From Gammaproteobacteria bacterium (GTDB taxonomy: Bacteria > Pseudomonadota > Gammaproteobacteria > Xanthomonadales > Wenzhouxiangellaceae): DNA of 64,000 nucleotides. This document shows, in pieces, positions 1 through 64,000 of the stretch. The notes under the pieces were generated by a model that made no database searches, was not told the origin of the DNA, and was given only the letters and a program-made list of their open reading frames with translations. Where the stretch lies: the NCBI GenBank assembly GCA_021772975.1, contig JAJFKY010000001.1:1-64000 (forward strand), written 5' to 3'. The position numbers were made by a program, and so were the translations under genes. How positions within the stretch are numbered: the first letter of the stretch is position 1; the number at the start of each line of letters is the position of its first letter.

Positions 1-1
1 A

Positions 2-67
2 GATGGTCGCGCCCGGGTGCGCTCCTACAACCGTTTTAACGTAGGAGCGCACCCGGGCGCGACCATC
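2..67. repeat. REPIN-like perfect inverted repeat (27-bp arms, 12-nt loop) with GTAGGAGCGCACCCGGGCGCGACC core
   Basis: Arms GATGGTCGCGCCCGGGTGCGCTCCTAC (2-28) and GTAGGAGCGCACCCGGGCGCGACCATC (41-67) are exact reverse complements. Confidence 0.9.
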
Positions 68-118
68 AAATAAACCGGTTGCAGGAAGGCGCGACCGAGC
101 ATTAACACATAACCTTTA

Positions 119-1762
119 TTATTTATCGGCTGGCGACGCTCGTTGGATGATTGCTTCGATCATATCCTGATTAATTCTAACCGCTCCATAACCATAACTG
201 CGGTCACTCTGCAATCGTCCGATAATAAAAGCATCGGCAATATATTCCGGCGCGTGAATCAGCAATAATCCGGCTTGTAAACACAATGCCACTTGCTCAA
301 CCCAATGACGAGCAGTATCCAGCGATAATTGCTCATTAACTATTGCATCCTTAATAGCCTGCACCCGTTTTTTCAGCAGGATATGTCCGGCGGACAGTGT
401 CTCCAATTCGCTAATCATTACTTCTACCGTGCGCGGATCCCGACCAATCGCCCGCAGCACATCCAGGCACATAATATTGCCCGAACCTTCCCAGATACCG
501 TTCAATGGTGCTTGCCGATAATAACGTGCCAGCTCAAATTCTTCGATATACCCACTGCCCCCATGACATTCCATGGCTTCATGCACAAAACCGGTAACCC
601 GCTTGTTCAACCAGTACTTGGCGATCGGGGTGATAATTCTGCTTAATAAAGCTGCTTGCTCATTGCCCGCCGCCTGATCGAAACTGTGGGCCACATGAAA
701 TGCCAATACGGTAGCCGCTTCGGATTCCAGCGCCAGATCAGCCAGCACCTGACGCATCAGCGGCTGCTCAATTAAACGCTTGCCAAAAGCCTGCCGGTGC
801 CGGCAGTGCCAGCCCGCCAGGCTGAGTGTTTTACGCATATAGGCGGCCGGTGCAATGGTGCAGTCCAGGCGGGTGTGATGGACCATGTCAATAATGGTTT
901 GTATGCCCTGTCCGTCGGCACCAACCATTTGTGCGTAAGCGCCATCATATTCAATTTCCGCAGACGCATTGGCCCAGTCACCGAGCTTGTCTTTCAGTTG
1001 CATGATATGCATGGCATTGCGGGTATTGTCCGGACGCCAGCGCGGCACCAGAAAGCAGCTCAATCCCGCCTGGGTTTGCGCCAATGTCAGAAAGCCATCG
1101 CTCATTGGCGCGGAGCAGAACCATTTATGTCCGGTCAGCTCGTATTGCGTGCCGGGCCCGCCGCTACCGATACTGACGGCCTGGGTGGTATTGGCCCTGA
1201 CATCCGAACCACCCTGTTTTTCAGTCATCGCCATGCCCAGCGTGGCCGCGGTTTTATGACTGATCGGCTGCACGCTGGCATCATACCGACCGGCCGTCAG
1301 TAACGGTTCCCAGGTTTGGGCCAATTCCGGCTGGTGACGCAAGGCTGCGACCCCCGCATAAGTCATACTGATGGGACAGCAAACCCCCGGTTCCGCCTGC
1401 GCCAGTATATAAATCAATGCGGAATGTGCACTGTGCCCGCCCCGATCCGCCGTCCAGGCAATGGAGGACACCTGATGACTCAGCGCCATATCCATCAACC
1501 GATGATAGGCCGGATGATACTCGACTTCGTTGATGCGATGACCGTAACGATCAAAGGACTTTAATTGAGGTTTATTGTGATTGGCCTGATCAGCCAACTG
1601 CGCGGTCAACGCCGAACCGCAGATACCTGCGAATTCACTGATGAGCTCACCATGCTCCAGCGCGGCAGAACGCTTGACCGCTTCCCGCAGCGGCAAGTCT
1701 ACCGCGTACAGATTGACATCGGTCAGCGGTAACGGCTGATTGTGAACGTCATGCGTCTTCAC
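119..1762 (-). CDS. aidB: Acyl-CoA dehydrogenase, AidB-like
   Basis: 547 aa; AidB/acyl-CoA dehydrogenase motifs (MTEKQGGSDVRANTT, GHKWFCSAPMSD, ECHGGSGYIEEFELARYYRQAPLNGIWEGSGN). Confidence 0.88.
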   Translation of the reverse strand: MKTHDVHNQPLPLTDVNLYAVDLPLREAVKRSAALEHGELISEFAGICGSALTAQLADQANHNKPQLKSFDRYGHRINEVEYHPAYHRLMDMALSHQVSSIAWTADRGGHSAHSALIYILAQAEPGVCCPISMTYAGVAALRHQPELAQTWEPLLTAGRYDASVQPISHKTAATLGMAMTEKQGGSDVRANTTQAVSIGSGGPGTQYELTGHKWFCSAPMSDGFLTLAQTQAGLSCFLVPRWRPDNTRNAMHIMQLKDKLGDWANASAEIEYDGAYAQMVGADGQGIQTIIDMVHHTRLDCTIAPAAYMRKTLSLAGWHCRHRQAFGKRLIEQPLMRQVLADLALESEAATVLAFHVAHSFDQAAGNEQAALLSRIITPIAKYWLNKRVTGFVHEAMECHGGSGYIEEFELARYYRQAPLNGIWEGSGNIMCLDVLRAIGRDPRTVEVMISELETLSAGHILLKKRVQAIKDAIVNEQLSLDTARHWVEQVALCLQAGLLLIHAPEYIADAFIIGRLQSDRSYGYGAVRINQDMIEAIIQRASPADK

Positions 1763-1795
1763 ATGCTCCGTCTGTCCGGCATCCGTGCTGGCCGG

Positions 1796-2824
1796 TCAAT
1801 CATAATACAGCCGCCAGGCTCGAAAGGAGCCCACGCCAAAAAAGTCTTCGTTATCCGCACGCCGCCGGAGCACCTCTCCCTGGATACCGCTGTCACTGCT
1901 GCTGTTGGGTACAAATTTGAACATGAATTCCTGCATTTCCCGCGGCACATCCTGATTGGCGCGTAGCATACACACCGGCATGGTTTCCTCATCTTCGATG
2001 ACTTCGCAGACCATCTGCGCGGAAGCAAAAAAAGTATACACTGGCGGCGTGCACTGGGGGGTGATGGTGACACCATTGCCAGCGTCTCCCGCCAGCAGCT
2101 CGACCAGCGGATTATTCTTGGGCTGCGACAGCACAGAGGCTTGCATGTCCGGAACTACAAAGATGGGATCAACCGTTTGGGTTTCGTCTACTCGGTGCGT
2201 AACCCTTGCGGGGTTGTCTTCAATCTGCCGTTCAAAGATATTCAATACCGTGGCAAATTGAGGATTGGAACAGAGTGAGTGCATAGTATATTCAACGGCC
2301 CACCTACCTTGAAAATCAGGCAGCAGCTGATCCGGAAAGTCCTCAAACAAGGCCTCGGCGCGGTTGCCGTAGCTGAGTGGTGAGATCGGCTGAAAGTCAT
2401 TATCGTTGACCCGGAAGCGGCCTGCACTGCGTCCGTCAAACTCGATATCAATCGTGCCAACAGTTTCTATGCTATGCCCACCATTATTATTACCCCTGTC
2501 ACAATCAATTATGCAACCGCCACCAGTGGAACGGGTCAACTCGCCGGAATAAATAAAATGCCCTGTTTGATCAATGCTCAGCTGCCCGGAAAATAATAGC
2601 CAGACCTGATCGCCATTGCCGTTGTAACCATAATAGGCGCCACTCAATACACCATCCTGGATTTCCAGGTTCAATCCGGTTTTATCGTTGGCATCACGGT
2701 TGAACCAGCTACCGGTCTCAGGAAAAATCAACGGGAAGGACGCCTGTGCGTTGCCTGCCATAATGGCGCACAACAGTTGGCACACCATCAAACTGACCAG
2801 AATTTTATTTTTGCATAACTGCAT
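1796..2824 (-). CDS. Secreted hypothetical protein
   Basis: Signal peptide-like N-terminus; likely start MQLCKNKILVSLMVC (ATG at 2824) rather than the 2851 start in the ORF track. Confidence 0.6.
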   Translation of the reverse strand: MQLCKNKILVSLMVCQLLCAIMAGNAQASFPLIFPETGSWFNRDANDKTGLNLEIQDGVLSGAYYGYNGNGDQVWLLFSGQLSIDQTGHFIYSGELTRSTGGGCIIDCDRGNNNGGHSIETVGTIDIEFDGRSAGRFRVNDNDFQPISPLSYGNRAEALFEDFPDQLLPDFQGRWAVEYTMHSLCSNPQFATVLNIFERQIEDNPARVTHRVDETQTVDPIFVVPDMQASVLSQPKNNPLVELLAGDAGNGVTITPQCTPPVYTFFASAQMVCEVIEDEETMPVCMLRANQDVPREMQEFMFKFVPNSSSDSGIQGEVLRRRADNEDFFGVGSFRAWRLYYD

Positions 2825-2896
2825 AAAGCTGACCCTTACATTCGAGCCCACTGATCATTATAACCGCCTCTGTATGAACACAACCGACACGGGCGG

Positions 2897-5854
2897 TTAT
2901 TTTCCGCCCCGCAGTTTTGGTTCGGGTTTGCCGCGCGGCTCAAAATCCCTGGGGGGTTTGATCTTCAGCTTACCGATCGCACTGTTATCACCCAGTGACA
3001 CGCGCACCTCATAATCACCCGGCAAAATGTATAGTGGGTGTCCCAGCTCGACAGATTGTTGCAGCGGCATATCCCTGATCTGTACCGCCTCTTTATCAGC
3101 GTTGCCTGCCTGCTCCGCCTGCAGGGCCAGTTCCCGATCCACAAGCAAATCCCAACTGAAAGTATTGATACCCTGTTGCACCGTCAAAGGACCAGTCTGT
3201 AAGACCCGCTGGGCGTTATCGAGGATGGCAAATTCGCCCTCTCCATCTGCCTGTGACCAGAACTTAACAGTAAGCTTGTCAGCCTCATCCTCGCGGAAAA
3301 ACCAACGCGAGCGCTGACTGCGCCAGCGACGACTGGCCTGGACTTCGTCGATGTAAAACACATGCAGCGCTGAATCGCGCACCTGCTCGGATAATTCCTG
3401 CACCGGCAGCGCGTCAATAATCCAGATGCTGCGGCCATGGGTGCCAGCGACTAACTCGCGCTCGCGCGGATGCACCACCAGATCGTGCACCGGTACTTTG
3501 GGCAGGCCGCTGCCCAGCAGACTCCACTGCTCACCGCCATCCAGGCTGACATACACGCCGCGGTCAGTGCCGACGTATAAAACATTTTCATTAACCGGGT
3601 CTTCACGGATAACATTCACCGCTTCGGCTGGTAAGTTGGCGCTGATATCCTGCCAGCTTTCACCACTGTTATCGGTGCGATACAAATATGCGGTGATATC
3701 GTCATTGCGATAACCGTTCAGGCTCAGATAAGCGCGCTCATGGTTAAAACTCGAAGCCTCCACCCGGCTTACCCAGCGATCTTTAGGCAGGTCATCAGCG
3801 ACATTGCTCCATTCGTTGCCGGCACTGGCGCTCATCCAAACCTGGCCATCATCGGTGCCCGCCCATAAAACCCCAAACTTCTGCGCCGATTCGGAAATGC
3901 TGGTAATAGTGGCAAAGGGCACATCACCGCGCTGCTCGCTGATGCTTAAATCGGGACTGATGGCGGCCCAGGAATCACCTTCGTCCATGGAACGGAACAG
4001 TTTGTTGGCGCCAAAGTAGACCACGTCAGGATTGTGTGGCGACAGCAGGATGGGCGACATCCAGTTATAGCGCAGCGCCTGCTCACCCAGCGCGTCGCGC
4101 GGTCGGACATCGGCCGGTGCACCATTACCCAGGCGGGCGTAGTTACCAAACTGGAAACCGGCATAGGTTTGCCCGTCAGCATCATCGATGGCCGCGTAGA
4201 ATCCGTCACCGCCATAGATGCGTGTCCACGACGCGCCATCACGCCAGTCATTCTGACTTGATCCCTTGAGGGTACCGTTATCCTGCAGACCGCCATAAAT
4301 GTTGTAGGGCTCGGCCATATCCACGGCAATGGCATAGAACTGTCCGACCGGCTGCGCATCCAGCTTGAGCCAACTTTTGCCGCCGTCATAGGTCATATCA
4401 ATTCCGCCGTCATTGCCCAGGATCATATGCCGGGCATTGTCGGGGTTAACCCACCAGGCGTGATAGTCCACATGCACGCCGGGATCATTGATTCCACCGT
4501 CAAAAGTTCTGCCGCCGTCGGTGGAGCTGATGATGGGCACGCCCACCACATAGATATGCTCGGGATCATCCGGCGCAACCCGGATCTGGCCAAAATAATA
4601 ACCATAACTGTAGACCACTTCGCTGACCGGCCCGGCATGGGTTTTATACCAGCTGTCTCCGCCGTCATCGCTGCGGTAAATCTGCAGACCCTGAATATCA
4701 GTATTGAACAGGTTGGCATTGGCTTCGCCGAGTTCCGAGAGTAAATCCTGGAGAGTGATGGCATCGTTTTCCAGCATCTCAATCAGACCATCCGCATCCA
4801 GCGTGACATCCAGGTCATTGCCGCGGATGAATAACTCGATTTCGTCCCTGCTGTGCGCCAGGAACTGCTGTTTGGTCATATTCTTCAGGCGCTTGGCATT
4901 GAGTGGACGATCACCCAGGTCCCATTCAGACTCCGGCAACGGTTCCTGATTATCAATTGCGGCATACAGTGTTTGTGGTTGACTGGGTGCAATGGCCAGA
5001 CCAATCCGGCCAATGTACTCACCGGAAGGCAGCCCGCTGCCAGCAAGCTTATCCAGACGGGTCCAGCTATTGCCGCCATCTTCAGAACGCCAGATACCGG
5101 AGCCCTCGCCGCCTTCAGTAAATTCCCAGGGGCTGCGTTTGCGCTCCCAGGTAGCGGCATAGACGATATCCGGATTGGCCGGATTCATGCTCAGATCAAT
5201 CGCGCCTGTCCAGGCTCCGCCGGGCAATGTATTGCTCCAGCTCTGGCCACCATCGTTGCTGATAAATACACCACGCTGCCCCCCACTGGTATACAGCTTG
5301 CCCAGTGCCGCCACCAGAATGCGATCGCTGTTGCGCGGATCAACCAGTACCCGGCTGATGCGATCGGTTTCGGCCAATCCCATGTGTTGCCAACTGCCGC
5401 CGCCATCATTGGAACGGTAAATGCCCAGGCCGCCATAGGACGAGCGCGATGAGTTCGGTTCTCCGGTGCCGACCCAGACCGTTTCCGGTTGGTTGGGGTC
5501 AATCGCTATATCGCCCATAATCATGCTTGGCATATCATCAAATAACGGTTTAAAGGTGACCCCGTTATTGGTGGTCTTCCATAAGCCCCCGGATGCATAG
5601 GCCGCATAAAAAGTGTACGGCTGACCGGGCATCACCTCGATATCCACCACCCGGCCACCCTGCACCACCGGGCCCACATCGCGCCACTGCAGGCCTTTGA
5701 AGCGGCTCTCCTGCGCCAGCGCCTGATGCTGCTCCCAACTGGACTGCCTGGCGTCGAAGTCAGCCGGATCAGCGCCATTCGGACGCCTGGCCTGTAACGG
5801 CAGGCTGATTAAAAAAGCCAATAAAATAATGCTGATACGCTGGTTTACGAACAT
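2897..5854 (-). CDS. Secreted VPS10/sortilin-like BNR-repeat (beta-propeller) protein
   Basis: Many Asp-box motifs (SNDGGGSW, SNDGGQSW, SEDGGNSW, SDDGGDSW, SLDGGEQW); start set to MFVNQRISIILLAFLISLPLQA (ATG at 5854). Confidence 0.82.
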   Translation of the reverse strand: MFVNQRISIILLAFLISLPLQARRPNGADPADFDARQSSWEQHQALAQESRFKGLQWRDVGPVVQGGRVVDIEVMPGQPYTFYAAYASGGLWKTTNNGVTFKPLFDDMPSMIMGDIAIDPNQPETVWVGTGEPNSSRSSYGGLGIYRSNDGGGSWQHMGLAETDRISRVLVDPRNSDRILVAALGKLYTSGGQRGVFISNDGGQSWSNTLPGGAWTGAIDLSMNPANPDIVYAATWERKRSPWEFTEGGEGSGIWRSEDGGNSWTRLDKLAGSGLPSGEYIGRIGLAIAPSQPQTLYAAIDNQEPLPESEWDLGDRPLNAKRLKNMTKQQFLAHSRDEIELFIRGNDLDVTLDADGLIEMLENDAITLQDLLSELGEANANLFNTDIQGLQIYRSDDGGDSWYKTHAGPVSEVVYSYGYYFGQIRVAPDDPEHIYVVGVPIISSTDGGRTFDGGINDPGVHVDYHAWWVNPDNARHMILGNDGGIDMTYDGGKSWLKLDAQPVGQFYAIAVDMAEPYNIYGGLQDNGTLKGSSQNDWRDGASWTRIYGGDGFYAAIDDADGQTYAGFQFGNYARLGNGAPADVRPRDALGEQALRYNWMSPILLSPHNPDVVYFGANKLFRSMDEGDSWAAISPDLSISEQRGDVPFATITSISESAQKFGVLWAGTDDGQVWMSASAGNEWSNVADDLPKDRWVSRVEASSFNHERAYLSLNGYRNDDITAYLYRTDNSGESWQDISANLPAEAVNVIREDPVNENVLYVGTDRGVYVSLDGGEQWSLLGSGLPKVPVHDLVVHPRERELVAGTHGRSIWIIDALPVQELSEQVRDSALHVFYIDEVQASRRWRSQRSRWFFREDEADKLTVKFWSQADGEGEFAILDNAQRVLQTGPLTVQQGINTFSWDLLVDRELALQAEQAGNADKEAVQIRDMPLQQSVELGHPLYILPGDYEVRVSLGDNSAIGKLKIKPPRDFEPRGKPEPKLRGGK

Positions 5855-6261
5855 CGCACTTCCCGGCAAGAACAAGGCCCGCCAAGGTAGCCTGCCTGAG
5901 ACCCGAATGCAATCGTCACAGCAAGAGCCAACAGCAGCATCGCCAGCAGAATACATCAAGCTGATTGATAGTGAATTGACCGCTAAACAGGCACTGGATA
6001 TAGTTTCCCAGAGCTTTAAAAAAAGCCGTGGCAGCAATATGAATACAGCTATTCAGACAGCACCGTCCGGCAGCTTCAGCAATACATGATGGAGTATTGC
6101 ACCGTGACCGGATGGCGGCTTGGAACCAGGCCTTTAATCAGTTCCCGGAAGCTCGACATTTTAGCGGCAATGTCGATGTTTACGGCTTCCTGAGGTCGGT
6201 TAGCAGCACGATAAAAAATCGCTAAGGTACGTGGCCAACAGCCGTTGGTCTGAGCGATATT

Positions 6262-6294
6262 GCGGGGCGGTTGAGGTACCGCTCCGCATTTTTT
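6262..6294 (+). terminator. Rho-independent terminator-like hairpin on + strand
   Basis: GCGGGGCGGT-tgaggt-ACCGCTCCGC followed by ATTTTTT. Confidence 0.7.
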
Positions 6295-6325
6295 GTGAAC
6301 CGGCGCCGATAATTATTGCAGGTGA

Positions 6326-7486
6326 TCAATTAATCGCCTCAAACCCGTTCTCAAAAAAAGTCTCCAGGCGCAAAGTCGCCTGTCGCGGTGGAACGGTGAC
6401 AATACGTTCCATATCCTGAATGGTGATCAGAAATATATCGTCACCGTTGGCGGCGGTTACCGTCAACAAAGCGGTATAACTACCATCGCCATTGTCCTGA
6501 ACCGGACCAATAGTGGTGTTATTGGCGCTTTCGGGTGCATGCACAACAGTCACATCGTCTACTCCGTTCAGCAATGCCTGACCGGTGTGGTCACGCAATT
6601 CCAGAGTCAGCAGATAGCCCTCCTGTACCGGAATAAATGCCACCTCGCTCTGGACCGCATCAGGCCGGCCCAGCAGTTCATTTCTGAGCACGTCAAACTG
6701 ATTGCGTATCTGAATCACCGGGTCCAGCGCCGCCGCCGGCTGATCAGCGATATTGATATTCAGATAATAATCACCGTCGGCACAGCCATTGCTGTTACAC
6801 AGCGGATCATCACTATCGCCAAACCGGGACATGATAAAAAAGCCCACGTGCGCGGCTTTATCAAATGCTGGCGGCGGTGAACCACAGGAATTGGCATTGG
6901 GACCCATCGGGCAGGAACAGCGGCCATCACCACCAAATGTCCGGGCAGTTTCCATCGCGGCCAGCAGCCGATCCGATAAGTCTCCGGCCGCAGACAGCAG
7001 GGTTTGCTCAGCCATGCTGACCACCTCAGGCCCGGTCAGCACATTGCCCTGAATGGCGTAATATAAATCACCAATGCTACCGGCCACCCCGGAAGCATGC
7101 GGAAAATTGTTAACACCGGTCTGGGTGGCGGAACTTTCATTCGCACCGGCAATGCCATGCTGATGCAAGCCGGTATTCGGTAAGCTTATCAACTGCGCGA
7201 CAATATCGTCACCGCTCATACCCGCCCGGATACCAGCATCGATAATTCCCCGCCGCTGCCCCGAACCATCCTGCGCGGATTGCGCCGCACCCGAGCCCTC
7301 ACCCACCACCACCACCGGCAATAATGCGCGTAAATCAATACCCGGCAATTGCTCGCTGGAAATACAGGTGGCCGAGGACACACCCACTTCCTGGGATTGG
7401 CTATCCAAAACCACAATCGACCAGGTGGCGCTGGCCGGAATGCTGGCGATTAATATCAACAATGCCAATAGTTTTTGATAGGTCAT
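6326..7486 (-). CDS. Secreted DUF1028-family protein
   Basis: Signal peptide followed by ATWSIVVLDSQSQEVGVSSATCIS, typical of DUF1028; C-terminal FFENGFEAIN. Confidence 0.78.
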   Translation of the reverse strand: MTYQKLLALLILIASIPASATWSIVVLDSQSQEVGVSSATCISSEQLPGIDLRALLPVVVVGEGSGAAQSAQDGSGQRRGIIDAGIRAGMSGDDIVAQLISLPNTGLHQHGIAGANESSATQTGVNNFPHASGVAGSIGDLYYAIQGNVLTGPEVVSMAEQTLLSAAGDLSDRLLAAMETARTFGGDGRCSCPMGPNANSCGSPPPAFDKAAHVGFFIMSRFGDSDDPLCNSNGCADGDYYLNINIADQPAAALDPVIQIRNQFDVLRNELLGRPDAVQSEVAFIPVQEGYLLTLELRDHTGQALLNGVDDVTVVHAPESANNTTIGPVQDNGDGSYTALLTVTAANGDDIFLITIQDMERIVTVPPRQATLRLETFFENGFEAIN

Positions 7487-7586
7487 GGTTAATATTCCCG
7501 GGTTTGAATGAATCAGGCAGGCTGGGAATATAAACCCTGTCGGCCCGCGGCACTTCGATCGACGGTCACAGTATTCTCAACATAAC

Positions 7587-8534
7587 TTAAGCATAGTGAA
7601 TACCCTGCAAAGCCTGAGCGTGACTGACCACGCTGGCGGCCAGCGCGGCCAGGTCATAACCACCTTCCAGGCTGGAGACGATCCGTCCCCGGGCATGACG
7701 CACCGCTATCCGCACCAGTTTTTCGGTCAGCCAGCCAAAATCGTCGGTGTGCAGATTGCACTGCGCCAGCGGATCGGCCTGATGAGCATCAAATCCGGCC
7801 GAGACCAATAACAATTCCGGCTGATAATTATCCAGGCGGGGCAACAACTGCTCGCTCCACAGCCGCCGGAAAGTTGCGCTGTCACAGCCCGCCGGCAAGC
7901 CGCGGTAAGTCAGGTTATCCGGACGGCTTTTCACCTGCTGATCAGCAAAGGGATACAACGGCACCTGGTGCGAAGCGAAGTAATGGATGTTCGCATGCCC
8001 GCCCAGCACATCTTCACTGCCGTTGCCTTGATGCACATCAAAATCAACCACCGCCACGCGCTGCAGAGCATATTGATCAACGGCATATAAGGCCCCCACC
8101 GCCACTGTTGAATAGAAGCAAAAACCCATCGCCCTGGCCCGTTCAGCATGGTGCCCGGGCGGCCGCACAGCACAAAAAACCCGCCTGACGGATGTTTGCA
8201 TGACCTGCTCGATACCGGCACAAACCGCACCAGCGGCACGCCGGGCGGCGGCCAGACTGGCTGGTCCCAGCCAGGTATCCGGGTCCAGCGCGATCGGTTG
8301 CTCCGCTACCGCCGCCTGATATTGTTCAAGCGCGGCAAGATAATCCGCTGGATGGGCGCGCAGCAGTTGCGCGCGGCTGGCCAGCGGCGCCTGCCGCCAA
8401 CTCAGCTCCGGCAACGCCTGTAGCGCTTGCAGAACTGTCTGCAAACGGGCCGGGGATTCCGGGTGTCCGGCGACCGGTTGATGGGCCAGACAATCAGGAT
8501 GACTTAAAACCAGCAGCTTATCTGCCGCGCTCAT
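7587..8534 (-). CDS. Histone deacetylase family protein (acetoin utilization/HDAC-like)
   Basis: GHPESPARL, RPPGHHAERARAMGFCFYSTVAVGA, DFDVHQGNGSEDV, SAGFDAHQADPL, SLEGGYDL. Confidence 0.9.
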   Translation of the reverse strand: MSAADKLLVLSHPDCLAHQPVAGHPESPARLQTVLQALQALPELSWRQAPLASRAQLLRAHPADYLAALEQYQAAVAEQPIALDPDTWLGPASLAAARRAAGAVCAGIEQVMQTSVRRVFCAVRPPGHHAERARAMGFCFYSTVAVGALYAVDQYALQRVAVVDFDVHQGNGSEDVLGGHANIHYFASHQVPLYPFADQQVKSRPDNLTYRGLPAGCDSATFRRLWSEQLLPRLDNYQPELLLVSAGFDAHQADPLAQCNLHTDDFGWLTEKLVRIAVRHARGRIVSSLEGGYDLAALAASVVSHAQALQGIHYA

Positions 8535-9069
8535 GGTCCCACTGCACTTCCGGTTCCGCATCGGTCCGGCTCAATATCCGGGCGATCACAAACAACAGGT
8601 CCGATAAGCGATTCAGATAGTGCAATACCGGTTCGTTCAACGGCGCTTCCCGCGACAGCGATAACACCCGCCGTTCACAACGGCGGCAAATGGTGCGGGC
8701 CAGATGAGCATGCGCCGCCGCCGGGCCACCACCCGGCAGGATAAATTCCTTTAGCGGCGGTAGCGTATCGTTAAAAGCGTCCAGTTGCTGCTCCAGCAGT
8801 TCGACCTGATTGTCCGCCAGCAAAGTCAGGCCGGGGGCGCACAATTCACCACCGATATTGAACAGTTGATGCTGAACCTGCTCCAGACACTCGTCCACCT
8901 GCTGCTGCCGGGCGAAGCTGCGCACCAGCCCGATGGCACTGTTAAGCTCGTCAACCGTGCCGAAGGCTTCCACCCGCATGCTGTCTTTGGTTGTGCGGCT
9001 GCCATCACCCAGGCCGGTACTGCCATCATCACCGGTACGGGTATAAATTTTAGATAAGCGATTGCCCAT
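8518..9069 (-). CDS. Cob(I)yrinic acid a,c-diamide adenosyltransferase, PduO-type
   Basis: KIYTRTGDDGSTGLGDGSR, VEAFGTVDELNSAIG, FILPGG, ARTICRRCER. Confidence 0.9.
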   Translation of the reverse strand: MGNRLSKIYTRTGDDGSTGLGDGSRTTKDSMRVEAFGTVDELNSAIGLVRSFARQQQVDECLEQVQHQLFNIGGELCAPGLTLLADNQVELLEQQLDAFNDTLPPLKEFILPGGGPAAAHAHLARTICRRCERRVLSLSREAPLNEPVLHYLNRLSDLLFVIARILSRTDAEPEVQWDHERGR

Positions 9070-9140
9070 AACATTTATGCCTGCAATAAACGTAGAATAA
9101 TGTTAACAATGTTTGAGAACGATAGTTCAAGAGTTTGCGC

Positions 9141-10364
9141 ATGACACAGGTTCAATTCAAAAATCAGGCAGGCTTACTGCTGAGCGGTGATCTGGAAATG
9201 CCGACTGCCGGTGAACCACGCGCATTCGCGCTGTTTGCGCACTGCTTTTCCTGTACCCGTAAAATCCGTGCCGCGGTACATATCGCCCGCGCCATGGCCG
9301 ATCAGGGCATCGCGGTACTGCGGTTTGATTTTACCGGGCTGGGTGACAGTGAAGGTCAATTTTCTGACAGCAGTTTTTCCGCCAATGTTGATGATCTGCT
9401 GGCCGCGGCAGACTGGCTGGCCAGCGAGCATCAACCCGTCCAGATACTGGTCGGACACTCACTCGGTGGTACCGCGGTACTGGCCGCGGCGCCGCATATC
9501 GATAGCTGCCGCGCGGTCGCCAGCATCAACGCACCGTCTGAACCCAGGCATGTGCTGCGGCATATGGAAGAAAATCTGGAGGCTATCCGGGAGCAGGGTT
9601 CGGCGGTGGTCAATCTGGGTGGGCGTCCGTTCCGAATCCGTCAGGAGTTTGTGGATGACGTGCGTAATCAGGATGTCGCCAACCGGCTGCGCAACCTCAA
9701 GCGTGCCTTGCTGGTGTTACATGCACCGCTGGATAAAACCGTGGCTGTCAGTCACGCATCAACCATTTTCGAGGCCGCACTGCATCCGAAAAGCTTTATC
9801 AGTCTGGATCAGGCCGATCATCTGCTCAGCAACCCGGACGATTCCCGCTATGCCGGCGTCATGATTGCCCAATGGGCCAGCCGTTATTTTGACCCCATTG
9901 CGGCACAACCTGCCACTGGACACGATAGCGACGATGCCCCCCAGGGGGTGACGGTTACCGGCCGCACCGCGGATGGCTTTGTCTGTAAGGTACAATCCGG
10001 CCAACATGAATGGGTTGCCGATGAGCCTGCTGATATAGGCACCGATGCCGGACCCGACCCGTATGCGCATTTATGCGCGGCCCTGGGCACCTGCACCGTG
10101 ATGACGCTGAATATGTATGCCCGGCACAAGCAATTGCCGGTTGAACAGGTGATGGCCAGGGTCAGCCATGCACGGATACACGCCAAAGACTGTCAGGATT
10201 GCCACCAGACCGAGGGCAAAATTGATGTCCTGAACCGGGAAATCTCAATCACCGGAGACCTCAGTGATGCCCAGCGCCAGCGGATGCTGGAAATCGCTGA
10301 TCGCTGTCCTGTTCATCGCACGCTCGAAAATGAAATCAAGGTGACTACCGCCCTGGCTGACTGA
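9141..10364 (+). CDS. Bifunctional alpha/beta hydrolase / OsmC-family protein
   Basis: N-terminal hydrolase (GHSLGG, RFDFTGLGDSEG) fused to OsmC-like C-terminus (HLCAALGTCTVMTLNMYA, CPVHRTL); ATG at 9141. Confidence 0.88.
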   Translation: MTQVQFKNQAGLLLSGDLEMPTAGEPRAFALFAHCFSCTRKIRAAVHIARAMADQGIAVLRFDFTGLGDSEGQFSDSSFSANVDDLLAAADWLASEHQPVQILVGHSLGGTAVLAAAPHIDSCRAVASINAPSEPRHVLRHMEENLEAIREQGSAVVNLGGRPFRIRQEFVDDVRNQDVANRLRNLKRALLVLHAPLDKTVAVSHASTIFEAALHPKSFISLDQADHLLSNPDDSRYAGVMIAQWASRYFDPIAAQPATGHDSDDAPQGVTVTGRTADGFVCKVQSGQHEWVADEPADIGTDAGPDPYAHLCAALGTCTVMTLNMYARHKQLPVEQVMARVSHARIHAKDCQDCHQTEGKIDVLNREISITGDLSDAQRQRMLEIADRCPVHRTLENEIKVTTALAD

Positions 10365-10405
10365 TTTGACTGACCAAGCTGTCCAACCCAACGGAATTTT
10401 TCAAT

Positions 10406-11497
10406 ATGACGCAACAAACCCCGCTGTATCAACAGCATCTTGAACTGCATGGCCAGATGGTCGACTTTGCCGGCTGGCAACTGCCGGCACGCTATCAGGG
10501 CGTAATGGAAGAACACCACGCGGTGCGCCAGGCAGCGGGAATATTTGATGTTTCGCATATGACCATCGTAGATATCAGCGGCGCCGACGCGGCGGCTTTT
10601 CTACGCCGGCTGGTGGCCAACAATATCGATAAGCTGACCACCCCGGGTAAAGCGTTGTACACCTGCATGCTCAATGAGGAAGGTGGCATTCTGGACGACC
10701 TGATTGTGTACTATTTTGCCGAGGGCGATTACCGCATCGTGGTCAACGCCGCTACCCGGGCTCAGGACCTGATCTGGATTCACCAGCAGGCCGCCGGTTT
10801 CGAGGTGGATATTGCCGAGCGGGCGGAGTTGGCTTTGCTGGCGGTACAGGGACCGCGGGCGGAGCAGCAGCTGTGTCAGCAAATGAGTGAACAGGCTGAT
10901 GCCATCCGGTCACTTAAACCGTTCAACGCCCTGCGGGACGGCGAAACCACCATTGCCAGGACCGGTTACACCGGTGAGGACGGTTTTGAAATCATGCTGC
11001 CGGCCGCTGCGGCTGTCGCGCTGTGGCAGGGTTTGATTGAGGCTGGGGTAACGCCCTGCGGCCTGGGTGCGCGTGACACGCTACGGCTGGAAGCGGGTAT
11101 GTGCCTGTATGGACAGGATATGGACACCTCGGTGTCACCGTTGGAGTGCGGGCTTGGCTGGACAGTGGCCTGGGAGCCGCAGGACCGGAATTTTATCGGT
11201 CGCGACGCGCTTGAAGTGCAAAAATCGCAGGGCGTCACACGTCAACTGGTCGGTCTGGTGATTGATCAACGCACGGTGATGCGCAGCGGCTACAAGGTTT
11301 TTGTGGCTGGCAGCGAAGCAGGCGAGATTACCAGCGGCACTTTCTCACCCAGCCTGGAGAAGCCTATCGGCATGGCTCGCGTCAGCAGCACGGTCGAGGC
11401 TCACTGCGAGGTGGAAATCCGTGGTAAACGGCTACCCGCCAGGGTGGTCAAGCCGGTTTTTGTGCGACGTGGGAAAATCCAGCCAGGCATCGCCTAG
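10406..11497 (+). CDS. gcvT: Glycine cleavage system aminomethyltransferase T
   Basis: TPLYQQHLELHGQMVDFAGWQLPARY, FDVSHM, ARTGYTGEDGFEI, GLGARDTLRLEAGMCLYG. Confidence 0.95.
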   Translation: MTQQTPLYQQHLELHGQMVDFAGWQLPARYQGVMEEHHAVRQAAGIFDVSHMTIVDISGADAAAFLRRLVANNIDKLTTPGKALYTCMLNEEGGILDDLIVYYFAEGDYRIVVNAATRAQDLIWIHQQAAGFEVDIAERAELALLAVQGPRAEQQLCQQMSEQADAIRSLKPFNALRDGETTIARTGYTGEDGFEIMLPAAAAVALWQGLIEAGVTPCGLGARDTLRLEAGMCLYGQDMDTSVSPLECGLGWTVAWEPQDRNFIGRDALEVQKSQGVTRQLVGLVIDQRTVMRSGYKVFVAGSEAGEITSGTFSPSLEKPIGMARVSSTVEAHCEVEIRGKRLPARVVKPVFVRRGKIQPGIA

Positions 11498-11507
11498 CAG
11501 GCTCTGG

Positions 11508-12401
11508 TTAAGTCAGCGGTTTCCTGCCGAGTACTGATCTGACCCGCTTTCTCAGACTGATGGCCAGTGGCTGGCTGATCAGCAGGGCTACGGCTGTATA
11601 CAACACGTAATTCAACCGGGTCAGGTAGGAATATTCGTTAAAATCTTCCGGTTCCGGTTCAGGTTGCTGCACTGCAGGAGGCTCATCCCGAGCGGTATCA
11701 GCATCGGGCTCGAGTGGTATTTCCGCGGCAAACGGATGATTACCAGGTTCATATTGATAATTTTGCAGCACGGCAAAAACATCCGCCTTGCGGCGTTCGT
11801 TATTGTAGCCCTGCAGCCACCAGTTATCCTGATCTGGAGGAAAAACAGGTGCACTGGTCCGGCGCAGAAAACCGGTGGCATAGATCACATTCTCGAGCAC
11901 GAACATGTCGTCTTCGCAGAGTATCGAAAACATATTGGCAATGCTGGGTATATGAATGTCATCAATCACCAGCAGGCCACCCTGGCGCAGGTGCGGATAG
12001 AGATAGTAATACTCCAGTTCGGGAAATGGATAAGCATGGGGTCCGTCCAGCAGCACGATATCCAGCTGGCTGGTAAACCGATAAGCGGGCAAGGTGGTTT
12101 GGGTGGGGCCGATAATGTACTCGGTTGAACCTGTTTCAAGCAGTTCGGATTGCTGCACCGCCGAGATACTCTGAGTATCTGCTCCGCCTACCATATCCAG
12201 CGCAAACACCTTATGGCTGGGGCTGATATTTGAAAACAGCAGCGTCGATTGTCCGGAACCCGTTTCCGCGGTCTGCCGGATATCCATCTCAGCCGCATAA
12301 TCCGTGATGGCCCGCAGTACCGGTTCGCCCAGAATGCCGACTTTATGAAAAGTTGCCGGCAGCTGATAAATTTTTTCCAGTGTTTCTGTTAGATTTTTCA
12401 C
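11508..12401 (-). CDS. Class I SAM-dependent methyltransferase-like protein with C-terminal hydrophobic segment
   Basis: AETGSGQSTLLFS, LDIVLLDGPHAYPFPELEYYY, GGLLVIDDIHIP. Confidence 0.65.
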   Translation of the reverse strand: MKNLTETLEKIYQLPATFHKVGILGEPVLRAITDYAAEMDIRQTAETGSGQSTLLFSNISPSHKVFALDMVGGADTQSISAVQQSELLETGSTEYIIGPTQTTLPAYRFTSQLDIVLLDGPHAYPFPELEYYYLYPHLRQGGLLVIDDIHIPSIANMFSILCEDDMFVLENVIYATGFLRRTSAPVFPPDQDNWWLQGYNNERRKADVFAVLQNYQYEPGNHPFAAEIPLEPDADTARDEPPAVQQPEPEPEDFNEYSYLTRLNYVLYTAVALLISQPLAISLRKRVRSVLGRKPLT

Positions 12402-12813
12402 TTGCTGTATCCAGTTCTGAGTGTCCCTACTCGCTTTACAGAAAATGTTCAGGCCGTTGATGAGTCAGAATTCTCATCAGCCGGCGCTCGATGGTCCGCT
12501 GGCTGATCACTGCCGCTATGAGTGACTCCGAGCACAGATTGTTGCTTGCCGATGCCCATTGTTTGCGGCGCTGTGTGTCCAGCCGCCGATGATAAAACAG
12601 CGGCCGGATAAGCAGTGTCAACGCCACACAGGCCTATGATTTTACTAAGCTTTATGTCTTTTCAGCAGCACCGATACGAGCTGGTGCAAAGCCCGTCTGC
12701 TCAATCCGGGATGGTCGCCCGGACGATTGTTCGGGAATATCGCGCCAAGTCTTGAAGATAACCCCGACATCCGGCACTATTCCGCTATTCGTCAACAACA
12801 CGGGAAGCAAGCC

Positions 12814-13200
12814 ATGAGTGATATACCCAAAGACCTGGTCTATACCGAAAGCCACGAGTGGCTGGAGGAACAGGACGATGGCAACTGGCGGGTGGGTATT
12901 ACCGATCATGCCCAGAGCCAATTGGGCGAGCTGGTTTATGTGGAGCTACCGGAAGTTGATGCTGAGATCGGCAGCGGCGATGCCTGCGGAGTGGTGGAAT
13001 CAGTCAAGGCCGCGTCGGATATCTATGCGCCCATCACCGGTACCATTGTGGCGGTTAATGAAAGCCTGACGGACGAACCGGACCTGATCAATACCGATTG
13101 CTACGGTGACGGCTGGCTGTTCGATATCAAGCCCGATGATTCCGAACAGCTGGAAGCACTGCTGAGCGCCGACGATTACGCGGATTTGACCTCCGAATAA
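12814..13200 (+). CDS. gcvH: Glycine cleavage system protein H
   Basis: YTESHEWLEE, GITDHAQSQLGELVYVELPEV, ESVKAASDIYAPITG (lipoyl-Lys motif); ATG at 12814. Confidence 0.95.
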   Translation: MSDIPKDLVYTESHEWLEEQDDGNWRVGITDHAQSQLGELVYVELPEVDAEIGSGDACGVVESVKAASDIYAPITGTIVAVNESLTDEPDLINTDCYGDGWLFDIKPDDSEQLEALLSADDYADLTSE

Positions 13201-13288
13201 TGGCTTCCGACCGACCCATGGATACCGTACCATCGCTTCACTAAAGGACGCAGACAGCAGGCCACGCTGCTTTGGCCAGGGCAAGCCA

Positions 13289-13804
13289 GTGTACGCCGAG
13301 TACCATGACAATGAATGGGGTATTCCGGTTTATGATGACCGGGTGTTGTTTGAGTTTCTGATTCTGGAGGGTGCCCAGGCGGGACTTTCCTGGGAGACCA
13401 TTCTGAATAAGCGCGCGGGCTATCGAGCTGCTTTTTGTGATTTTGATCCTGCGCGTGTCGCTAACATGAGTGACGACGAGCTGAACGCACAAAAAGACAA
13501 TAGCGCCATTGTGCGCAACCGGCTGAAAATCTTCTCCACCCGTAAAAATGCCCGGGCATTTATAGCCATACAAGAGGAGTTTGGCAGCTTTTCCGACTAC
13601 CTGTGGCGTTTCGTGGATGGCACGCCTGTCAAAAATCATTGGGAGGCCTTTCAGCAAGTCCCGGTATCGACCCCGGTCAGCGATGCCTTGTGCAAAGATT
13701 TAAAACAGCGCGGCATGACGTTTGTCGGCTCAACCATCATATATGCCTATATGCAGGCGGTGGGTCTGGTGGATGACCATTTGACCAGTTGCTGGCGTTA
13801 TTGA
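13289..13804 (+). CDS. tag: DNA-3-methyladenine glycosylase I; true start probably upstream of the called GTG
   Basis: YAEYHDNEWGIPVYDDRVLFEFLILEGAQAGLSWETIL, C-terminal DDHLTSC; in-frame RCFGQGKPVY precedes the GTG. Confidence 0.85.
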   Translation: MYAEYHDNEWGIPVYDDRVLFEFLILEGAQAGLSWETILNKRAGYRAAFCDFDPARVANMSDDELNAQKDNSAIVRNRLKIFSTRKNARAFIAIQEEFGSFSDYLWRFVDGTPVKNHWEAFQQVPVSTPVSDALCKDLKQRGMTFVGSTIIYAYMQAVGLVDDHLTSCWRY

Positions 13805-13848
13805 GGGCTGTGCCGGTCAGCATGCGGTCAGACCGGTAAATGCAAAAA

Positions 13849-13874
13849 TCAGTCACCGTCTGGGCGGTGACTGA
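13849..13874 (-). terminator. Rho-independent terminator downstream of the metalloprotease gene (minus strand)
   Basis: TCAGTCACCG...CGGTGACTGA perfect stem; on the minus strand it is followed by TTTTT. Confidence 0.75.
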
Positions 13875-13940
13875 CCATCAACTGCTGAAATATTCAGCAT
13901 CGGTTTTAGCGCTCTAGCAGGCTAAGAACCAGCCCTGGTC

Positions 13941-16892
13941 TCACTGCGCGGTGGTACTCAGTGTATCCAGTAGTATCCCGCCGGCATAACCGCTGGCAGT
14001 ATTGGGTGGTGTATTGAGGTGGGCTAGCAGCTCAAAGTTATCCCTGGATCCAATCCGGGCATGTGGCCAGCTGTAGTCTCGCTGACTGCTGTCACAACCA
14101 ACCAAGGCTACCGGCAAGTCACTGGTGGTACGCCATAAACAAGATACTGGCGTATTGGCATGGCTGCTGCTGATGGTAACCGTGCAGGTGGTCGCACCGG
14201 TGGCCACTGTGCAGGGACTGTCGCTGCTTAACGTGCCATTAGGATTATTACCTTGTGGCTCCTGTGCGGTGGTGTTGAGTGTATCCAGCAGTACTCCGCC
14301 GGCATAACCATTGGCATCATTAGGCGGCGTACTGACATGAGCACGCAATTCAAAACTATCACTGGACTCTACCCGCGCGTGCGGCCAGGCATAATCACGA
14401 TCAACATTGCCACAACCCACATAGGAAATCGGCAAGCCACTGGTGGTACGCCATAAACAAGATACCGGCGTATTGGTATGCGTGCTGCTGGTGGTAACCG
14501 TGCAGGTGGTCGCACCGATAGCCACTGTGCAGGGACTGTCGCTGTTCAATATACCACTGGCGTTATTGCCTTGCGGAGCCTGTGCGGTGGTGTTCAGCGT
14601 ATCCAGCAATACACCGGCGGTATAACCGCTGGCATTATTGGGCGGCGTACTGGCATGGGCACGCAGCTCAAAACTATCACTGGATCCAACCTGGGCATGC
14701 GGCCAGCTGTAGTCCCGCTGACTGCTGCCACAGCCAACCAAAGCCACTGACAGACCGCTGGTGGTGCGCCACAGGCAAGCTATCGGTGTATTTATGTGAG
14801 TGCTGCTGATGATGACTGTACAGGTCGTCGCGCCAGACGCCAATGTGCAGGGGCTGTCACTGGTTAAGGTGCCGGTGATCTGAGTACTCTGTCCAAACGC
14901 TGACTCGGTAGCCAGGGTGGGCGCCGCACTGTAAATAGCCTGGGCAACTGTGCTGCCAATCGCATAGCCAGGCTCGTCAAATGGCCTGCTGGAGTGCGCT
15001 TTTAAAGTAAGCAGACAACAGTTACTGTTGGCATGCGGCCACGCAAATGCAAAATTCGCTGTATTCCAGCACTCGGTCGCAGCCAGACCTGAACCACTGC
15101 CGATCCAGGTACATGCCCAGAGCGTATTGGTTTTGGAACCCGTCACCTGCACCGTGCAATTACCTCCCGGAGTGGATGACAGACTACACGGCGCATCACT
15201 GCTTAGCGAACCCGCGGGGGTTCCATAAATGACCTCCACAGCGACCGGGCCATGCAATAATCCAGCTGGCGCTTCAATCACGCCAAAGTTCTCACGGTAT
15301 TGAAATACCGCCAGTTCGGCAGGCAATTCGGTTGCCGCAAGCGTCACCGATAATGTCCCGCTCTCACCCTGGACAGCTGCAACCAGTTGCCATTCATTAT
15401 TAGGCAAGGTTTTTTTGTATAACCCGGTACCCACATCCAGGAAATGATCCCGCCAATCAATATCCACACTGCAATGGCTCGCACCGTCGCTCAGATCGCA
15501 GATCAATGCATCTGTATTCACGCGTATATTGGTATTTGCAATAGATACTGTACCGACTCGATTAACGATGTTGGTCAGACTGCCAAATCTTGATAACTGT
15601 TCGGTAAAGCGATATTGATCAATGCGTGAATCGTCGGCATACAGCCAGGTATACGCATCGGAGCTCAGGATATCCTGAGAACAATCCAGATTACTTTCCT
15701 GCAAAGCTATCTCGAAGGCTTCTCCGGTCTGCTCATCAATCGAAAAGAAAGCGCTTTGATAACCGGTACAGGCCAGGGTGGGGTTCAGCAAAAAATCCAG
15801 ACTATAGTGCAGCAGGCATCTACCATCGGGGTCCCCTGCCAATCTGATACAGGGCAGCGGAGAGAGATTTGCCAGTTCCTGGGTATCACTAATAACGGAT
15901 ACCCTGACCAGGGATGTGACCGTTTCATTGGTCTGGGGGTCAATCACGCTGGCGGTCAGAAGATGCTCTCCAGGGCGCAAAAAGCCTTGGATGTCAGCAC
16001 CACTGCCAAGCTCACCATCAATGCTCGACTCCCATACCGGTGTCAGCGATCCGCCCGCGCCAAAACCGGCACCGAAGCTGGACCCAAAACCTGTATTGTC
16101 AGCAACATCAGCCAACAGACGGTTTCGCCCCGCCGGTAGTACATTTCCGTTGCGAGGTTCCAATATACTGACATTGACGGTCTGGTTAAAAAATACATTG
16201 TTAAAGTGACCAATGTCTCTTTGAGTAATACTCGTATGTGGATCACAGCCACCGTTCTGCCTGGTCATGATATGGTCAGCTTTACCAATGATATTAAGAT
16301 GTCCAAGTCCGATCGCATGACCGGCTTCGTGCTTAAGCACCTCAATGGCATTAGAAAAAATGATTGCGCAACCAGCTGGCCTACTTCCGGTATAGAACAC
16401 GAAGTTTTCAACATTAACGTAGATATCTACTTCCAGTAACTTTGGAACCTGACCAAAGCCTGGAGTGGACACTGTATTCTGCGCTGACATACGCCTAATG
16501 GCAGCCGCGGCCTCAACCCCCAGGCCGATATTGTTAAGCCAGTGATTTAGAGTGATCTCGTTTTTGCCATTGCGGATTGCACTTGTATTGGGTGGGCCTG
16601 ATACCGGACAACCAGGCACACCATTGAGGCCATCCACAAAAGTACATCCGGGTGAAATTTCAAGATAGTCTTGCGGACGCAGATTGTTCCAGTCGCTCAT
16701 CGCATTAAGCAACTGGTTGCGGGGCATTATACTGTCCCCGCCTTGATCGGGCAGTTCACCATGGCCGATCGTCATCCGTACCGGGTAAGTGTCCCATTTC
16801 GCGACACTATCACTGCCACCGGCATATACACTCACGCTACCCAGTAATAGCATAACGAGAACCATGCTTTTGATTGTATTAAGGATTTGCAT
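13941..16892 (-). CDS. Secreted matrixin-like zinc metalloprotease with tandem C-terminal repeats
   Basis: KHEAGHAIGLGH matches HExxHxxGxxH, with downstream HIM Met-turn; signal peptide; three ~106-aa repeats (SDSPCTV...CLWRTTS...WPHA). Confidence 0.8.
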   Translation of the reverse strand: MQILNTIKSMVLVMLLLGSVSVYAGGSDSVAKWDTYPVRMTIGHGELPDQGGDSIMPRNQLLNAMSDWNNLRPQDYLEISPGCTFVDGLNGVPGCPVSGPPNTSAIRNGKNEITLNHWLNNIGLGVEAAAAIRRMSAQNTVSTPGFGQVPKLLEVDIYVNVENFVFYTGSRPAGCAIIFSNAIEVLKHEAGHAIGLGHLNIIGKADHIMTRQNGGCDPHTSITQRDIGHFNNVFFNQTVNVSILEPRNGNVLPAGRNRLLADVADNTGFGSSFGAGFGAGGSLTPVWESSIDGELGSGADIQGFLRPGEHLLTASVIDPQTNETVTSLVRVSVISDTQELANLSPLPCIRLAGDPDGRCLLHYSLDFLLNPTLACTGYQSAFFSIDEQTGEAFEIALQESNLDCSQDILSSDAYTWLYADDSRIDQYRFTEQLSRFGSLTNIVNRVGTVSIANTNIRVNTDALICDLSDGASHCSVDIDWRDHFLDVGTGLYKKTLPNNEWQLVAAVQGESGTLSVTLAATELPAELAVFQYRENFGVIEAPAGLLHGPVAVEVIYGTPAGSLSSDAPCSLSSTPGGNCTVQVTGSKTNTLWACTWIGSGSGLAATECWNTANFAFAWPHANSNCCLLTLKAHSSRPFDEPGYAIGSTVAQAIYSAAPTLATESAFGQSTQITGTLTSDSPCTLASGATTCTVIISSTHINTPIACLWRTTSGLSVALVGCGSSQRDYSWPHAQVGSSDSFELRAHASTPPNNASGYTAGVLLDTLNTTAQAPQGNNASGILNSDSPCTVAIGATTCTVTTSSTHTNTPVSCLWRTTSGLPISYVGCGNVDRDYAWPHARVESSDSFELRAHVSTPPNDANGYAGGVLLDTLNTTAQEPQGNNPNGTLSSDSPCTVATGATTCTVTISSSHANTPVSCLWRTTSDLPVALVGCDSSQRDYSWPHARIGSRDNFELLAHLNTPPNTASGYAGGILLDTLSTTAQ
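13942..14895. repeat. Three tandem 318-bp repeats within the metalloprotease gene
   Basis: TGCGCGGT/TGTGCGGT landmarks at 13945, 14263 and 14581 are exactly 318 bp apart; encoded repeats are clearly homologous. Confidence 0.9.
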
Positions 16893-17481
16893 GAGCAATC
16901 ACCTCCAGCAGATCGGATACACGAACGTCCGGCGCAGCCGCTGACGGTTCACCACTGTAATAAGACTCGACCTGCGCATCCGTCTTAAAAATGGGCAACC
17001 CTGATTTTGATTTCAGCAGCGTTTCACCGCTGCTGCTGGTATCGATATTGAACACTGTGGCTTTTCTGGCCACCGAAACGTTGATAGCGTTAAGCCTGTC
17101 CTGCATAAGCATCACCACCACTTGTTCACCGATATCCAGCTCATAAAAATCTGAATGCTCGATTCGATAACGCTGACCTTCGGCATCGGTGTACTCACCA
17201 CCCAGGACATAAACTTCAATGTTCTGATTGGCGTTGATCGCTTTGTAACCTTGCACGGCGCGTAAGGTATAAATGGTCACCACATGCACTTCATCGGAAT
17301 ACAGATAGCCTTCCTGGCTGGCGTATTCTAGTTGTAATTCACGCTCAGCGTAGTGCTTGCCCAGAACTTCAAAATGCCCGGCAATTTCAGTGTAACCGGC
17401 ATAATATTCCAGCGAGCGTTGCGCATTAATACCACTGCTGAATAGCAATATGGCGATTGTTAATAGGTATTTTTTTTTCAT
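16879..17481 (-). CDS. Secreted hypothetical protein, translationally overlapping the metalloprotease
   Basis: Signal peptide MKKKYLLTIAILLFSSGINAQ; stop overlaps the start of the next gene. Confidence 0.65.
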   Translation of the reverse strand: MKKKYLLTIAILLFSSGINAQRSLEYYAGYTEIAGHFEVLGKHYAERELQLEYASQEGYLYSDEVHVVTIYTLRAVQGYKAINANQNIEVYVLGGEYTDAEGQRYRIEHSDFYELDIGEQVVVMLMQDRLNAINVSVARKATVFNIDTSSSGETLLKSKSGLPIFKTDAQVESYYSGEPSAAAPDVRVSDLLEVIAHANP

Positions 17482-17500
17482 TTTCTTTCCTTAATTCATT

Positions 17501-17528
17501 ACTACAAAATTACGAATAATTTCGTAGT
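17501..17528. promoter_or_regulatory. Imperfect 12-bp-arm dyad upstream of the 17481 gene
   Basis: ACTACAAAATTA-cgaa-TAATTTCGTAGT, one mismatch. Confidence 0.5.
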
Positions 17529-17588
17529 TAGATCACATAGTTTCCCTGCCGTGCTCATTTTTAAGCTTCTCCGGATAGGTTTTTTAAA

Positions 17589-18008
17589 TTATCTTGGCAG
17601 TCGGTACAGAGCGACTAAATCAAGCACTAAGATGACTGAAATCGACACCAGACTGATGGCGAAAAAAATCGAACGCAAGCGCTTGATACTGGCGTAATAA
17701 GCCAACATGTGCAGCACTCTGCTGATCAGCCAAACGCCAGCCAGAATGGTCAGCCAGTAAGGCTCAACACTGACAACGACCCCCACTCCGGTAAGCATGC
17801 CAAAGGCATAAATACTTTCATTGGTATTGGCGTGAGCGCGTGCAGACCGGAACAAGAAACGGCGATGATCAGGTGTTATCGGATATCCGGCGATGTGTCC
17901 ACTGAATATACCGACCAGATCCGCAACCACCAGCTGAATGACCAACAGCGCACCGGATAACGCCAGGCAAAACAGCACACCTGCATACGCTGTAGTATCA
18001 ATCTGCAT
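17589..18008 (-). CDS. MAPEG-family membrane protein
   Basis: Four-helix membrane protein; FRSARAHANTNESIYAFGML, WLISRVLHMLAYYASI. Confidence 0.82.
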   Translation of the reverse strand: MQIDTTAYAGVLFCLALSGALLVIQLVVADLVGIFSGHIAGYPITPDHRRFLFRSARAHANTNESIYAFGMLTGVGVVVSVEPYWLTILAGVWLISRVLHMLAYYASIKRLRSIFFAISLVSISVILVLDLVALYRLPR

Positions 18009-18197
18009 GCGGGACTGCAGGTCCGGTGAAAAAATCCAGCGCCACCGATACCTGGTGATGTTGTTGCTGTGCTGTTCGCATACTTGATACTCCTGTTTTA
18101 GGCGTCTTATCTAAACGGCTACCGGTAGCAGCGCGTTGACTTACCATCCCAATATTCAAAATTCTGGCGGACCGGATTAGCTGGCCAACAACATAAT

Positions 18198-18240
18198 GTT
18201 GACGGTGACAATATTGACTTATTATATTGTCGCTGTCAAC
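18198..18240. promoter_or_regulatory. Candidate TetR operator: 16-bp inverted repeat, 11-bp spacer
   Basis: GTTGACGGTGACAATA (18198-18213) / TATTGTCGCTGTCAAC (18225-18240), two mismatches. Confidence 0.7.
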
Positions 18241-18248
18241 ATCTGGCG

Positions 18249-18845
18249 ATGAAAACAAAAAAAACCTACCATCACGGCAACCTGCGGGAAGTATTGCTGA
18301 ACGCGGCATTGGAGATTCTGGATAGCAGCGGCGTAGAAGCTGTCAGTATTCGCGCTATTGCACGTATGGCGAATGTCAGTCATGCCGCTCCGGCCAATCA
18401 TTTTGCTGATCGGCGGGCTTTACTAACAGCCATCAGCGTGCTCATATTCAAGCAACTGGCGACTACCATCGACACCGCATTAGCCAGCGGTCCGGCTGCC
18501 CGCAAGAAGCGTATTAAGGTATTTGCCGATAGCCTGCTGGAATTTGGATTGAACTATCCACATCGATACAAGCTGATGTGGCGGCGCGATCTGTTGGATG
18601 ACGACGATTTAGAACTGCAACAGACCATGGACGGCATTTATGCGGCTTTACTGGCAGAATTAAGCAGCAACTCATTTCCCAGTAACTACAGCAGCGACAC
18701 CTTTGCAATCGCTCTATGGTCGCTGGTGCATGGTTATGTTTCCATGCGCCTGGACGGCAATTTTGAAGCCCGGCAGGATGAGATCAGCGGCCAGCCGCGC
18801 CATCATGCCATGCTGGATTTATTTTTGCAGGTGGTTGATTGTTGA
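18249..18845 (+). CDS. TetR/AcrR-family transcriptional regulator
   Basis: YHHGNLREVLLNAALEILDSSGVEAVSIRAIARMANVSHAAPANHFADRRALL helix-turn-helix. Confidence 0.92.
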   Translation: MKTKKTYHHGNLREVLLNAALEILDSSGVEAVSIRAIARMANVSHAAPANHFADRRALLTAISVLIFKQLATTIDTALASGPAARKKRIKVFADSLLEFGLNYPHRYKLMWRRDLLDDDDLELQQTMDGIYAALLAELSSNSFPSNYSSDTFAIALWSLVHGYVSMRLDGNFEARQDEISGQPRHHAMLDLFLQVVDC

Positions 18846-18881
18846 GCCAGACAGACTGCCGGAAGATGCTACATGCTCATC

Positions 18882-20267
18882 TTAATCAAGCACATCCTGG
18901 CTGAGGATAAAATGCAGCAAATTGTCCTGGAAGGTAGCGTTCTGGGTTAAGCGCTGATGGCCCTCGCAGACAAATACCGGGTACTCAGCGGGAAAGAAGC
19001 TGTATTGATGTCTTGGCACTGAGGGGTCGAGTGATTCACGCGCCAGCAGTGATGCCTTGGTCACCGTCCCGTCACCAGGCTCCAGCATAATCCGGTTGTA
19101 ATCAATACCATCAACCGGTCTGGCAATTTCATCCGGCCACAGGCGAATCTCAAAATTATCCTCCACCCGTTCCACCACCAGCCGGGCCGGTGTCAGCGAG
19201 CAGTCACCGCCGAACACCACCATCTTATAAGGCACTTCAGGCGCGGGTACGGTCAGTGACCAGCCAAACCGCCTGGCACGCTCCAGTTGTTTGTGAAAAT
19301 AGTCGCGCAGCACGGCGACATACTGCCGTCCTTCTTCCGGATCATCAAAACGATCGGCAATACGCTCCGCCACCTGCTCATCAAACACCGACCAGCCAAA
19401 CCGCTCCCAGATGCGTCGGCTGAACAAATCCCGATCCAGCGGTTTGCCTTCCTCGCTGACAATCCAATTATTGATAGCATGCGGGAACAACTGATAAACG
19501 CTGGGAAAGGTGGCGACCGTTTCGGTAGGAATCCGGGTCAAACCGACTTCAAAGCCCCGGATAAAAGTCCGGATTGAATTGACCGAACCCAGATTCGGCG
19601 TACCCAGCAGCACCACTCTTCTGACCGTGCGTGCGCCTTCCAGCGTGACCGGAAAATCATTCCGGTTGAGCACATCCAGTTCACCATAACGCAGATAATA
19701 ACGCGCCACCAGGCCACCCATGCTGTGGGCGATAATATCCACCTTTAATTCCGGATCGTTGTAATCCCTGCGAATATTCTTGATCAGTTGACTTAATTTC
19801 CGCGCGCTTTCGACATTATCCATGCGCCAGTCGTAGGCAAAAATATAATATCGACGCATGCCTTTGGGGGCAGACTCACCAACAACGCCCCGCTGATAGC
19901 CGGCTGAATCACGCAGGGTATCGATGATCGAACCATAAAAATCCTGACCGGCCACCTTGTCGGTAATTCCAGTCACGTATTGGTCCGGTTCAACAGGTTC
20001 AAGCGTCTCCGGGTCAATGGTCAGGCGCAGCTCATCAAAATCGGAAAACAGCACCCGTGTGATGGGCCCGATCCAGACTTCTTTATCGTTGTGCTTATTG
20101 GCAATCCTGCTGCCCAGGATACCGGGAATGATAATCACCGGCGGTTGTTCGGCGGCATCGGAAAGTTCATACAGGCGTGCCAGATCCGGTTTCAACTGGC
20201 GCCCGCAACCGGGTAATAACAGGATCGCCAACAGGCATGTCAATAAAATACGCTTGGGTAATGACAT
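18882..20267 (-). CDS. LCAT/lipase-like alpha/beta hydrolase lipoprotein
   Basis: MSLPKRILLTCLLAILLLPGC lipobox; PPVIIIPGILGSRI; IAHSMGGLVARYYL; start set to ATG at 20267. Confidence 0.78.
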   Translation of the reverse strand: MSLPKRILLTCLLAILLLPGCGRQLKPDLARLYELSDAAEQPPVIIIPGILGSRIANKHNDKEVWIGPITRVLFSDFDELRLTIDPETLEPVEPDQYVTGITDKVAGQDFYGSIIDTLRDSAGYQRGVVGESAPKGMRRYYIFAYDWRMDNVESARKLSQLIKNIRRDYNDPELKVDIIAHSMGGLVARYYLRYGELDVLNRNDFPVTLEGARTVRRVVLLGTPNLGSVNSIRTFIRGFEVGLTRIPTETVATFPSVYQLFPHAINNWIVSEEGKPLDRDLFSRRIWERFGWSVFDEQVAERIADRFDDPEEGRQYVAVLRDYFHKQLERARRFGWSLTVPAPEVPYKMVVFGGDCSLTPARLVVERVEDNFEIRLWPDEIARPVDGIDYNRIMLEPGDGTVTKASLLARESLDPSVPRHQYSFFPAEYPVFVCEGHQRLTQNATFQDNLLHFILSQDVLD

Positions 20268-20337
20268 TATTGCAAGACTCCGGTGCTGCAGCTTGGCATT
20301 TTTAATGGTCGGACAGATAAGGTGCTGATGATCCCGA

Positions 20338-20805
20338 TTAATATTTCCAGCCCAGCCGCTGATATAAATGCGCCGTGCACCATAATGGACCAATCAATAA
20401 GAACCTCAGATCATCAAACAGCGCCGGGCGTTTGCCTTCGTAATGATGACCAATAAACTGGCCTATCCAGGCCAGCACGAAAACAATCAACGCCAGCAGC
20501 CAGACTGCGATACCCAAGGCTGCGGCCAATTGCTCGCCCAGCCATAGCATAGCCGCCACCAGCACCAGCACGCCCAGTGCCAGGCGCCAGGACAACACCA
20601 GGTAATACAGCGTGAACACCGCCAGCATCAGCGTAGCTGCATTGGCGGGCACCGGCGGGCCGTCTAAGATCGGCAGCCGGATAACGGATAACAGCGCAAA
20701 CAGGCTCCAGACAATCAGCGGTACGCAGATCCAATGAATTTTTTTATTGGTCGGATTCTGATGGCATACCGCGTATTCGTCCAGCCAGGTTTGTATATTT
20801 TTCAT
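20338..20805 (-). CDS. Mpo1-like (DUF962/YGL010w-like) membrane protein
   Basis: [47 protein letters not shown]. Confidence 0.82.
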
Positions 20806-21692
20806 GTTTTGCTCCAGGCCTGACCGGTCAGGGTTGTATAAGCAGTTTGATAACGGGCTGCGGTTGCCTGAATCACTTCAGCCGGCAGGCGTGGGCCGGG
20901 AGCGGTCTTGTTCCAGTCCAGGGTTTCCAGATAGTCGCGCACAAACTGCTTGTCATAACTGGGGGGGCTCTGGCCAGGCGAATAACTGTCCAGCGGCCAG
21001 AAACGCGATGAGTCCGGGGTAAAAATTTCATCCATCAAGACCAGATTCTGATGCTCATCCAGGCCAAACTCGAACTTGGTATCCGCGATAATGATGCCCC
21101 GCTGCAGTGCATATTCGGCGGCCTGCTGATACAGACGCAGGCTGATCGCGCGAATCCGATCAGCCAGTTCGTGACCAATTTGCGCTTCCAGCGCTGCCTG
21201 ACTGATGTTCTCGTCATGGCTGCCCACCGCAGCCTTGCTGGATGGCGTAAAGATAGGTTCAGGCAACCTGGCGGCCTGCGCCAGGTCTGACGGCAAACGG
21301 ATTCCGCAGACACTTCCGCTGTTCTGGTAGTCTTTCCAACCCGAGCCGATCAGATAACCGCGCACAATAGCTTCGGCCGCCACCGGCTGCAGCCTGATGA
21401 CAATGACAGCGCGCCGGCGCAGTGTGTGTGCCAGTTCAGGCGACAGCATCTGATCCAGCGGGATGCCGGTCAAATGGTTGCGCACAATCTGCCCGGTCCG
21501 GGCAAACCAGAAGTTGGATAACTGCGTCAGGATTTCACCTTTGCCAGGAATCGGATCCGGCAACACCACGTCAAACGCGGACAGTCTGTCGCTGGCAACC
21601 ATCAGTAAAAGCTGCTCGTCCAGTGCATATACGTCGCGGACTTTACCGCGATGCACCAGCGTCAGATCATCCAGGGAACGTAGTGCGGTCAA
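20802..21692 (-). CDS. purC: Phosphoribosylaminoimidazolesuccinocarboxamide synthase
   Basis: [43 protein letters not shown]-like [29 protein letters not shown]. Confidence 0.95.
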
Positions 21693-21768
21693 ATTTATTA
21701 CTGCCGATGTGACTAAGCTCCAATTTTAACCGTGTCGCGGGCTGTCGCAAGCAGCAGAATCTGCGACA

Positions 21769-22572
21769 ATGCGTTTTGTTCTTGCTTTTGCCTTATCTAT
21801 CGTGTGGAAGTTAATTGGATTTACCGTCGGCCTGCTGTTTAAAGGCCCGCTGGGCGCGGCGCTTGGGCTGTGGGTCGGCTGGTGGCTGGATCGAAATATC
21901 AACCGGGTGCTGGCCGGTGACGGGTTTAAGGTTTTTGCCGGCGGGCAACATGCCCAGGCCATCTTTCAGCGCGCGTTGTTTGGCAGTCTGGGCCACCTTG
22001 CTAAAGCCGACGGGCGGGTAACTGAGCGTGAAATCGCTGTAGCTGAGCAGGTTATGAACCAGCTGCACCTTAATAAGCGCCAGCGTCAGGCAGCGGTCAA
22101 TAACTTCCGGTTGGGCAAAAGCGACCGCTACCCGCTGGAGAGAGAACTCGAAGCGTTTTTTACGCTCACCCGGAATCAGCCTCATTTACGCCGGTTGTTC
22201 ATTGAAATTTTGTTGAACGGCGCGCTCGCTGACGGTGTGATCACCGATTCCGAGCAGCAGGTGCTGCACCGGGTTGCACAGGCACTGGGTATGTCCAGCC
22301 AACAGCTGAACGATCTGATCGGGCAGCGGCAGGCACATCGTCAACCTTCCCGAAGCACCGATCATCCGGACCCCTACCGGGTGCTGGGTGTTGATTCGGA
22401 GGCTACCGAAAAAGACATCAAACAAGCCTATCGCCGCTTGATGTCGCGTTATCATCCGGACAAAATGTCGGGGCGCGAGGTGCCGGTAAAAATGCGCGAA
22501 TACGCTCACGAGCAAGTCCGTGTGGTGCGTGCTGCGTATGATCAGATCCGCAAACAGCGCAACTTTCGTTAA
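21769..22572 (+). CDS. djlA: DjlA-like co-chaperone (TerB-like plus J domain)
   Basis: N-terminal TM segment, TerB-like region (KADGRVTEREIAVAEQVM), C-terminal J domain with HPD (YRRLMSRYHPDKM). Confidence 0.88.
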   Translation: MRFVLAFALSIVWKLIGFTVGLLFKGPLGAALGLWVGWWLDRNINRVLAGDGFKVFAGGQHAQAIFQRALFGSLGHLAKADGRVTEREIAVAEQVMNQLHLNKRQRQAAVNNFRLGKSDRYPLERELEAFFTLTRNQPHLRRLFIEILLNGALADGVITDSEQQVLHRVAQALGMSSQQLNDLIGQRQAHRQPSRSTDHPDPYRVLGVDSEATEKDIKQAYRRLMSRYHPDKMSGREVPVKMREYAHEQVRVVRAAYDQIRKQRNFR

Positions 22573-22617
22573 CTTCCCGGACCCTTATCGCTACCATACC
22601 GCTAATCGAGACCATTT

Positions 22618-23295
22618 ATGCAACAACCCTACGTGATTGCCCCTTCTATACTGTCCGCCGACTTTGCCCGGCTGGGGGCCGATACTCAGGCGGTACTGGA
22701 TGCCGGCGCTGACTGGGTACATTTTGATGTTATGGATAATCATTATGTCCCCAACCTGACGATCGGACCGATGGTCTGTAAGGCCCTGCGCGACTTCGGC
22801 ATCAGCGCACCGATCGACGTGCATCTGATGGTTGAGCCAGTGGATGCGCTGGTGCCCGAATTTGCCCGGGCAGGCGCCAGCACCATCAGTTTTCACCCGG
22901 AGGCCAGCCGGCATGTGGACCGCACCATTCAGATTATCCGCGAACACGGCTGTCAGGCCGGACTGGTGCTGAACCCCGCCACGCCGCTGCAGTGGCTGGA
23001 TGATACGCTGGAGCAGCTGGATCTGGTCCTGATGATGTCAGTTAACCCGGGTTTTGGCGGGCAGGCTTTTATCCCACGGGTGTTAGACAGGATTGCGCGG
23101 GTACGCAGTCTGCTGGATAACTGTGGCAGAAACATCCGCCTGGAAGTCGATGGCGGAGTCAAAACCGACAATATCGCGCAGGTTGCCGCTGCCGGCGCGG
23201 ATACTTTCGTCGCGGGCTCAGCCATCTTTGGCAGTGCTGACTACGCTGCCACCATAACCGACATGCGCACCGCGCTGCGGACCGCAACCGCCTGA
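22618..23295 (+). CDS. rpe: Ribulose-phosphate 3-epimerase
   Basis: [49 protein letters not shown]. Confidence 0.96.
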
Positions 23296-23382
23296 ACGAT
23301 CAGTAATCCTGGCCGGTCCGAGCGCTTGACCTTCATTCAATTGCGCTATAGTTAACTGGTTAAACCAACTACACAGAACAGC

Positions 23383-24507
23383 ATGAAGAAACGTTATTTG
23401 CTGCTACTGATTCTGGCCGGCATCGTACTGATCCTGATCGGCCTGCGCATCTACCTGCCTTATTACCTGACCGATTATGTCAATGCCCAGATCAACCAGT
23501 TGGACAATCATACCGGCAAAATTGATGACGTCGACGTGCATTTGTGGCGGGGCGCCTATCAGGTTGAAGGGCTGGAAATCTGGCGCACCGATGTTGAACT
23601 GGAAGACCCCTTGCTGGATGCCGCCACCATTGATTTCTCGATCTTCTGGCGCCAACTGCTGCGCGGTCACCTGGTGGCTGAAATTGATCTGCGGCAACCG
23701 ATTATCCATTTAATTGACAGCCCGGCCGAACAACCTGATCAGACCGGCGCAGATGCCAACTGGGTTTCCCTGACCAACAATCTGGTGCCTTTCCGGATTG
23801 ACCGCATCGAGGTGCATGACGGCACGGTGCGGTTTCATAATTATCACAGTGAGACCCCGGTCGATCTGTCCATGACCGGTTTTAATGCCATTGCCAGCAA
23901 CTTTACCAACAGTCTGGAAATCAGCGAAACCCTGATCGCCAGCATTACCGCCAGCGGACTGATCGAAGAGCAAAGCGAGTTGTCGCTGGAGATGCGCCTG
24001 AATCCCCAGCAGAGCCGCACGGATTTTGACTTTAATCTGGAGTTTGAGCCTTTATCGCTGAGCAAACTTGACAGTCTGATCAAGACCTACGCACCGTTTG
24101 ATGCCGAAGGCGGCACGCTCGCGCTGGCCAGCGAACTGGTGGCCGAAAACGGACAACTCGACGGCTATATCAAGCCGGTAATTAAAAATCTTAATGTGTT
24201 CAACTGGAAAGCCGATGTAGCACAGGATGGTGACAATCCCTTCCAGGTTATCTGGGAAAATCTGGTGGATGTGTTCGGCGAGATTTTTGAAAATCAGCCG
24301 CGTGACCAGATCGCCACCCGGATTCCGGTATCCGGCAATCTGAACGATTTTGAGACCGATATCTTTGCCACGATCATCAATATCCTGCGCAATGCTTTTA
24401 TCCAGGCCATCAACCCCAGCGTAGATGACAGCATCGATTTCAGCCAGCAGACATCTGAAGACGGCGGTGATGACGGTGATACTGATAAGCAGATTGATGA
24501 ACAGTAG
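23383..24507 (+). CDS. AsmA-like/DUF748-family envelope protein
   Basis: Single N-terminal TM; IDFSIFWRQLLRGHLVAEIDLRQPIIHLI; DUF748-like layout. Confidence 0.65.
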   Translation: MKKRYLLLLILAGIVLILIGLRIYLPYYLTDYVNAQINQLDNHTGKIDDVDVHLWRGAYQVEGLEIWRTDVELEDPLLDAATIDFSIFWRQLLRGHLVAEIDLRQPIIHLIDSPAEQPDQTGADANWVSLTNNLVPFRIDRIEVHDGTVRFHNYHSETPVDLSMTGFNAIASNFTNSLEISETLIASITASGLIEEQSELSLEMRLNPQQSRTDFDFNLEFEPLSLSKLDSLIKTYAPFDAEGGTLALASELVAENGQLDGYIKPVIKNLNVFNWKADVAQDGDNPFQVIWENLVDVFGEIFENQPRDQIATRIPVSGNLNDFETDIFATIINILRNAFIQAINPSVDDSIDFSQQTSEDGGDDGDTDKQIDEQ

Positions 24508-24618
24508 CTTATTGTTCCTGGATGCCGGGGTTCTGGACCTTGGGGTTCTGGGTGCCGGACTGCACAGACTGGCCCAGGCGACACATTTTGTGATTAATCT
24601 GCGATAGACTGTCAGGCT

Positions 24619-25611
24619 ATGCAAATCGAAGCCGATATCCGCCAACTCCAGTTTGGCCCAAACGATTATTGGTTTTTATTGACCCTGAGCAGCGCCATCA
24701 TTTTGTTGCTGACAGGTTTGACCATCCCCGCCTTTACCAATGACCGCCTGGCCCAGGATCTGCAGTCGTTCTCGATTATCGGTGGCGCACTGAATCTGGG
24801 CCGCCAGGGCAGTCCGGTATTCATGCTGATCATCCTGTTATTTTCCGCGGTATTCCCAATCACCAAACTGGCAGCCATGTTATTCATGTGGCTGACAAAA
24901 TTAACTGAATCGATGGCCAGTCAGGGCATGCACTGGCTGGAGATTCTGGGCAAGTGGTCAATGCTGGATGTGTTTGTGGTCACCATCACCATCGGCGCCG
25001 CGCATCTGGAATTACTCAACAAAACCATACCCGAATCCGGTATTTATATATTTGGTCTGGCGATCATATTGTCGATGCTGGCCAGCGTGTTTTTACGGCG
25101 CCAGCTGAAGGTTGAAGTGATACTTGAAGTCAAGCATATTTCGGTGCCGGCAAGGATGTTGGGGATCAGTATCGGACTGCTTACTCTGCTGGTTTTTTTT
25201 CTGGGCATCACCTTGCCTCTGTTTCAGGTGGAAAAATGGGTTTTCTGGGATAAGCAATACTCTGTTATTACCGCATTACCCCGGATGATGGCACAGGGTG
25301 AGTATCTGTTGCCACTGGTCATCGCGCTGTTTGTTATCCTGTTACCGTTGCTTCGCTTTGTGGCGCTTTCCATCACCCGGCTGCAACAACGGCCCTCCAG
25401 GCGTTTGATCAAATTCAGCTTCGGACTGGAAAAGTGGGCGATGTGGGAAGTGTATGTTTTTGCCTTGATCATTGTAGTCATCAAGCTGGCCGACTTCGCT
25501 CAGCTTGAACTCAAACTGGGTTTTTGGTTGATTGCCGCTGTTGCGCCACTATCGATGCTGGATGGATGGCTGTTCAAACGACGACTGCGTATTACCTACA
25601 AGGACGATTAA
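24619..25611 (+). CDS. Paraquat-inducible protein A-family membrane protein
   Basis: Multiple TM segments; FPITKLAAMLFMW, KWSMLDVFVV, EKWAMWEVYVFALIIVVIKLAD. Confidence 0.8.
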   Translation: MQIEADIRQLQFGPNDYWFLLTLSSAIILLLTGLTIPAFTNDRLAQDLQSFSIIGGALNLGRQGSPVFMLIILLFSAVFPITKLAAMLFMWLTKLTESMASQGMHWLEILGKWSMLDVFVVTITIGAAHLELLNKTIPESGIYIFGLAIILSMLASVFLRRQLKVEVILEVKHISVPARMLGISIGLLTLLVFFLGITLPLFQVEKWVFWDKQYSVITALPRMMAQGEYLLPLVIALFVILLPLLRFVALSITRLQQRPSRRLIKFSFGLEKWAMWEVYVFALIIVVIKLADFAQLELKLGFWLIAAVAPLSMLDGWLFKRRLRITYKDD

Positions 25612-25612
25612 G

Positions 25613-26056
25613 ATGCTCGAATGGCAACAGGGTCTGACCCTTTTTACAGCTTTTGTGCTGGCATTGCCGATTGCAATCAATCGCGAGATGCATAGCCGCA
25701 TCATGGGACTGCGTACCTATCCGCTGGTTTCACTGGGCGCCTGCGCTTATGTGCTGATCGGTGTGCAGTTTATCGGCATGGACAATCCTGATGCGCTGGC
25801 GCGGATTATTCAGGGCCTGCTGGGCGGGATCGGTTTTCTGGGTGGCGGCGCGATTTTGAAAAGCAATGACCGGGTACGCGGCACCGCCTCAGCCGCCTGT
25901 ATCTGGATACTGGGAGCTGTCGGCGCTGCCTGCGCATTGCAGCAATGGATTATTGCCATTGCCCTGAGCCTGACCGCACTGTTTGTACTGAATGTATTTT
26001 ACGCCGCCAAGAAGCAGCTTGATGGCAAGAATATGCCGGGCGATGCGTCGGATTGA
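25613..26056 (+). CDS. MgtC/SapB-family membrane protein
   Basis: INREMHSRIMGLRTYPLVSLGA, GLLGGIGFLGGGAILKSNDRVRGTASAACIWILGAVGAACA; ATG at 25613. Confidence 0.87.
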   Translation: MLEWQQGLTLFTAFVLALPIAINREMHSRIMGLRTYPLVSLGACAYVLIGVQFIGMDNPDALARIIQGLLGGIGFLGGGAILKSNDRVRGTASAACIWILGAVGAACALQQWIIAIALSLTALFVLNVFYAAKKQLDGKNMPGDASD

Positions 26057-26113
26057 ACGGCATCAGCGCCGCTTGAGACGGGTTATTTCTCTGCTGTTCG
26101 GACGAGTCGGTTA

Positions 26114-27298
26114 ATGTCAGATCAACCACCATCAATAACATCGGACTCAGCTTCGGTCAGCGATTTTTTCAGTGCCTGTATGGGCTCGACATTTATCGAG
26201 GGTAACCAGGTCCGGGTATTACGCAATGGTGATGCTATTTTTCCTGCGATGCTCGATGCCATTGACCAGGCACAAGACAATATTGAGTTTTTGACCTTTG
26301 TATACTGGCAGGGTGAGATCGCCATTGAGTTTGCCCGCCATCTCGCACAGGCGGCGCAACGCGGCGTGGTTGTGCGCGTGCTGCTGGACAGCTTTGGTGC
26401 GGCCAGCATGGACCGCCAGGCCCGCCAGTTACTGACAAAAAACTGCCAACTGCGCTGGTTTCGGCCATTGCGCACAGTGCGTTTCTGGCAGAATTTCAAA
26501 CGCACCCATCGCAAGATCATGGTCTGCGATGGCCAACTGGCATTTACCGGCGGGGTCGGTATTGCCCAGCAATGGACCGGCAACGCGGACAAACCGGAAA
26601 ACTGGCGGGAAACCCATTTTAGCGTGCGGGGACCGGCGGTCACCCCTATTCGCGCAGCTTTTCTGGAAAACTGGCTGGAAGCAGGCCCTGACGATGCCAG
26701 TTTATTCACGCTGGTGGCCGATAACCCGCAGCCTGGCTGTGGCGAGCAGGCTATTATGGTGGTGGCATCCACGGCCAGTGACTACTGGAGCTCGGCCGGC
26801 ACTTTGCTATTAACAGCGATCCATGCAGCTGAACACAGCCTGCGTATTTCTACGCCCTATTTTGTCCCGGACAATAACTTGCAGAACAATCTGATCGCGG
26901 CTCAACAACGCGGCGTGAATATTGAAATCATTATTCCGGAAGCATCCCGCTCGGACTCCAAACTAGCCGCCCTGGCGGCACATGGCAGTCTGGCCAGGCT
27001 GGTCAGCCACGGCATTCGCATCCACGCTTATCAGCCGACCTTGATTCATACCAAATGCATTCTTGTTGACGAACAGATAGCCATTGTAGGCTCAATTAAT
27101 TTTAACCAGCGCTCGCAGCGCAAGGACGATGAAATCAGCCTGCTGTTAAAGCAGGGCGAAGCGATGCAGACGCTGCTCCAGGATTTCAACCACGACTTGC
27201 AGCAATCCATCGAATTTAACCAGCGGAATCTGCGCAAAAGACCCGCTTTACTGACTACCGCCGCACGCTTAATTCAACCCTTCAGAAGGAATCTTTAA
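26114..27298 (+). CDS. Cardiolipin synthase / phospholipase D-family protein
   Basis: Two HKD motifs: THRKIMVCDGQLAFTGG and HTKCILVDEQIAIVGSINFNQRS. Confidence 0.9.
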   Translation: MSDQPPSITSDSASVSDFFSACMGSTFIEGNQVRVLRNGDAIFPAMLDAIDQAQDNIEFLTFVYWQGEIAIEFARHLAQAAQRGVVVRVLLDSFGAASMDRQARQLLTKNCQLRWFRPLRTVRFWQNFKRTHRKIMVCDGQLAFTGGVGIAQQWTGNADKPENWRETHFSVRGPAVTPIRAAFLENWLEAGPDDASLFTLVADNPQPGCGEQAIMVVASTASDYWSSAGTLLLTAIHAAEHSLRISTPYFVPDNNLQNNLIAAQQRGVNIEIIIPEASRSDSKLAALAAHGSLARLVSHGIRIHAYQPTLIHTKCILVDEQIAIVGSINFNQRSQRKDDEISLLLKQGEAMQTLLQDFNHDLQQSIEFNQRNLRKRPALLTTAARLIQPFRRNL

Positions 27299-27384
27299 CA
27301 TAGGTTATATTCGTTATTATTTAATGCACATTTAACATATTCGTGTTAGTCTTGGCGCTCTAAAATAACTGAAGAGGTGCTGTC

Positions 27385-27561
27385 ATGTTGAGCTGGGCGT
27401 TAACTTTTTTCATTATTGCAGTCATTGCTGCTGTCTTTGGTTTTTCCGGTATTGCTGCAGGTGCGGCATCCATAGCAAAAATTATCTTTTTCATTTTCCT
27501 GGTATTGTTCGTCATTAGCCTGATCGCCAATGCGGTGCGCGGACGCGGCCCTAGAATTTAG
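27385..27561 (+). CDS. DUF1328-family small membrane protein (58 aa; absent from the ORF track)
   Basis: [58 protein letters not shown], with upstream GAAGAGG. Confidence 0.88.
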
Positions 27562-27633
27562 CAGTTCCGATTAACCGTTAAGTTTAATTGTTGTACGAAG
27601 TGATAATTAATTTAAAACCATAGGATATATATC

Positions 27634-27792
27634 ATGAAATTTTTAACCAGAAGCCTGTATCTGCTGATGCTGATAGCCTGTCTCGGCTTAACCGCATGCG
27701 ATAACGATGGACCAATGGAAGAAGCTGGTGAGAGCATTGATGAAGCCGCCGAAGAAGTCGGTGATGAAATCGATGATGCCACTGACGGCTGA
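27634..27792 (+). CDS. Small acidic lipoprotein (52 aa; absent from the ORF track)
   Basis: MKFLTRSLYLLMLIACLGLTACDNDGPMEEAGESIDEAAEEVGDEIDDATDG; lipobox LTAC; upstream AGGATAT. Confidence 0.8.
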   Translation: MKFLTRSLYLLMLIACLGLTACDNDGPMEEAGESIDEAAEEVGDEIDDATDG

Positions 27793-27824
27793 TTAAATTG
27801 CGTCAGGTTTATCCTGACCGTAAA

Positions 27825-27852
27825 GCCGGCGTTTCTTAGCGTCGGCTTTTTT
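27825..27852 (+). terminator. Rho-independent terminator
   Basis: GCCGGCG-tttctta-g-CGTCGGC followed by TTTTTT. Confidence 0.85.
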
Positions 27853-27880
27853 AACTCACCGCCATTCAGATAGCAGGGCA

Positions 27881-28522
27881 ATGACTTACCGTTACATCTG
27901 GCGCACATTACTGACCGGGCTGTTGACCATATTGCCCATGATACTGACCGTGTATCTGGTGATATGGCTGGGCCGGGCGGCTGAATCCTTTGTGGGCGGT
28001 TTACTGCTGGTGCTTATACCCGATGCCTGGTACGTGCCCGGGCTGGGCCTGCTAACCGGTCTGGTGCTGGTATTTTTTCTGGGTTTGATGACCAAGTCCT
28101 TATTGCTGCAGCGGACGTTGGATTACAGTGAACAGGTTTTCTACCGCATACCTGTCATTAAAGGTATTTATAGCTCATTAAAAGATCTGACTGAATTTTT
28201 TGCCAAGCCTGGACAGGACGACTTTCATGAAGTGGTCCTGGTGAATCTGAACATCGCCGGCGTGGAAGCCAATCTGATGGGATTCGTCACATCCAGTTGC
28301 GATATACACTCACCGGCCACAACTGGACGGGCTAATGACATGATTATGGTCTATCTGCCGATGAGCTATCAGATCGGCGGCTACACCATCACCATTTCCA
28401 GATCCAAGGTGACCACCATAGATATACCATTGGATGAAGCGATGCGTTATGTGCTGACCGCCGGCATGGCCAAGCCCGAGGTACTTCGGGCTAAAAAATT
28501 ATTGACCGAGAAAACTATTTAG
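27881..28522 (+). CDS. DUF502-family membrane protein
   Basis: RTLLTGLLTILPMILTVYLVIWLGRAAE, IPVIKGIYSSLKDLTEFF, MVYLPMSYQIGGYT. Confidence 0.85.
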   Translation: MTYRYIWRTLLTGLLTILPMILTVYLVIWLGRAAESFVGGLLLVLIPDAWYVPGLGLLTGLVLVFFLGLMTKSLLLQRTLDYSEQVFYRIPVIKGIYSSLKDLTEFFAKPGQDDFHEVVLVNLNIAGVEANLMGFVTSSCDIHSPATTGRANDMIMVYLPMSYQIGGYTITISRSKVTTIDIPLDEAMRYVLTAGMAKPEVLRAKKLLTEKTI

Positions 28523-28533
28523 GAGAAATATTT

Positions 28534-28848
28534 ATGCCTGAGAAAGATGTACAAAAACAGTTGGACAGCGTACGTGAAGATCTTAGCCAGCTGCACGGCG
28601 ATGTCTCCTCTTTGGCAGCCAGCCTGCGCTCACTGGGACTGGACAAAATATCCCAGGCAGGTGAATCCGCCAAGGAAACCGCTGAACAGCAATTGGAAAA
28701 ACTGCGCAGTGCTATCAACAAGGCAAAAAATCAGGGCGCCGGCCAATTGGATAACCTGCAGACTGAAGTCAGTGAGCGGCCTTTGACCAGTGTAGCCACG
28801 GCTTTTGCGATTGGCTTTATTATCAGCAAATTGCTCGACCGGAGTTAA
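28534..28848 (+). CDS. DUF883/ElaB-YqjD-like protein
   Basis: Amphipathic helical region then C-terminal ERPLTSVATAFAIGFIISKLLDRS. Confidence 0.8.
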   Translation: MPEKDVQKQLDSVREDLSQLHGDVSSLAASLRSLGLDKISQAGESAKETAEQQLEKLRSAINKAKNQGAGQLDNLQTEVSERPLTSVATAFAIGFIISKLLDRS

Positions 28849-28851
28849 GTT

Positions 28852-29133
28852 CTGAATTACCTGGCAGAAATACTGATCGCTGTCATCGAGCTGATACAGG
28901 CGGAGATCAGACAGGCTAAGCAGCAGTTTTTGCGGCTTGGCGTGGCACTGGGCATGGTGCTGGCGGCAGCTGCCATGCTGACCGCCGGCGGGTTGTTGTT
29001 GATTTACTCCCTATACGGGTGGCTGGCAACGCTGGTCCCGGCGGCCCTGGCCGCCTGTCTGTGCGGATTGACCGCGCTGCTGATCGCCTGGCTATTGATC
29101 AGCCTTGCACAACGTTATGCTGATCAGGAATAA
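28852..29133 (+). CDS. YqjE-like / phage-holin-family membrane protein, probable CTG start
   Basis: Frame open from the in-frame stop at 28846; CTG at 28852 has GGAG (28841-28844) 7 nt upstream; two TM segments. Confidence 0.65.
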   Translation: MNYLAEILIAVIELIQAEIRQAKQQFLRLGVALGMVLAAAAMLTAGGLLLIYSLYGWLATLVPAALAACLCGLTALLIAWLLISLAQRYADQE

Positions 29134-29329
29134 AACCAGGCCACATCGGCCCAGTGTTGCCCAGGCCCGGCAAAAATTACGCTTGCTGACACAGCAGCAA
29201 CCATACGCTCAGAAGCAGTTGCTGGCCCAGGCCTTCGCGGCTGGTTTACGGGCTGGCGCCAGCAGCAAAGGCAACAGCAATACATCAGCAATGCTGGAAT
29301 TCGCCAGCAGGTTATTGGGCTGGCGCTAA
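29117..29329 (+). CDS. Small basic YqjK-like hypothetical protein
   Basis: ATG at 29117 overlaps the preceding CDS; position matches the yqjD-yqjE-yqjK arrangement; MLIRNKTRPHRPSVAQARQKLRLLTQQQ. Confidence 0.5.
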   Translation: MLIRNKTRPHRPSVAQARQKLRLLTQQQPYAQKQLLAQAFAAGLRAGASSKGNSNTSAMLEFASRLLGWR

Positions 29330-29510
29330 TCGCGACTGGCTGCTACCAGTCCAGCTTTTGCTGACAATGTTTAACATTGTTAATTTCTGGTGACAAACAC
29401 AGCATGTGCCTTGTAAAACAAGACCGGCATCACCAGTACTCAGCCAGGATTTAAGCATTAACCCCTTCATACAGTTTAAGTTTTAACCAGATAGGCAGGA
29501 GTATTCTCGT

Positions 29511-29885
29511 ATGACCATGATTAGAACAAATATCGCTCTATTATTACTGTTACTACTGACCGTGACCGCCTGTGCAACCCGCAACACCATTGAGCCCGCC
29601 AGCGAACAGCTGGGCGCAGCCAAAGCAGCCCTTCAGCAGGCCAGGGTCAGTGACGCTGAAAGCCTGGTCCCGGCCCTTTTTCAGCGTGCCGAAGACAAGA
29701 TTGCTTCCGCTGAGAATGCCATCAGTGACCGCGAAGCAACCCGCGCTGAAACCCTGGCACACGAAGCCGAACTGGATGCCCGTCTGGCCCGTCTGCAGGC
29801 TGACCGCATTACTCAGCAAAGACTGGTTGATGAAATCCAGGCAGGGATCAATGCGCTGCAGCAGGAAATTAACGCTGCGCGCTGA
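29511..29885 (+). CDS. DUF4398-like lipoprotein
   Basis: Lipobox LTVTAC; SEQLGAAKAALQQARVSDAESLVPALFQRAEDKIASAENAI. Confidence 0.75.
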   Translation: MTMIRTNIALLLLLLLTVTACATRNTIEPASEQLGAAKAALQQARVSDAESLVPALFQRAEDKIASAENAISDREATRAETLAHEAELDARLARLQADRITQQRLVDEIQAGINALQQEINAAR

Positions 29886-29975
29886 ACTGCATCGTTGGCT
29901 GTAAGCCATTGCATATAAATTTGGACCGGTATCCGGTCACCATTGATTAATCGAACATCATCAGGAGCCACGATC

Positions 29976-31025
29976 ATGTTACGTAATACCATTATTGCGC
30001 TATTCACCACAGCCCTGTTGCTGGGTTGCGCCACCACCCCCCGCGAAACCAATTCAGAACTGGTCGCGGCACAGCAACGTTTGCTGGCATTGGAAAACGA
30101 CACCACCACCCAACGCTATGCAGGCACTCAACTGGATATCGCCGCCAACGCGGTCGGCCAGGCCACTTCTACCTGGCGCGAATCAGGCGTCAGCAGCCAG
30201 TTCCGGCATCATCTCTATGTAGCCCAGCGCCAGCTGGATATCGCCGAAGCCCAGACCAGTGTTAAAGCCCTGCAGGCCAGCAGTACCGAGCTGGCGGAGC
30301 AACGTGAACAGCTGCAATTACAGGCACGCGCCGTGCGGGCGGAACTGGCGGAAGCAAGATCAGCGGCACAGGCTGCCAGCGCGGCACAACAAGCGGCACT
30401 GTCCGCGGCCGAAGCCGCCGAAGCCCGCCAGGAACGCCTGGCCGCCGAACAGCGGCGCGAGTTGGCGGAACAGCAGCAGCTGGCTGCCGAGCGTCAGCGT
30501 ATTGAGGCGGAACAGCAGCGTCTTGCAGCGGAACAGCAGCGCGCTCAGGCGGAAGCCCGGGCGGAAGCAGCAGCGGCTGAAGCCCAGCAGGCTCAACGCG
30601 AATTGGCTGAACTGCGCCGTCAGGTTGAAGAGCTGCAGGCCAAGGAAACTGAACGCGGCCTGCAGTTAACACTGCAGGATGTATTGTTTGATTTTAATGC
30701 CGCGGACCTGAAATCAGGCGCGGAACGGCAAATGGCCAAACTGGCTGATTTCTTAAGTGCCTATCCCAACCGTCAGGTCAGTATCGAAGGCTTTACCGAC
30801 AGCGTGGGTTCAGACACCTACAACCAGAATTTGTCTGAACAGCGGGCTGGCTCGGTACGCGACGCATTGATTACCAATGGTGTCGCCGCTGACAGGATCA
30901 TGACGCGTGGTTACGGCGAGGAATTCCCGTTAGCCAGCAATAACACTGAGACCGGCAGAGCGCAGAACCGCCGGGTGGAAATTATTATTTCCTACGATGA
31001 TCAACCGGTACCGGAACGTAGTTGA
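29976..31025 (+). CDS. OmpA-family lipoprotein with DUF4398-like N-terminus and long coiled coil
   Basis: Lipobox LLLGC; Ala/Glu/Gln-rich coiled coil; OmpA C-domain (VSIEGFTDSVGSDTYNQNLSEQRAGSVRDALI, NRRVEI). Confidence 0.88.
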   Translation: MLRNTIIALFTTALLLGCATTPRETNSELVAAQQRLLALENDTTTQRYAGTQLDIAANAVGQATSTWRESGVSSQFRHHLYVAQRQLDIAEAQTSVKALQASSTELAEQREQLQLQARAVRAELAEARSAAQAASAAQQAALSAAEAAEARQERLAAEQRRELAEQQQLAAERQRIEAEQQRLAAEQQRAQAEARAEAAAAEAQQAQRELAELRRQVEELQAKETERGLQLTLQDVLFDFNAADLKSGAERQMAKLADFLSAYPNRQVSIEGFTDSVGSDTYNQNLSEQRAGSVRDALITNGVAADRIMTRGYGEEFPLASNNTETGRAQNRRVEIIISYDDQPVPERS

Positions 31026-31133
31026 TATTGGCTTGTTGAGATACCAGTGCCTGCCCGGCAGGCACCCGGAACCTGATATGTCAGCAGGCGTGTCAGGGAA
31101 GCATAAACCTAACCATATAAACGGGAGTATTGT

Positions 31134-31436
31134 ATGTCTACTATTTTGAAAACCATCGGCATTATCGTACTAGCAACCTTGCTGGCCGCCTGTGAAGACA
31201 ATGGCTCTGTCGAACAGGCCGGCGAAAATATTGACAATGCATTGGAACGTGCCGGCGAATCCCTGGAAGAAGCGGGTGAAAATACGCTGGAAGCACTGGA
31301 AGATGCCGGTGAGGCCACCGCCGATGCTCTGGAAGACGCTGGTGAGTCAATCCAGCGCGGCTTTGAGCAGGCCGGTGAAAAACTTGAAGAAGCCGCCGAA
31401 GATGCGGACGATAACGATGATGCCAGTCATCAGTAA
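31134..31436 (+). CDS. Acidic repeat lipoprotein
   Basis: Lipobox LLAAC followed by AGE-containing 11-residue repeats; similar to the 27634 lipoprotein. Confidence 0.75.
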   Translation: MSTILKTIGIIVLATLLAACEDNGSVEQAGENIDNALERAGESLEEAGENTLEALEDAGEATADALEDAGESIQRGFEQAGEKLEEAAEDADDNDDASHQ

Positions 31437-31468
31437 TTTTGAGCATAACTGAGAGTAAGGAGAATATT

Positions 31469-31666
31469 GTGGATAATGATCGTATTCAAGGAAAATGGAA
31501 GCAGCTCAAGGGCCGGATCAAAGAGCACTGGGGCGCATTGACCGATGATGACCTGCAGGAAGCAGAAGGCCATAGTGATTATCTGATCGGTAAAGTTCAG
31601 GAAAAATACGGCATCAGCAAAGACGAAGCACGCGAGCAGGTGCGTAAATTCGAGCAAAGCCTCTAG
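31469..31666 (+). CDS. CsbD-family stress protein
   Basis: NDRIQGKWKQLKGRIKEHWGALTDDDL; GTG start at 31469 with AAGGAG upstream. Confidence 0.9.
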   Translation: MDNDRIQGKWKQLKGRIKEHWGALTDDDLQEAEGHSDYLIGKVQEKYGISKDEAREQVRKFEQSL

Positions 31667-31799
31667 GCAAGCACCCTGAGAGGCCACCTGACAGGCGACC
31701 AGCAGTCAGGTTGTTGCATTATCGGCGCCGGCCGCCTTGCGGCTGGCGTCAGTTACCCAGGTTGATCTGATCCGGATTCATCACCGCCACCCCGATAGC

Positions 31800-32618
31800 T
31801 TAGCCGGTCTGCCCTTTTACCTGAATAAGATCAAATTTTTCTCCGATTCGCAGGGCAGTTAACTTACCCCCCCATACACAACCGCTGTCCAGACACACCG
31901 CCTGGTGACCAAAATACAGCCCGAGGGTAGACCAGTGCCCGAAAATGATGGTGTAGTCGCTGCTGCGCCGAAGCTGTGTAAACCAGGGTTGATAGCCTTT
32001 TTTCTGGGTGCCCGGCGGCCCGTTATCCGTTAACGACATCAACCCATCCGGAGCGCAATAGCGCATCCGGGTCAGCGTGTTGGTGATTACCCGCAACTCA
32101 TCTTCAGCATTCAGACCCGGCTGCCACACCGCCGGACGATCACCATACATCGCGGTGTAGAATCGCCGCCGCTGTTTAGGCTTGCCGGCCAGTCGCTCAC
32201 TCACCTTGGCTGCCAGCCGCTGGGCTTTTTTGACTGTCCAGCCAGGGGCCAGTCCGGCATGCACCAGAATCAGACGACGCTCATCGTCGACCCTCAACAG
32301 CGGTTGTTGACGTAACCAGTCTAATAATTCGTCACCATCCGAGGCGCGAAAAATCCGGGTAAATTCCGGGTTCCGATGCCGTCCGGTCTTGACCTCAGCA
32401 GCGGCCAGCAGATGTAGATCATGATTACCCAGCACACAGCTTACTGAATCCCGGATGGTATGAATCTGGCGTAAAACCTCCAGCGATTTGCCGCCCCGAT
32501 TGACCAGATCACCCACCAGCCATAAGCGGTCAACGGCAGGATCAAATTTAAGCTTATCCAGCAGTTTACAGAATGCGGTATAGCACCCCTGGATATCGCC
32601 GATGGCATAAATACTCAT
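31800..32618 (-). CDS. apaH: Bis(5'-nucleosyl)-tetraphosphatase, symmetrical
   Basis: YAIGDIQGCYTAFCKLLDKL, WLVGDLVNRGG, VLGNHDLHLLA. Confidence 0.95.
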   Translation of the reverse strand: MSIYAIGDIQGCYTAFCKLLDKLKFDPAVDRLWLVGDLVNRGGKSLEVLRQIHTIRDSVSCVLGNHDLHLLAAAEVKTGRHRNPEFTRIFRASDGDELLDWLRQQPLLRVDDERRLILVHAGLAPGWTVKKAQRLAAKVSERLAGKPKQRRRFYTAMYGDRPAVWQPGLNAEDELRVITNTLTRMRYCAPDGLMSLTDNGPPGTQKKGYQPWFTQLRRSSDYTIIFGHWSTLGLYFGHQAVCLDSGCVWGGKLTALRIGEKFDLIQVKGQTG

Positions 32619-32769
32619 AGCAGGATTGCTTGGCTTAAGCGTTTAACAGCATAGATACGGTCAGCCTGAAACCAGTATCAGACCGGTCGTTCAGCCTGGT
32701 TCGGGCAGCTCGGCGCTTATCGGTATGCCAGTCCTTATCAGCATTATCAGCTGTCTAGGATACTGTTTT

Positions 32770-33573
32770 TCAGCTACCTGCGCAGCCCTCGCGCTGGATT
32801 TGAAGCAAACGTTTGAAATCGCTGACACTCAGCGTTTGCGCACGCCGTCCGGGATCAATATCCGCGCGTTCAATGAGCTCACGATCAAGTACGCCCTTGA
32901 AGTTATTCGCTAGAGTTTTGCGGCGTTGCGCGAAGGCGGTTTTAACCAGCTCAGAGAAGCTCCGGCGCCACCCAGGTCCCGGCAATGGGTTGTCTGAGGG
33001 GCGTAGACGCACGATGCTGGAGGTTACTTTAGGGGCCGGGTAAAAAGCCTCCGGCGGTACGTCAAAAACAATCTCTGCATCCACATACAAACCGGTCATA
33101 ACTGTTAAACGGCTGTATTCAGAACTGCCGACAGCCGCGGTCATCCGCACGGCCACTTCCTTCTGCAACATGATATGGGCGTCCTGCCAGGCGCCGATAT
33201 GATCAAAAAAGTGAAACAGCAAAGGAGTCGAAATGTTGTAAGGCAGGTTGCCCAATAAACGATATGGCTGCGCCGTCAAAGCGGATAAATCAGCTTGCAG
33301 GGCATCCTGTTCGATCACTTCCAGCTGATCGCCGGCATACTGCCGGCGCAATCTGGCGGCCAGGTCACGATCCAGCTCGATCACGATCAGACGCTGACAC
33401 TGAAGCAGCAGATGTCTGGTCAGCGCGCCCTCACCTGGCCCGATTTCCACCACCGTATCGTCAGGCTGAATACCAGCCGATGATATGATCTGCTGGATAA
33501 TCCGTTGATCACGTAAAAAGTTCTGCCCAAAACGGCGGCGCGGTTGGTGCCGGGTGGCGGTTCCGTCAGACAT
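32770..33573 (-). CDS. rsmA: 16S rRNA dimethyladenosine transferase
   Basis: RRRFGQNFLRDQRIIQQII, VEIGPGEGALT, LLGNLPYNISTPLLFH, QRRKTLANNFKG. Confidence 0.95.
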   Translation of the reverse strand: MSDGTATRHQPRRRFGQNFLRDQRIIQQIISSAGIQPDDTVVEIGPGEGALTRHLLLQCQRLIVIELDRDLAARLRRQYAGDQLEVIEQDALQADLSALTAQPYRLLGNLPYNISTPLLFHFFDHIGAWQDAHIMLQKEVAVRMTAAVGSSEYSRLTVMTGLYVDAEIVFDVPPEAFYPAPKVTSSIVRLRPSDNPLPGPGWRRSFSELVKTAFAQRRKTLANNFKGVLDRELIERADIDPGRRAQTLSVSDFKRLLQIQREGCAGS

Positions 33574-33597
33574 ACTGACCACCCCGAGCAGTTTTGC

Positions 33598-34623
33598 TCA
33601 TTGGATATCGGCCGACCGGCACATCGCCAGTGCCTGATGACAGGCAAATACCAGACTGTCCGCGCTGGCCCGATGCTGTGGATCGGTATCCGCGGGCAAA
33701 GCGGCCAGATCCAAAGCCGTGCCGTGATCCACTGAAGTTCGAATCACCGGCAAACCCAGCGTGATATTGGCAATATGTCCAAAACTGCGGGCTTTAATGG
33801 GCGTCAGACCCTGATCGTGATACATCGCCAATACCACGTCACAACCAGCCAGTTGGCGGTCGGAAAACGCGGTATCGGCGGGCACCGGGCCGCTCACAGC
33901 GACTCCCTGCTGCACCAGTTCTGACAGCAATGGCGCAATAATCACCTGCTCCTCTTGGCCGAGATGGCCCTGCTCACCGGCATGCGGATTCAGACCCAGC
34001 ACCAGGATACGCGGCTGCTCCAGACCAAAGCGCTGCTGCAGGTCATGCTGCAATATCCGGATGCAACATTGCAGGCGTTCCCGGGTAATCGCCGCGGGTA
34101 CCTGTTTAAGCGGCAGATGGGTGGTCACCAGCGCCACCCGCAGATCTTTGTCAGCCAGCATCATGACCACCTGCTCAACCCCCAGGCGGCGAGCCAGATA
34201 TTCAGTATGTCCGGTAAACGCAATACCGGCATCGTTGATGATGCCTTTATGCACCGGGCCCGTGATTAAAGCGGTGTGTGGCTGGCTGGCGCACCAGTCC
34301 ACCGCAACATCCAGACAACTGAGCACGTAGCGTGCGTTGTCGGTGTTAAGTTCTCCGGGGACCGGCGCAACCGCCAGGGGAACATGCTGGACAGCCAGGC
34401 GGCCCGGCTGATGTTCCTGCCGGGCTGCTGTTTGCGTATCAGCCGGGTACAACTCAACCGGAATGCTCAAGCGCTGCGCAACCTGTCGCAGCCAGTCGTA
34501 ATCAGCCACCGCGGTCAACTGTGCCGCCCAGGACTGAGTGGCCAGCCGCAGTACCAGTTCGGGACCGATTCCGGCCGGTTCACCGGGGGTCAGCAGCAAA
34601 TGCGGCAGCTTGGAATCTAGCAT
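33598..34623 (-). CDS. pdxA: 4-hydroxythreonine-4-phosphate dehydrogenase
   Basis: LTPGEPAGIGPELVLRL, GHTEYLA, GLNPHAGEQGHLGQEE, MYHDQGLTPIKARSFG, TSVDHGTALDLA. Confidence 0.95.
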   Translation of the reverse strand: MLDSKLPHLLLTPGEPAGIGPELVLRLATQSWAAQLTAVADYDWLRQVAQRLSIPVELYPADTQTAARQEHQPGRLAVQHVPLAVAPVPGELNTDNARYVLSCLDVAVDWCASQPHTALITGPVHKGIINDAGIAFTGHTEYLARRLGVEQVVMMLADKDLRVALVTTHLPLKQVPAAITRERLQCCIRILQHDLQQRFGLEQPRILVLGLNPHAGEQGHLGQEEQVIIAPLLSELVQQGVAVSGPVPADTAFSDRQLAGCDVVLAMYHDQGLTPIKARSFGHIANITLGLPVIRTSVDHGTALDLAALPADTDPQHRASADSLVFACHQALAMCRSADIQ

Positions 34624-34671
34624 GCCGCCACTGTCTGATTGATTAAATGCAGATAGCGCCCTGGCGTCCGC

Positions 34672-36105
34672 CTAGAGACGGATATCAACGTAGGATTCGT
34701 CACGCAGGCGGCGCAAAAAGCGATCATATTCTTCCTCGGCTTTTTGGGTTCTGATGGTTTCCCGCGCGCGCGCGCGCAGGGCCAGGTCAGTCACATCCGA
34801 TTCGCGCTCACCATCTACTTTGACCAGATGCCAGCCGGACTCATCCTGGAATGGCTCACTGATTTGACCTTGTTCCAGACTGTCAACAATCTGTTGAAAG
34901 CGCGGGCCATACTGGGCAGGCTGGATCCAGCCCATGTTACCACCCAGATTAGCAGTCAGTTTGTCATCGGAATTACGACGCGCCATTTCCTCAAAATCAC
35001 CACCGTTATCCAGTTCGGATTTCATTTCCATGATGTGCTTACGGGCTTCATCACTGCTCATCAGTTCATTGATGGCCACCATCATATGCCGGACTTTGAC
35101 TTCTTCAACCACCACGCTGGATTCATCGCGCCGGTCATTCAGGTACAGGATGTGATAACCCACCGGACTGCGGATCGGTTCACTGAACTGACCGGCTTGC
35201 AGATCCTCAATGGTGGTGGCGAATACCTTCGGCATGGTATTCAAATCACGCCAGCCAATGACGCCTCCGTCCAAAGCATCCTGCGCATCCGAAAAACTGA
35301 TGGCCGCGGCGGTAAACTCCAGGCCGTTCTGCAAACGTTCATACACATCGCGAACTTCCTGCTGAGCGCTCTGAACTTCCGCCGGAGTGGCGCCATCGGT
35401 CACTCCGATCAGGATATGCGACAGATTATATTGCGCACCGCCGAAGCGGTCCGAAGCCAGCAAAATCTCAATTTCCGTATCGGTAATTTCAGGGATCGAA
35501 TCGCTGACCCGCTCACGCATGCGGTTGATCAGCAGCTCATCACGCAATTCATCACGGAAGTCGGAAAAGTTAAAGCCATCATTTTCCAACGTCTGGCGCA
35601 ACTGCAGAATACTGATATTGTTCTGCTGGGCCACCGCGCCCAGCGCCTGATCGACGTCGGTGTCACTCACCCGGATACCGGTGCCCAGCGCACGCTGAAC
35701 CTGCAGTTTGTTCATCACCATGCGCTCCAGCACCTGCTCGCGCAACAGCGCCTCCGGAGGCATCGAACCGCCCCGGGCCTGGACCTGATCACGCACGCCC
35801 TGCATGCTCAGTTCCAGCTCACTTTCCAGAATAACGTCTTCCTCGGCAACCGCCACAATACGGTCAATACTGCTGGCGTCAACCGGCAGAATAGCGCGTT
35901 GCTGATTGCTGTCCGGCTCCGTGGTTTGCGCGTCGGCGGGCGGAGCATCAGCTTCCGCTGGACTGACTGGAGCGGGTTCACTGGCGGCGGGCGGATTAAC
36001 CGGAGCATCCTCGCGGGCGCGGATAAAATCACTTTGCGCCAGCGCGGTTAAAGACACCATCAACGTCGACAATATCAAAACCAAACCTACTAAACATCTG
36101 TTCAT
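34672..36105 (-). CDS. surA: Periplasmic chaperone / peptidyl-prolyl isomerase SurA
   Basis: Signal peptide; two parvulin domains (YNLSHILIGV, VRHMMVAI); between pdxA and lptD; start set to ATG at 36105. Confidence 0.93.
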   Translation of the reverse strand: MNRCLVGLVLILSTLMVSLTALAQSDFIRAREDAPVNPPAASEPAPVSPAEADAPPADAQTTEPDSNQQRAILPVDASSIDRIVAVAEEDVILESELELSMQGVRDQVQARGGSMPPEALLREQVLERMVMNKLQVQRALGTGIRVSDTDVDQALGAVAQQNNISILQLRQTLENDGFNFSDFRDELRDELLINRMRERVSDSIPEITDTEIEILLASDRFGGAQYNLSHILIGVTDGATPAEVQSAQQEVRDVYERLQNGLEFTAAAISFSDAQDALDGGVIGWRDLNTMPKVFATTIEDLQAGQFSEPIRSPVGYHILYLNDRRDESSVVVEEVKVRHMMVAINELMSSDEARKHIMEMKSELDNGGDFEEMARRNSDDKLTANLGGNMGWIQPAQYGPRFQQIVDSLEQGQISEPFQDESGWHLVKVDGERESDVTDLALRARARETIRTQKAEEEYDRFLRRLRDESYVDIRL

Positions 36106-36181
36106 TACCAAACTCCAAAAAACGCTTGTTACAGTATAAAATCGCTCTTGTATGGCTGCAGTTAAACAGCCCTGTCCGTAG

Positions 36182-38419
36182 CTAGAAATTACGTTGATTA
36201 ATTCCAAATAAATCGTATGGCTGCCGGCCCAGGCTACCCAGACCTTTCAAGTGCAGTTCCACAAACACCCCCACCTGATCACTGCCATCACGAGCATTGA
36301 CAAATTCGCGGCCAATGAGTTGCAAAGCCCAGCAGCAGCTCTCGTATTCAAAACCCAGTACCGCTTCCAGCGTGGTGTTATCGCGGAAGGAATAGTTCCA
36401 GCGGCCAAGCAGATTCCAGGAATCGGAAATCGGATAACGCACCCGTACGTCGAACTGGTCGACCTGCCGGGTGCGGAAACGATAGCCGGTCTGGACCCGC
36501 AAACCACTCTCGCCGATATAGCTCAAACCCAGCAAGCCGACGTCAATCTCGGTGTCTTCCGGGTCATATTGAATTCCGGCGGTAACCGCCCAGTTGGAAA
36601 ACGGCCGGTAATTGACTTCCGCCAGCACCGCCGAGCTCTCAAAACTGGTGGCCGCCACGCCGGGTAACTGTACCTGCTGATCTTCAAAAAACAGAATCTG
36701 CCCGAGGGTGACATCCAGATACTGACGACCGGTATTGCCATCGATCAAACGCGAAGTTACCGCCCAGGACAGCTGGTTGGTATCGGACTGCCGATCAGCA
36801 CCGGTAAAACGATTGGTGTTAAACAGCTGACTGACACCGAAGGTGAGTTCGGCGGTATCAAAATCCGGCAGATCGTTCTGCTCCTCAAACGGTACGTAGG
36901 CGTAAAACAGCCGCGGTTCCAGCGTGATCCGGTCACCACTGTCCAAATCGCGCTCAAAAATCAGCCCCCCGTCGATGCTTAAAATTGGTACTGCCCGGGA
37001 CGGGCTGCTATCCAGCAACGGCACGGTCGATTCATCCAGATCACTCAGGGTGTAGGCGGTATAGCGGAAGCCTGCGCGCGGCTCGATAAACCAGCCGGGA
37101 CGCTCGTAGCGCCATTCGACCGTCGGATAGATATCCAGCCGTCCACCCACCGGTCCGACATCGCGTTCGAAGTAAACCGCTTCACTGTCCAGTACAAAAT
37201 CCAGATTACCGACGATGTTGTAACGCCAGTCGGCGGTCAACCGGGGTAAGCGTGAATAAGGTTCGGCGGTATCGGGAATACTGCTGTCCAGTTCCTGGAA
37301 ATCATCAAACACCAGCGCGGTATTCCAGCCACGGCCGCTGGCATACAAACCAAAGTCACTGCGCAAAAACGAAATGGTCGTTTCGTTGATATCCGCGCCA
37401 AAGTTCAAAAAGTAATCTTCGTCACTGACTCGATGCACATTCAAACGTGACACAATGCCGCGCCCCAACCGATAGTTAGCCTGAGTGCGGTAACGATAGC
37501 GGTCCCGGCCGGCAAACTCGTCATCCCCGGGCAGATAGTCACCGTCCAGCACGCCATTGGCGCGGGAAGTCAAAAACCGATACTCCGCCCCCAGCGCCGC
37601 ACCGCGGCCGGAAATAAAACGGGGGATAATCGTAGCGTCCATATTGGGTGCAATATTCCAGTAATACGGCCATGCAAACGCCACCCCGTTATCCGATGTG
37701 GTGCTGAAACTGGGATACAGAAAACCGGATTTGCGCCGGTCATCCAGGGGAAAACTGATCCACGGCAGAAACATCAGCGGCACACCCTGAAAACGCAGGG
37801 TGGCATTACGCGCGGTGCCCACGCCGGCTTCACGATCCAGCTTGACCCGCGCGGCGGATAACTCCCAGGCAGGCTCGTCACCCGGGCAGGTGGTAAAATC
37901 AATACTGGTCAGGCGGGCAATCCCCCCCGATTCCAGCAACACGCTCTGCGCCCTGCCATTGGCGGTACTGCCAACCACTTCAAATTCGACTTCATTGAAA
38001 CTGGCGCTGCCGTCGGCGATAACGTAGGCGGCATTCTGCGCGCGCACCACGTAATCCTGATCGCGGTAGCTCAACGCTTCGGGCAGGACCACCTCGCCGA
38101 TACTGCGGTCATACAGCAGCCGGCCCGTCTCGACCTGCTGATCAGCACGCTCCAGCAATACGCTGCCGATAAACTCCGACTGTCCGAAACGCTCCAGATC
38201 AATTTCATCGGCATTCACGTAGACCGGCTGACCAACGCGGTTGGGTGTGGGGCCGCTGCGATTCATGCGTACATCATCGGTGCAGGTGGCGGCCACCGCG
38301 GTGCTGTCACTATCGCCCTGGTTGATACCACTGAATTGTGCCGCAGCGCCGGTCGCGATCACACACAGGATCAACAGACTCGCTCGGAGGGTATGGCTGA
38401 CAGGCAACAGGAAATCCAA
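36182..38419 (-). CDS. lptD: LPS-assembly protein LptD
   Basis: OstA-like N-domain, FLPWISFPLDDRRKSGFLYPSF motif, beta-barrel C-terminus; next to surA. Confidence 0.94.
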   Translation of the reverse strand: MDFLLPVSHTLRASLLILCVIATGAAAQFSGINQGDSDSTAVAATCTDDVRMNRSGPTPNRVGQPVYVNADEIDLERFGQSEFIGSVLLERADQQVETGRLLYDRSIGEVVLPEALSYRDQDYVVRAQNAAYVIADGSASFNEVEFEVVGSTANGRAQSVLLESGGIARLTSIDFTTCPGDEPAWELSAARVKLDREAGVGTARNATLRFQGVPLMFLPWISFPLDDRRKSGFLYPSFSTTSDNGVAFAWPYYWNIAPNMDATIIPRFISGRGAALGAEYRFLTSRANGVLDGDYLPGDDEFAGRDRYRYRTQANYRLGRGIVSRLNVHRVSDEDYFLNFGADINETTISFLRSDFGLYASGRGWNTALVFDDFQELDSSIPDTAEPYSRLPRLTADWRYNIVGNLDFVLDSEAVYFERDVGPVGGRLDIYPTVEWRYERPGWFIEPRAGFRYTAYTLSDLDESTVPLLDSSPSRAVPILSIDGGLIFERDLDSGDRITLEPRLFYAYVPFEEQNDLPDFDTAELTFGVSQLFNTNRFTGADRQSDTNQLSWAVTSRLIDGNTGRQYLDVTLGQILFFEDQQVQLPGVAATSFESSAVLAEVNYRPFSNWAVTAGIQYDPEDTEIDVGLLGLSYIGESGLRVQTGYRFRTRQVDQFDVRVRYPISDSWNLLGRWNYSFRDNTTLEAVLGFEYESCCWALQLIGREFVNARDGSDQVGVFVELHLKGLGSLGRQPYDLFGINQRNF

Positions 38420-38451
38420 CGAAAAAATAAGCTGCTATTGTAAGCCCAGTT

Positions 38452-39648
38452 TCATTGCGCTGCACACAGCACAGCCGGATTGGGGTAACCACCTTGCAGC
38501 CAGGCCTCGCGTTGTGCGGCGGGCCACTCGCCAATGCTGACGGCAGCCTGGTAAAAGGCAGCCAGGTCATAACGGTTGCAAATCAGCAGTTCAGTAAACG
38601 CCGCCACGCCCTGCTGATAAGTCGCCTGCAGTGCTAAATGGGCGTTGTTCAACGGCTGTGCAAACCATTCTCGCCAGGCCAGCAGGCCGCGCAGCAGGTC
38701 CGGATTCAACTCAGCGGCGCCGAGTTCATCCAGATAGGCCAGGCGCAGATCCATAAACACCTGCTGTTTGGCCTGCAGTGCCTGTTCCTGATCAGGGCTG
38801 GCGCGATCCGCCGCCTGGGCATAGATCCGCTGCAACTGACTGCGTGCGGATGTCAGCAGTTGATTAACCACGCTGTCCGCCTGCTGCCAGGCCTGCCAGC
38901 GCAGCAGCAGCGGATCAGGCGCCTGATCCGCTGGTGACCGATGCAGGCGTAGCCAGCGCGCCACGCCCTCGTTGGCAACGGTTTCCGCAAAGGCTTCGTT
39001 AAACCCGGTGGAACCGGCCACAAACAGTTGCTGATGGGCCAGTTCGTGAAAAATCAGACTGCCCAGCACCGGTTCCAGATAATCATCTGAATACGCCAGC
39101 ATGGTGTTGAGCACCGGATCATCAAACCAACCCAGGGTTGAATAAGCCGTTGCCGGACTGATCAGCACATCCAGTTCCCGGGCATGCAGCTGCCGTGCTT
39201 CACGCAGCGCTGAACTGCGCCGGTACCAGCCACGATAAGCCAGGCAGCCAGCCAGTGGATAACACCAGGTATGTGGTTGCAAAGACAGTGGCGGGGTTGC
39301 GATCACATTCCAGACCACCGCATCGCGCTGCAGATCGGCATAGCTGCGGTAACTGCCATTATCCGGCAAACCCAGCTCCGCACTGGCGAAATTCCGCAGC
39401 CGCAACGCCAGTTCCAGCTTAGCGCGCAAAGCCTCCGGCGTATCCGGGTCGCCGAGCAGTTCACTGATCGGCTCACGCTTTGACAATAAATCCAGATGCC
39501 CGCCCACCGCCTGAAACGTCCAGCGTACGCTCGTGCAACCGGCCAGAGCCGCTAACAGCACGGTAGCCATCAGCGCTGCGATGGCTAACAATAGCGTTCT
39601 TGGCGAAATTTTTTCGCGGCGTTTTTTATAAGCAGGTAAATGAAGCAT
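38452..39648 (-). CDS. Putative zinc aminopeptidase lipoprotein
   Basis: Lipobox LAALAGC; SLIFHELAHQQLFVAGSTGFNEAFAETVANEG (HExxH plus downstream E). Confidence 0.8.
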   Translation of the reverse strand: MLHLPAYKKRREKISPRTLLLAIAALMATVLLAALAGCTSVRWTFQAVGGHLDLLSKREPISELLGDPDTPEALRAKLELALRLRNFASAELGLPDNGSYRSYADLQRDAVVWNVIATPPLSLQPHTWCYPLAGCLAYRGWYRRSSALREARQLHARELDVLISPATAYSTLGWFDDPVLNTMLAYSDDYLEPVLGSLIFHELAHQQLFVAGSTGFNEAFAETVANEGVARWLRLHRSPADQAPDPLLLRWQAWQQADSVVNQLLTSARSQLQRIYAQAADRASPDQEQALQAKQQVFMDLRLAYLDELGAAELNPDLLRGLLAWREWFAQPLNNAHLALQATYQQGVAAFTELLICNRYDLAAFYQAAVSIGEWPAAQREAWLQGGYPNPAVLCAAQ

Positions 39649-40399
39649 GCAGGATAACTGGTTTTTTGACGAACAACTGTGGCAGGATTTTTACGATTGT
39701 ATGTTTTCCAGCACAGACTTTCAGCGCGCTGAGCAGCAGATCGATGCCTTGTTTGCCTATCTGGGTTACCTGCCGGAAAGAATTCTCGATCTGGGTTGCG
39801 GTCCGGGCCGCCACGCCCTGCCACTGGCACAACGCGGCTGCCGGGTTACCGCGCTGGACAGCAGCGCCCTGCTGCTGGACAAACTGCGCAGCGCGATGGC
39901 GGCCAGCGATGTGGAAGCCAGTCAAATTGAAATTCTGCACCAGGACATGCGCACTTTCTCCCGCCCCGGGCATTACGACCTGATCACCTCGCTGTGGACT
40001 TCGTTCGGCTATTTTGACGATGAACAGGACAATCTTGAACTGTTGCGCCAGTGTCACAGCAATCTTAATGCTGAGGGCGTACTGCTGATCGACACCGTCG
40101 GCAAAGAATACCTGACCCGTAACCTGCAACCCGTGCATGCCCGCGATTATGATGACGGTCGCATCCTGATCGAACGTCCGGTACTCAATGACAACATGAC
40201 CCGGGTCAGCATCGAATGGCTGCTGATCAACGGTGAACAGGTCAAGCGTACGGAATTCAGTCACGCGATTTATTCCGGCGTAGAACTGGCCGACCGTCTG
40301 CACGATGCCGGCTTTGAGGATGTGGTGTTGTATGGTGACTGGGAAGCTGGTGATTACAATATTGACGCCGAGCGCCTGATCGCCGTAGCCAGGAAGTAG
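39647..40399 (+). CDS. Class I SAM-dependent methyltransferase
   Basis: ILDLGCGPGRHALPLAQRGCRVTALDSS; YDLITSLWTSFGYF. Confidence 0.88.
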   Translation: MQDNWFFDEQLWQDFYDCMFSSTDFQRAEQQIDALFAYLGYLPERILDLGCGPGRHALPLAQRGCRVTALDSSALLLDKLRSAMAASDVEASQIEILHQDMRTFSRPGHYDLITSLWTSFGYFDDEQDNLELLRQCHSNLNAEGVLLIDTVGKEYLTRNLQPVHARDYDDGRILIERPVLNDNMTRVSIEWLLINGEQVKRTEFSHAIYSGVELADRLHDAGFEDVVLYGDWEAGDYNIDAERLIAVARK

Positions 40400-40556
40400 A
40401 CCCGCATACCGGGTCTTGGCTCAACCTGCGATACTCTGTATTCCAAGCTGTCATCCTATGCTTGCAAATACCTGCTGCGGTAGGAAACTAGCAGCAGGTA
40501 TTTGCAAGCATAGGATGACAGTACCGTAGGCCGGGTCAAGACCCAGCATGCAGATC
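40396..40556. repeat. Nested long inverted repeat: perfect 31-bp inner arms plus imperfect outer arms
   Basis: 40448-40478 CTGTCATCCTATGCTTGCAAATACCTGCTGC is the exact reverse complement of 40491-40521; outer arms share GCAT..GGGTCTTG. Confidence 0.88.
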
Positions 40557-40879
40557 TCTCAATTAACCCAGTACCCATCAGTGTTAGCACACAAAACGTA
40601 GCAACGAGAATCCAAATACCCTCCGTGCAATTCCGGCTGGTGGCAGGGTCCGGAGCCGGGGGTGGGAGTGCCAGGGATGGCGCGGACAGCCTGCTGTGAC
40701 GGGATGTCACATGCAGGCGTGCCCCGGCCGCAGGGCGCTGTCACCAGCTTCCTAGCGAAGCTGGGCGGAATGCCGGATGTGGCTCTTTGCTCCCTTTCTG
40801 TCTACACAAAAAGGGAGTCGCCTCAGCTCGCGCAGCGGGCGGCGAAACCTTACTGCGCTGAATGACGCGGATAGCATGG

Positions 40880-40995
40880 GGAGATTCTTCACCGCGTTCA
40901 GAATGACGGCCTTTGCTGAGACTGCAACCATTGAAAATGCCCATCACTTACAAAGAACCCATAGATGTCATCCTGAGCACCAGCGAAGGATCTCC
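40880..40995. repeat. Inverted pair of GTCATYCTGARC...GAAGRATCTCC-type intergenic repeats
   Basis: GGAGATTCTTCACCGCGTTCAGAATGAC (40880-40907) and GTCATCCTGAGCACCAGCGAAGGATCTCC (40967-40995), opposite orientation. Confidence 0.7.
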
Positions 40996-41079
40996 CCATC
41001 ACTACCTATCAACCCAGCCCAAGAGATTCTTAATCTGCGTTCAGTATGACCAATTAGAGTGCAGAAAAACCTCTGCGCA

Positions 41080-42351
41080 TCACCTCACCCGATCACTCTC
41101 CAGTTCCAGATTGGGAATCTGCGTAAACGCGATCCGCATCGGCGCACCCGCCAGACCTTCCTTGGCTCCGCCAAAAAACACCGACTGGGCACCGAAACGT
41201 TTGTTGATGTCGTCGGCGACCATGCTGAGATTGCCTGTCGCCATGTCTATATCACTCTGGCTGTTGTTAGCACGGTTGGTGAATAACTGACCACTGACCT
41301 CGGCGTCCGGGATCAGATCGTGCAACTGCACGCCCACGGCCAGGATTTTTTTGCCTTTCGGGCGCCGGTTCCAAAGTGCGCGCAACACGTAGTTCAAATC
41401 GCGGGTATCGTTGACCGGCGCGAAGCGGCCGTATTCACCCCAGCCTTTTCGCTGGCGCGGCTGAGCGGTATCAACCAGCCGCAGGTTGAGGCTCATGCCG
41501 CCGGTGTGGTAACCCATTTCACGCATGCGGAAAGCGGCTTTCTGCAACATTTTATGCAGTATCGCTAGGGCTTTATCCGGGCGGCGCATGTCTGGAGAAA
41601 GTACGTGGGAATGTCCGACGGTGCGCCGTTGCGTGGGCGGGCGGAAGGCACTGCGACCGCGCAGTTCCGCATACACCCGCTCGCCTTCAATGCCGCCCCA
41701 GATACCACGCAGAGTATCGCGTCGGGTGGCATACAGTTGCCGGATTGAGTCAATCCCCTCAGCCCTCAGACGCCGCACCATACTGCCGCCAATCCCGGTT
41801 AAGTCATTCAGCTCCAGATGCTCGAATGCGTGCGGCAGATCAGCCGGCACCAGAATCCGGACGCCATCGGGTTTATCCAGTTTAGAGGCCATTTTGGCCA
41901 GAAACCGGTTGGGCGCGATGCCGATGGAACAGGTCACCGCTAACACCTCGCTGACCGCCAGCTTGACCCGCCGGGCAATATCCAGTGCCGCTTCCGGTTG
42001 CTGTTGGGTTCCGGTCAGGCTGCAGACCATTTCATCAATGGACACTACCTTAGACACGGGAATGTGCTGCTCAATGGCCTTGATCATCTGCTGGTGATAG
42101 TGCACATAGCGGCTGGTGTCGGATAACACCAGCCTGATATCCGGACAGATTCGCCTGGCCTCCCAGACACTGGTGCCGGTTTTAACCCCCATATGCTTGG
42201 CTTCATAGCTGGTCGCGATACAGCAGGTACGATCAGTCATCACCGGCACCACAGCCACCGGATGACCACGTAGAGCAGGGTCCAGAGCCTGTTCTATACC
42301 GGCAAACCAGGCATCGAAATCAATAAACAGGACGCGTAGTGGTAATGACAT
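41080..42351 (-). CDS. Y-family (DinB/ImpB/MucB-like) DNA polymerase
   Basis: FIDFDAWFAGIEQ, SIDEMVCSL, CSIGIAPNRFLAKMASKLDKPDG, LTGIGGSMVRRLRAEGI; start set to ATG at 42351. Confidence 0.87.
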   Translation of the reverse strand: MSLPLRVLFIDFDAWFAGIEQALDPALRGHPVAVVPVMTDRTCCIATSYEAKHMGVKTGTSVWEARRICPDIRLVLSDTSRYVHYHQQMIKAIEQHIPVSKVVSIDEMVCSLTGTQQQPEAALDIARRVKLAVSEVLAVTCSIGIAPNRFLAKMASKLDKPDGVRILVPADLPHAFEHLELNDLTGIGGSMVRRLRAEGIDSIRQLYATRRDTLRGIWGGIEGERVYAELRGRSAFRPPTQRRTVGHSHVLSPDMRRPDKALAILHKMLQKAAFRMREMGYHTGGMSLNLRLVDTAQPRQRKGWGEYGRFAPVNDTRDLNYVLRALWNRRPKGKKILAVGVQLHDLIPDAEVSGQLFTNRANNSQSDIDMATGNLSMVADDINKRFGAQSVFFGGAKEGLAGAPMRIAFTQIPNLELESDRVR

Positions 42352-42443
42352 GACTATCATCAAATCGCTGATCGTCAGCTCATTAAACACACCTTGCAGG
42401 CGATGATCAACTGCCTTTTATCATCCCGCTCCGGAATCCTACG

Positions 42444-43346
42444 TTACGCGCATCTGGCCAGCAGATCAGCGTTGATACGCTCGACAATCTGGGCGGAAAC
42501 TTCGGGCGTGCGTAAAATCCGGCGATGTCCCAGCCCCTGGGTGGTGATCAGTTCGGCCTGAGGATAGGCCGCTTTGATCTCCAACGCATTTTCATAAGGG
42601 ACTTCAACATCACCCTGATCATGCACGACGGTCAATCTGCCGGACCAGTGCTGGCGCAGATCAGCACAGGACAACTGCTCAATCGGGCGCTGATCATTGG
42701 CCACCAGAAACTGTTCAAAATGCCGTTGTACGGCTTTGGACAGGGCAAGCTGACGCACCAGATAGCCAGCCGGACTGGACAGACTGGCCGGCGCGGCGAC
42801 CAGCACCAGATGCCCGGGCGCAGATTCGCAGGGTTTACCATCCGGCATGCGGGTTGCCATCATACTCATGGCGCCTCCGAATGAGTGTCCTATCTGAGCG
42901 GTCAAGGGCCCGATTTGCCATTGCACTTCCTGGATAGCAGCCACTGCCTGCCAGTATTGCAGAGTTTTTCCCGGTGAACGGCCATGCGCGGGGAAATCCA
43001 TGGCATAACAGGTGATCCCACGCTCCAGCAATAAAGGAACATAATTGAGCATATAGTCTGAGCGTGATGTCCAGCCGTGCAGCAGCAGTACTTTTGGCTC
43101 CGGCCTGCTGTTGGCCTGAGTGGCCCGCCAGCAATGCAGCATCACCGGCCCCACCGATGTTTCCACCAGGCGGCTGTCAGCCTGCGCCAGGCTGTGATCA
43201 ATCTGTGCCTGCATTTCCGGGCGCAGTTTTTTGGCCCGTGACATCGGACGAATAAATAATCTGAACGCGGCCCATCCGGCCAGCCTGGGGGCCAGCAGGC
43301 CAGTCACCTGAAAGCATAGCCTGATTAATTTAGCTACCATCGACAT
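42444..43346 (-). CDS. Alpha/beta hydrolase
   Basis: VLLLHGWTSRSDYM, MDFPAHGRS, IGHSFGGAMSMM, GLGHRRIL. Confidence 0.88.
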   Translation of the reverse strand: MSMVAKLIRLCFQVTGLLAPRLAGWAAFRLFIRPMSRAKKLRPEMQAQIDHSLAQADSRLVETSVGPVMLHCWRATQANSRPEPKVLLLHGWTSRSDYMLNYVPLLLERGITCYAMDFPAHGRSPGKTLQYWQAVAAIQEVQWQIGPLTAQIGHSFGGAMSMMATRMPDGKPCESAPGHLVLVAAPASLSSPAGYLVRQLALSKAVQRHFEQFLVANDQRPIEQLSCADLRQHWSGRLTVVHDQGDVEVPYENALEIKAAYPQAELITTQGLGHRRILRTPEVSAQIVERINADLLARCA

Positions 43347-43373
43347 CTGTTATTCCCGCGAAGTGGCATAATA

Positions 43374-43409
43374 GTTCACATGAGAACAAATAATAGTTCA
43401 CCTATGAAC
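43374..43409. promoter_or_regulatory. Tandem candidate MarR operators (GTTC-N6-GAAC twice, 22-bp period)
   Basis: TAATAGTTCACATGAGAACAAA then TAATAGTTCACCTATGAACCAA. Confidence 0.65.
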
Positions 43410-43901
43410 CAAATTCAAGGCGATACCGAACAGCCACATGCGCTGGCAAACATTGCCGGCCTGAGCGACTGGTTGACCGTGGTCAGCACCTATCAGGTAT
43501 GTGAAAAAGTGATGTCCAGACGGCTGATGGAGATTGGCCTGACACTGGCTCAATATGATGTGTTCGCCTCGCTGCTGGTCAAGGACGGTCAGACCCAGCA
43601 GGAAATTGCCGAGCGCAACCTGGTGGCCAAAAGCAACGTTTCCGGAATCCTCAAACGAATGCAGGCCAATAATTGGGTGCAACGCCTGCCGCATCATTCT
43701 GACGCACGCAAGAATCAGGTAAAACTGACCGCCAGCGGCCGGCAACTGGCGTTGCAGGGCGTGGCCATTCAGAAGCAGGTTATTAAAACCATGTGCGATG
43801 CCATTACTGTCCAGGAATCGGCGGCCGCGGCCGACATTTGCCGAAAAATGCGCACTGCGTTACTCAGCAGCACCGACGGTGAGCAAGTGGCCGTCGATTA
43901 A
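43380..43901 (+). CDS. MarR-family transcriptional regulator (start at 43380 or 43404)
   Basis: YDVFASLLVKDGQTQQEIAERNLVAKSNVSGILKRMQANNWVQRLPHHSDARKNQVKLTASG winged helix-turn-helix. Confidence 0.92.
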   Translation: MRTNNSSPMNQIQGDTEQPHALANIAGLSDWLTVVSTYQVCEKVMSRRLMEIGLTLAQYDVFASLLVKDGQTQQEIAERNLVAKSNVSGILKRMQANNWVQRLPHHSDARKNQVKLTASGRQLALQGVAIQKQVIKTMCDAITVQESAAAADICRKMRTALLSSTDGEQVAVD

Positions 43902-43913
43902 GCAGGGTTTAAA

Positions 43914-44753
43914 TCAGTCCAACCGGCCCGGGTCCTTATTGGACAGTTGGTTAATACCGGCAAGCAGCCCTTCAGCACACCACTGGGTTAAATAATCAAC
44001 CATCCGCTGACCAATCCGCGGCGCCGGATAATATCCGGTCAGGCTGGCGCACAGCCAGGCGAAATCCCGCCCTGCCAGCATAGCCTCCAGTAAACCATGC
44101 TCGTGGCCGGTCAGTGAGCGGAACTGCGTCAAGCGGTCACGATCACGCCACACCAGCCAGGCTTGCGCGTCCGCAGCGTCCAGCTGGGCGGCGGCCGGTG
44201 GCGGGCGCTCCGCCTTGATGGCCTGCCAGCTCGCCACGCTGTTCCAGTGCGCGCTGAAAAACTGCACGCTGGGATGTAACCGCAGCTGCATGCCCGGCCA
44301 CTGTTCAGCCGGCAGGGCCTGTACTTCCGAAAAATCCACGCGGCGCTGATCAGGCGCATCAAAACTGTCCAGCAGGATATTCTCAAACGCGGCAATCTCA
44401 GCCAGTATCGGATGGTCCGAGAAGGGTTTGTTGCCGCGCAGGTAAGCAGGCAGAGCGCGGCAAAAATACCGTAGCGACCGCACCTGCGAAGGGTGTTGCC
44501 CAAGATAGCCCTGCCATAACCTGGCAAACCACTCATCACCCAGATAAGTACACAGCACCGGGTGGTCGGTTTCGATCACTTTCCGTAAGCGCACCCGATA
44601 AGCGTTGGCATAGATTTCCAGGCGTTGTGCCGGGCTGATGCTGCCTTGCTCCACCACCTGATCCTGCAGCTCATGGGCTTCGTTTGATGGCTGCCGCTGG
44701 AGGTAATCCAAAAACTGATGCTGCAACCGGGCAAGCGAAACAGGCGCTGACAT
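43914..44753 (-). CDS. DUF2063-family protein (BufC/HvfC-like partner)
   Basis: QRLEIYANAYRVRLRKVIETDHPVLCTYLGDEWFARLWQGYL, directly downstream of a DUF692 gene. Confidence 0.87.
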   Translation of the reverse strand: MSAPVSLARLQHQFLDYLQRQPSNEAHELQDQVVEQGSISPAQRLEIYANAYRVRLRKVIETDHPVLCTYLGDEWFARLWQGYLGQHPSQVRSLRYFCRALPAYLRGNKPFSDHPILAEIAAFENILLDSFDAPDQRRVDFSEVQALPAEQWPGMQLRLHPSVQFFSAHWNSVASWQAIKAERPPPAAAQLDAADAQAWLVWRDRDRLTQFRSLTGHEHGLLEAMLAGRDFAWLCASLTGYYPAPRIGQRMVDYLTQWCAEGLLAGINQLSNKDPGRLD

Positions 44754-44763
44754 AAACGTTTAA

Positions 44764-45657
44764 CTAAGCTGCTCTGGTGACGACCGAGCGGCTGTCCAGT
44801 TCGGGAAAAATCTCCACCGCCAGTTGCCTGGCCTGCTGTAACTCGGTATATAGATTCGCAAAGGGAGGAATGTGGTCGTCACGTTCCAGCAGTGTGCTGA
44901 CCGGGCCAAAGCGTTGCAGCGCACGCTGATACAGCTGCCAGACGGGATCAGGTACCGCCTGATCATGGGTGTCCACCACATAATCCCCATGATCAGTATG
45001 CCCGGCCAGATGAAATTGACGTACCCGGGCGGGATCAACGCCATGCAGATAGTCGAGTGGGTCAAAAGCATGATTGCGGGCGCTGACATACACATTGTTG
45101 AGATCAAATAACATCAGCGCATCAGCCCGCTCCACCACCTCACGATAAAACGCCCACTCGGTCATCTCAGATTGCTGATAAGTCAGGTAGCTGGAAACAT
45201 TTTCCAGCAGTAATTGCCGGCCCAGAAAATCCTGCACCTGACTGATACGGTCCACTACATGCGCGATGGTTTGGTCATCGTAGGGTAGCGGTAACAGGTC
45301 ATGACTGTTAACGCCACCGGCAATAGTGAAACACAGATGATCGGATATCCACTCCGGCTGCACATCGTTGGCCAGCGTTTTGAGCTGTCTGAGGTAATCC
45401 CAGTCCAGCGGATCGGTGCTGCCGATGGACAATGACACACCATGCATCACCACTGGATAATGTTCGCGGATACTGGTGAGGTAATGGCGGGGCTTGCCGC
45501 CCGCCACCATGAAGTTTTCAGAAATGACTTCGAACCAGTCCACCGCCGGGCGATGCTCCAGCACATACTGGAAATGCACCGTCCGCAGGCCCAGTCCAAA
45601 ACCTAGAAACGGACGCTCCAGCGGTTCTGTCCGTTCACTGTGTATGTTATCCATCAA
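44764..45657 (-). CDS. DUF692-family (MbnB/BufB-like) iron-dependent RiPP-modifying enzyme
   Basis: FLGFGLGLRTVHF, DWFEVISENFM, HGVSLSIGSTDPLD, ISDHLCF, LLLENVSSYL, LFDLNNVYVSARNHAFDPLDYL, LAGHTD. Confidence 0.92.
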   Translation of the reverse strand: MMDNIHSERTEPLERPFLGFGLGLRTVHFQYVLEHRPAVDWFEVISENFMVAGGKPRHYLTSIREHYPVVMHGVSLSIGSTDPLDWDYLRQLKTLANDVQPEWISDHLCFTIAGGVNSHDLLPLPYDDQTIAHVVDRISQVQDFLGRQLLLENVSSYLTYQQSEMTEWAFYREVVERADALMLFDLNNVYVSARNHAFDPLDYLHGVDPARVRQFHLAGHTDHGDYVVDTHDQAVPDPVWQLYQRALQRFGPVSTLLERDDHIPPFANLYTELQQARQLAVEIFPELDSRSVVTRAA

Positions 45658-45691
45658 CGCCTAACGGTCCAGACTGCTCACTACTCACCAA

Positions 45692-45711
45692 CGGAGGGCC
45701 AAAGCCCTCCG
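45692..45711. promoter_or_regulatory. Intercistronic hairpin between precursor and DUF692 genes
   Basis: CGGAGGGC-caaa-GCCCTCCG perfect 8-bp stem. Confidence 0.7.
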
Positions 45712-45744
45712 CCAGATAGCTTAGTGTCCCATCCAGGCAGGTTA

Positions 45745-46203
45745 TCAGGGACCAACCTTGCCGCCCACATCAGCACAGGCTTTAGCACCCATGGCAACAA
45801 ATCCGGTACCTTTGCAGGAACCCTGACCGGCACAGGCATGTTCGGCCGTGGCGCAGTCATTGTGTCCACCGCAGACATTCACGCCATAGCAATGAATCAG
45901 ATCAGCCTTGGCCACGCTGCCTCGCCATTCATCACTGACTTCACCGCCGATATCGGCGCAGGCCTTGGATGGCATGCCTACAAATCCGGTGCCTTTGCAG
46001 GAACCCTGACCGGCACAGGCATGCTCGGCTGAGGCACAGTCGTTGTGACCGCCACAGGTATTAACGCCGTAGCAATGAACCAGATCCGTGCTGTCTGAAT
46101 CAACTGCCGTGGCGCCCACCGCATCGGACTGGTTGCTGGCGCAACCGGCGGCCATCATAGCCAACGCGACGCCCGAAAATGCGGGTGTGATTACATGTTT
46201 CAT
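45745..46203 (-). CDS. Bufferin-like Cys-rich RiPP precursor, predicted lipoprotein, two 6-Cys cores
   Basis: 152 aa; AMMAAGC lipobox-like; two copies of [33 protein letters not shown]...KACADxGG; upstream of DUF692 and DUF2063 genes; ATG at 46203. Confidence 0.85.
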
Positions 46204-46447
46204 AATAAAATCTCCATACAGGTTTTGGTCTATTATTGAATGATGAGTCAGCCCCGAGCATTCAGGCACTGCTGGCGACATAAACCGGCAATATCCCGGT
46301 TTGCTTTCGGCGCATCGGCAATTAGCCAATAGTTGTACAGCCTACCACGACTCTAAAACGGCTGTCGGGTGAGCTTCGGTCAGGCTTGCATCAGCGAATC
46401 ACCAACACCATAACAGGGGTTTGCAACAGTCATATCACGATGCCCCT

Positions 46448-47785
46448 ATGTCCCAAATGACCCCACGTGAAATCGTCCAGGAGCTGGATAAGTATATTAT
46501 CGGACAACATGATGCCAAGCGCGCCGTGGCCATTGCGCTGCGTAACCGCTGGCGCCGGATGCAGACGGAAGAACCGCTGCGCAACGAAATAACCCCCAAG
46601 AACATCCTGATGATTGGCCCCACCGGGGTGGGCAAAACCGAGATCGCAAGGCGTCTGGCGCAATTGGCCAATGCGCCGTTTATCAAGGTTGAGGCCACCA
46701 AGTTTACCGAGGTCGGTTACGTGGGCAAAGATGTCGAGTCCATCATTCGGGATCTGGCTGATGTGTCCATGAAGATTACCCGCGAGTCGGCTATGGCCAA
46801 GGTTGAGTCACGCGCCCAGGACGCTGCCATTGACAGAATCCTGGACCTGCTGCTGCCACAGCGTCAGACCCCCGCATTTGAGAATGAACCACAGGAAGCT
46901 GATGAATCAGCCCACCCCACCCGCCAGAAAATGCGCCGCAAACTGCTTGATGGTGAGCTGGATGATCGCGATATTGAACTGGAGGTCTCGGCCAACTTCG
47001 GCGTTGAAATCATGACACCTCCCGGCATGGAGGAAATGGCCGGTCAACTGCAGAATATGTTCAAGCATGTCGGCGGCAAACAAAAACATAAACGCCGGAT
47101 GAAAATCAAAGATGCCATTCCCGTGCTGACCGAGGAAGCGGCCAGCGAAATGATCAATGAGGAAGAAGTCAAACAACAGGCCATGAGCAATGCTGAACAG
47201 AACGGTATTGTGTTCATCGACGAAATGGATAAAGTGGTGCGGCGCGCCGAATACGCCGGCGCGGATGTCTCCCGGGAAGGCGTTCAGCGCGACCTGCTAC
47301 CGCTGGTCGAAGGCAGTACGGTCTCGACCCGCTATGGCATGATCCGCACGGATCATATCCTGTTCATTGCCTCTGGCGCGTTTCATATGTCCAAGCCATC
47401 CGATCTGATTCCCGAGCTGCAGGGCCGCCTGCCTATCCGGGTGGAACTCTCGGCCCTGGGTGCACACGAATTCGCCCGGATTCTGACCGAGCCGGAAGCC
47501 TCGCTGACCCGTCAATATAGCGCGTTGATGGCGACCGAGGGCGTGACGCTGAACTTTACCGAAGATGCAGTCAAACGGCTGGCGGAAATTGCCGCACAGG
47601 TTAATGACAATACCGAAAACATCGGCGCGCGGCGCCTGCACACCATGATGGAGCGTTTGCTGGATGAGTTGTCCTACAGTGCACCGGACCAGGACGGCGA
47701 CAGTATCACCGTGGACGCAGGTTACGTTAATCAGCGACTCAACGAGGTGGCTGATAATGAGGATTTAAGCCGCTATATTCTTTAA
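46448..47785 (+). CDS. hslU: ATP-dependent protease ATPase subunit HslU
   Basis: [67 protein letters not shown]; start set to ATG at 46448. Confidence 0.96.
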
Positions 47786-47826
47786 ACCCGCAGCAGCCCA
47801 GAACCAATACCGATAGCAACGCCAGT

Positions 47827-47851
47827 CATGCACAGGCAGAGCCTGTGCATG
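47827..47851. other. Perfect 11-bp hairpin downstream of hslU (no U-tract)
   Basis: CATGCACAGGC-aga-GCCTGTGCATG. Confidence 0.7.
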
Positions 47852-47936
47852 CTTATATCCGCTGGGCCGATCAATTGCAGAGGCCGGTCAAAACCGAACC
47901 ACCTGTCAACAGCCGGACGTCACAGGGTCCGGATTA

Positions 47937-49476
47937 TTAGGACTTCGCCATCACTGTCCCGCTGACGCTGGTCTGATTATTGTCCTGATCAGGATCGTAA
48001 GTACCAGAAGATACGCCGACGGCGGTGCTGATTGCACCCATGCTATTAGCCCTGGTATTGATATTGATAGTCACTGAACCTGACGAGGCCAGCGCGGTTC
48101 CACTGCAACTGACCTGCTGGCCGGTGTGATTGCAGCTGATGCCCGCGCCAGCCCGGACCGCCAGGATGGACAGCCTGGCTGGCAGCGTGACGCTGACCAC
48201 ATAATCAGCAGCGTCATCCGGGCCGTCGTTATAAACATCGACCTTATAGTTCAGAACATTACCGACAATCACCTGCTGAGTGGAGGGGGTAAGGTTGACG
48301 CTCAGGTCACTACTGAAAGGTTCTACCTGCATGCTAAGCACCGACCAGTTATTGTCTGACACCGGATCGTTACTGCCGGCGTTGACCTCAACCCTGTTGG
48401 TGAATACGCCATCGGTATTCGGGGTAACCGTGATTTCAGCTGAAGCCTTGGCGCCGCTGGCCAGGGAACTGGCGATACAGGCAATCTGATTGACGATTCT
48501 GGCGCAATTGACACCTGGACCAGGGTTGATCGAATTAATGCTCAACTCAACCGGCACAATGTCCGTAATCACCAGATTGGCGGCTTGATCAGGGCCGTTA
48601 TTGCTCACTTCAATGGTGTACGTGAGTGGTTCACCAATAATAACCGGGCTGCGGGTTGCATCTAAGCCTACCGATAAATCCGCGCTGACGGATTCCGCGC
48701 AATCGGTGACTGCCGCGCTGCTTCTGCCGAAAGCCACATCTCCGCTCAACTCGATATCAAATACAGAGACATCGAATACCACCCGCAAGGCAGTGGTGAC
48801 AATCCGTAACTCATCCTGGCCGTTGCCGGTTATGATCTGCTCATTCAGCACAATCATGGTGCCCGGCCAGCCCAGCGGATCGAGATCGATCACGGTATTG
48901 GGTTCCGGGTCTTCCGGCAGCGCCATGACATTGTCATCAATGCTGACTTCAGCATTAATTAATGGTGCTGGATGCACTGGCCTGCAAATCGCCGCAACTG
49001 CCGGTAATGATTGATTCAGAGTTAACACTGCCGGCATCCACGAAGGTACCCGAACCCGGGCTATCGATAACCGCCGTCATGACATGTACGTCTTGCGCCT
49101 CACCCAAGCTGCTGGCGGTCAGAGTAGAGTCATCAAAGTTAACCATACCGGTCAGACTTCCGGATTCGACGATCACGATATCGGACAGATTGATAGCCAC
49201 TCCCTCCGCGCTCTCCTCCAATGGACCGTAACTGGCAATTCCCTGACTGTTCACCGCCGGCGCCGGCGCAAACTGCCCGTACTCGGAACCACCGGATAAT
49301 ATTTGCAGGTGAATATTAACTTCCCCGCCGTAACCACTGGTATAGGCTGTCTGCGCCCAACCGGCAGTGGCCGCGTAGCAACACAACATAGCGATCAGTA
49401 AAGTAACGACAGCATGACGTGATGAAACCCTTGCATAACCCCAGGGGATCACTTTTGAATGATGAAATGCTTTCAT
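47937..49476 (-). pseudogene. DUF11-repeat secreted protein split by frameshift (ORFs 48955..49476 and 47937..49037)
   Basis: The two ORFs together align along the intact paralogue at 49941-51509; break falls at ATTAATTAAT (48954-48963). Confidence 0.75.
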
Positions 49477-49940
49477 CAGGTACTCCTTTACAACCAAAAA
49501 TTGCAGTGACATCAGTGTCACTGATATGTGTGATGTGAAAACTGTCTGATGGCCCCTTCTCATTAAGAAACCAGAGTCGATAGATTCTGGTTGTTTTTGA
49601 TGCAGGCAATTTCAGCACCGGCACACACACCCTTAGCGTCAAGGTTGACGCTTAATGCGACTTTAGTCCTATTGCTCTGATAAAGCAATAGATTTGAAAA
49701 CAATTTAATGGTCGCGCGGATCAGGCCTGGCAGCCGATTTTTGAGCTCGGCGGATGACCTGAAACGGTGCTGAAATGCATCATCGCAGGGTTTGTCTGCG
49801 CGACATCCGAGCTTGCAATGCCGCCGACACAGCCGGGCTGCTGATTGATTTCAAGCACCTCGCAAACGACACCCGGACAGCCAGAGCTGCCCGGGAATTA
49901 TGCTATCGGCTTAACTTAATGACCGGCACGTACCGGATCA

Positions 49941-51509
49941 CTATGTACCCGGAACAGCGCCCCTGCGCCCCAGACCAAAGCTGATGTTGCTGCTGACACT
50001 GGCCTGATTATTACTGACATCAGAATCCGGCGTGGCTGAAGTAACACTGGCGGTATTGGTCACCATGCCGATGCTGTCCGCCCGGGTATTGATGATCACC
50101 GTCACCACCTCACCGGCCGGCAACGCCGCTCCACTGCAGCTCACCTGCTGACCGAACTGGCTGCAATCTACCCCCGCAGCGGCGTTGATCGAGACAATGC
50201 TCAACTGCTCGGGCAGCACATCATCGATCACATATGCGACCGCCTCAGCAGGCCCGGTATTCTCAACCTGAATGGTGTAGTTGAGCGCCGCGCCCACACT
50301 GACGCCGCCATCGGACGCGCTCAGGCTTAGACTCAGATCGGCCTCATCAGGCAGAACTTCCGTGCTGACAACCGCCACATTATTACTGCCGTCCGGGTCA
50401 CTGCTCTCGGCATACGCTTCAACACTGTTGCTGATAGTCCCGGGCGCTTGCGGAATAACCGATAGCGTCACATTAGCGGTATCGCCGACCTCCAACAGTT
50501 CAGCCACACAGATCACCTGCTGCGTAATCTGGGCACAGTTAAGCCCTGCTGCTGGTTCAATCGATGCGATGCTCAGTGTGTCATCCAGGGCATCGGTTAT
50601 GACCAGGTTAATCGCCGGATCGGGGCCTGAATTGGTGACCTCAATGCGGTATTCCAGAGCTTGCCCCACCACCACTGAATCGGCGGAAGCCACCTGGTTT
50701 AAGGCCAGATCGGCAACGCCCGGTTCCAGGCAATCAGTCACCCTGGCTGTACTGCTGCCGAAAATGACATCGCCGCTGAGACTGGCGCCCGGCTGGGCTA
50801 TGTTGAATCTGATACGCATGGCATTAACGATTACCCGCATTTCACCCAGGCTATTCTGAGTAATGGTCTGCTCGTTAAGGGTAACCACCGTGCCGGCCCA
50901 GCCCAGCAGGCCAAGATCGAGCCTGGTATTGGGTGATGGATTCTGCGGCAGATTGATCAGCACGCCATCAATATTGACAATGCCATTGACAATGCTGCTG
51001 ACCGGATTGGCCACCAGCGAACCACAACTGCCGAATATCAGAGCCTCAGAACTGACGCTGTCAGCCACTATGAAAGTACCGTCGTTGAAGCTGTCCACCA
51101 GTGCGGTACTGATGAATATATTGTCAGCCTGACCTATACCGCTGACGCGCCCGGCGCTCTGGTCATAGCTAACCGAACCATGCAGACTGCCCGATTCCAC
51201 TATCGCCAGTTCGGATAGATCAATAGCCACGCCGGCAGCACTATCCTGCAACGGGCCATAATCAGACTGGCCTTGTCCGGAAACCACCGGGGCCGGCAGA
51301 AAAACACCCTGCTGGGAACCGCCGGGTCCTAACTCCAGCCGGATATTAACTTCCGCCCCGCTGGCCCGGCTGAAGGCCGTATCTGCCCAGCCTGGTGTGG
51401 CCGCGCAGGTATACAACAAGATCAGAGCGGTAGAGAAAATTACGAAGCGTGGTGCATTCCTTATGCACAGAAAAACGGACAACATTGAAGAATCAAATGC
51501 TTTCATCAT
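49941..51509 (-). CDS. Secreted DUF11-repeat (conserved repeat domain) protein
   Basis: Signal peptide; ADLALNQVASADSVVVGQALEYRIEVTNSGPDPAINLVITDAL and a second DUF11 unit; start set to MMKAFDSSML. Confidence 0.8.
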   Translation of the reverse strand: MMKAFDSSMLSVFLCIRNAPRFVIFSTALILLYTCAATPGWADTAFSRASGAEVNIRLELGPGGSQQGVFLPAPVVSGQGQSDYGPLQDSAAGVAIDLSELAIVESGSLHGSVSYDQSAGRVSGIGQADNIFISTALVDSFNDGTFIVADSVSSEALIFGSCGSLVANPVSSIVNGIVNIDGVLINLPQNPSPNTRLDLGLLGWAGTVVTLNEQTITQNSLGEMRVIVNAMRIRFNIAQPGASLSGDVIFGSSTARVTDCLEPGVADLALNQVASADSVVVGQALEYRIEVTNSGPDPAINLVITDALDDTLSIASIEPAAGLNCAQITQQVICVAELLEVGDTANVTLSVIPQAPGTISNSVEAYAESSDPDGSNNVAVVSTEVLPDEADLSLSLSASDGGVSVGAALNYTIQVENTGPAEAVAYVIDDVLPEQLSIVSINAAAGVDCSQFGQQVSCSGAALPAGEVVTVIINTRADSIGMVTNTASVTSATPDSDVSNNQASVSSNISFGLGRRGAVPGT

Positions 51510-51869
51510 GTACTCCTTTACATGTCCGGCGGCAGGCCTATGACTGCCGCCATTTTTCGCAGCGCTGGCCAATGGCTGAACATTCCTTTATCCAGCCGGG
51601 ATCAGACAGTTGATGCGCTGATCCCTTATTACAGGCACGTTACAGGCCAGCACCCTGATGTACACCGTAGAGCGGCGCACATAATATATATAGGCCTATA
51701 GTTGGGATAAAGCAACCGAGGCAGCGAATATTTTACGGTTGCTTGCAAATCAGCTCCGGCGGCGCAACTTGCTTTAACTGTCGCCCGATGAGCTGCTGGT
51801 TAGGCTTTTTTGGATCGGCATGCGAAACTAGCCCGAATAACCTGAAGCAACAGCACGTTACAGTAAGCC

Positions 51870-52640
51870 ATGACCGAACCCGAACCCAAATCAACATCAA
51901 CATCAACTACCCACTTCGGCTTCAAGGATGTGCCCGTCAGCGACAAGCAACAACTGGTGGATCAGGTATTCAGTTCGGTAGCGCGCCGTTATGATGTCAT
52001 GAACGACATGATGTCACTGGGCGTACACCGCCTGTGGAAACGGCATTTTGTCGCCACCAGTGCTATCCGTGCCGGCGCCAGCGTGCTGGATCTGGCTGGC
52101 GGCACCGGCGATATCGCCGCATTGTTATACCGGCACCTGGGCGGTCAGTGCCGGATCATACTGGCTGATATCAATGCTGATATGCTCGGGGTCGGCCGCC
52201 AGCGACTGCAGGATCGTGGCCTGATCAAAGGCCTTGAATATGTGCAGACCAACGCCGAACAACTGCCTTTTCCCAACGCACACTTTGATGCTGTCACGAT
52301 GGCCTTCGGGCTGCGCAATGTCACCGACAAAGCGGTCGCGCTGAGTGAAATGCGCCGGATATTAAAACCGGGTGGGCGGGCTTTGGTGCTGGAATTCTCA
52401 CAGGTCCGCGACGCGGCGCCACGCAAGCTGTATGACTGGTATTCATTTCATGTTCTGCCCAGGCTGGGCAAAGCCATCGCCAATGATGCGGACAGCTATC
52501 AATATCTGGCTGAATCCATCCGCAAGCATCCTGCTCAGGAAGAATTGCAGACCATGTTTCTGGACGCCGGCTTTGCCGCTGCTGATTACCGTAATCTCAG
52601 TGGCGGAATGGTTGCCATCCATCGCGGGGTAACCAGCTGA
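51870..52640 (+). CDS. ubiE: Ubiquinone/menaquinone biosynthesis methyltransferase
   Basis: VFSSVARRYDVMNDMMSLGVHRLWKR, VLDLAGGTGDIA, FGLRNVTDK, YQYLAESIRKHPAQEEL. Confidence 0.96.
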   Translation: MTEPEPKSTSTSTTHFGFKDVPVSDKQQLVDQVFSSVARRYDVMNDMMSLGVHRLWKRHFVATSAIRAGASVLDLAGGTGDIAALLYRHLGGQCRIILADINADMLGVGRQRLQDRGLIKGLEYVQTNAEQLPFPNAHFDAVTMAFGLRNVTDKAVALSEMRRILKPGGRALVLEFSQVRDAAPRKLYDWYSFHVLPRLGKAIANDADSYQYLAESIRKHPAQEELQTMFLDAGFAAADYRNLSGGMVAIHRGVTS

Positions 52641-53257
52641 TGTCCGCACGCGCTTTCATCACGCCACTGCCCCGGCTCGCAGCCAGCCTGCTGCAATCAG
52701 CTCTGCAGCGCGCCCGGCGCTGGCAGACCGGCAAATTACCAGCCATCCCGGACGCGCCATTGGCCGTGGAATTGCAGGGTCTGGGCCTGGTATTGGAGTT
52801 CAGCGCTGACCCTGCAGACAGCACTGGCCGGGTCAGCGTTACCAGCCAGCCAGCCACCACCGTTGAGACCGTCATCCAGGCAAGCCCTGCCAGCCTGGCC
52901 TTACAGGCAGCCAACGGGGTACCCGGCGGGCGCATAGAAATTCAGGGCAATGCCAGTCTGGCGCAACGCTGGCAGCAATACTTCGCCGCGCTCAACCCGG
53001 ACTGGGAACAGGCCCTGAGCGCGCGGCTGGGCCCGGTTGCCGGCTATCAGCTGGCCCAGGTATTTTCACAATTGTCCGCCGGTGCGCGTCAACAGGGCCA
53101 GGACAGCGCCGCCATGGTCGCTGAGTATCTGCAGGAAGAAGCGCGCTGGCTGGTTACGCGGGTTGAAATGCAGCAGTTTCTGGATGCAGTCGACGATCTT
53201 ACCGAGCGCACCGAGCGCCTGCTGGCACGCTATGCCGCCGGATCAACCGCAAGATGA
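52640..53257 (+). CDS. ubiJ: Ubiquinone biosynthesis accessory factor UbiJ (SCP2 domain)
   Basis: SCP2-like N-domain; located between ubiE and ubiB with overlapping start/stop codons. Confidence 0.87.
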   Translation: MSARAFITPLPRLAASLLQSALQRARRWQTGKLPAIPDAPLAVELQGLGLVLEFSADPADSTGRVSVTSQPATTVETVIQASPASLALQAANGVPGGRIEIQGNASLAQRWQQYFAALNPDWEQALSARLGPVAGYQLAQVFSQLSAGARQQGQDSAAMVAEYLQEEARWLVTRVEMQQFLDAVDDLTERTERLLARYAAGSTAR

Positions 53258-54900
53258 GCAATCCATTGCGCCAGGGCTGGCGATTGCTGACCATCACCGC
53301 CACGCTAAGCCGTTACCGGCTGGATGAAGTGGCGCGCAGCGCCCACTGGTTCCGGCCAGTTGCCTGGCTGACCCCGGGCCGGCGCGACAGCAAGGCGCTC
53401 AGCCGTGGTGAACGTTTGCGGCTGGCGCTGCAGGAACTGGGACCGGTGTTCGTCAAGTTCGGCCAGGTGCTATCCACCCGGCGCGATCTGTTACCACTCG
53501 ATATTGCCGATGAACTGGCCAAATTGCAGGATGCGGTAGAACCTTTCCCCGGCGCACAGGCGCAGGCGATCATCGAAGCGCAGCTGCAGCAACCCATCGA
53601 CAGCCTGTTCAACAGTTTTCAGCAGCAACCGCTGGCCTCGGCTTCCATTGCCCAGGTGCATGCCGCTGAACTCAAAGACGGCCAATCGGTGGTGGTCAAA
53701 GTCGTCCGCCCGGGCATTAAACAGCGCATCCGCCAGGATGTCTCGCTGCTCAGAACGCTGGCAGGTCTGGCGCAGCGCTATCATCCGGAAGGCCAGCGCA
53801 TCCGCCCGCTGGAGGTGGTGCATGAGTTCGAAACCTATATTTTCGATGAACTGGATATGCAACGGGAAGCAGCCAATGCCAGCCTGCTGCGGCGTTATCA
53901 TCAGCACTCCCGCGATGTGTATATCCCGAAGATTTACTGGAGTTACTGCAAACAGCACGTGCTGGTGATGGAGCGCGTACATGGCATTCCCATCAAGGAC
54001 AAACAGACTCTGCAGGAACGCGGCTTTAATCTGGAACGGCTGGCCAAACGCGGTATCCGGTTATTTTATACCCAGGTGTTTCGCGACAACCTGTTCCATG
54101 CCGACATGCATCCCGGCAATCTGCTGGTGGCCGAGGATAACCCGGATGATCCGCGCATCATTGCGCTGGATTTTGGCATTGTCGCATCGCTGTCGCCCAA
54201 AGATCTGTACTACATCGGCGAGAACTTTCTGGCGATTTTTGAGCAGCAGTACCGGCGGGTGGCTGAACTGCATGTGGAGGCGGGCTGGGTGCCAGCCGAT
54301 ACCCGCCTGGACGAGATGGAAGCCAGCGTGCGCACCGTATGCGAATCCAGCTTTACCCGCCCGCTGAACGAGATTTCGTTTGGCGAAATGCTGCTGAAAC
54401 TGTTTCAGGTGGCCAGGCGCTTCAAACTGACCATCCAGCCGCAGCTGATCATGCTGCAAAAAACCTTACTCAACATCGAAGGCCTGGGCCGTGATCTGTA
54501 TCCCGAGCTGGATTTGTGGGCGGTCGCCAAACCCGAACTGGAAGCCATCGTGCGCCACAAGCGCAGTCCGGCAGCCACGCTGAAAGCCTTGCGGCGACGT
54601 TTGCCAATGCTGTTGGAGCGCACTCCGGATATGCCGGAGCTGATTCACCAGACGCTCAAAAAAGCGGTTGCCGGTGAACTCGAGACACGGCTCAGGCATC
54701 CGCAGCTGGATGAGTTGCCAAACTTACTGAAACAGCAACGACGGGCCACCGGTCTGGCCATATTCGGCGGCGCCCTGCTGATCAGTGGCGTGTTATTGCT
54801 GGATTATCGCTCCGGTCCCGTGATACTGAATATTGCCCTGCCCAGCTGGCTGTGTTTTCTGGCCGCGCTGGGTGCGGCGGTCAGCCTCTGGCGGCGCTGA
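53254..54900 (+). CDS. ubiB: Ubiquinone biosynthesis kinase-like protein UbiB
   Basis: LGPVFVKFGQVLSTRRDLLP, ASIAQVHAAELKDGQSVVVKVVRPGI, FRDNLFHADMHPGNLLV, ALDFGIVASL, two C-terminal TMs. Confidence 0.95.
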   Translation: MSNPLRQGWRLLTITATLSRYRLDEVARSAHWFRPVAWLTPGRRDSKALSRGERLRLALQELGPVFVKFGQVLSTRRDLLPLDIADELAKLQDAVEPFPGAQAQAIIEAQLQQPIDSLFNSFQQQPLASASIAQVHAAELKDGQSVVVKVVRPGIKQRIRQDVSLLRTLAGLAQRYHPEGQRIRPLEVVHEFETYIFDELDMQREAANASLLRRYHQHSRDVYIPKIYWSYCKQHVLVMERVHGIPIKDKQTLQERGFNLERLAKRGIRLFYTQVFRDNLFHADMHPGNLLVAEDNPDDPRIIALDFGIVASLSPKDLYYIGENFLAIFEQQYRRVAELHVEAGWVPADTRLDEMEASVRTVCESSFTRPLNEISFGEMLLKLFQVARRFKLTIQPQLIMLQKTLLNIEGLGRDLYPELDLWAVAKPELEAIVRHKRSPAATLKALRRRLPMLLERTPDMPELIHQTLKKAVAGELETRLRHPQLDELPNLLKQQRRATGLAIFGGALLISGVLLLDYRSGPVILNIALPSWLCFLAALGAAVSLWRR

Positions 54901-55053
54901 ACAAAACCATTCGCCGCACACCACCCGCACTGCATCATCCGGCGCGCGTCAATCAGTGCCGGCTGCCGAAGCAGACTCACGTTTTATCGTATTTCTGACT
55001 ATCCCGCCCGCAACCGGTGAACCTTGTTAAGGGGTTATCATCGAAACACGGGT

Positions 55054-56511
55054 ATGCCTATAAAATTGACACGCTTGATATTCATCCTGGCAGTGACCGC
55101 AATGCTCCCGCTCAGCGCATTGACAGGCAGTGCGCTGGCCACCGTCAGCTATACCGTTGAGGTTAATCCAGACCTTAAGCAAGCAGCCGTGCAGGCCTGC
55201 TTTTCCGGCGACCCGGACGATCCACACCTGGCTGATCTGTATCTCAGCGGTACCGCCCGCCGCGCCATCAGCCGACTACGCTGGAATGATCAGCCAGTGC
55301 CGGATCTGCGCCGCTGGGGCGGACTGCAGGTCAGCCCTGATCAGCAAACCGGCTGCCTCAGCTATCAGGTCAAGTTGAGCAGCAGCAGCGAGCGCTGGGG
55401 CTACACTTCCAGCGCCTACATGCTGACCGACCCTAAACACTGGTTACTCAGCCCGCCGCCCGGCGCTGACGCGATGGTGCGTTTTGTGCTGCCCGATGAG
55501 GTTGCCGTCTCACACCCCTGGCCACGGGCGGAAACTCAGCCTGTGCAGGGATCAGTCTGGTACCGGTTGGGCCTGACTGATCCATCCTGGAGCTCCAACG
55601 TTGCCTTCGGCCGTTTTGCGATCCACAACATACCGATTGCCGATACGTTTCTACGCCTGGCGGTACTGCCGGGCACGCCCTTGCCGGATCTCAACGTGAC
55701 CCGTCAGTGGGTCACCGAGTCGGCCCGGGCCGTGTTGTATTCACACGGCGATCTGCCACAGTCCGAACCGCAGGTGCTGGTAATGCCGATAGGCCGCCAG
55801 CGTGAAGCCATCCCCTTCGCACGGGTACTGCGCGGCGGCGGGGTCGGATTGCAGTTTTTTATCGACCCGGCTCAACGCTTGCGGGATTATCGTGATGACT
55901 GGAAGCCCACCCATGAATTCAGCCATCTGCTGCTACCCTATATCAGCCGCCGGGACGCGTGGCTGTCGGAAGGCCTGGCCTCGTATTATCAGAATGTGAT
56001 GCGCGCCCGCGATGGCCGGCTAAGCGAACGAGAGGCCTGGGACAAGCTGCTGGCTGGTTTTGAACGCGGCCGCGACGGCGTCACTTCCAACCGCACGCTG
56101 GCCGAAGAAGCCAGTGGCATGCATCGTAATCAATCTTATAAGCGGGTTTACTGGAGCGGCGCGGCGATGCTGTTTCTGGCCGATGTGGAACTGCGTAAAA
56201 GCACCAACGGCCGGCACAGTCTGGATACCGCGCTGGCCGGCGTGGCCGCTTGCTGCATGCAACTGGGCAAGGTTTGGCGGGCCCAGGATATGATGCGTGA
56301 AATGGATCGCATCACTGGCACCGACGTGTTTACCAGCATCTATCGCCGGCATACGCGCTCCAACCGTTTCCCCGCTGTTGAAACGGTGCTGAATGAGTTG
56401 GGCGTCAGCCACCGGCGCGGCAGAGTCAGCCTGAATGACGACGCCAGTTCAGCCCACCTGCGTGGTCAGATTATGCGCCCGGTCGTGCCGCCGTCTGAAC
56501 CGGGCGGCTAG
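55054..56511 (+). CDS. Secreted gluzincin-like (M1/M61-type) metallopeptidase
   Basis: Signal peptide; PTHEFSHLLLPYISRRDAWLSEGLASYYQ (HExxH-x18-E). Confidence 0.75.
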   Translation: MPIKLTRLIFILAVTAMLPLSALTGSALATVSYTVEVNPDLKQAAVQACFSGDPDDPHLADLYLSGTARRAISRLRWNDQPVPDLRRWGGLQVSPDQQTGCLSYQVKLSSSSERWGYTSSAYMLTDPKHWLLSPPPGADAMVRFVLPDEVAVSHPWPRAETQPVQGSVWYRLGLTDPSWSSNVAFGRFAIHNIPIADTFLRLAVLPGTPLPDLNVTRQWVTESARAVLYSHGDLPQSEPQVLVMPIGRQREAIPFARVLRGGGVGLQFFIDPAQRLRDYRDDWKPTHEFSHLLLPYISRRDAWLSEGLASYYQNVMRARDGRLSEREAWDKLLAGFERGRDGVTSNRTLAEEASGMHRNQSYKRVYWSGAAMLFLADVELRKSTNGRHSLDTALAGVAACCMQLGKVWRAQDMMREMDRITGTDVFTSIYRRHTRSNRFPAVETVLNELGVSHRRGRVSLNDDASSAHLRGQIMRPVVPPSEPGG

Positions 56512-56617
56512 CCAGCCGGTAGTTGGCCGGAGGCGCCGACGAATGTGACAATTCTTAACCATCTGCTAGCGTCTGATTTGCGATACTGGACGCCACTTCC
56601 CAGCAATACCCTGATGT

Positions 56618-58960
56618 ATGAAAAAGTTATTCAAGCTGCTTGCCTATCTGGTTGCCGGCCTTGTCGGCCTATTGGTCGTGGCCGCGATTGCATTGAAATT
56701 TTTTATCGATCCGAACGATTATCGGGAACAGATTTCCGCCCAGGCCAGCCAGTCAGCCGGCCGTGAGATCAATATTACCGGCGACTTGTCGCTGTCTGTT
56801 TTCCCCTGGCTGGGTATTGAACTGGGCCGCGTCGAGATTGGTAACCCAGCGGGGTTTTCCGGCCAGTTCGCCACGGTTCAAAATGCCGGCGCCGCGGTTA
56901 AGCTGTTGCCCCTGCTGGGCAAGGATATTCAGATTAACCGCGTTCTGCTTGATGGCCTGGCTGCCGATCTACAGGTCAAAGCCGACGGCAGCAACAACTG
57001 GTCCGGTTTCGGTGCGTCCTCAGACTCTGCAGCCACCCCTGAAGACGCCGACAGCGGGGTTCGTTCACTCAGCATTGCAGCGGTTGATATCAGTAACAGT
57101 GCATTGACACTGGACAATGCGCAGACCGGGCAGCGACTGGAAATTTCCGAATTCAATCTGAGCGCCAACGGCATCAGTTCCGGCAAACCGTTTGCCATCG
57201 ATGCCGGTTTACTGCTGAACATGCCCAGGCAATCCAGCCAGTATCAACTGCAACTGGATGGCCAGATTTTATTTGATCAGTCCTCCGGTCAATGGGATAT
57301 GGACGAGCTGCAGCTGGAGGTGACGGATCAGTCCGCACAGCCACTGCCGCCGGTGGCACTCAGCCTTAGCGGCGAATTGAATACCCAGACCGAAATCCTC
57401 AACCTGCCGGAACTGGAACTGACGGTGGACGACCTGACCCTGTCCGGCAATATCACCGGCCGTAAAGTACTCAGCGATGCGGCATTCAACGGCAGCCTGC
57501 AACTGGCGCCATTTAATCCAAAATCGGTTGCCGCGGCATTTGGTTCAGCGCTACCCGAACTGGCTGACAGCGATGTGATGGAGGACTTTTCCGGGCAGTT
57601 GCAACTGGCTATGACGGCACAGCAGATACAACTCAGCGAACTGCGCGCCAAGCTGGATGACACCAGCCTGGATGGCGATCTTACGGTAACGCTGGGCGAA
57701 CGCCCGAATTACCGCTTTGACCTGAATGTGGATCAAATCAATCTGGATCGTTATCTGCCTAAAAGGTCTGAGAACGCCGTGCGCAGCAATCCTCAGGGCA
57801 ATGCCGAATCAGGCGTCAGCGCCATTCCGGTGGAAACCTTCCGAGCACTTGACGCCACCGGTCAACTGGCGCTGGGCGCGGTCACCATCAATAACCTGAA
57901 TGCCAGCAACATTACGGTACAGATGCAGGCCAACCGCAGTGGCTGGCGCTTTGATCCGCTCAGCGCTGATTTCTATAAAGGCCGCTTCACCGGCGCGGTT
58001 GCTATCGACGCCACTGGCAACTCACCGATATTACGCACCGATGACAACCTGAACCAGGTGGTTGCCCAGGCCATGTTGTCAGATATGCTGGGCACCGACT
58101 TTGTGAATGGTCTGGCACTGTTCGATGCCGATCTGAATGCTGACCTGAATCAACCCACCGAGACACTGACCGGCGAAGTCAGCTTTGATATCCGCGACGG
58201 CTCCATCCAGGGCGTGAATATTGCTGAACTGCTGCGCAAGGGTTTCAGTATTGCCAATAACCTGGCGCCCGGCGCGGTCAACGTGGATGAAGAGTTTCTG
58301 CAAGGCGGCGGACAAACTGATTTTGCCAGCCTGTCGGGCCGGTTCATAGCCGACAACGGAATTATCCGCAATAACGATCTAAGCATGTTGTCACCTTTGT
58401 TAAGAATGCAGGGCGAAGGCATGGTTGACCTGCCCAATAACACCATTGACTATCGCATTACCGCGGTGCTGGTCAAAACCCTGCAGGGCCAGGGCGGCGC
58501 CGGTCTTGAGCAGTTGACCGGTAAGCAGATTCCGATTCACATCACCGGCACCCTTGATGCACCTAAATACGGCGTTGATCCGCGCGCCATTCTGCAGATT
58601 CTGGCGGGTGAGCGAATCCAGCAGCAAAAAGATAAGTTGCTGGAAAAAGTCGGCGCCAAACTGGGTGGCGAAGACGGTGCCGCGACTGGCCTGCTGGATA
58701 GCGTACTCAGCGATGCACTGGGTACCCGGACCCGTGACCCTGAACAGGCCGCGGACAACCAGACCCCACAAGCTGACGATGACGCTGACCCGGCCGACAC
58801 CGGCACAGACAACCCAGATGCTGCTGCTGAAACCGAGCAGGCAGACGATGAATTGAGCACCGAAGAAAAAATCGGAGGTGCTTTATTGAACAGCCTGTTC
58901 CAGCAGCAGCAAGAGGATGACCCGCCACCTGATGAGGAAGACGGTGACACTGGAAATTGA
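56618..58960 (+). CDS. AsmA-family protein
   Basis: N-terminal TM then FFIDPNDYREQISAQASQSAGREINITGDLSLSVFPWLGIELGRVEIGN; C-terminal AsmA-like region. Confidence 0.9.
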   Translation: MKKLFKLLAYLVAGLVGLLVVAAIALKFFIDPNDYREQISAQASQSAGREINITGDLSLSVFPWLGIELGRVEIGNPAGFSGQFATVQNAGAAVKLLPLLGKDIQINRVLLDGLAADLQVKADGSNNWSGFGASSDSAATPEDADSGVRSLSIAAVDISNSALTLDNAQTGQRLEISEFNLSANGISSGKPFAIDAGLLLNMPRQSSQYQLQLDGQILFDQSSGQWDMDELQLEVTDQSAQPLPPVALSLSGELNTQTEILNLPELELTVDDLTLSGNITGRKVLSDAAFNGSLQLAPFNPKSVAAAFGSALPELADSDVMEDFSGQLQLAMTAQQIQLSELRAKLDDTSLDGDLTVTLGERPNYRFDLNVDQINLDRYLPKRSENAVRSNPQGNAESGVSAIPVETFRALDATGQLALGAVTINNLNASNITVQMQANRSGWRFDPLSADFYKGRFTGAVAIDATGNSPILRTDDNLNQVVAQAMLSDMLGTDFVNGLALFDADLNADLNQPTETLTGEVSFDIRDGSIQGVNIAELLRKGFSIANNLAPGAVNVDEEFLQGGGQTDFASLSGRFIADNGIIRNNDLSMLSPLLRMQGEGMVDLPNNTIDYRITAVLVKTLQGQGGAGLEQLTGKQIPIHITGTLDAPKYGVDPRAILQILAGERIQQQKDKLLEKVGAKLGGEDGAATGLLDSVLSDALGTRTRDPEQAADNQTPQADDDADPADTGTDNPDAAAETEQADDELSTEEKIGGALLNSLFQQQQEDDPPPDEEDGDTGN

Positions 58961-58991
58961 TCACCAGCGGTCGAGCGTTACGAGCTGCTAT

Positions 58992-59420
58992 TCAGCCGGA
59001 AATATATTGCTGTAAGGCATCAATTTCCTGTCGCTGCTCCTCAATGACCACCTTAAGCAGGTCACCAATCGACAGTACGCCGATAACCTGCTCGTCCTCG
59101 ACCACCGGTAGGTGCCGAATGCGTTTTTCGGTCATTAATTGCATGCAGACATTGCTGCGCTGATCGGGGCTGATGGTGATCACGGGTGTCGACATAATGT
59201 CCCGGACCGGTGTGTCCGCCGAGGCACGGCGCTTAAGGATCACCTTGCGGGCGTAATCCCGCTCGGTGGCGATCCCCACCAGTTGATCGCCTTCCAGCAC
59301 CAACACCGAGCCGATTTCGTGCTCGGCCATGGTTTGAATCATCTGCAGTACCGGCGCATCCGGCGTCACACTGATAATCCGCTGCTGTTTGCTGTCCAGA
59401 ATTTGCTTAACACTGCGCAT
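58992..59420 (-). CDS. Tandem CBS-domain protein
   Basis: Two CBS repeats (VSVTPDAPVLQMIQTMAEHEIGSVLVLEGDQLVGIATERDYARKV; VITISPDQRSNVCMQLMTEKRIRHLPVVEDEQVIGVLSIGDLLK). Confidence 0.92.
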   Translation of the reverse strand: MRSVKQILDSKQQRIISVTPDAPVLQMIQTMAEHEIGSVLVLEGDQLVGIATERDYARKVILKRRASADTPVRDIMSTPVITISPDQRSNVCMQLMTEKRIRHLPVVEDEQVIGVLSIGDLLKVVIEEQRQEIDALQQYISG

Positions 59421-59537
59421 ATTGCCTCCGTTTTATCGAGACTCAGTCTGATCATACGCCTATTTATCACAACGAGTATATGCATAGAGTTTTAATCCGT
59501 GCCGGATCAGCCACCTTTATTATGCTTATACATACAC

Positions 59538-60527
59538 TTATAGGCACTCACTCTGACCTTCGCGTGCAACCCTGAAACCTTTATCTTTGACCGTTTGTGC
59601 GGCAACACTGCCGGGCACATGCAACGGATTGGTATGATTAAGATGAATAAAGTGCACTTTGGCTTTGTGCTGTGCGGCAAGACCTGCCAGACGCTGCATG
59701 CTGTGGCTCACCAGTGGATGCGGGAAACCACGCATATCACGGCCCGGCAGTTCTCCGTCGTCGTAAAAAGTGGCATCGATAAACGCCAGATCGTTTTCCG
59801 CTAATACAGTTTCGATGCGCGTACCCTGCTTATCCCAGGCCTCCCAGCTATCGATATCCGGCAGGTAAATGACTGAACGCCCGGGGCCCTGGATTCGAAA
59901 CCCGACCACTTCGGAATATTCCTGCCGGTGGGGAACCGTGAAGGGCGTCACCTGGAGATTCCTGGCTAATTCGACCGGCTGGTTATCCTGCAATGCCTGC
60001 AACTGAATATTACGATAGCGGATCAGTTGATCCCACGGACCGTTGCTGCTCAGAAACTCATCCATTCTGGGCATCGCATACACCACGACCTGCCTGGCTC
60101 CGGCAGCCTCGTGCCCCAGCAGCAGCAACCCGCTGTAATGCCCGATATGCGCATGGGTCAGAAAAATACCATCCAGACCGATCGGCCATTCTGCCGGCGC
60201 ATATTGATCCAGATGCTGTAACTGCTGTTTGAAATCCGGGGTGGCATCAAACAACCAGCGTCTGACCTGTTCGCCGCGCTGGTCAATCACCGCCACTGAT
60301 GCAGCCAGACGCTGCAAGCGGCTGTCCCGCCAGGCCGGATCATCCGGGTTGGCAAGCTGTGGTTTCCCGCCATCCTGGGCCACCCCCAAAACCAACAGAC
60401 TGACCTCACAGCCTTGCCGTTCAGCCGATTCCTGATTGCGAACCCCGGTCTGGGCCAGCGCTGAATGCATCCAGCATAGCTGCAAAAACAAAATGCCCGT
60501 TAATATCGCTTTGATCACCGTCCGCAT
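59538..60527 (-). CDS. Secreted PqqB-like metallo-beta-lactamase-fold protein
   Basis: Signal peptide; LLVLGVAQDGGKPQ, LTHAHIGHYSGLLLLGHEA, VIYLPDIDSW. Confidence 0.82.
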   Translation of the reverse strand: MRTVIKAILTGILFLQLCWMHSALAQTGVRNQESAERQGCEVSLLVLGVAQDGGKPQLANPDDPAWRDSRLQRLAASVAVIDQRGEQVRRWLFDATPDFKQQLQHLDQYAPAEWPIGLDGIFLTHAHIGHYSGLLLLGHEAAGARQVVVYAMPRMDEFLSSNGPWDQLIRYRNIQLQALQDNQPVELARNLQVTPFTVPHRQEYSEVVGFRIQGPGRSVIYLPDIDSWEAWDKQGTRIETVLAENDLAFIDATFYDDGELPGRDMRGFPHPLVSHSMQRLAGLAAQHKAKVHFIHLNHTNPLHVPGSVAAQTVKDKGFRVAREGQSECL

Positions 60528-60598
60528 CGCCTTTTTGTCGAGTCAGGTGATAAGAGTATATGCTTTACCCCCTTTGCCGCGGATATCCGGAGAGCCTG

Positions 60599-61972
60599 AT
60601 GCGTTGTTGCCTGTTATTAAGCCTGTATATTCTGATCAGCCTGACGGTGTTTGCCCAGCCTGCCGATAGCAGTCCGGGAACCTATACCACGCCACATCAA
60701 ATTGCTGCCGCGGTCTCCGCTCAGCGCATCCAGACGGATATTACTCAGCTGGTCAGTTTCGGTACCCGCCACACTTTATCGGAAACACATAGTGACAGCC
60801 GTGGAATCGGGGCGGCACGGCGCTGGATTGAGGCTGAATTCAAACGCATATCCGCTGCCTGTGGTGATTGCCTGGAGGTATTCACCGTGGCTGATTACGT
60901 GGAGGGCGAAGCACGCATTCCCAAGCGCACCGAGATTGTCAATGTCATTGCCATCCAGCGCGGCACACTGGACCCTGAGCGGATGGTAGTGATGAGCGGC
61001 GATATTGACAGCCGCATCAGCGATCCGCTGGACGGCACCTCGGACTCACCCGGCGCTAATGACAATGCCTCCGGCGTGGCCGGCACGTTAGAAGCAGCCA
61101 GAATTCTATCCAGATATCAATTCGCCGGCACCATTGTGTATGCGGCACTATCCGGCGAGGAGCAGGGTTTGTTTGGCGGTGCGATTCTGGCCGACCATGC
61201 TCTGGCTGAGGGCTGGCGCATCAAGGCAGTGCTCAACAACGACATGATCGGCAATATCAAGGGCGTGGACGGTGTCATCGACAACAGCACCGCGCGGGTA
61301 TTTTCCGAAGGCACCCGGGCCACCGAAACCCCGGAAGAAGCCCGGATACGCCGCTTTACCGGTGGTGAAGTTGATAGCCCATCCCGCAACCTGGCGCGCT
61401 ACGTTGACCGCATGGCCGATCAATATATTCCCAACCTGGATGTGATGATGATTTACCGCCTGGACCGTTTCGGGCGCGGTGGCCATCACCGGCCCTTCAA
61501 TGAAAAAGGCATGCCCGGTGTGCGCATTATGGAAACTCACGAAAACTATACCCAGCAGCACCAGGATCTGCGCAGTGAAGACGGCGTTGAATACGGTGAC
61601 GTGCTGGCAGCCGTGGACTTTGACTATGCCGCCAAACTGACCGCTTTGAACGCCGTCACACTGGCCAGCATGGCCGCCGCGCCCGCCTTCCCGTCCAATG
61701 TCACCATCAAAGGCGCAGTACAACCCAGCACCACGCTAAGCTGGACCCGGCCGACCGGCAGCGCCGCCGAAAATCTGGCCGGTTATCGCATTTACTGGCG
61801 TTTGACTGACCAGCCGCAATGGACCTACAGCCGCTGGGTCGGTGATGTGGAAACGTTTACGCTGGACAATATTGTGATTGATAATTTCTATTTCGGCGTT
61901 GCTTCAGTGGCCAAAAATGACGCGGAAAGCCCGGTGGTGTTTCCGGGGCCGGCGGGCAGCTTCGGGGACTAA
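60599..61972 (+). CDS. Secreted M28-family peptidase
   Basis: MSGDIDSR, SPGANDNASGVAGTLEAARIL, ALSGEEQGLFGG, MIYRLDRFGRGGHHRPFN; start set to MRCCLLLSLYILISLTVFAQ. Confidence 0.87.
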   Translation: MRCCLLLSLYILISLTVFAQPADSSPGTYTTPHQIAAAVSAQRIQTDITQLVSFGTRHTLSETHSDSRGIGAARRWIEAEFKRISAACGDCLEVFTVADYVEGEARIPKRTEIVNVIAIQRGTLDPERMVVMSGDIDSRISDPLDGTSDSPGANDNASGVAGTLEAARILSRYQFAGTIVYAALSGEEQGLFGGAILADHALAEGWRIKAVLNNDMIGNIKGVDGVIDNSTARVFSEGTRATETPEEARIRRFTGGEVDSPSRNLARYVDRMADQYIPNLDVMMIYRLDRFGRGGHHRPFNEKGMPGVRIMETHENYTQQHQDLRSEDGVEYGDVLAAVDFDYAAKLTALNAVTLASMAAAPAFPSNVTIKGAVQPSTTLSWTRPTGSAAENLAGYRIYWRLTDQPQWTYSRWVGDVETFTLDNIVIDNFYFGVASVAKNDAESPVVFPGPAGSFGD

Positions 61973-62006
61973 AGGCAGCTGCGAATTTCAATCCACAGCC
62001 GACACC

Positions 62007-62030
62007 TGTAGGAGCCCGCTTGCGGGCGAT
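62007..62030 (+). repeat. REP-like monomer TGTAGGAGCCCGCTTGCGGGCGAT
   Basis: Matches arms of the REPINs at 62069-62135 and 62337-62404. Confidence 0.88.
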
Positions 62031-62068
62031 CTGACCTACGCAACAGGCAAGTAAAACCAAGCTCAATT

Positions 62069-62135
62069 GTAGGAGCCCGCTTGCGGGCGACCAAACGCCT
62101 TTGATGCACCGGTCGCCCGCAAGCGGGCTCCTACA
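62069..62135. repeat. REPIN-like inverted pair
   Basis: GTAGGAGCCCGCTTGCGGGCGACC ... GGTCGCCCGCAAGCGGGCTCCTAC. Confidence 0.92.
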
Positions 62136-62145
62136 GTTTCGGGTT

Positions 62146-62303
62146 TTATGCAAAGTTAAACCCCGCACCAAACGTTTCAAACCCATCACACAATAACAAC
62201 TCAATCTGCTCTAATCTCACCAATTGCGACAGTTCCGAGCTGTTACCATCTGCGTCGGTCGCCATTAATGCCAGTTTACCGCCAAGGGCCGGCGAGGAAT
62301 AAA
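62146..62303 (-). pseudogene. 3'-end remnant of a paralogue of the downstream beta-helix gene
   Basis: Translates as YSSPALGGKLALMATDADGNSSELSQLVRLEQIELLLCDGFETFGAGFNFA*, matching GGKLALMVTDSDGNSSELSPSVTFGQIELLLRDGFETFNADF*. Confidence 0.85.
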
Positions 62304-62336
62304 TATAGCTGCGGATTTCTACCCGTCACCGGCACC

Positions 62337-62404
62337 TGTAAGAGCCCGCTTGCGGGCAACCAAACGCCTTTGATGCATCGGTCGCCCGCAAGCGGGCTCC
62401 TACA
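62337..62404. repeat. Second REPIN-like inverted pair with near-identical loop
   Basis: GTAAGAGCCCGCTTGCGGGCAACCAAACGCCTTTGATGCATCGGTCGCCCGCAAGCGGGCTCCTAC. Confidence 0.92.
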
Positions 62405-62424
62405 GTTTCAGGTTTTATGCAAGG

Positions 62425-64000
62425 TTAAAAATCCGCATTGAACGTTTCAAACCCATCCCGCAACAATAACTCGATCTGACCAAACGTCACTGACGGCGAC
62501 AACTCAGAGCTGTTGCCATCGCTATCGGTAACCATCAGCGCCAGTTTACCGCCAGTGGTGGCAAAAGCAGGCAAGGTGAATACATTGTTCTGTATCGCCT
62601 GCGGGCTTGCATACTCCACGCTGGTCAGAAAAAACCGGCCCTGCATGGGTTCTTCTCTGTCGGTCCAGAAGGCCTGCACGGTTAATGGATAGGTCGCATT
62701 GGCAGCGGTGGTATCCACGCGGAAATCCACGCTCACTGCCGATGGACTGCCGGGAATAAACACCGAAGTCAAAATATCCGGGTAATTCATGCGGCGATTA
62801 GGCCCGCTGTCGGGGTCACCTGGATCATTCGCGCTCTGCCCATCACCGGCCAGATCAATCGCCAGGCCATTATTGCCATACATGGTATTGGCGGTAATGG
62901 CGTTGTTGGTGTCATTGCCCAATACCGTTATGCCCCGGTTACCGTTAAATGCTATCTGATTGAACTGCACCAGATAACTGCCGTTGCTGCCGTTGAATGG
63001 AATGGCCATGCCGGTATTGCCGTTTTGCAGTACTCTGTTGCCAATGATGTTGTAGCGCGTGGTATCACCGGGAATAGCATTGCCGGAAATACCGAAGCGG
63101 CCGTTATAAGCAATCACATTATTGGTGCCGATAAAATTATTGAGTCCGCCAGAATTGCCCTGCAGGATCAGCCCATCAAACTCATTACCCGCGTTAGCCC
63201 CTGAACGGTTGGTGCCGATATGGTTGTCGGCAATGGTATTATTACCGCCTCCCAGCGATACGCCGCTTCGATTAAAACCCACCGTATTGTTTTCCACCGT
63301 TGTAAAGCTGGTAGCCAGTGCCAGGCCGATAGACGGTTGACCGATATCAGAGCCATTCGGTGTGATACCAATATAATTACCGATAATCTGATGCTCGTTG
63401 CCTTGAATCTGCAGGCCGTGAAAAAACGGTGCAACATTGGCTCCATTATCGCCGATAATATTGGCATCACCTGCGTTATTGCCACCGATAATCGCGCGCA
63501 GCGCAGCGAAAGTAAAAATACCGTGCTCTGCGTTACCAAACCGGCTGCTGCCAAGTACACCGATTGAATTACCTCGGATAATGGTGTCATTGCCCATTGT
63601 CATAATTCCATTCCCGGCGTTATTGATAACGCGGTTATTAAGAATCCGCACATTATCGCCCCGCTCAACGCGTATACCGTCGTCAGCATTACCCAGGGCG
63701 CCGGCGGCAATACCGATGTTATTATTTTCTATGGTGGTCCCGTCACCGGCTGATCCCCCGGTAAACCCAACTCGAATGCCCGTAAGGTTATTGGCGATAT
63801 CGTTGCGCATATTGACAACCTGACCGCCGATGTAGTTGTTGGAGCCCGAGACGTTAATGCCGTTGCCAACATTGCCGAAAAATCCATCAACACTGCCCAG
63901 ACCAATACGGTTGGCGCCGATTGAGTTATCATTACCCAGCACACTGATACCATCGCCGGAATTACTGGCCACGATATTGCCCCCGCGCTCATCCTCGTCA
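62425..64000 (-). CDS. Secreted right-handed parallel beta-helix (NosD/PbH1-like) protein, 5' end outside window
   Basis: Repeated N-x-I-x-x-N turns (NNNIGIAAGALGNADDGIRV, NNRVINNAGNGI, DNHIGTNRSG); C-terminal IELLLRDGFETFNADF; ORF reaches 63972 at the window edge. Confidence 0.78.
   Translation of the reverse strand, partial: DEDERGGNIVASNSGDGISVLGNDNSIGANRIGLGSVDGFFGNVGNGINVSGSNNYIGGQVVNMRNDIANNLTGIRVGFTGGSAGDGTTIENNNIGIAAGALGNADDGIRVERGDNVRILNNRVINNAGNGIMTMGNDTIIRGNSIGVLGSSRFGNAEHGIFTFAALRAIIGGNNAGDANIIGDNGANVAPFFHGLQIQGNEHQIIGNYIGITPNGSDIGQPSIGLALATSFTTVENNTVGFNRSGVSLGGGNNTIADNHIGTNRSGANAGNEFDGLILQGNSGGLNNFIGTNNVIAYNGRFGISGNAIPGDTTRYNIIGNRVLQNGNTGMAIPFNGSNGSYLVQFNQIAFNGNRGITVLGNDTNNAITANTMYGNNGLAIDLAGDGQSANDPGDPDSGPNRRMNYPDILTSVFIPGSPSAVSVDFRVDTTAANATYPLTVQAFWTDREEPMQGRFFLTSVEYASPQAIQNNVFTLPAFATTGGKLALMVTDSDGNSSELSPSVTFGQIELLLRDGFETFNADF

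Follow-up and report, generated by a model that had tools for sequence, protein, structure and literature searches.

The window, i.e., the whole stretch of 64,000 nucleotides analysed here, carries on its minus strand a Cys-rich precursor gene followed by the genes for an MNIO (DUF692) enzyme and for a DUF2063 partner, three ORFs that an earlier reading of the letters alone (hereafter, the sequence-only reading) had placed in this order and at the same coordinates. The first gene, bufA2 (45745..46203), is assigned from its match to NF050166 and from alignment, and encodes from an ATG start a bufferin-2 precursor of 152 aa with 12 Cys in addition to a lipobox Cys. The second gene, bufB (44764..45654), is assigned from NF050167, PF05114 and aligned active-site residues, and encodes an MNIO maturase of 296 aa counted from an ATG; the listed enzyme ORF (45657-44764) opens with a TTG, and the in-frame ATG at 45654 is the likelier start. 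The third gene, bufC (43914..44753), encodes a partner of 279 aa recognised as DUF2063 (PME-type 1) by PF09836. The operon, which comprises no DoxX gene, is flanked by hslU and by the gene for DNA polymerase IV, and as this synteny is common to the window and the two nearest relatives, it points to a stable chromosomal locus within the group. Elsewhere on the minus strand, two adjacent genes (47937-49037 and 49941-51572) code for secreted proteins that resemble each other and whose repeated domains look by eye like DUF11-type repeats.

The segment between the precursor and enzyme genes (45658..45744, minus strand), when folded, forms a strong hairpin, GGAGGGC TTT GGCCCTCC, which may act as a step-down of expression between the precursor and the enzymes. 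Comparable hairpins are present in some relatives (L036, L029, L048, and L070) and absent from the nearest two (L025 and L026), which speaks against a conserved element; hairpins found at the same intergenic place in several relatives are unrelated to that of the window. On the other side of bufA2, ~75-110 bases before its start codon (window ~46270-46350, minus strand), lies a stretch resembling GAAAGCAAA...GGATA..GCCGGTT..TATG, which is found again in L025 and L026 and is a possible promoter or regulator site. A promoter/terminator scan of the window locus returned no more hits than chance, and a search of Rfam gave no match.

In the precursor, the spacing C-x5-C-x5-C-x6-C-x5-C-x12-C is found in exactly two places (residues 44-82 and 105-143), within two core units of 49 residues and six Cys each (unit 1, 45937..46083; unit 2, 45754..45900), which are defined by this spacing and separated by a linker (45901..45936). 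Shuffling the mature precursor sequence 100,000 times produced even one such six-Cys spacing in only 3 cases, and the repeat is thus not a matter of chance. The two units are identical at 41 of 49 residues in the protein and at 81% in the DNA, and the 12 core Cys are all invariant across the 49 precursors aligned, i.e., the window and 48 relatives. The 13th Cys is Cys21, where the N-terminal signal (46141..46203) ends; the paired 49-residue units and the extra lipobox-like Cys described by the sequence-only reading are both confirmed. Against the NCBIfam model NF050166 (Cu_RiPP_BufA2), the precursor scores 131.9 bits in two stretches for a cut-off of 60. Its predicted structure consists of two repeated small domains with a mean pLDDT of 67, lower at the N-terminus and in part of unit 1; no match was found to PDB folds at E values up to 10, nor to PDB sequences.

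The N-terminus has the charged start and the hydrophobic stretch of a Sec-type signal, together with a match at Cys21 to the PROSITE lipobox pattern PS51257, a sequence pattern only, which was taken as indicating a lipoprotein when its Cys lay at position 15-35. The context, AAGC, makes for a weak lipobox, with Ala at position -3 instead of the Leu (L-x-G-C) found in most lipobox relatives. Residue +2 after Cys21 is Ala, which in lipoproteins of Escherichia coli would permit sorting to the outer membrane. As such, the lipoprotein-like signal of the sequence-only reading holds as regards Cys21, and the anchor it predicted is reasonable, with the reservation that the lipobox is weak; from the sequence, the precursor is probably lipidated at Cys21.

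The enzyme scores 373.2 bits against the BufB model NF050167 (cut-off 310) and 372.5 bits against Pfam PF05114 (MbnB_TglH_ChrH, formerly DUF692), in line with the earlier assignment to DUF692, and aligns with the solved MNIO structures 3bww, TglH, and MbnB. The residue check against published work was confined to the Glu/Asp/His ligand positions and the catalytic Asp, where the Glu of LLLEN and the Asp and His of VDTHDQ align with the iron ligands Glu135, Asp209, and His211 of VcMbnB, and where the catalytic Asp, as named for FonB, is kept within ERDD. Three other positions of BufB, namely Ala for Cys, Phe for Leu, and Val for Ile, set the window's clade apart from more than 90% of the 12-Cys relatives, and sit in or beside the metal-site motifs LFDLNN and VDTHD. 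The partner scores 66.7 bits against PF09836 (cut-off 27.2), which bears out its reading as DUF2063; its RRE-like C-terminal half scores 21.4 bits against NGO1945_C, below the cut-off of 27, and no BufC-specific model was among its profile matches. Two other identities were considered and rejected for the operon. That of an oxazolin (HvfA/HvfB) system fails on the absence of EGKCG from the precursor, on the score of 268 of the enzyme against HvfB (cut-off 360) and on that of 49 bits of the partner against the HvfC model (cut-off 142), and that of a methanobactin system on the 66.1 bits of the enzyme against the MbnB model TIGR04159 (cut-off 325).

The identity and order of the genes, the Cys pattern, and the conservation of catalytic residues are all observed at the locus, which is very probably a bufferin-2 (Buf2, formerly BUF_6/12Cys) operon, whose product would be a lipidated, copper-buffering two-domain peptide; the bufferin identity proposed by the sequence-only reading is thereby sustained, precursor and enzyme both exceeding the curated cut-offs of NF050166 and NF050167. 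By analogy with the family, from which modification, lipidation, location, and copper function are deduced, a BufB-BufC complex would bind the precursor in the cytoplasm via the signal-peptide leader, the N-terminal signal probably doubling as recognition leader in the light of a published discussion (PMC12452194). Several core Cys would then be oxidised by BufBC with the loss of 4 H each, very probably to 5-thiooxazoles, and Sec would export the modified peptide. Given the lipobox-like Cys of the signal, Lgt and LspA are proposed to act next, probably lipidating Cys21. The end product would be a two-domain copper-chelating lipoprotein held on the periplasmic side of a membrane, where it would buffer excess copper.

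The same bufferin operon could instead supply a precursor that is soluble in the periplasm, Cys21 staying unlipidated and signal peptidase I cutting the signal. The Ala at -3 would suit such an export, as would the plain Sec signals of about half of the 12-Cys relatives, including those of Shewanella and Microbulbifer, but the fit to PS51257 and the retention of Cys21 and of its AAGC context in both nearest relatives speak for the anchor, and the soluble form is considered rather unlikely. More improbable still is an operon devoted to another metal or stress than copper, e.g., gold, mercury, or an oxidant: among bufferins, MerC-Buf fusions and gig operons induced by gold have been reported (PMC12452194), and neither a copper regulator nor a recognisable copper-responsive site was identified beside the operon, yet the characterised members of both Buf1 and Buf2 act in copper stress (PMC12452194). 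The lipidated copper buffer is thus retained as the preferred reading.

This architecture has precedents. According to Antoine et al. (2025; PMC12452194), 90% of Buf2 precursors have 6 Cys, the rest having 12 in duplicated 6-Cys domains, and ~16% are predicted to carry lipoprotein signals; in the same work, the Buf2 of Caulobacter vibrioides exhibits a mass loss per Cys as in Buf1, a band at 305 nm, and a similar function. Lipidation itself has been shown for two MNIO products, bufferins being listed among the predicted ones (PMC12636315). Since 12-Cys duplicated precursors and Buf2 with lipoprotein signals are both published, every element that the sequence-only reading had found remarkable was already known, and the novelty it implied does not stand (PMC12452194, PMC12636315); the two recur together in about half of the 12-Cys relatives retrieved. 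The doubled core and the predicted lipid anchor are both common in marine gammaproteobacteria, and the locus is a good but ordinary example. Like other 12-Cys Buf2 (NF050166), it combines two six-Cys domains of equal Cys spacing, a Sec-type N-terminus, and the order precursor-MNIO-DUF2063, while differing from them by a Lys after only two of eight inner Cys, by a lipobox weaker than in most lipobox members, and by the lack of DoxX in the operon. With the lipidated MNIO products (DybA, NedA, and the lipobox bufferins; PMC12636315), it shares an MNIO-modified type of precursor with a lipoprotein signal, lipidation being predicted in the window, but it is a Buf2, unlike DybA, a chryseobasin-type macrocycle, and NedA, an EGKCG oxazolin. 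The oxazolin and fontiphorin operons (HvfABC and FonABC) likewise pair an MNIO with a DUF2063 partner and a Cys-rich Sec-exported precursor, which in their case carries EGKCG repeats, whereas the enzyme of the window falls below the HvfB cut-off.

Scanning one genome per species yielded 80 loci, and when these were pooled with whole-genome searches, 73 of the 93 records, a few genomes being in twice, had two units in one gene. The 12-Cys precursors come from Shewanella, Pseudoalteromonas, Microbulbifer, Colwellia, Oceanospirillaceae, and others, and PS51257 is found in 35 of the 68 distinct ones (named loci and window). Nearly all relatives have the A-B-C gene order. L043 departs from it, its contig being cut off within the enzyme gene, as do L005 and L104, in which the search located no partner at the expected position. 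In L092-L095 (Methylophaga and a Cycloclasticus symbiont), two or three consecutive one-unit BufA2 genes, rather than one two-unit gene, precede the MNIO gene, and some of these have a lengthened Cys pattern. The precursors nearest to that of the window belong to a Wenzhouxiangellaceae MAG (85% identical) and to another gammaproteobacterial MAG (82%). In the wider family the operon is rare, only the same-genus genome having matched above the cut-off among the family genomes searched.

The core had been described as a clean internal duplication, and a duplicated core it is, only not a recent one. Both units and the linker between them align across nearly all 12-Cys proteins, so that the duplication predates the lineage of the window. 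In a single-unit tree, the window and its two nearest relatives contribute six units, which cluster together (99/87 support) instead of separating into two groups by position, a result that, with 47 columns only, constitutes support and not proof. Across all loci, the mean likeness of the two units within one protein is 0.82, for 0.79 and 0.75 between corresponding units of different proteins. A recent clean duplication was rejected on the conserved alignment and on the clade-wise grouping of units, and what fits best is an old duplication whose units were later homogenised, the units of one protein looking alike because they would have evolved in concert. With a tree this short, repeated independent duplications are a less likely alternative.

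The most unusual feature of the locus, which had escaped the earlier reading, is its missing Cys-Lys pairs. Each unit has four inner Cys (C2-C5), eight in all, and in the window and its nearest relatives Lys follows only two of them, namely C5 of each unit (Cys69 and Cys130 in the window), for three to eight, most often six, in the other 12-Cys precursors; two such motifs are the lowest count among the 73 two-unit loci and are common only to the genus-level clade of the window. The group has been named Cys-Lys, and a contact of an enzyme Asp with the Lys was proposed from a model (PMC13097082); BufB of the window keeps this Asp (ERDD, Asp251 equivalent). Proteome-wide loss of Lys is not sufficient as a cause: Lys makes up 2.1% of the proteins of the window, 3.2-3.3% in L025 and L026, which show an equal loss, and 2.2% in L049, which nonetheless has more pairs. 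With six of eight inner Cys devoid of a following Lys, fewer Cys may be modified than usual. A stricter version, tentative and on the doubtful side, is that in this clade only C5 of each unit (the Cys of SCKG) is modified, the Lys for the enzyme Asp being missing after C2-C4, and that the other Cys form disulphides or metal-binding thiols. The low count of pairs and the retained Asp would agree with it, but Cys-Lys pairs are about as numerous in relatives whose enzyme has Ala or Gly instead of the Asp, so that no strict coupling of the Asp to their number is seen, and FonBC accepts Ala, Arg, or Thr in place of the Lys that flanks its Cys, albeit a Lys on the opposite side of that Cys. A Buf2 core that has lost almost all its Cys-Lys pairs while its enzyme keeps the Asp makes the proposal on MNIO substrate choice testable with an existing sequence, and is the sole part of the locus that merits a second look by specialists.

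A similar loss is met in the one other MNIO locus found in the genome (L002, contig 20, ~36,500-39,000), where genes for an HvfA-like precursor, HvfB, and HvfC are followed by DoxX and where the repeats of the precursor read EGSCG, not EGKCG. Searched as exact DNA patterns, paired E-G-S/T-C-G repeats turned up in 19 of the 36 family genomes searched, and the 24 genomes taken from other families of the order had none; paired EGKCG, conversely, was matched in 20 of these 24 and in 4 of the 36, the latter 4 being distinct from the 19. The string EGSCG did not come up in the main texts of the papers searched. As FonBC in vitro tolerates Ala, Arg, and Thr at the Lys position of EGKCG, EGSCG and EGTCG repeats should still be modified. 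It is conceivable, if rather speculative, that the lineage dropped the Lys next to modified Cys in two separate MNIO RiPPs, i.e., at C2-C4 in both units of the bufferin (in the window and its nearest relatives) and in the oxazolin-type repeats of many genomes of the family. If functional, this loss would alter either the charge of the metallophores of the lineage or the set of Cys modified in them, and would offer a natural experiment on the selection of Cys by MNIO enzymes.
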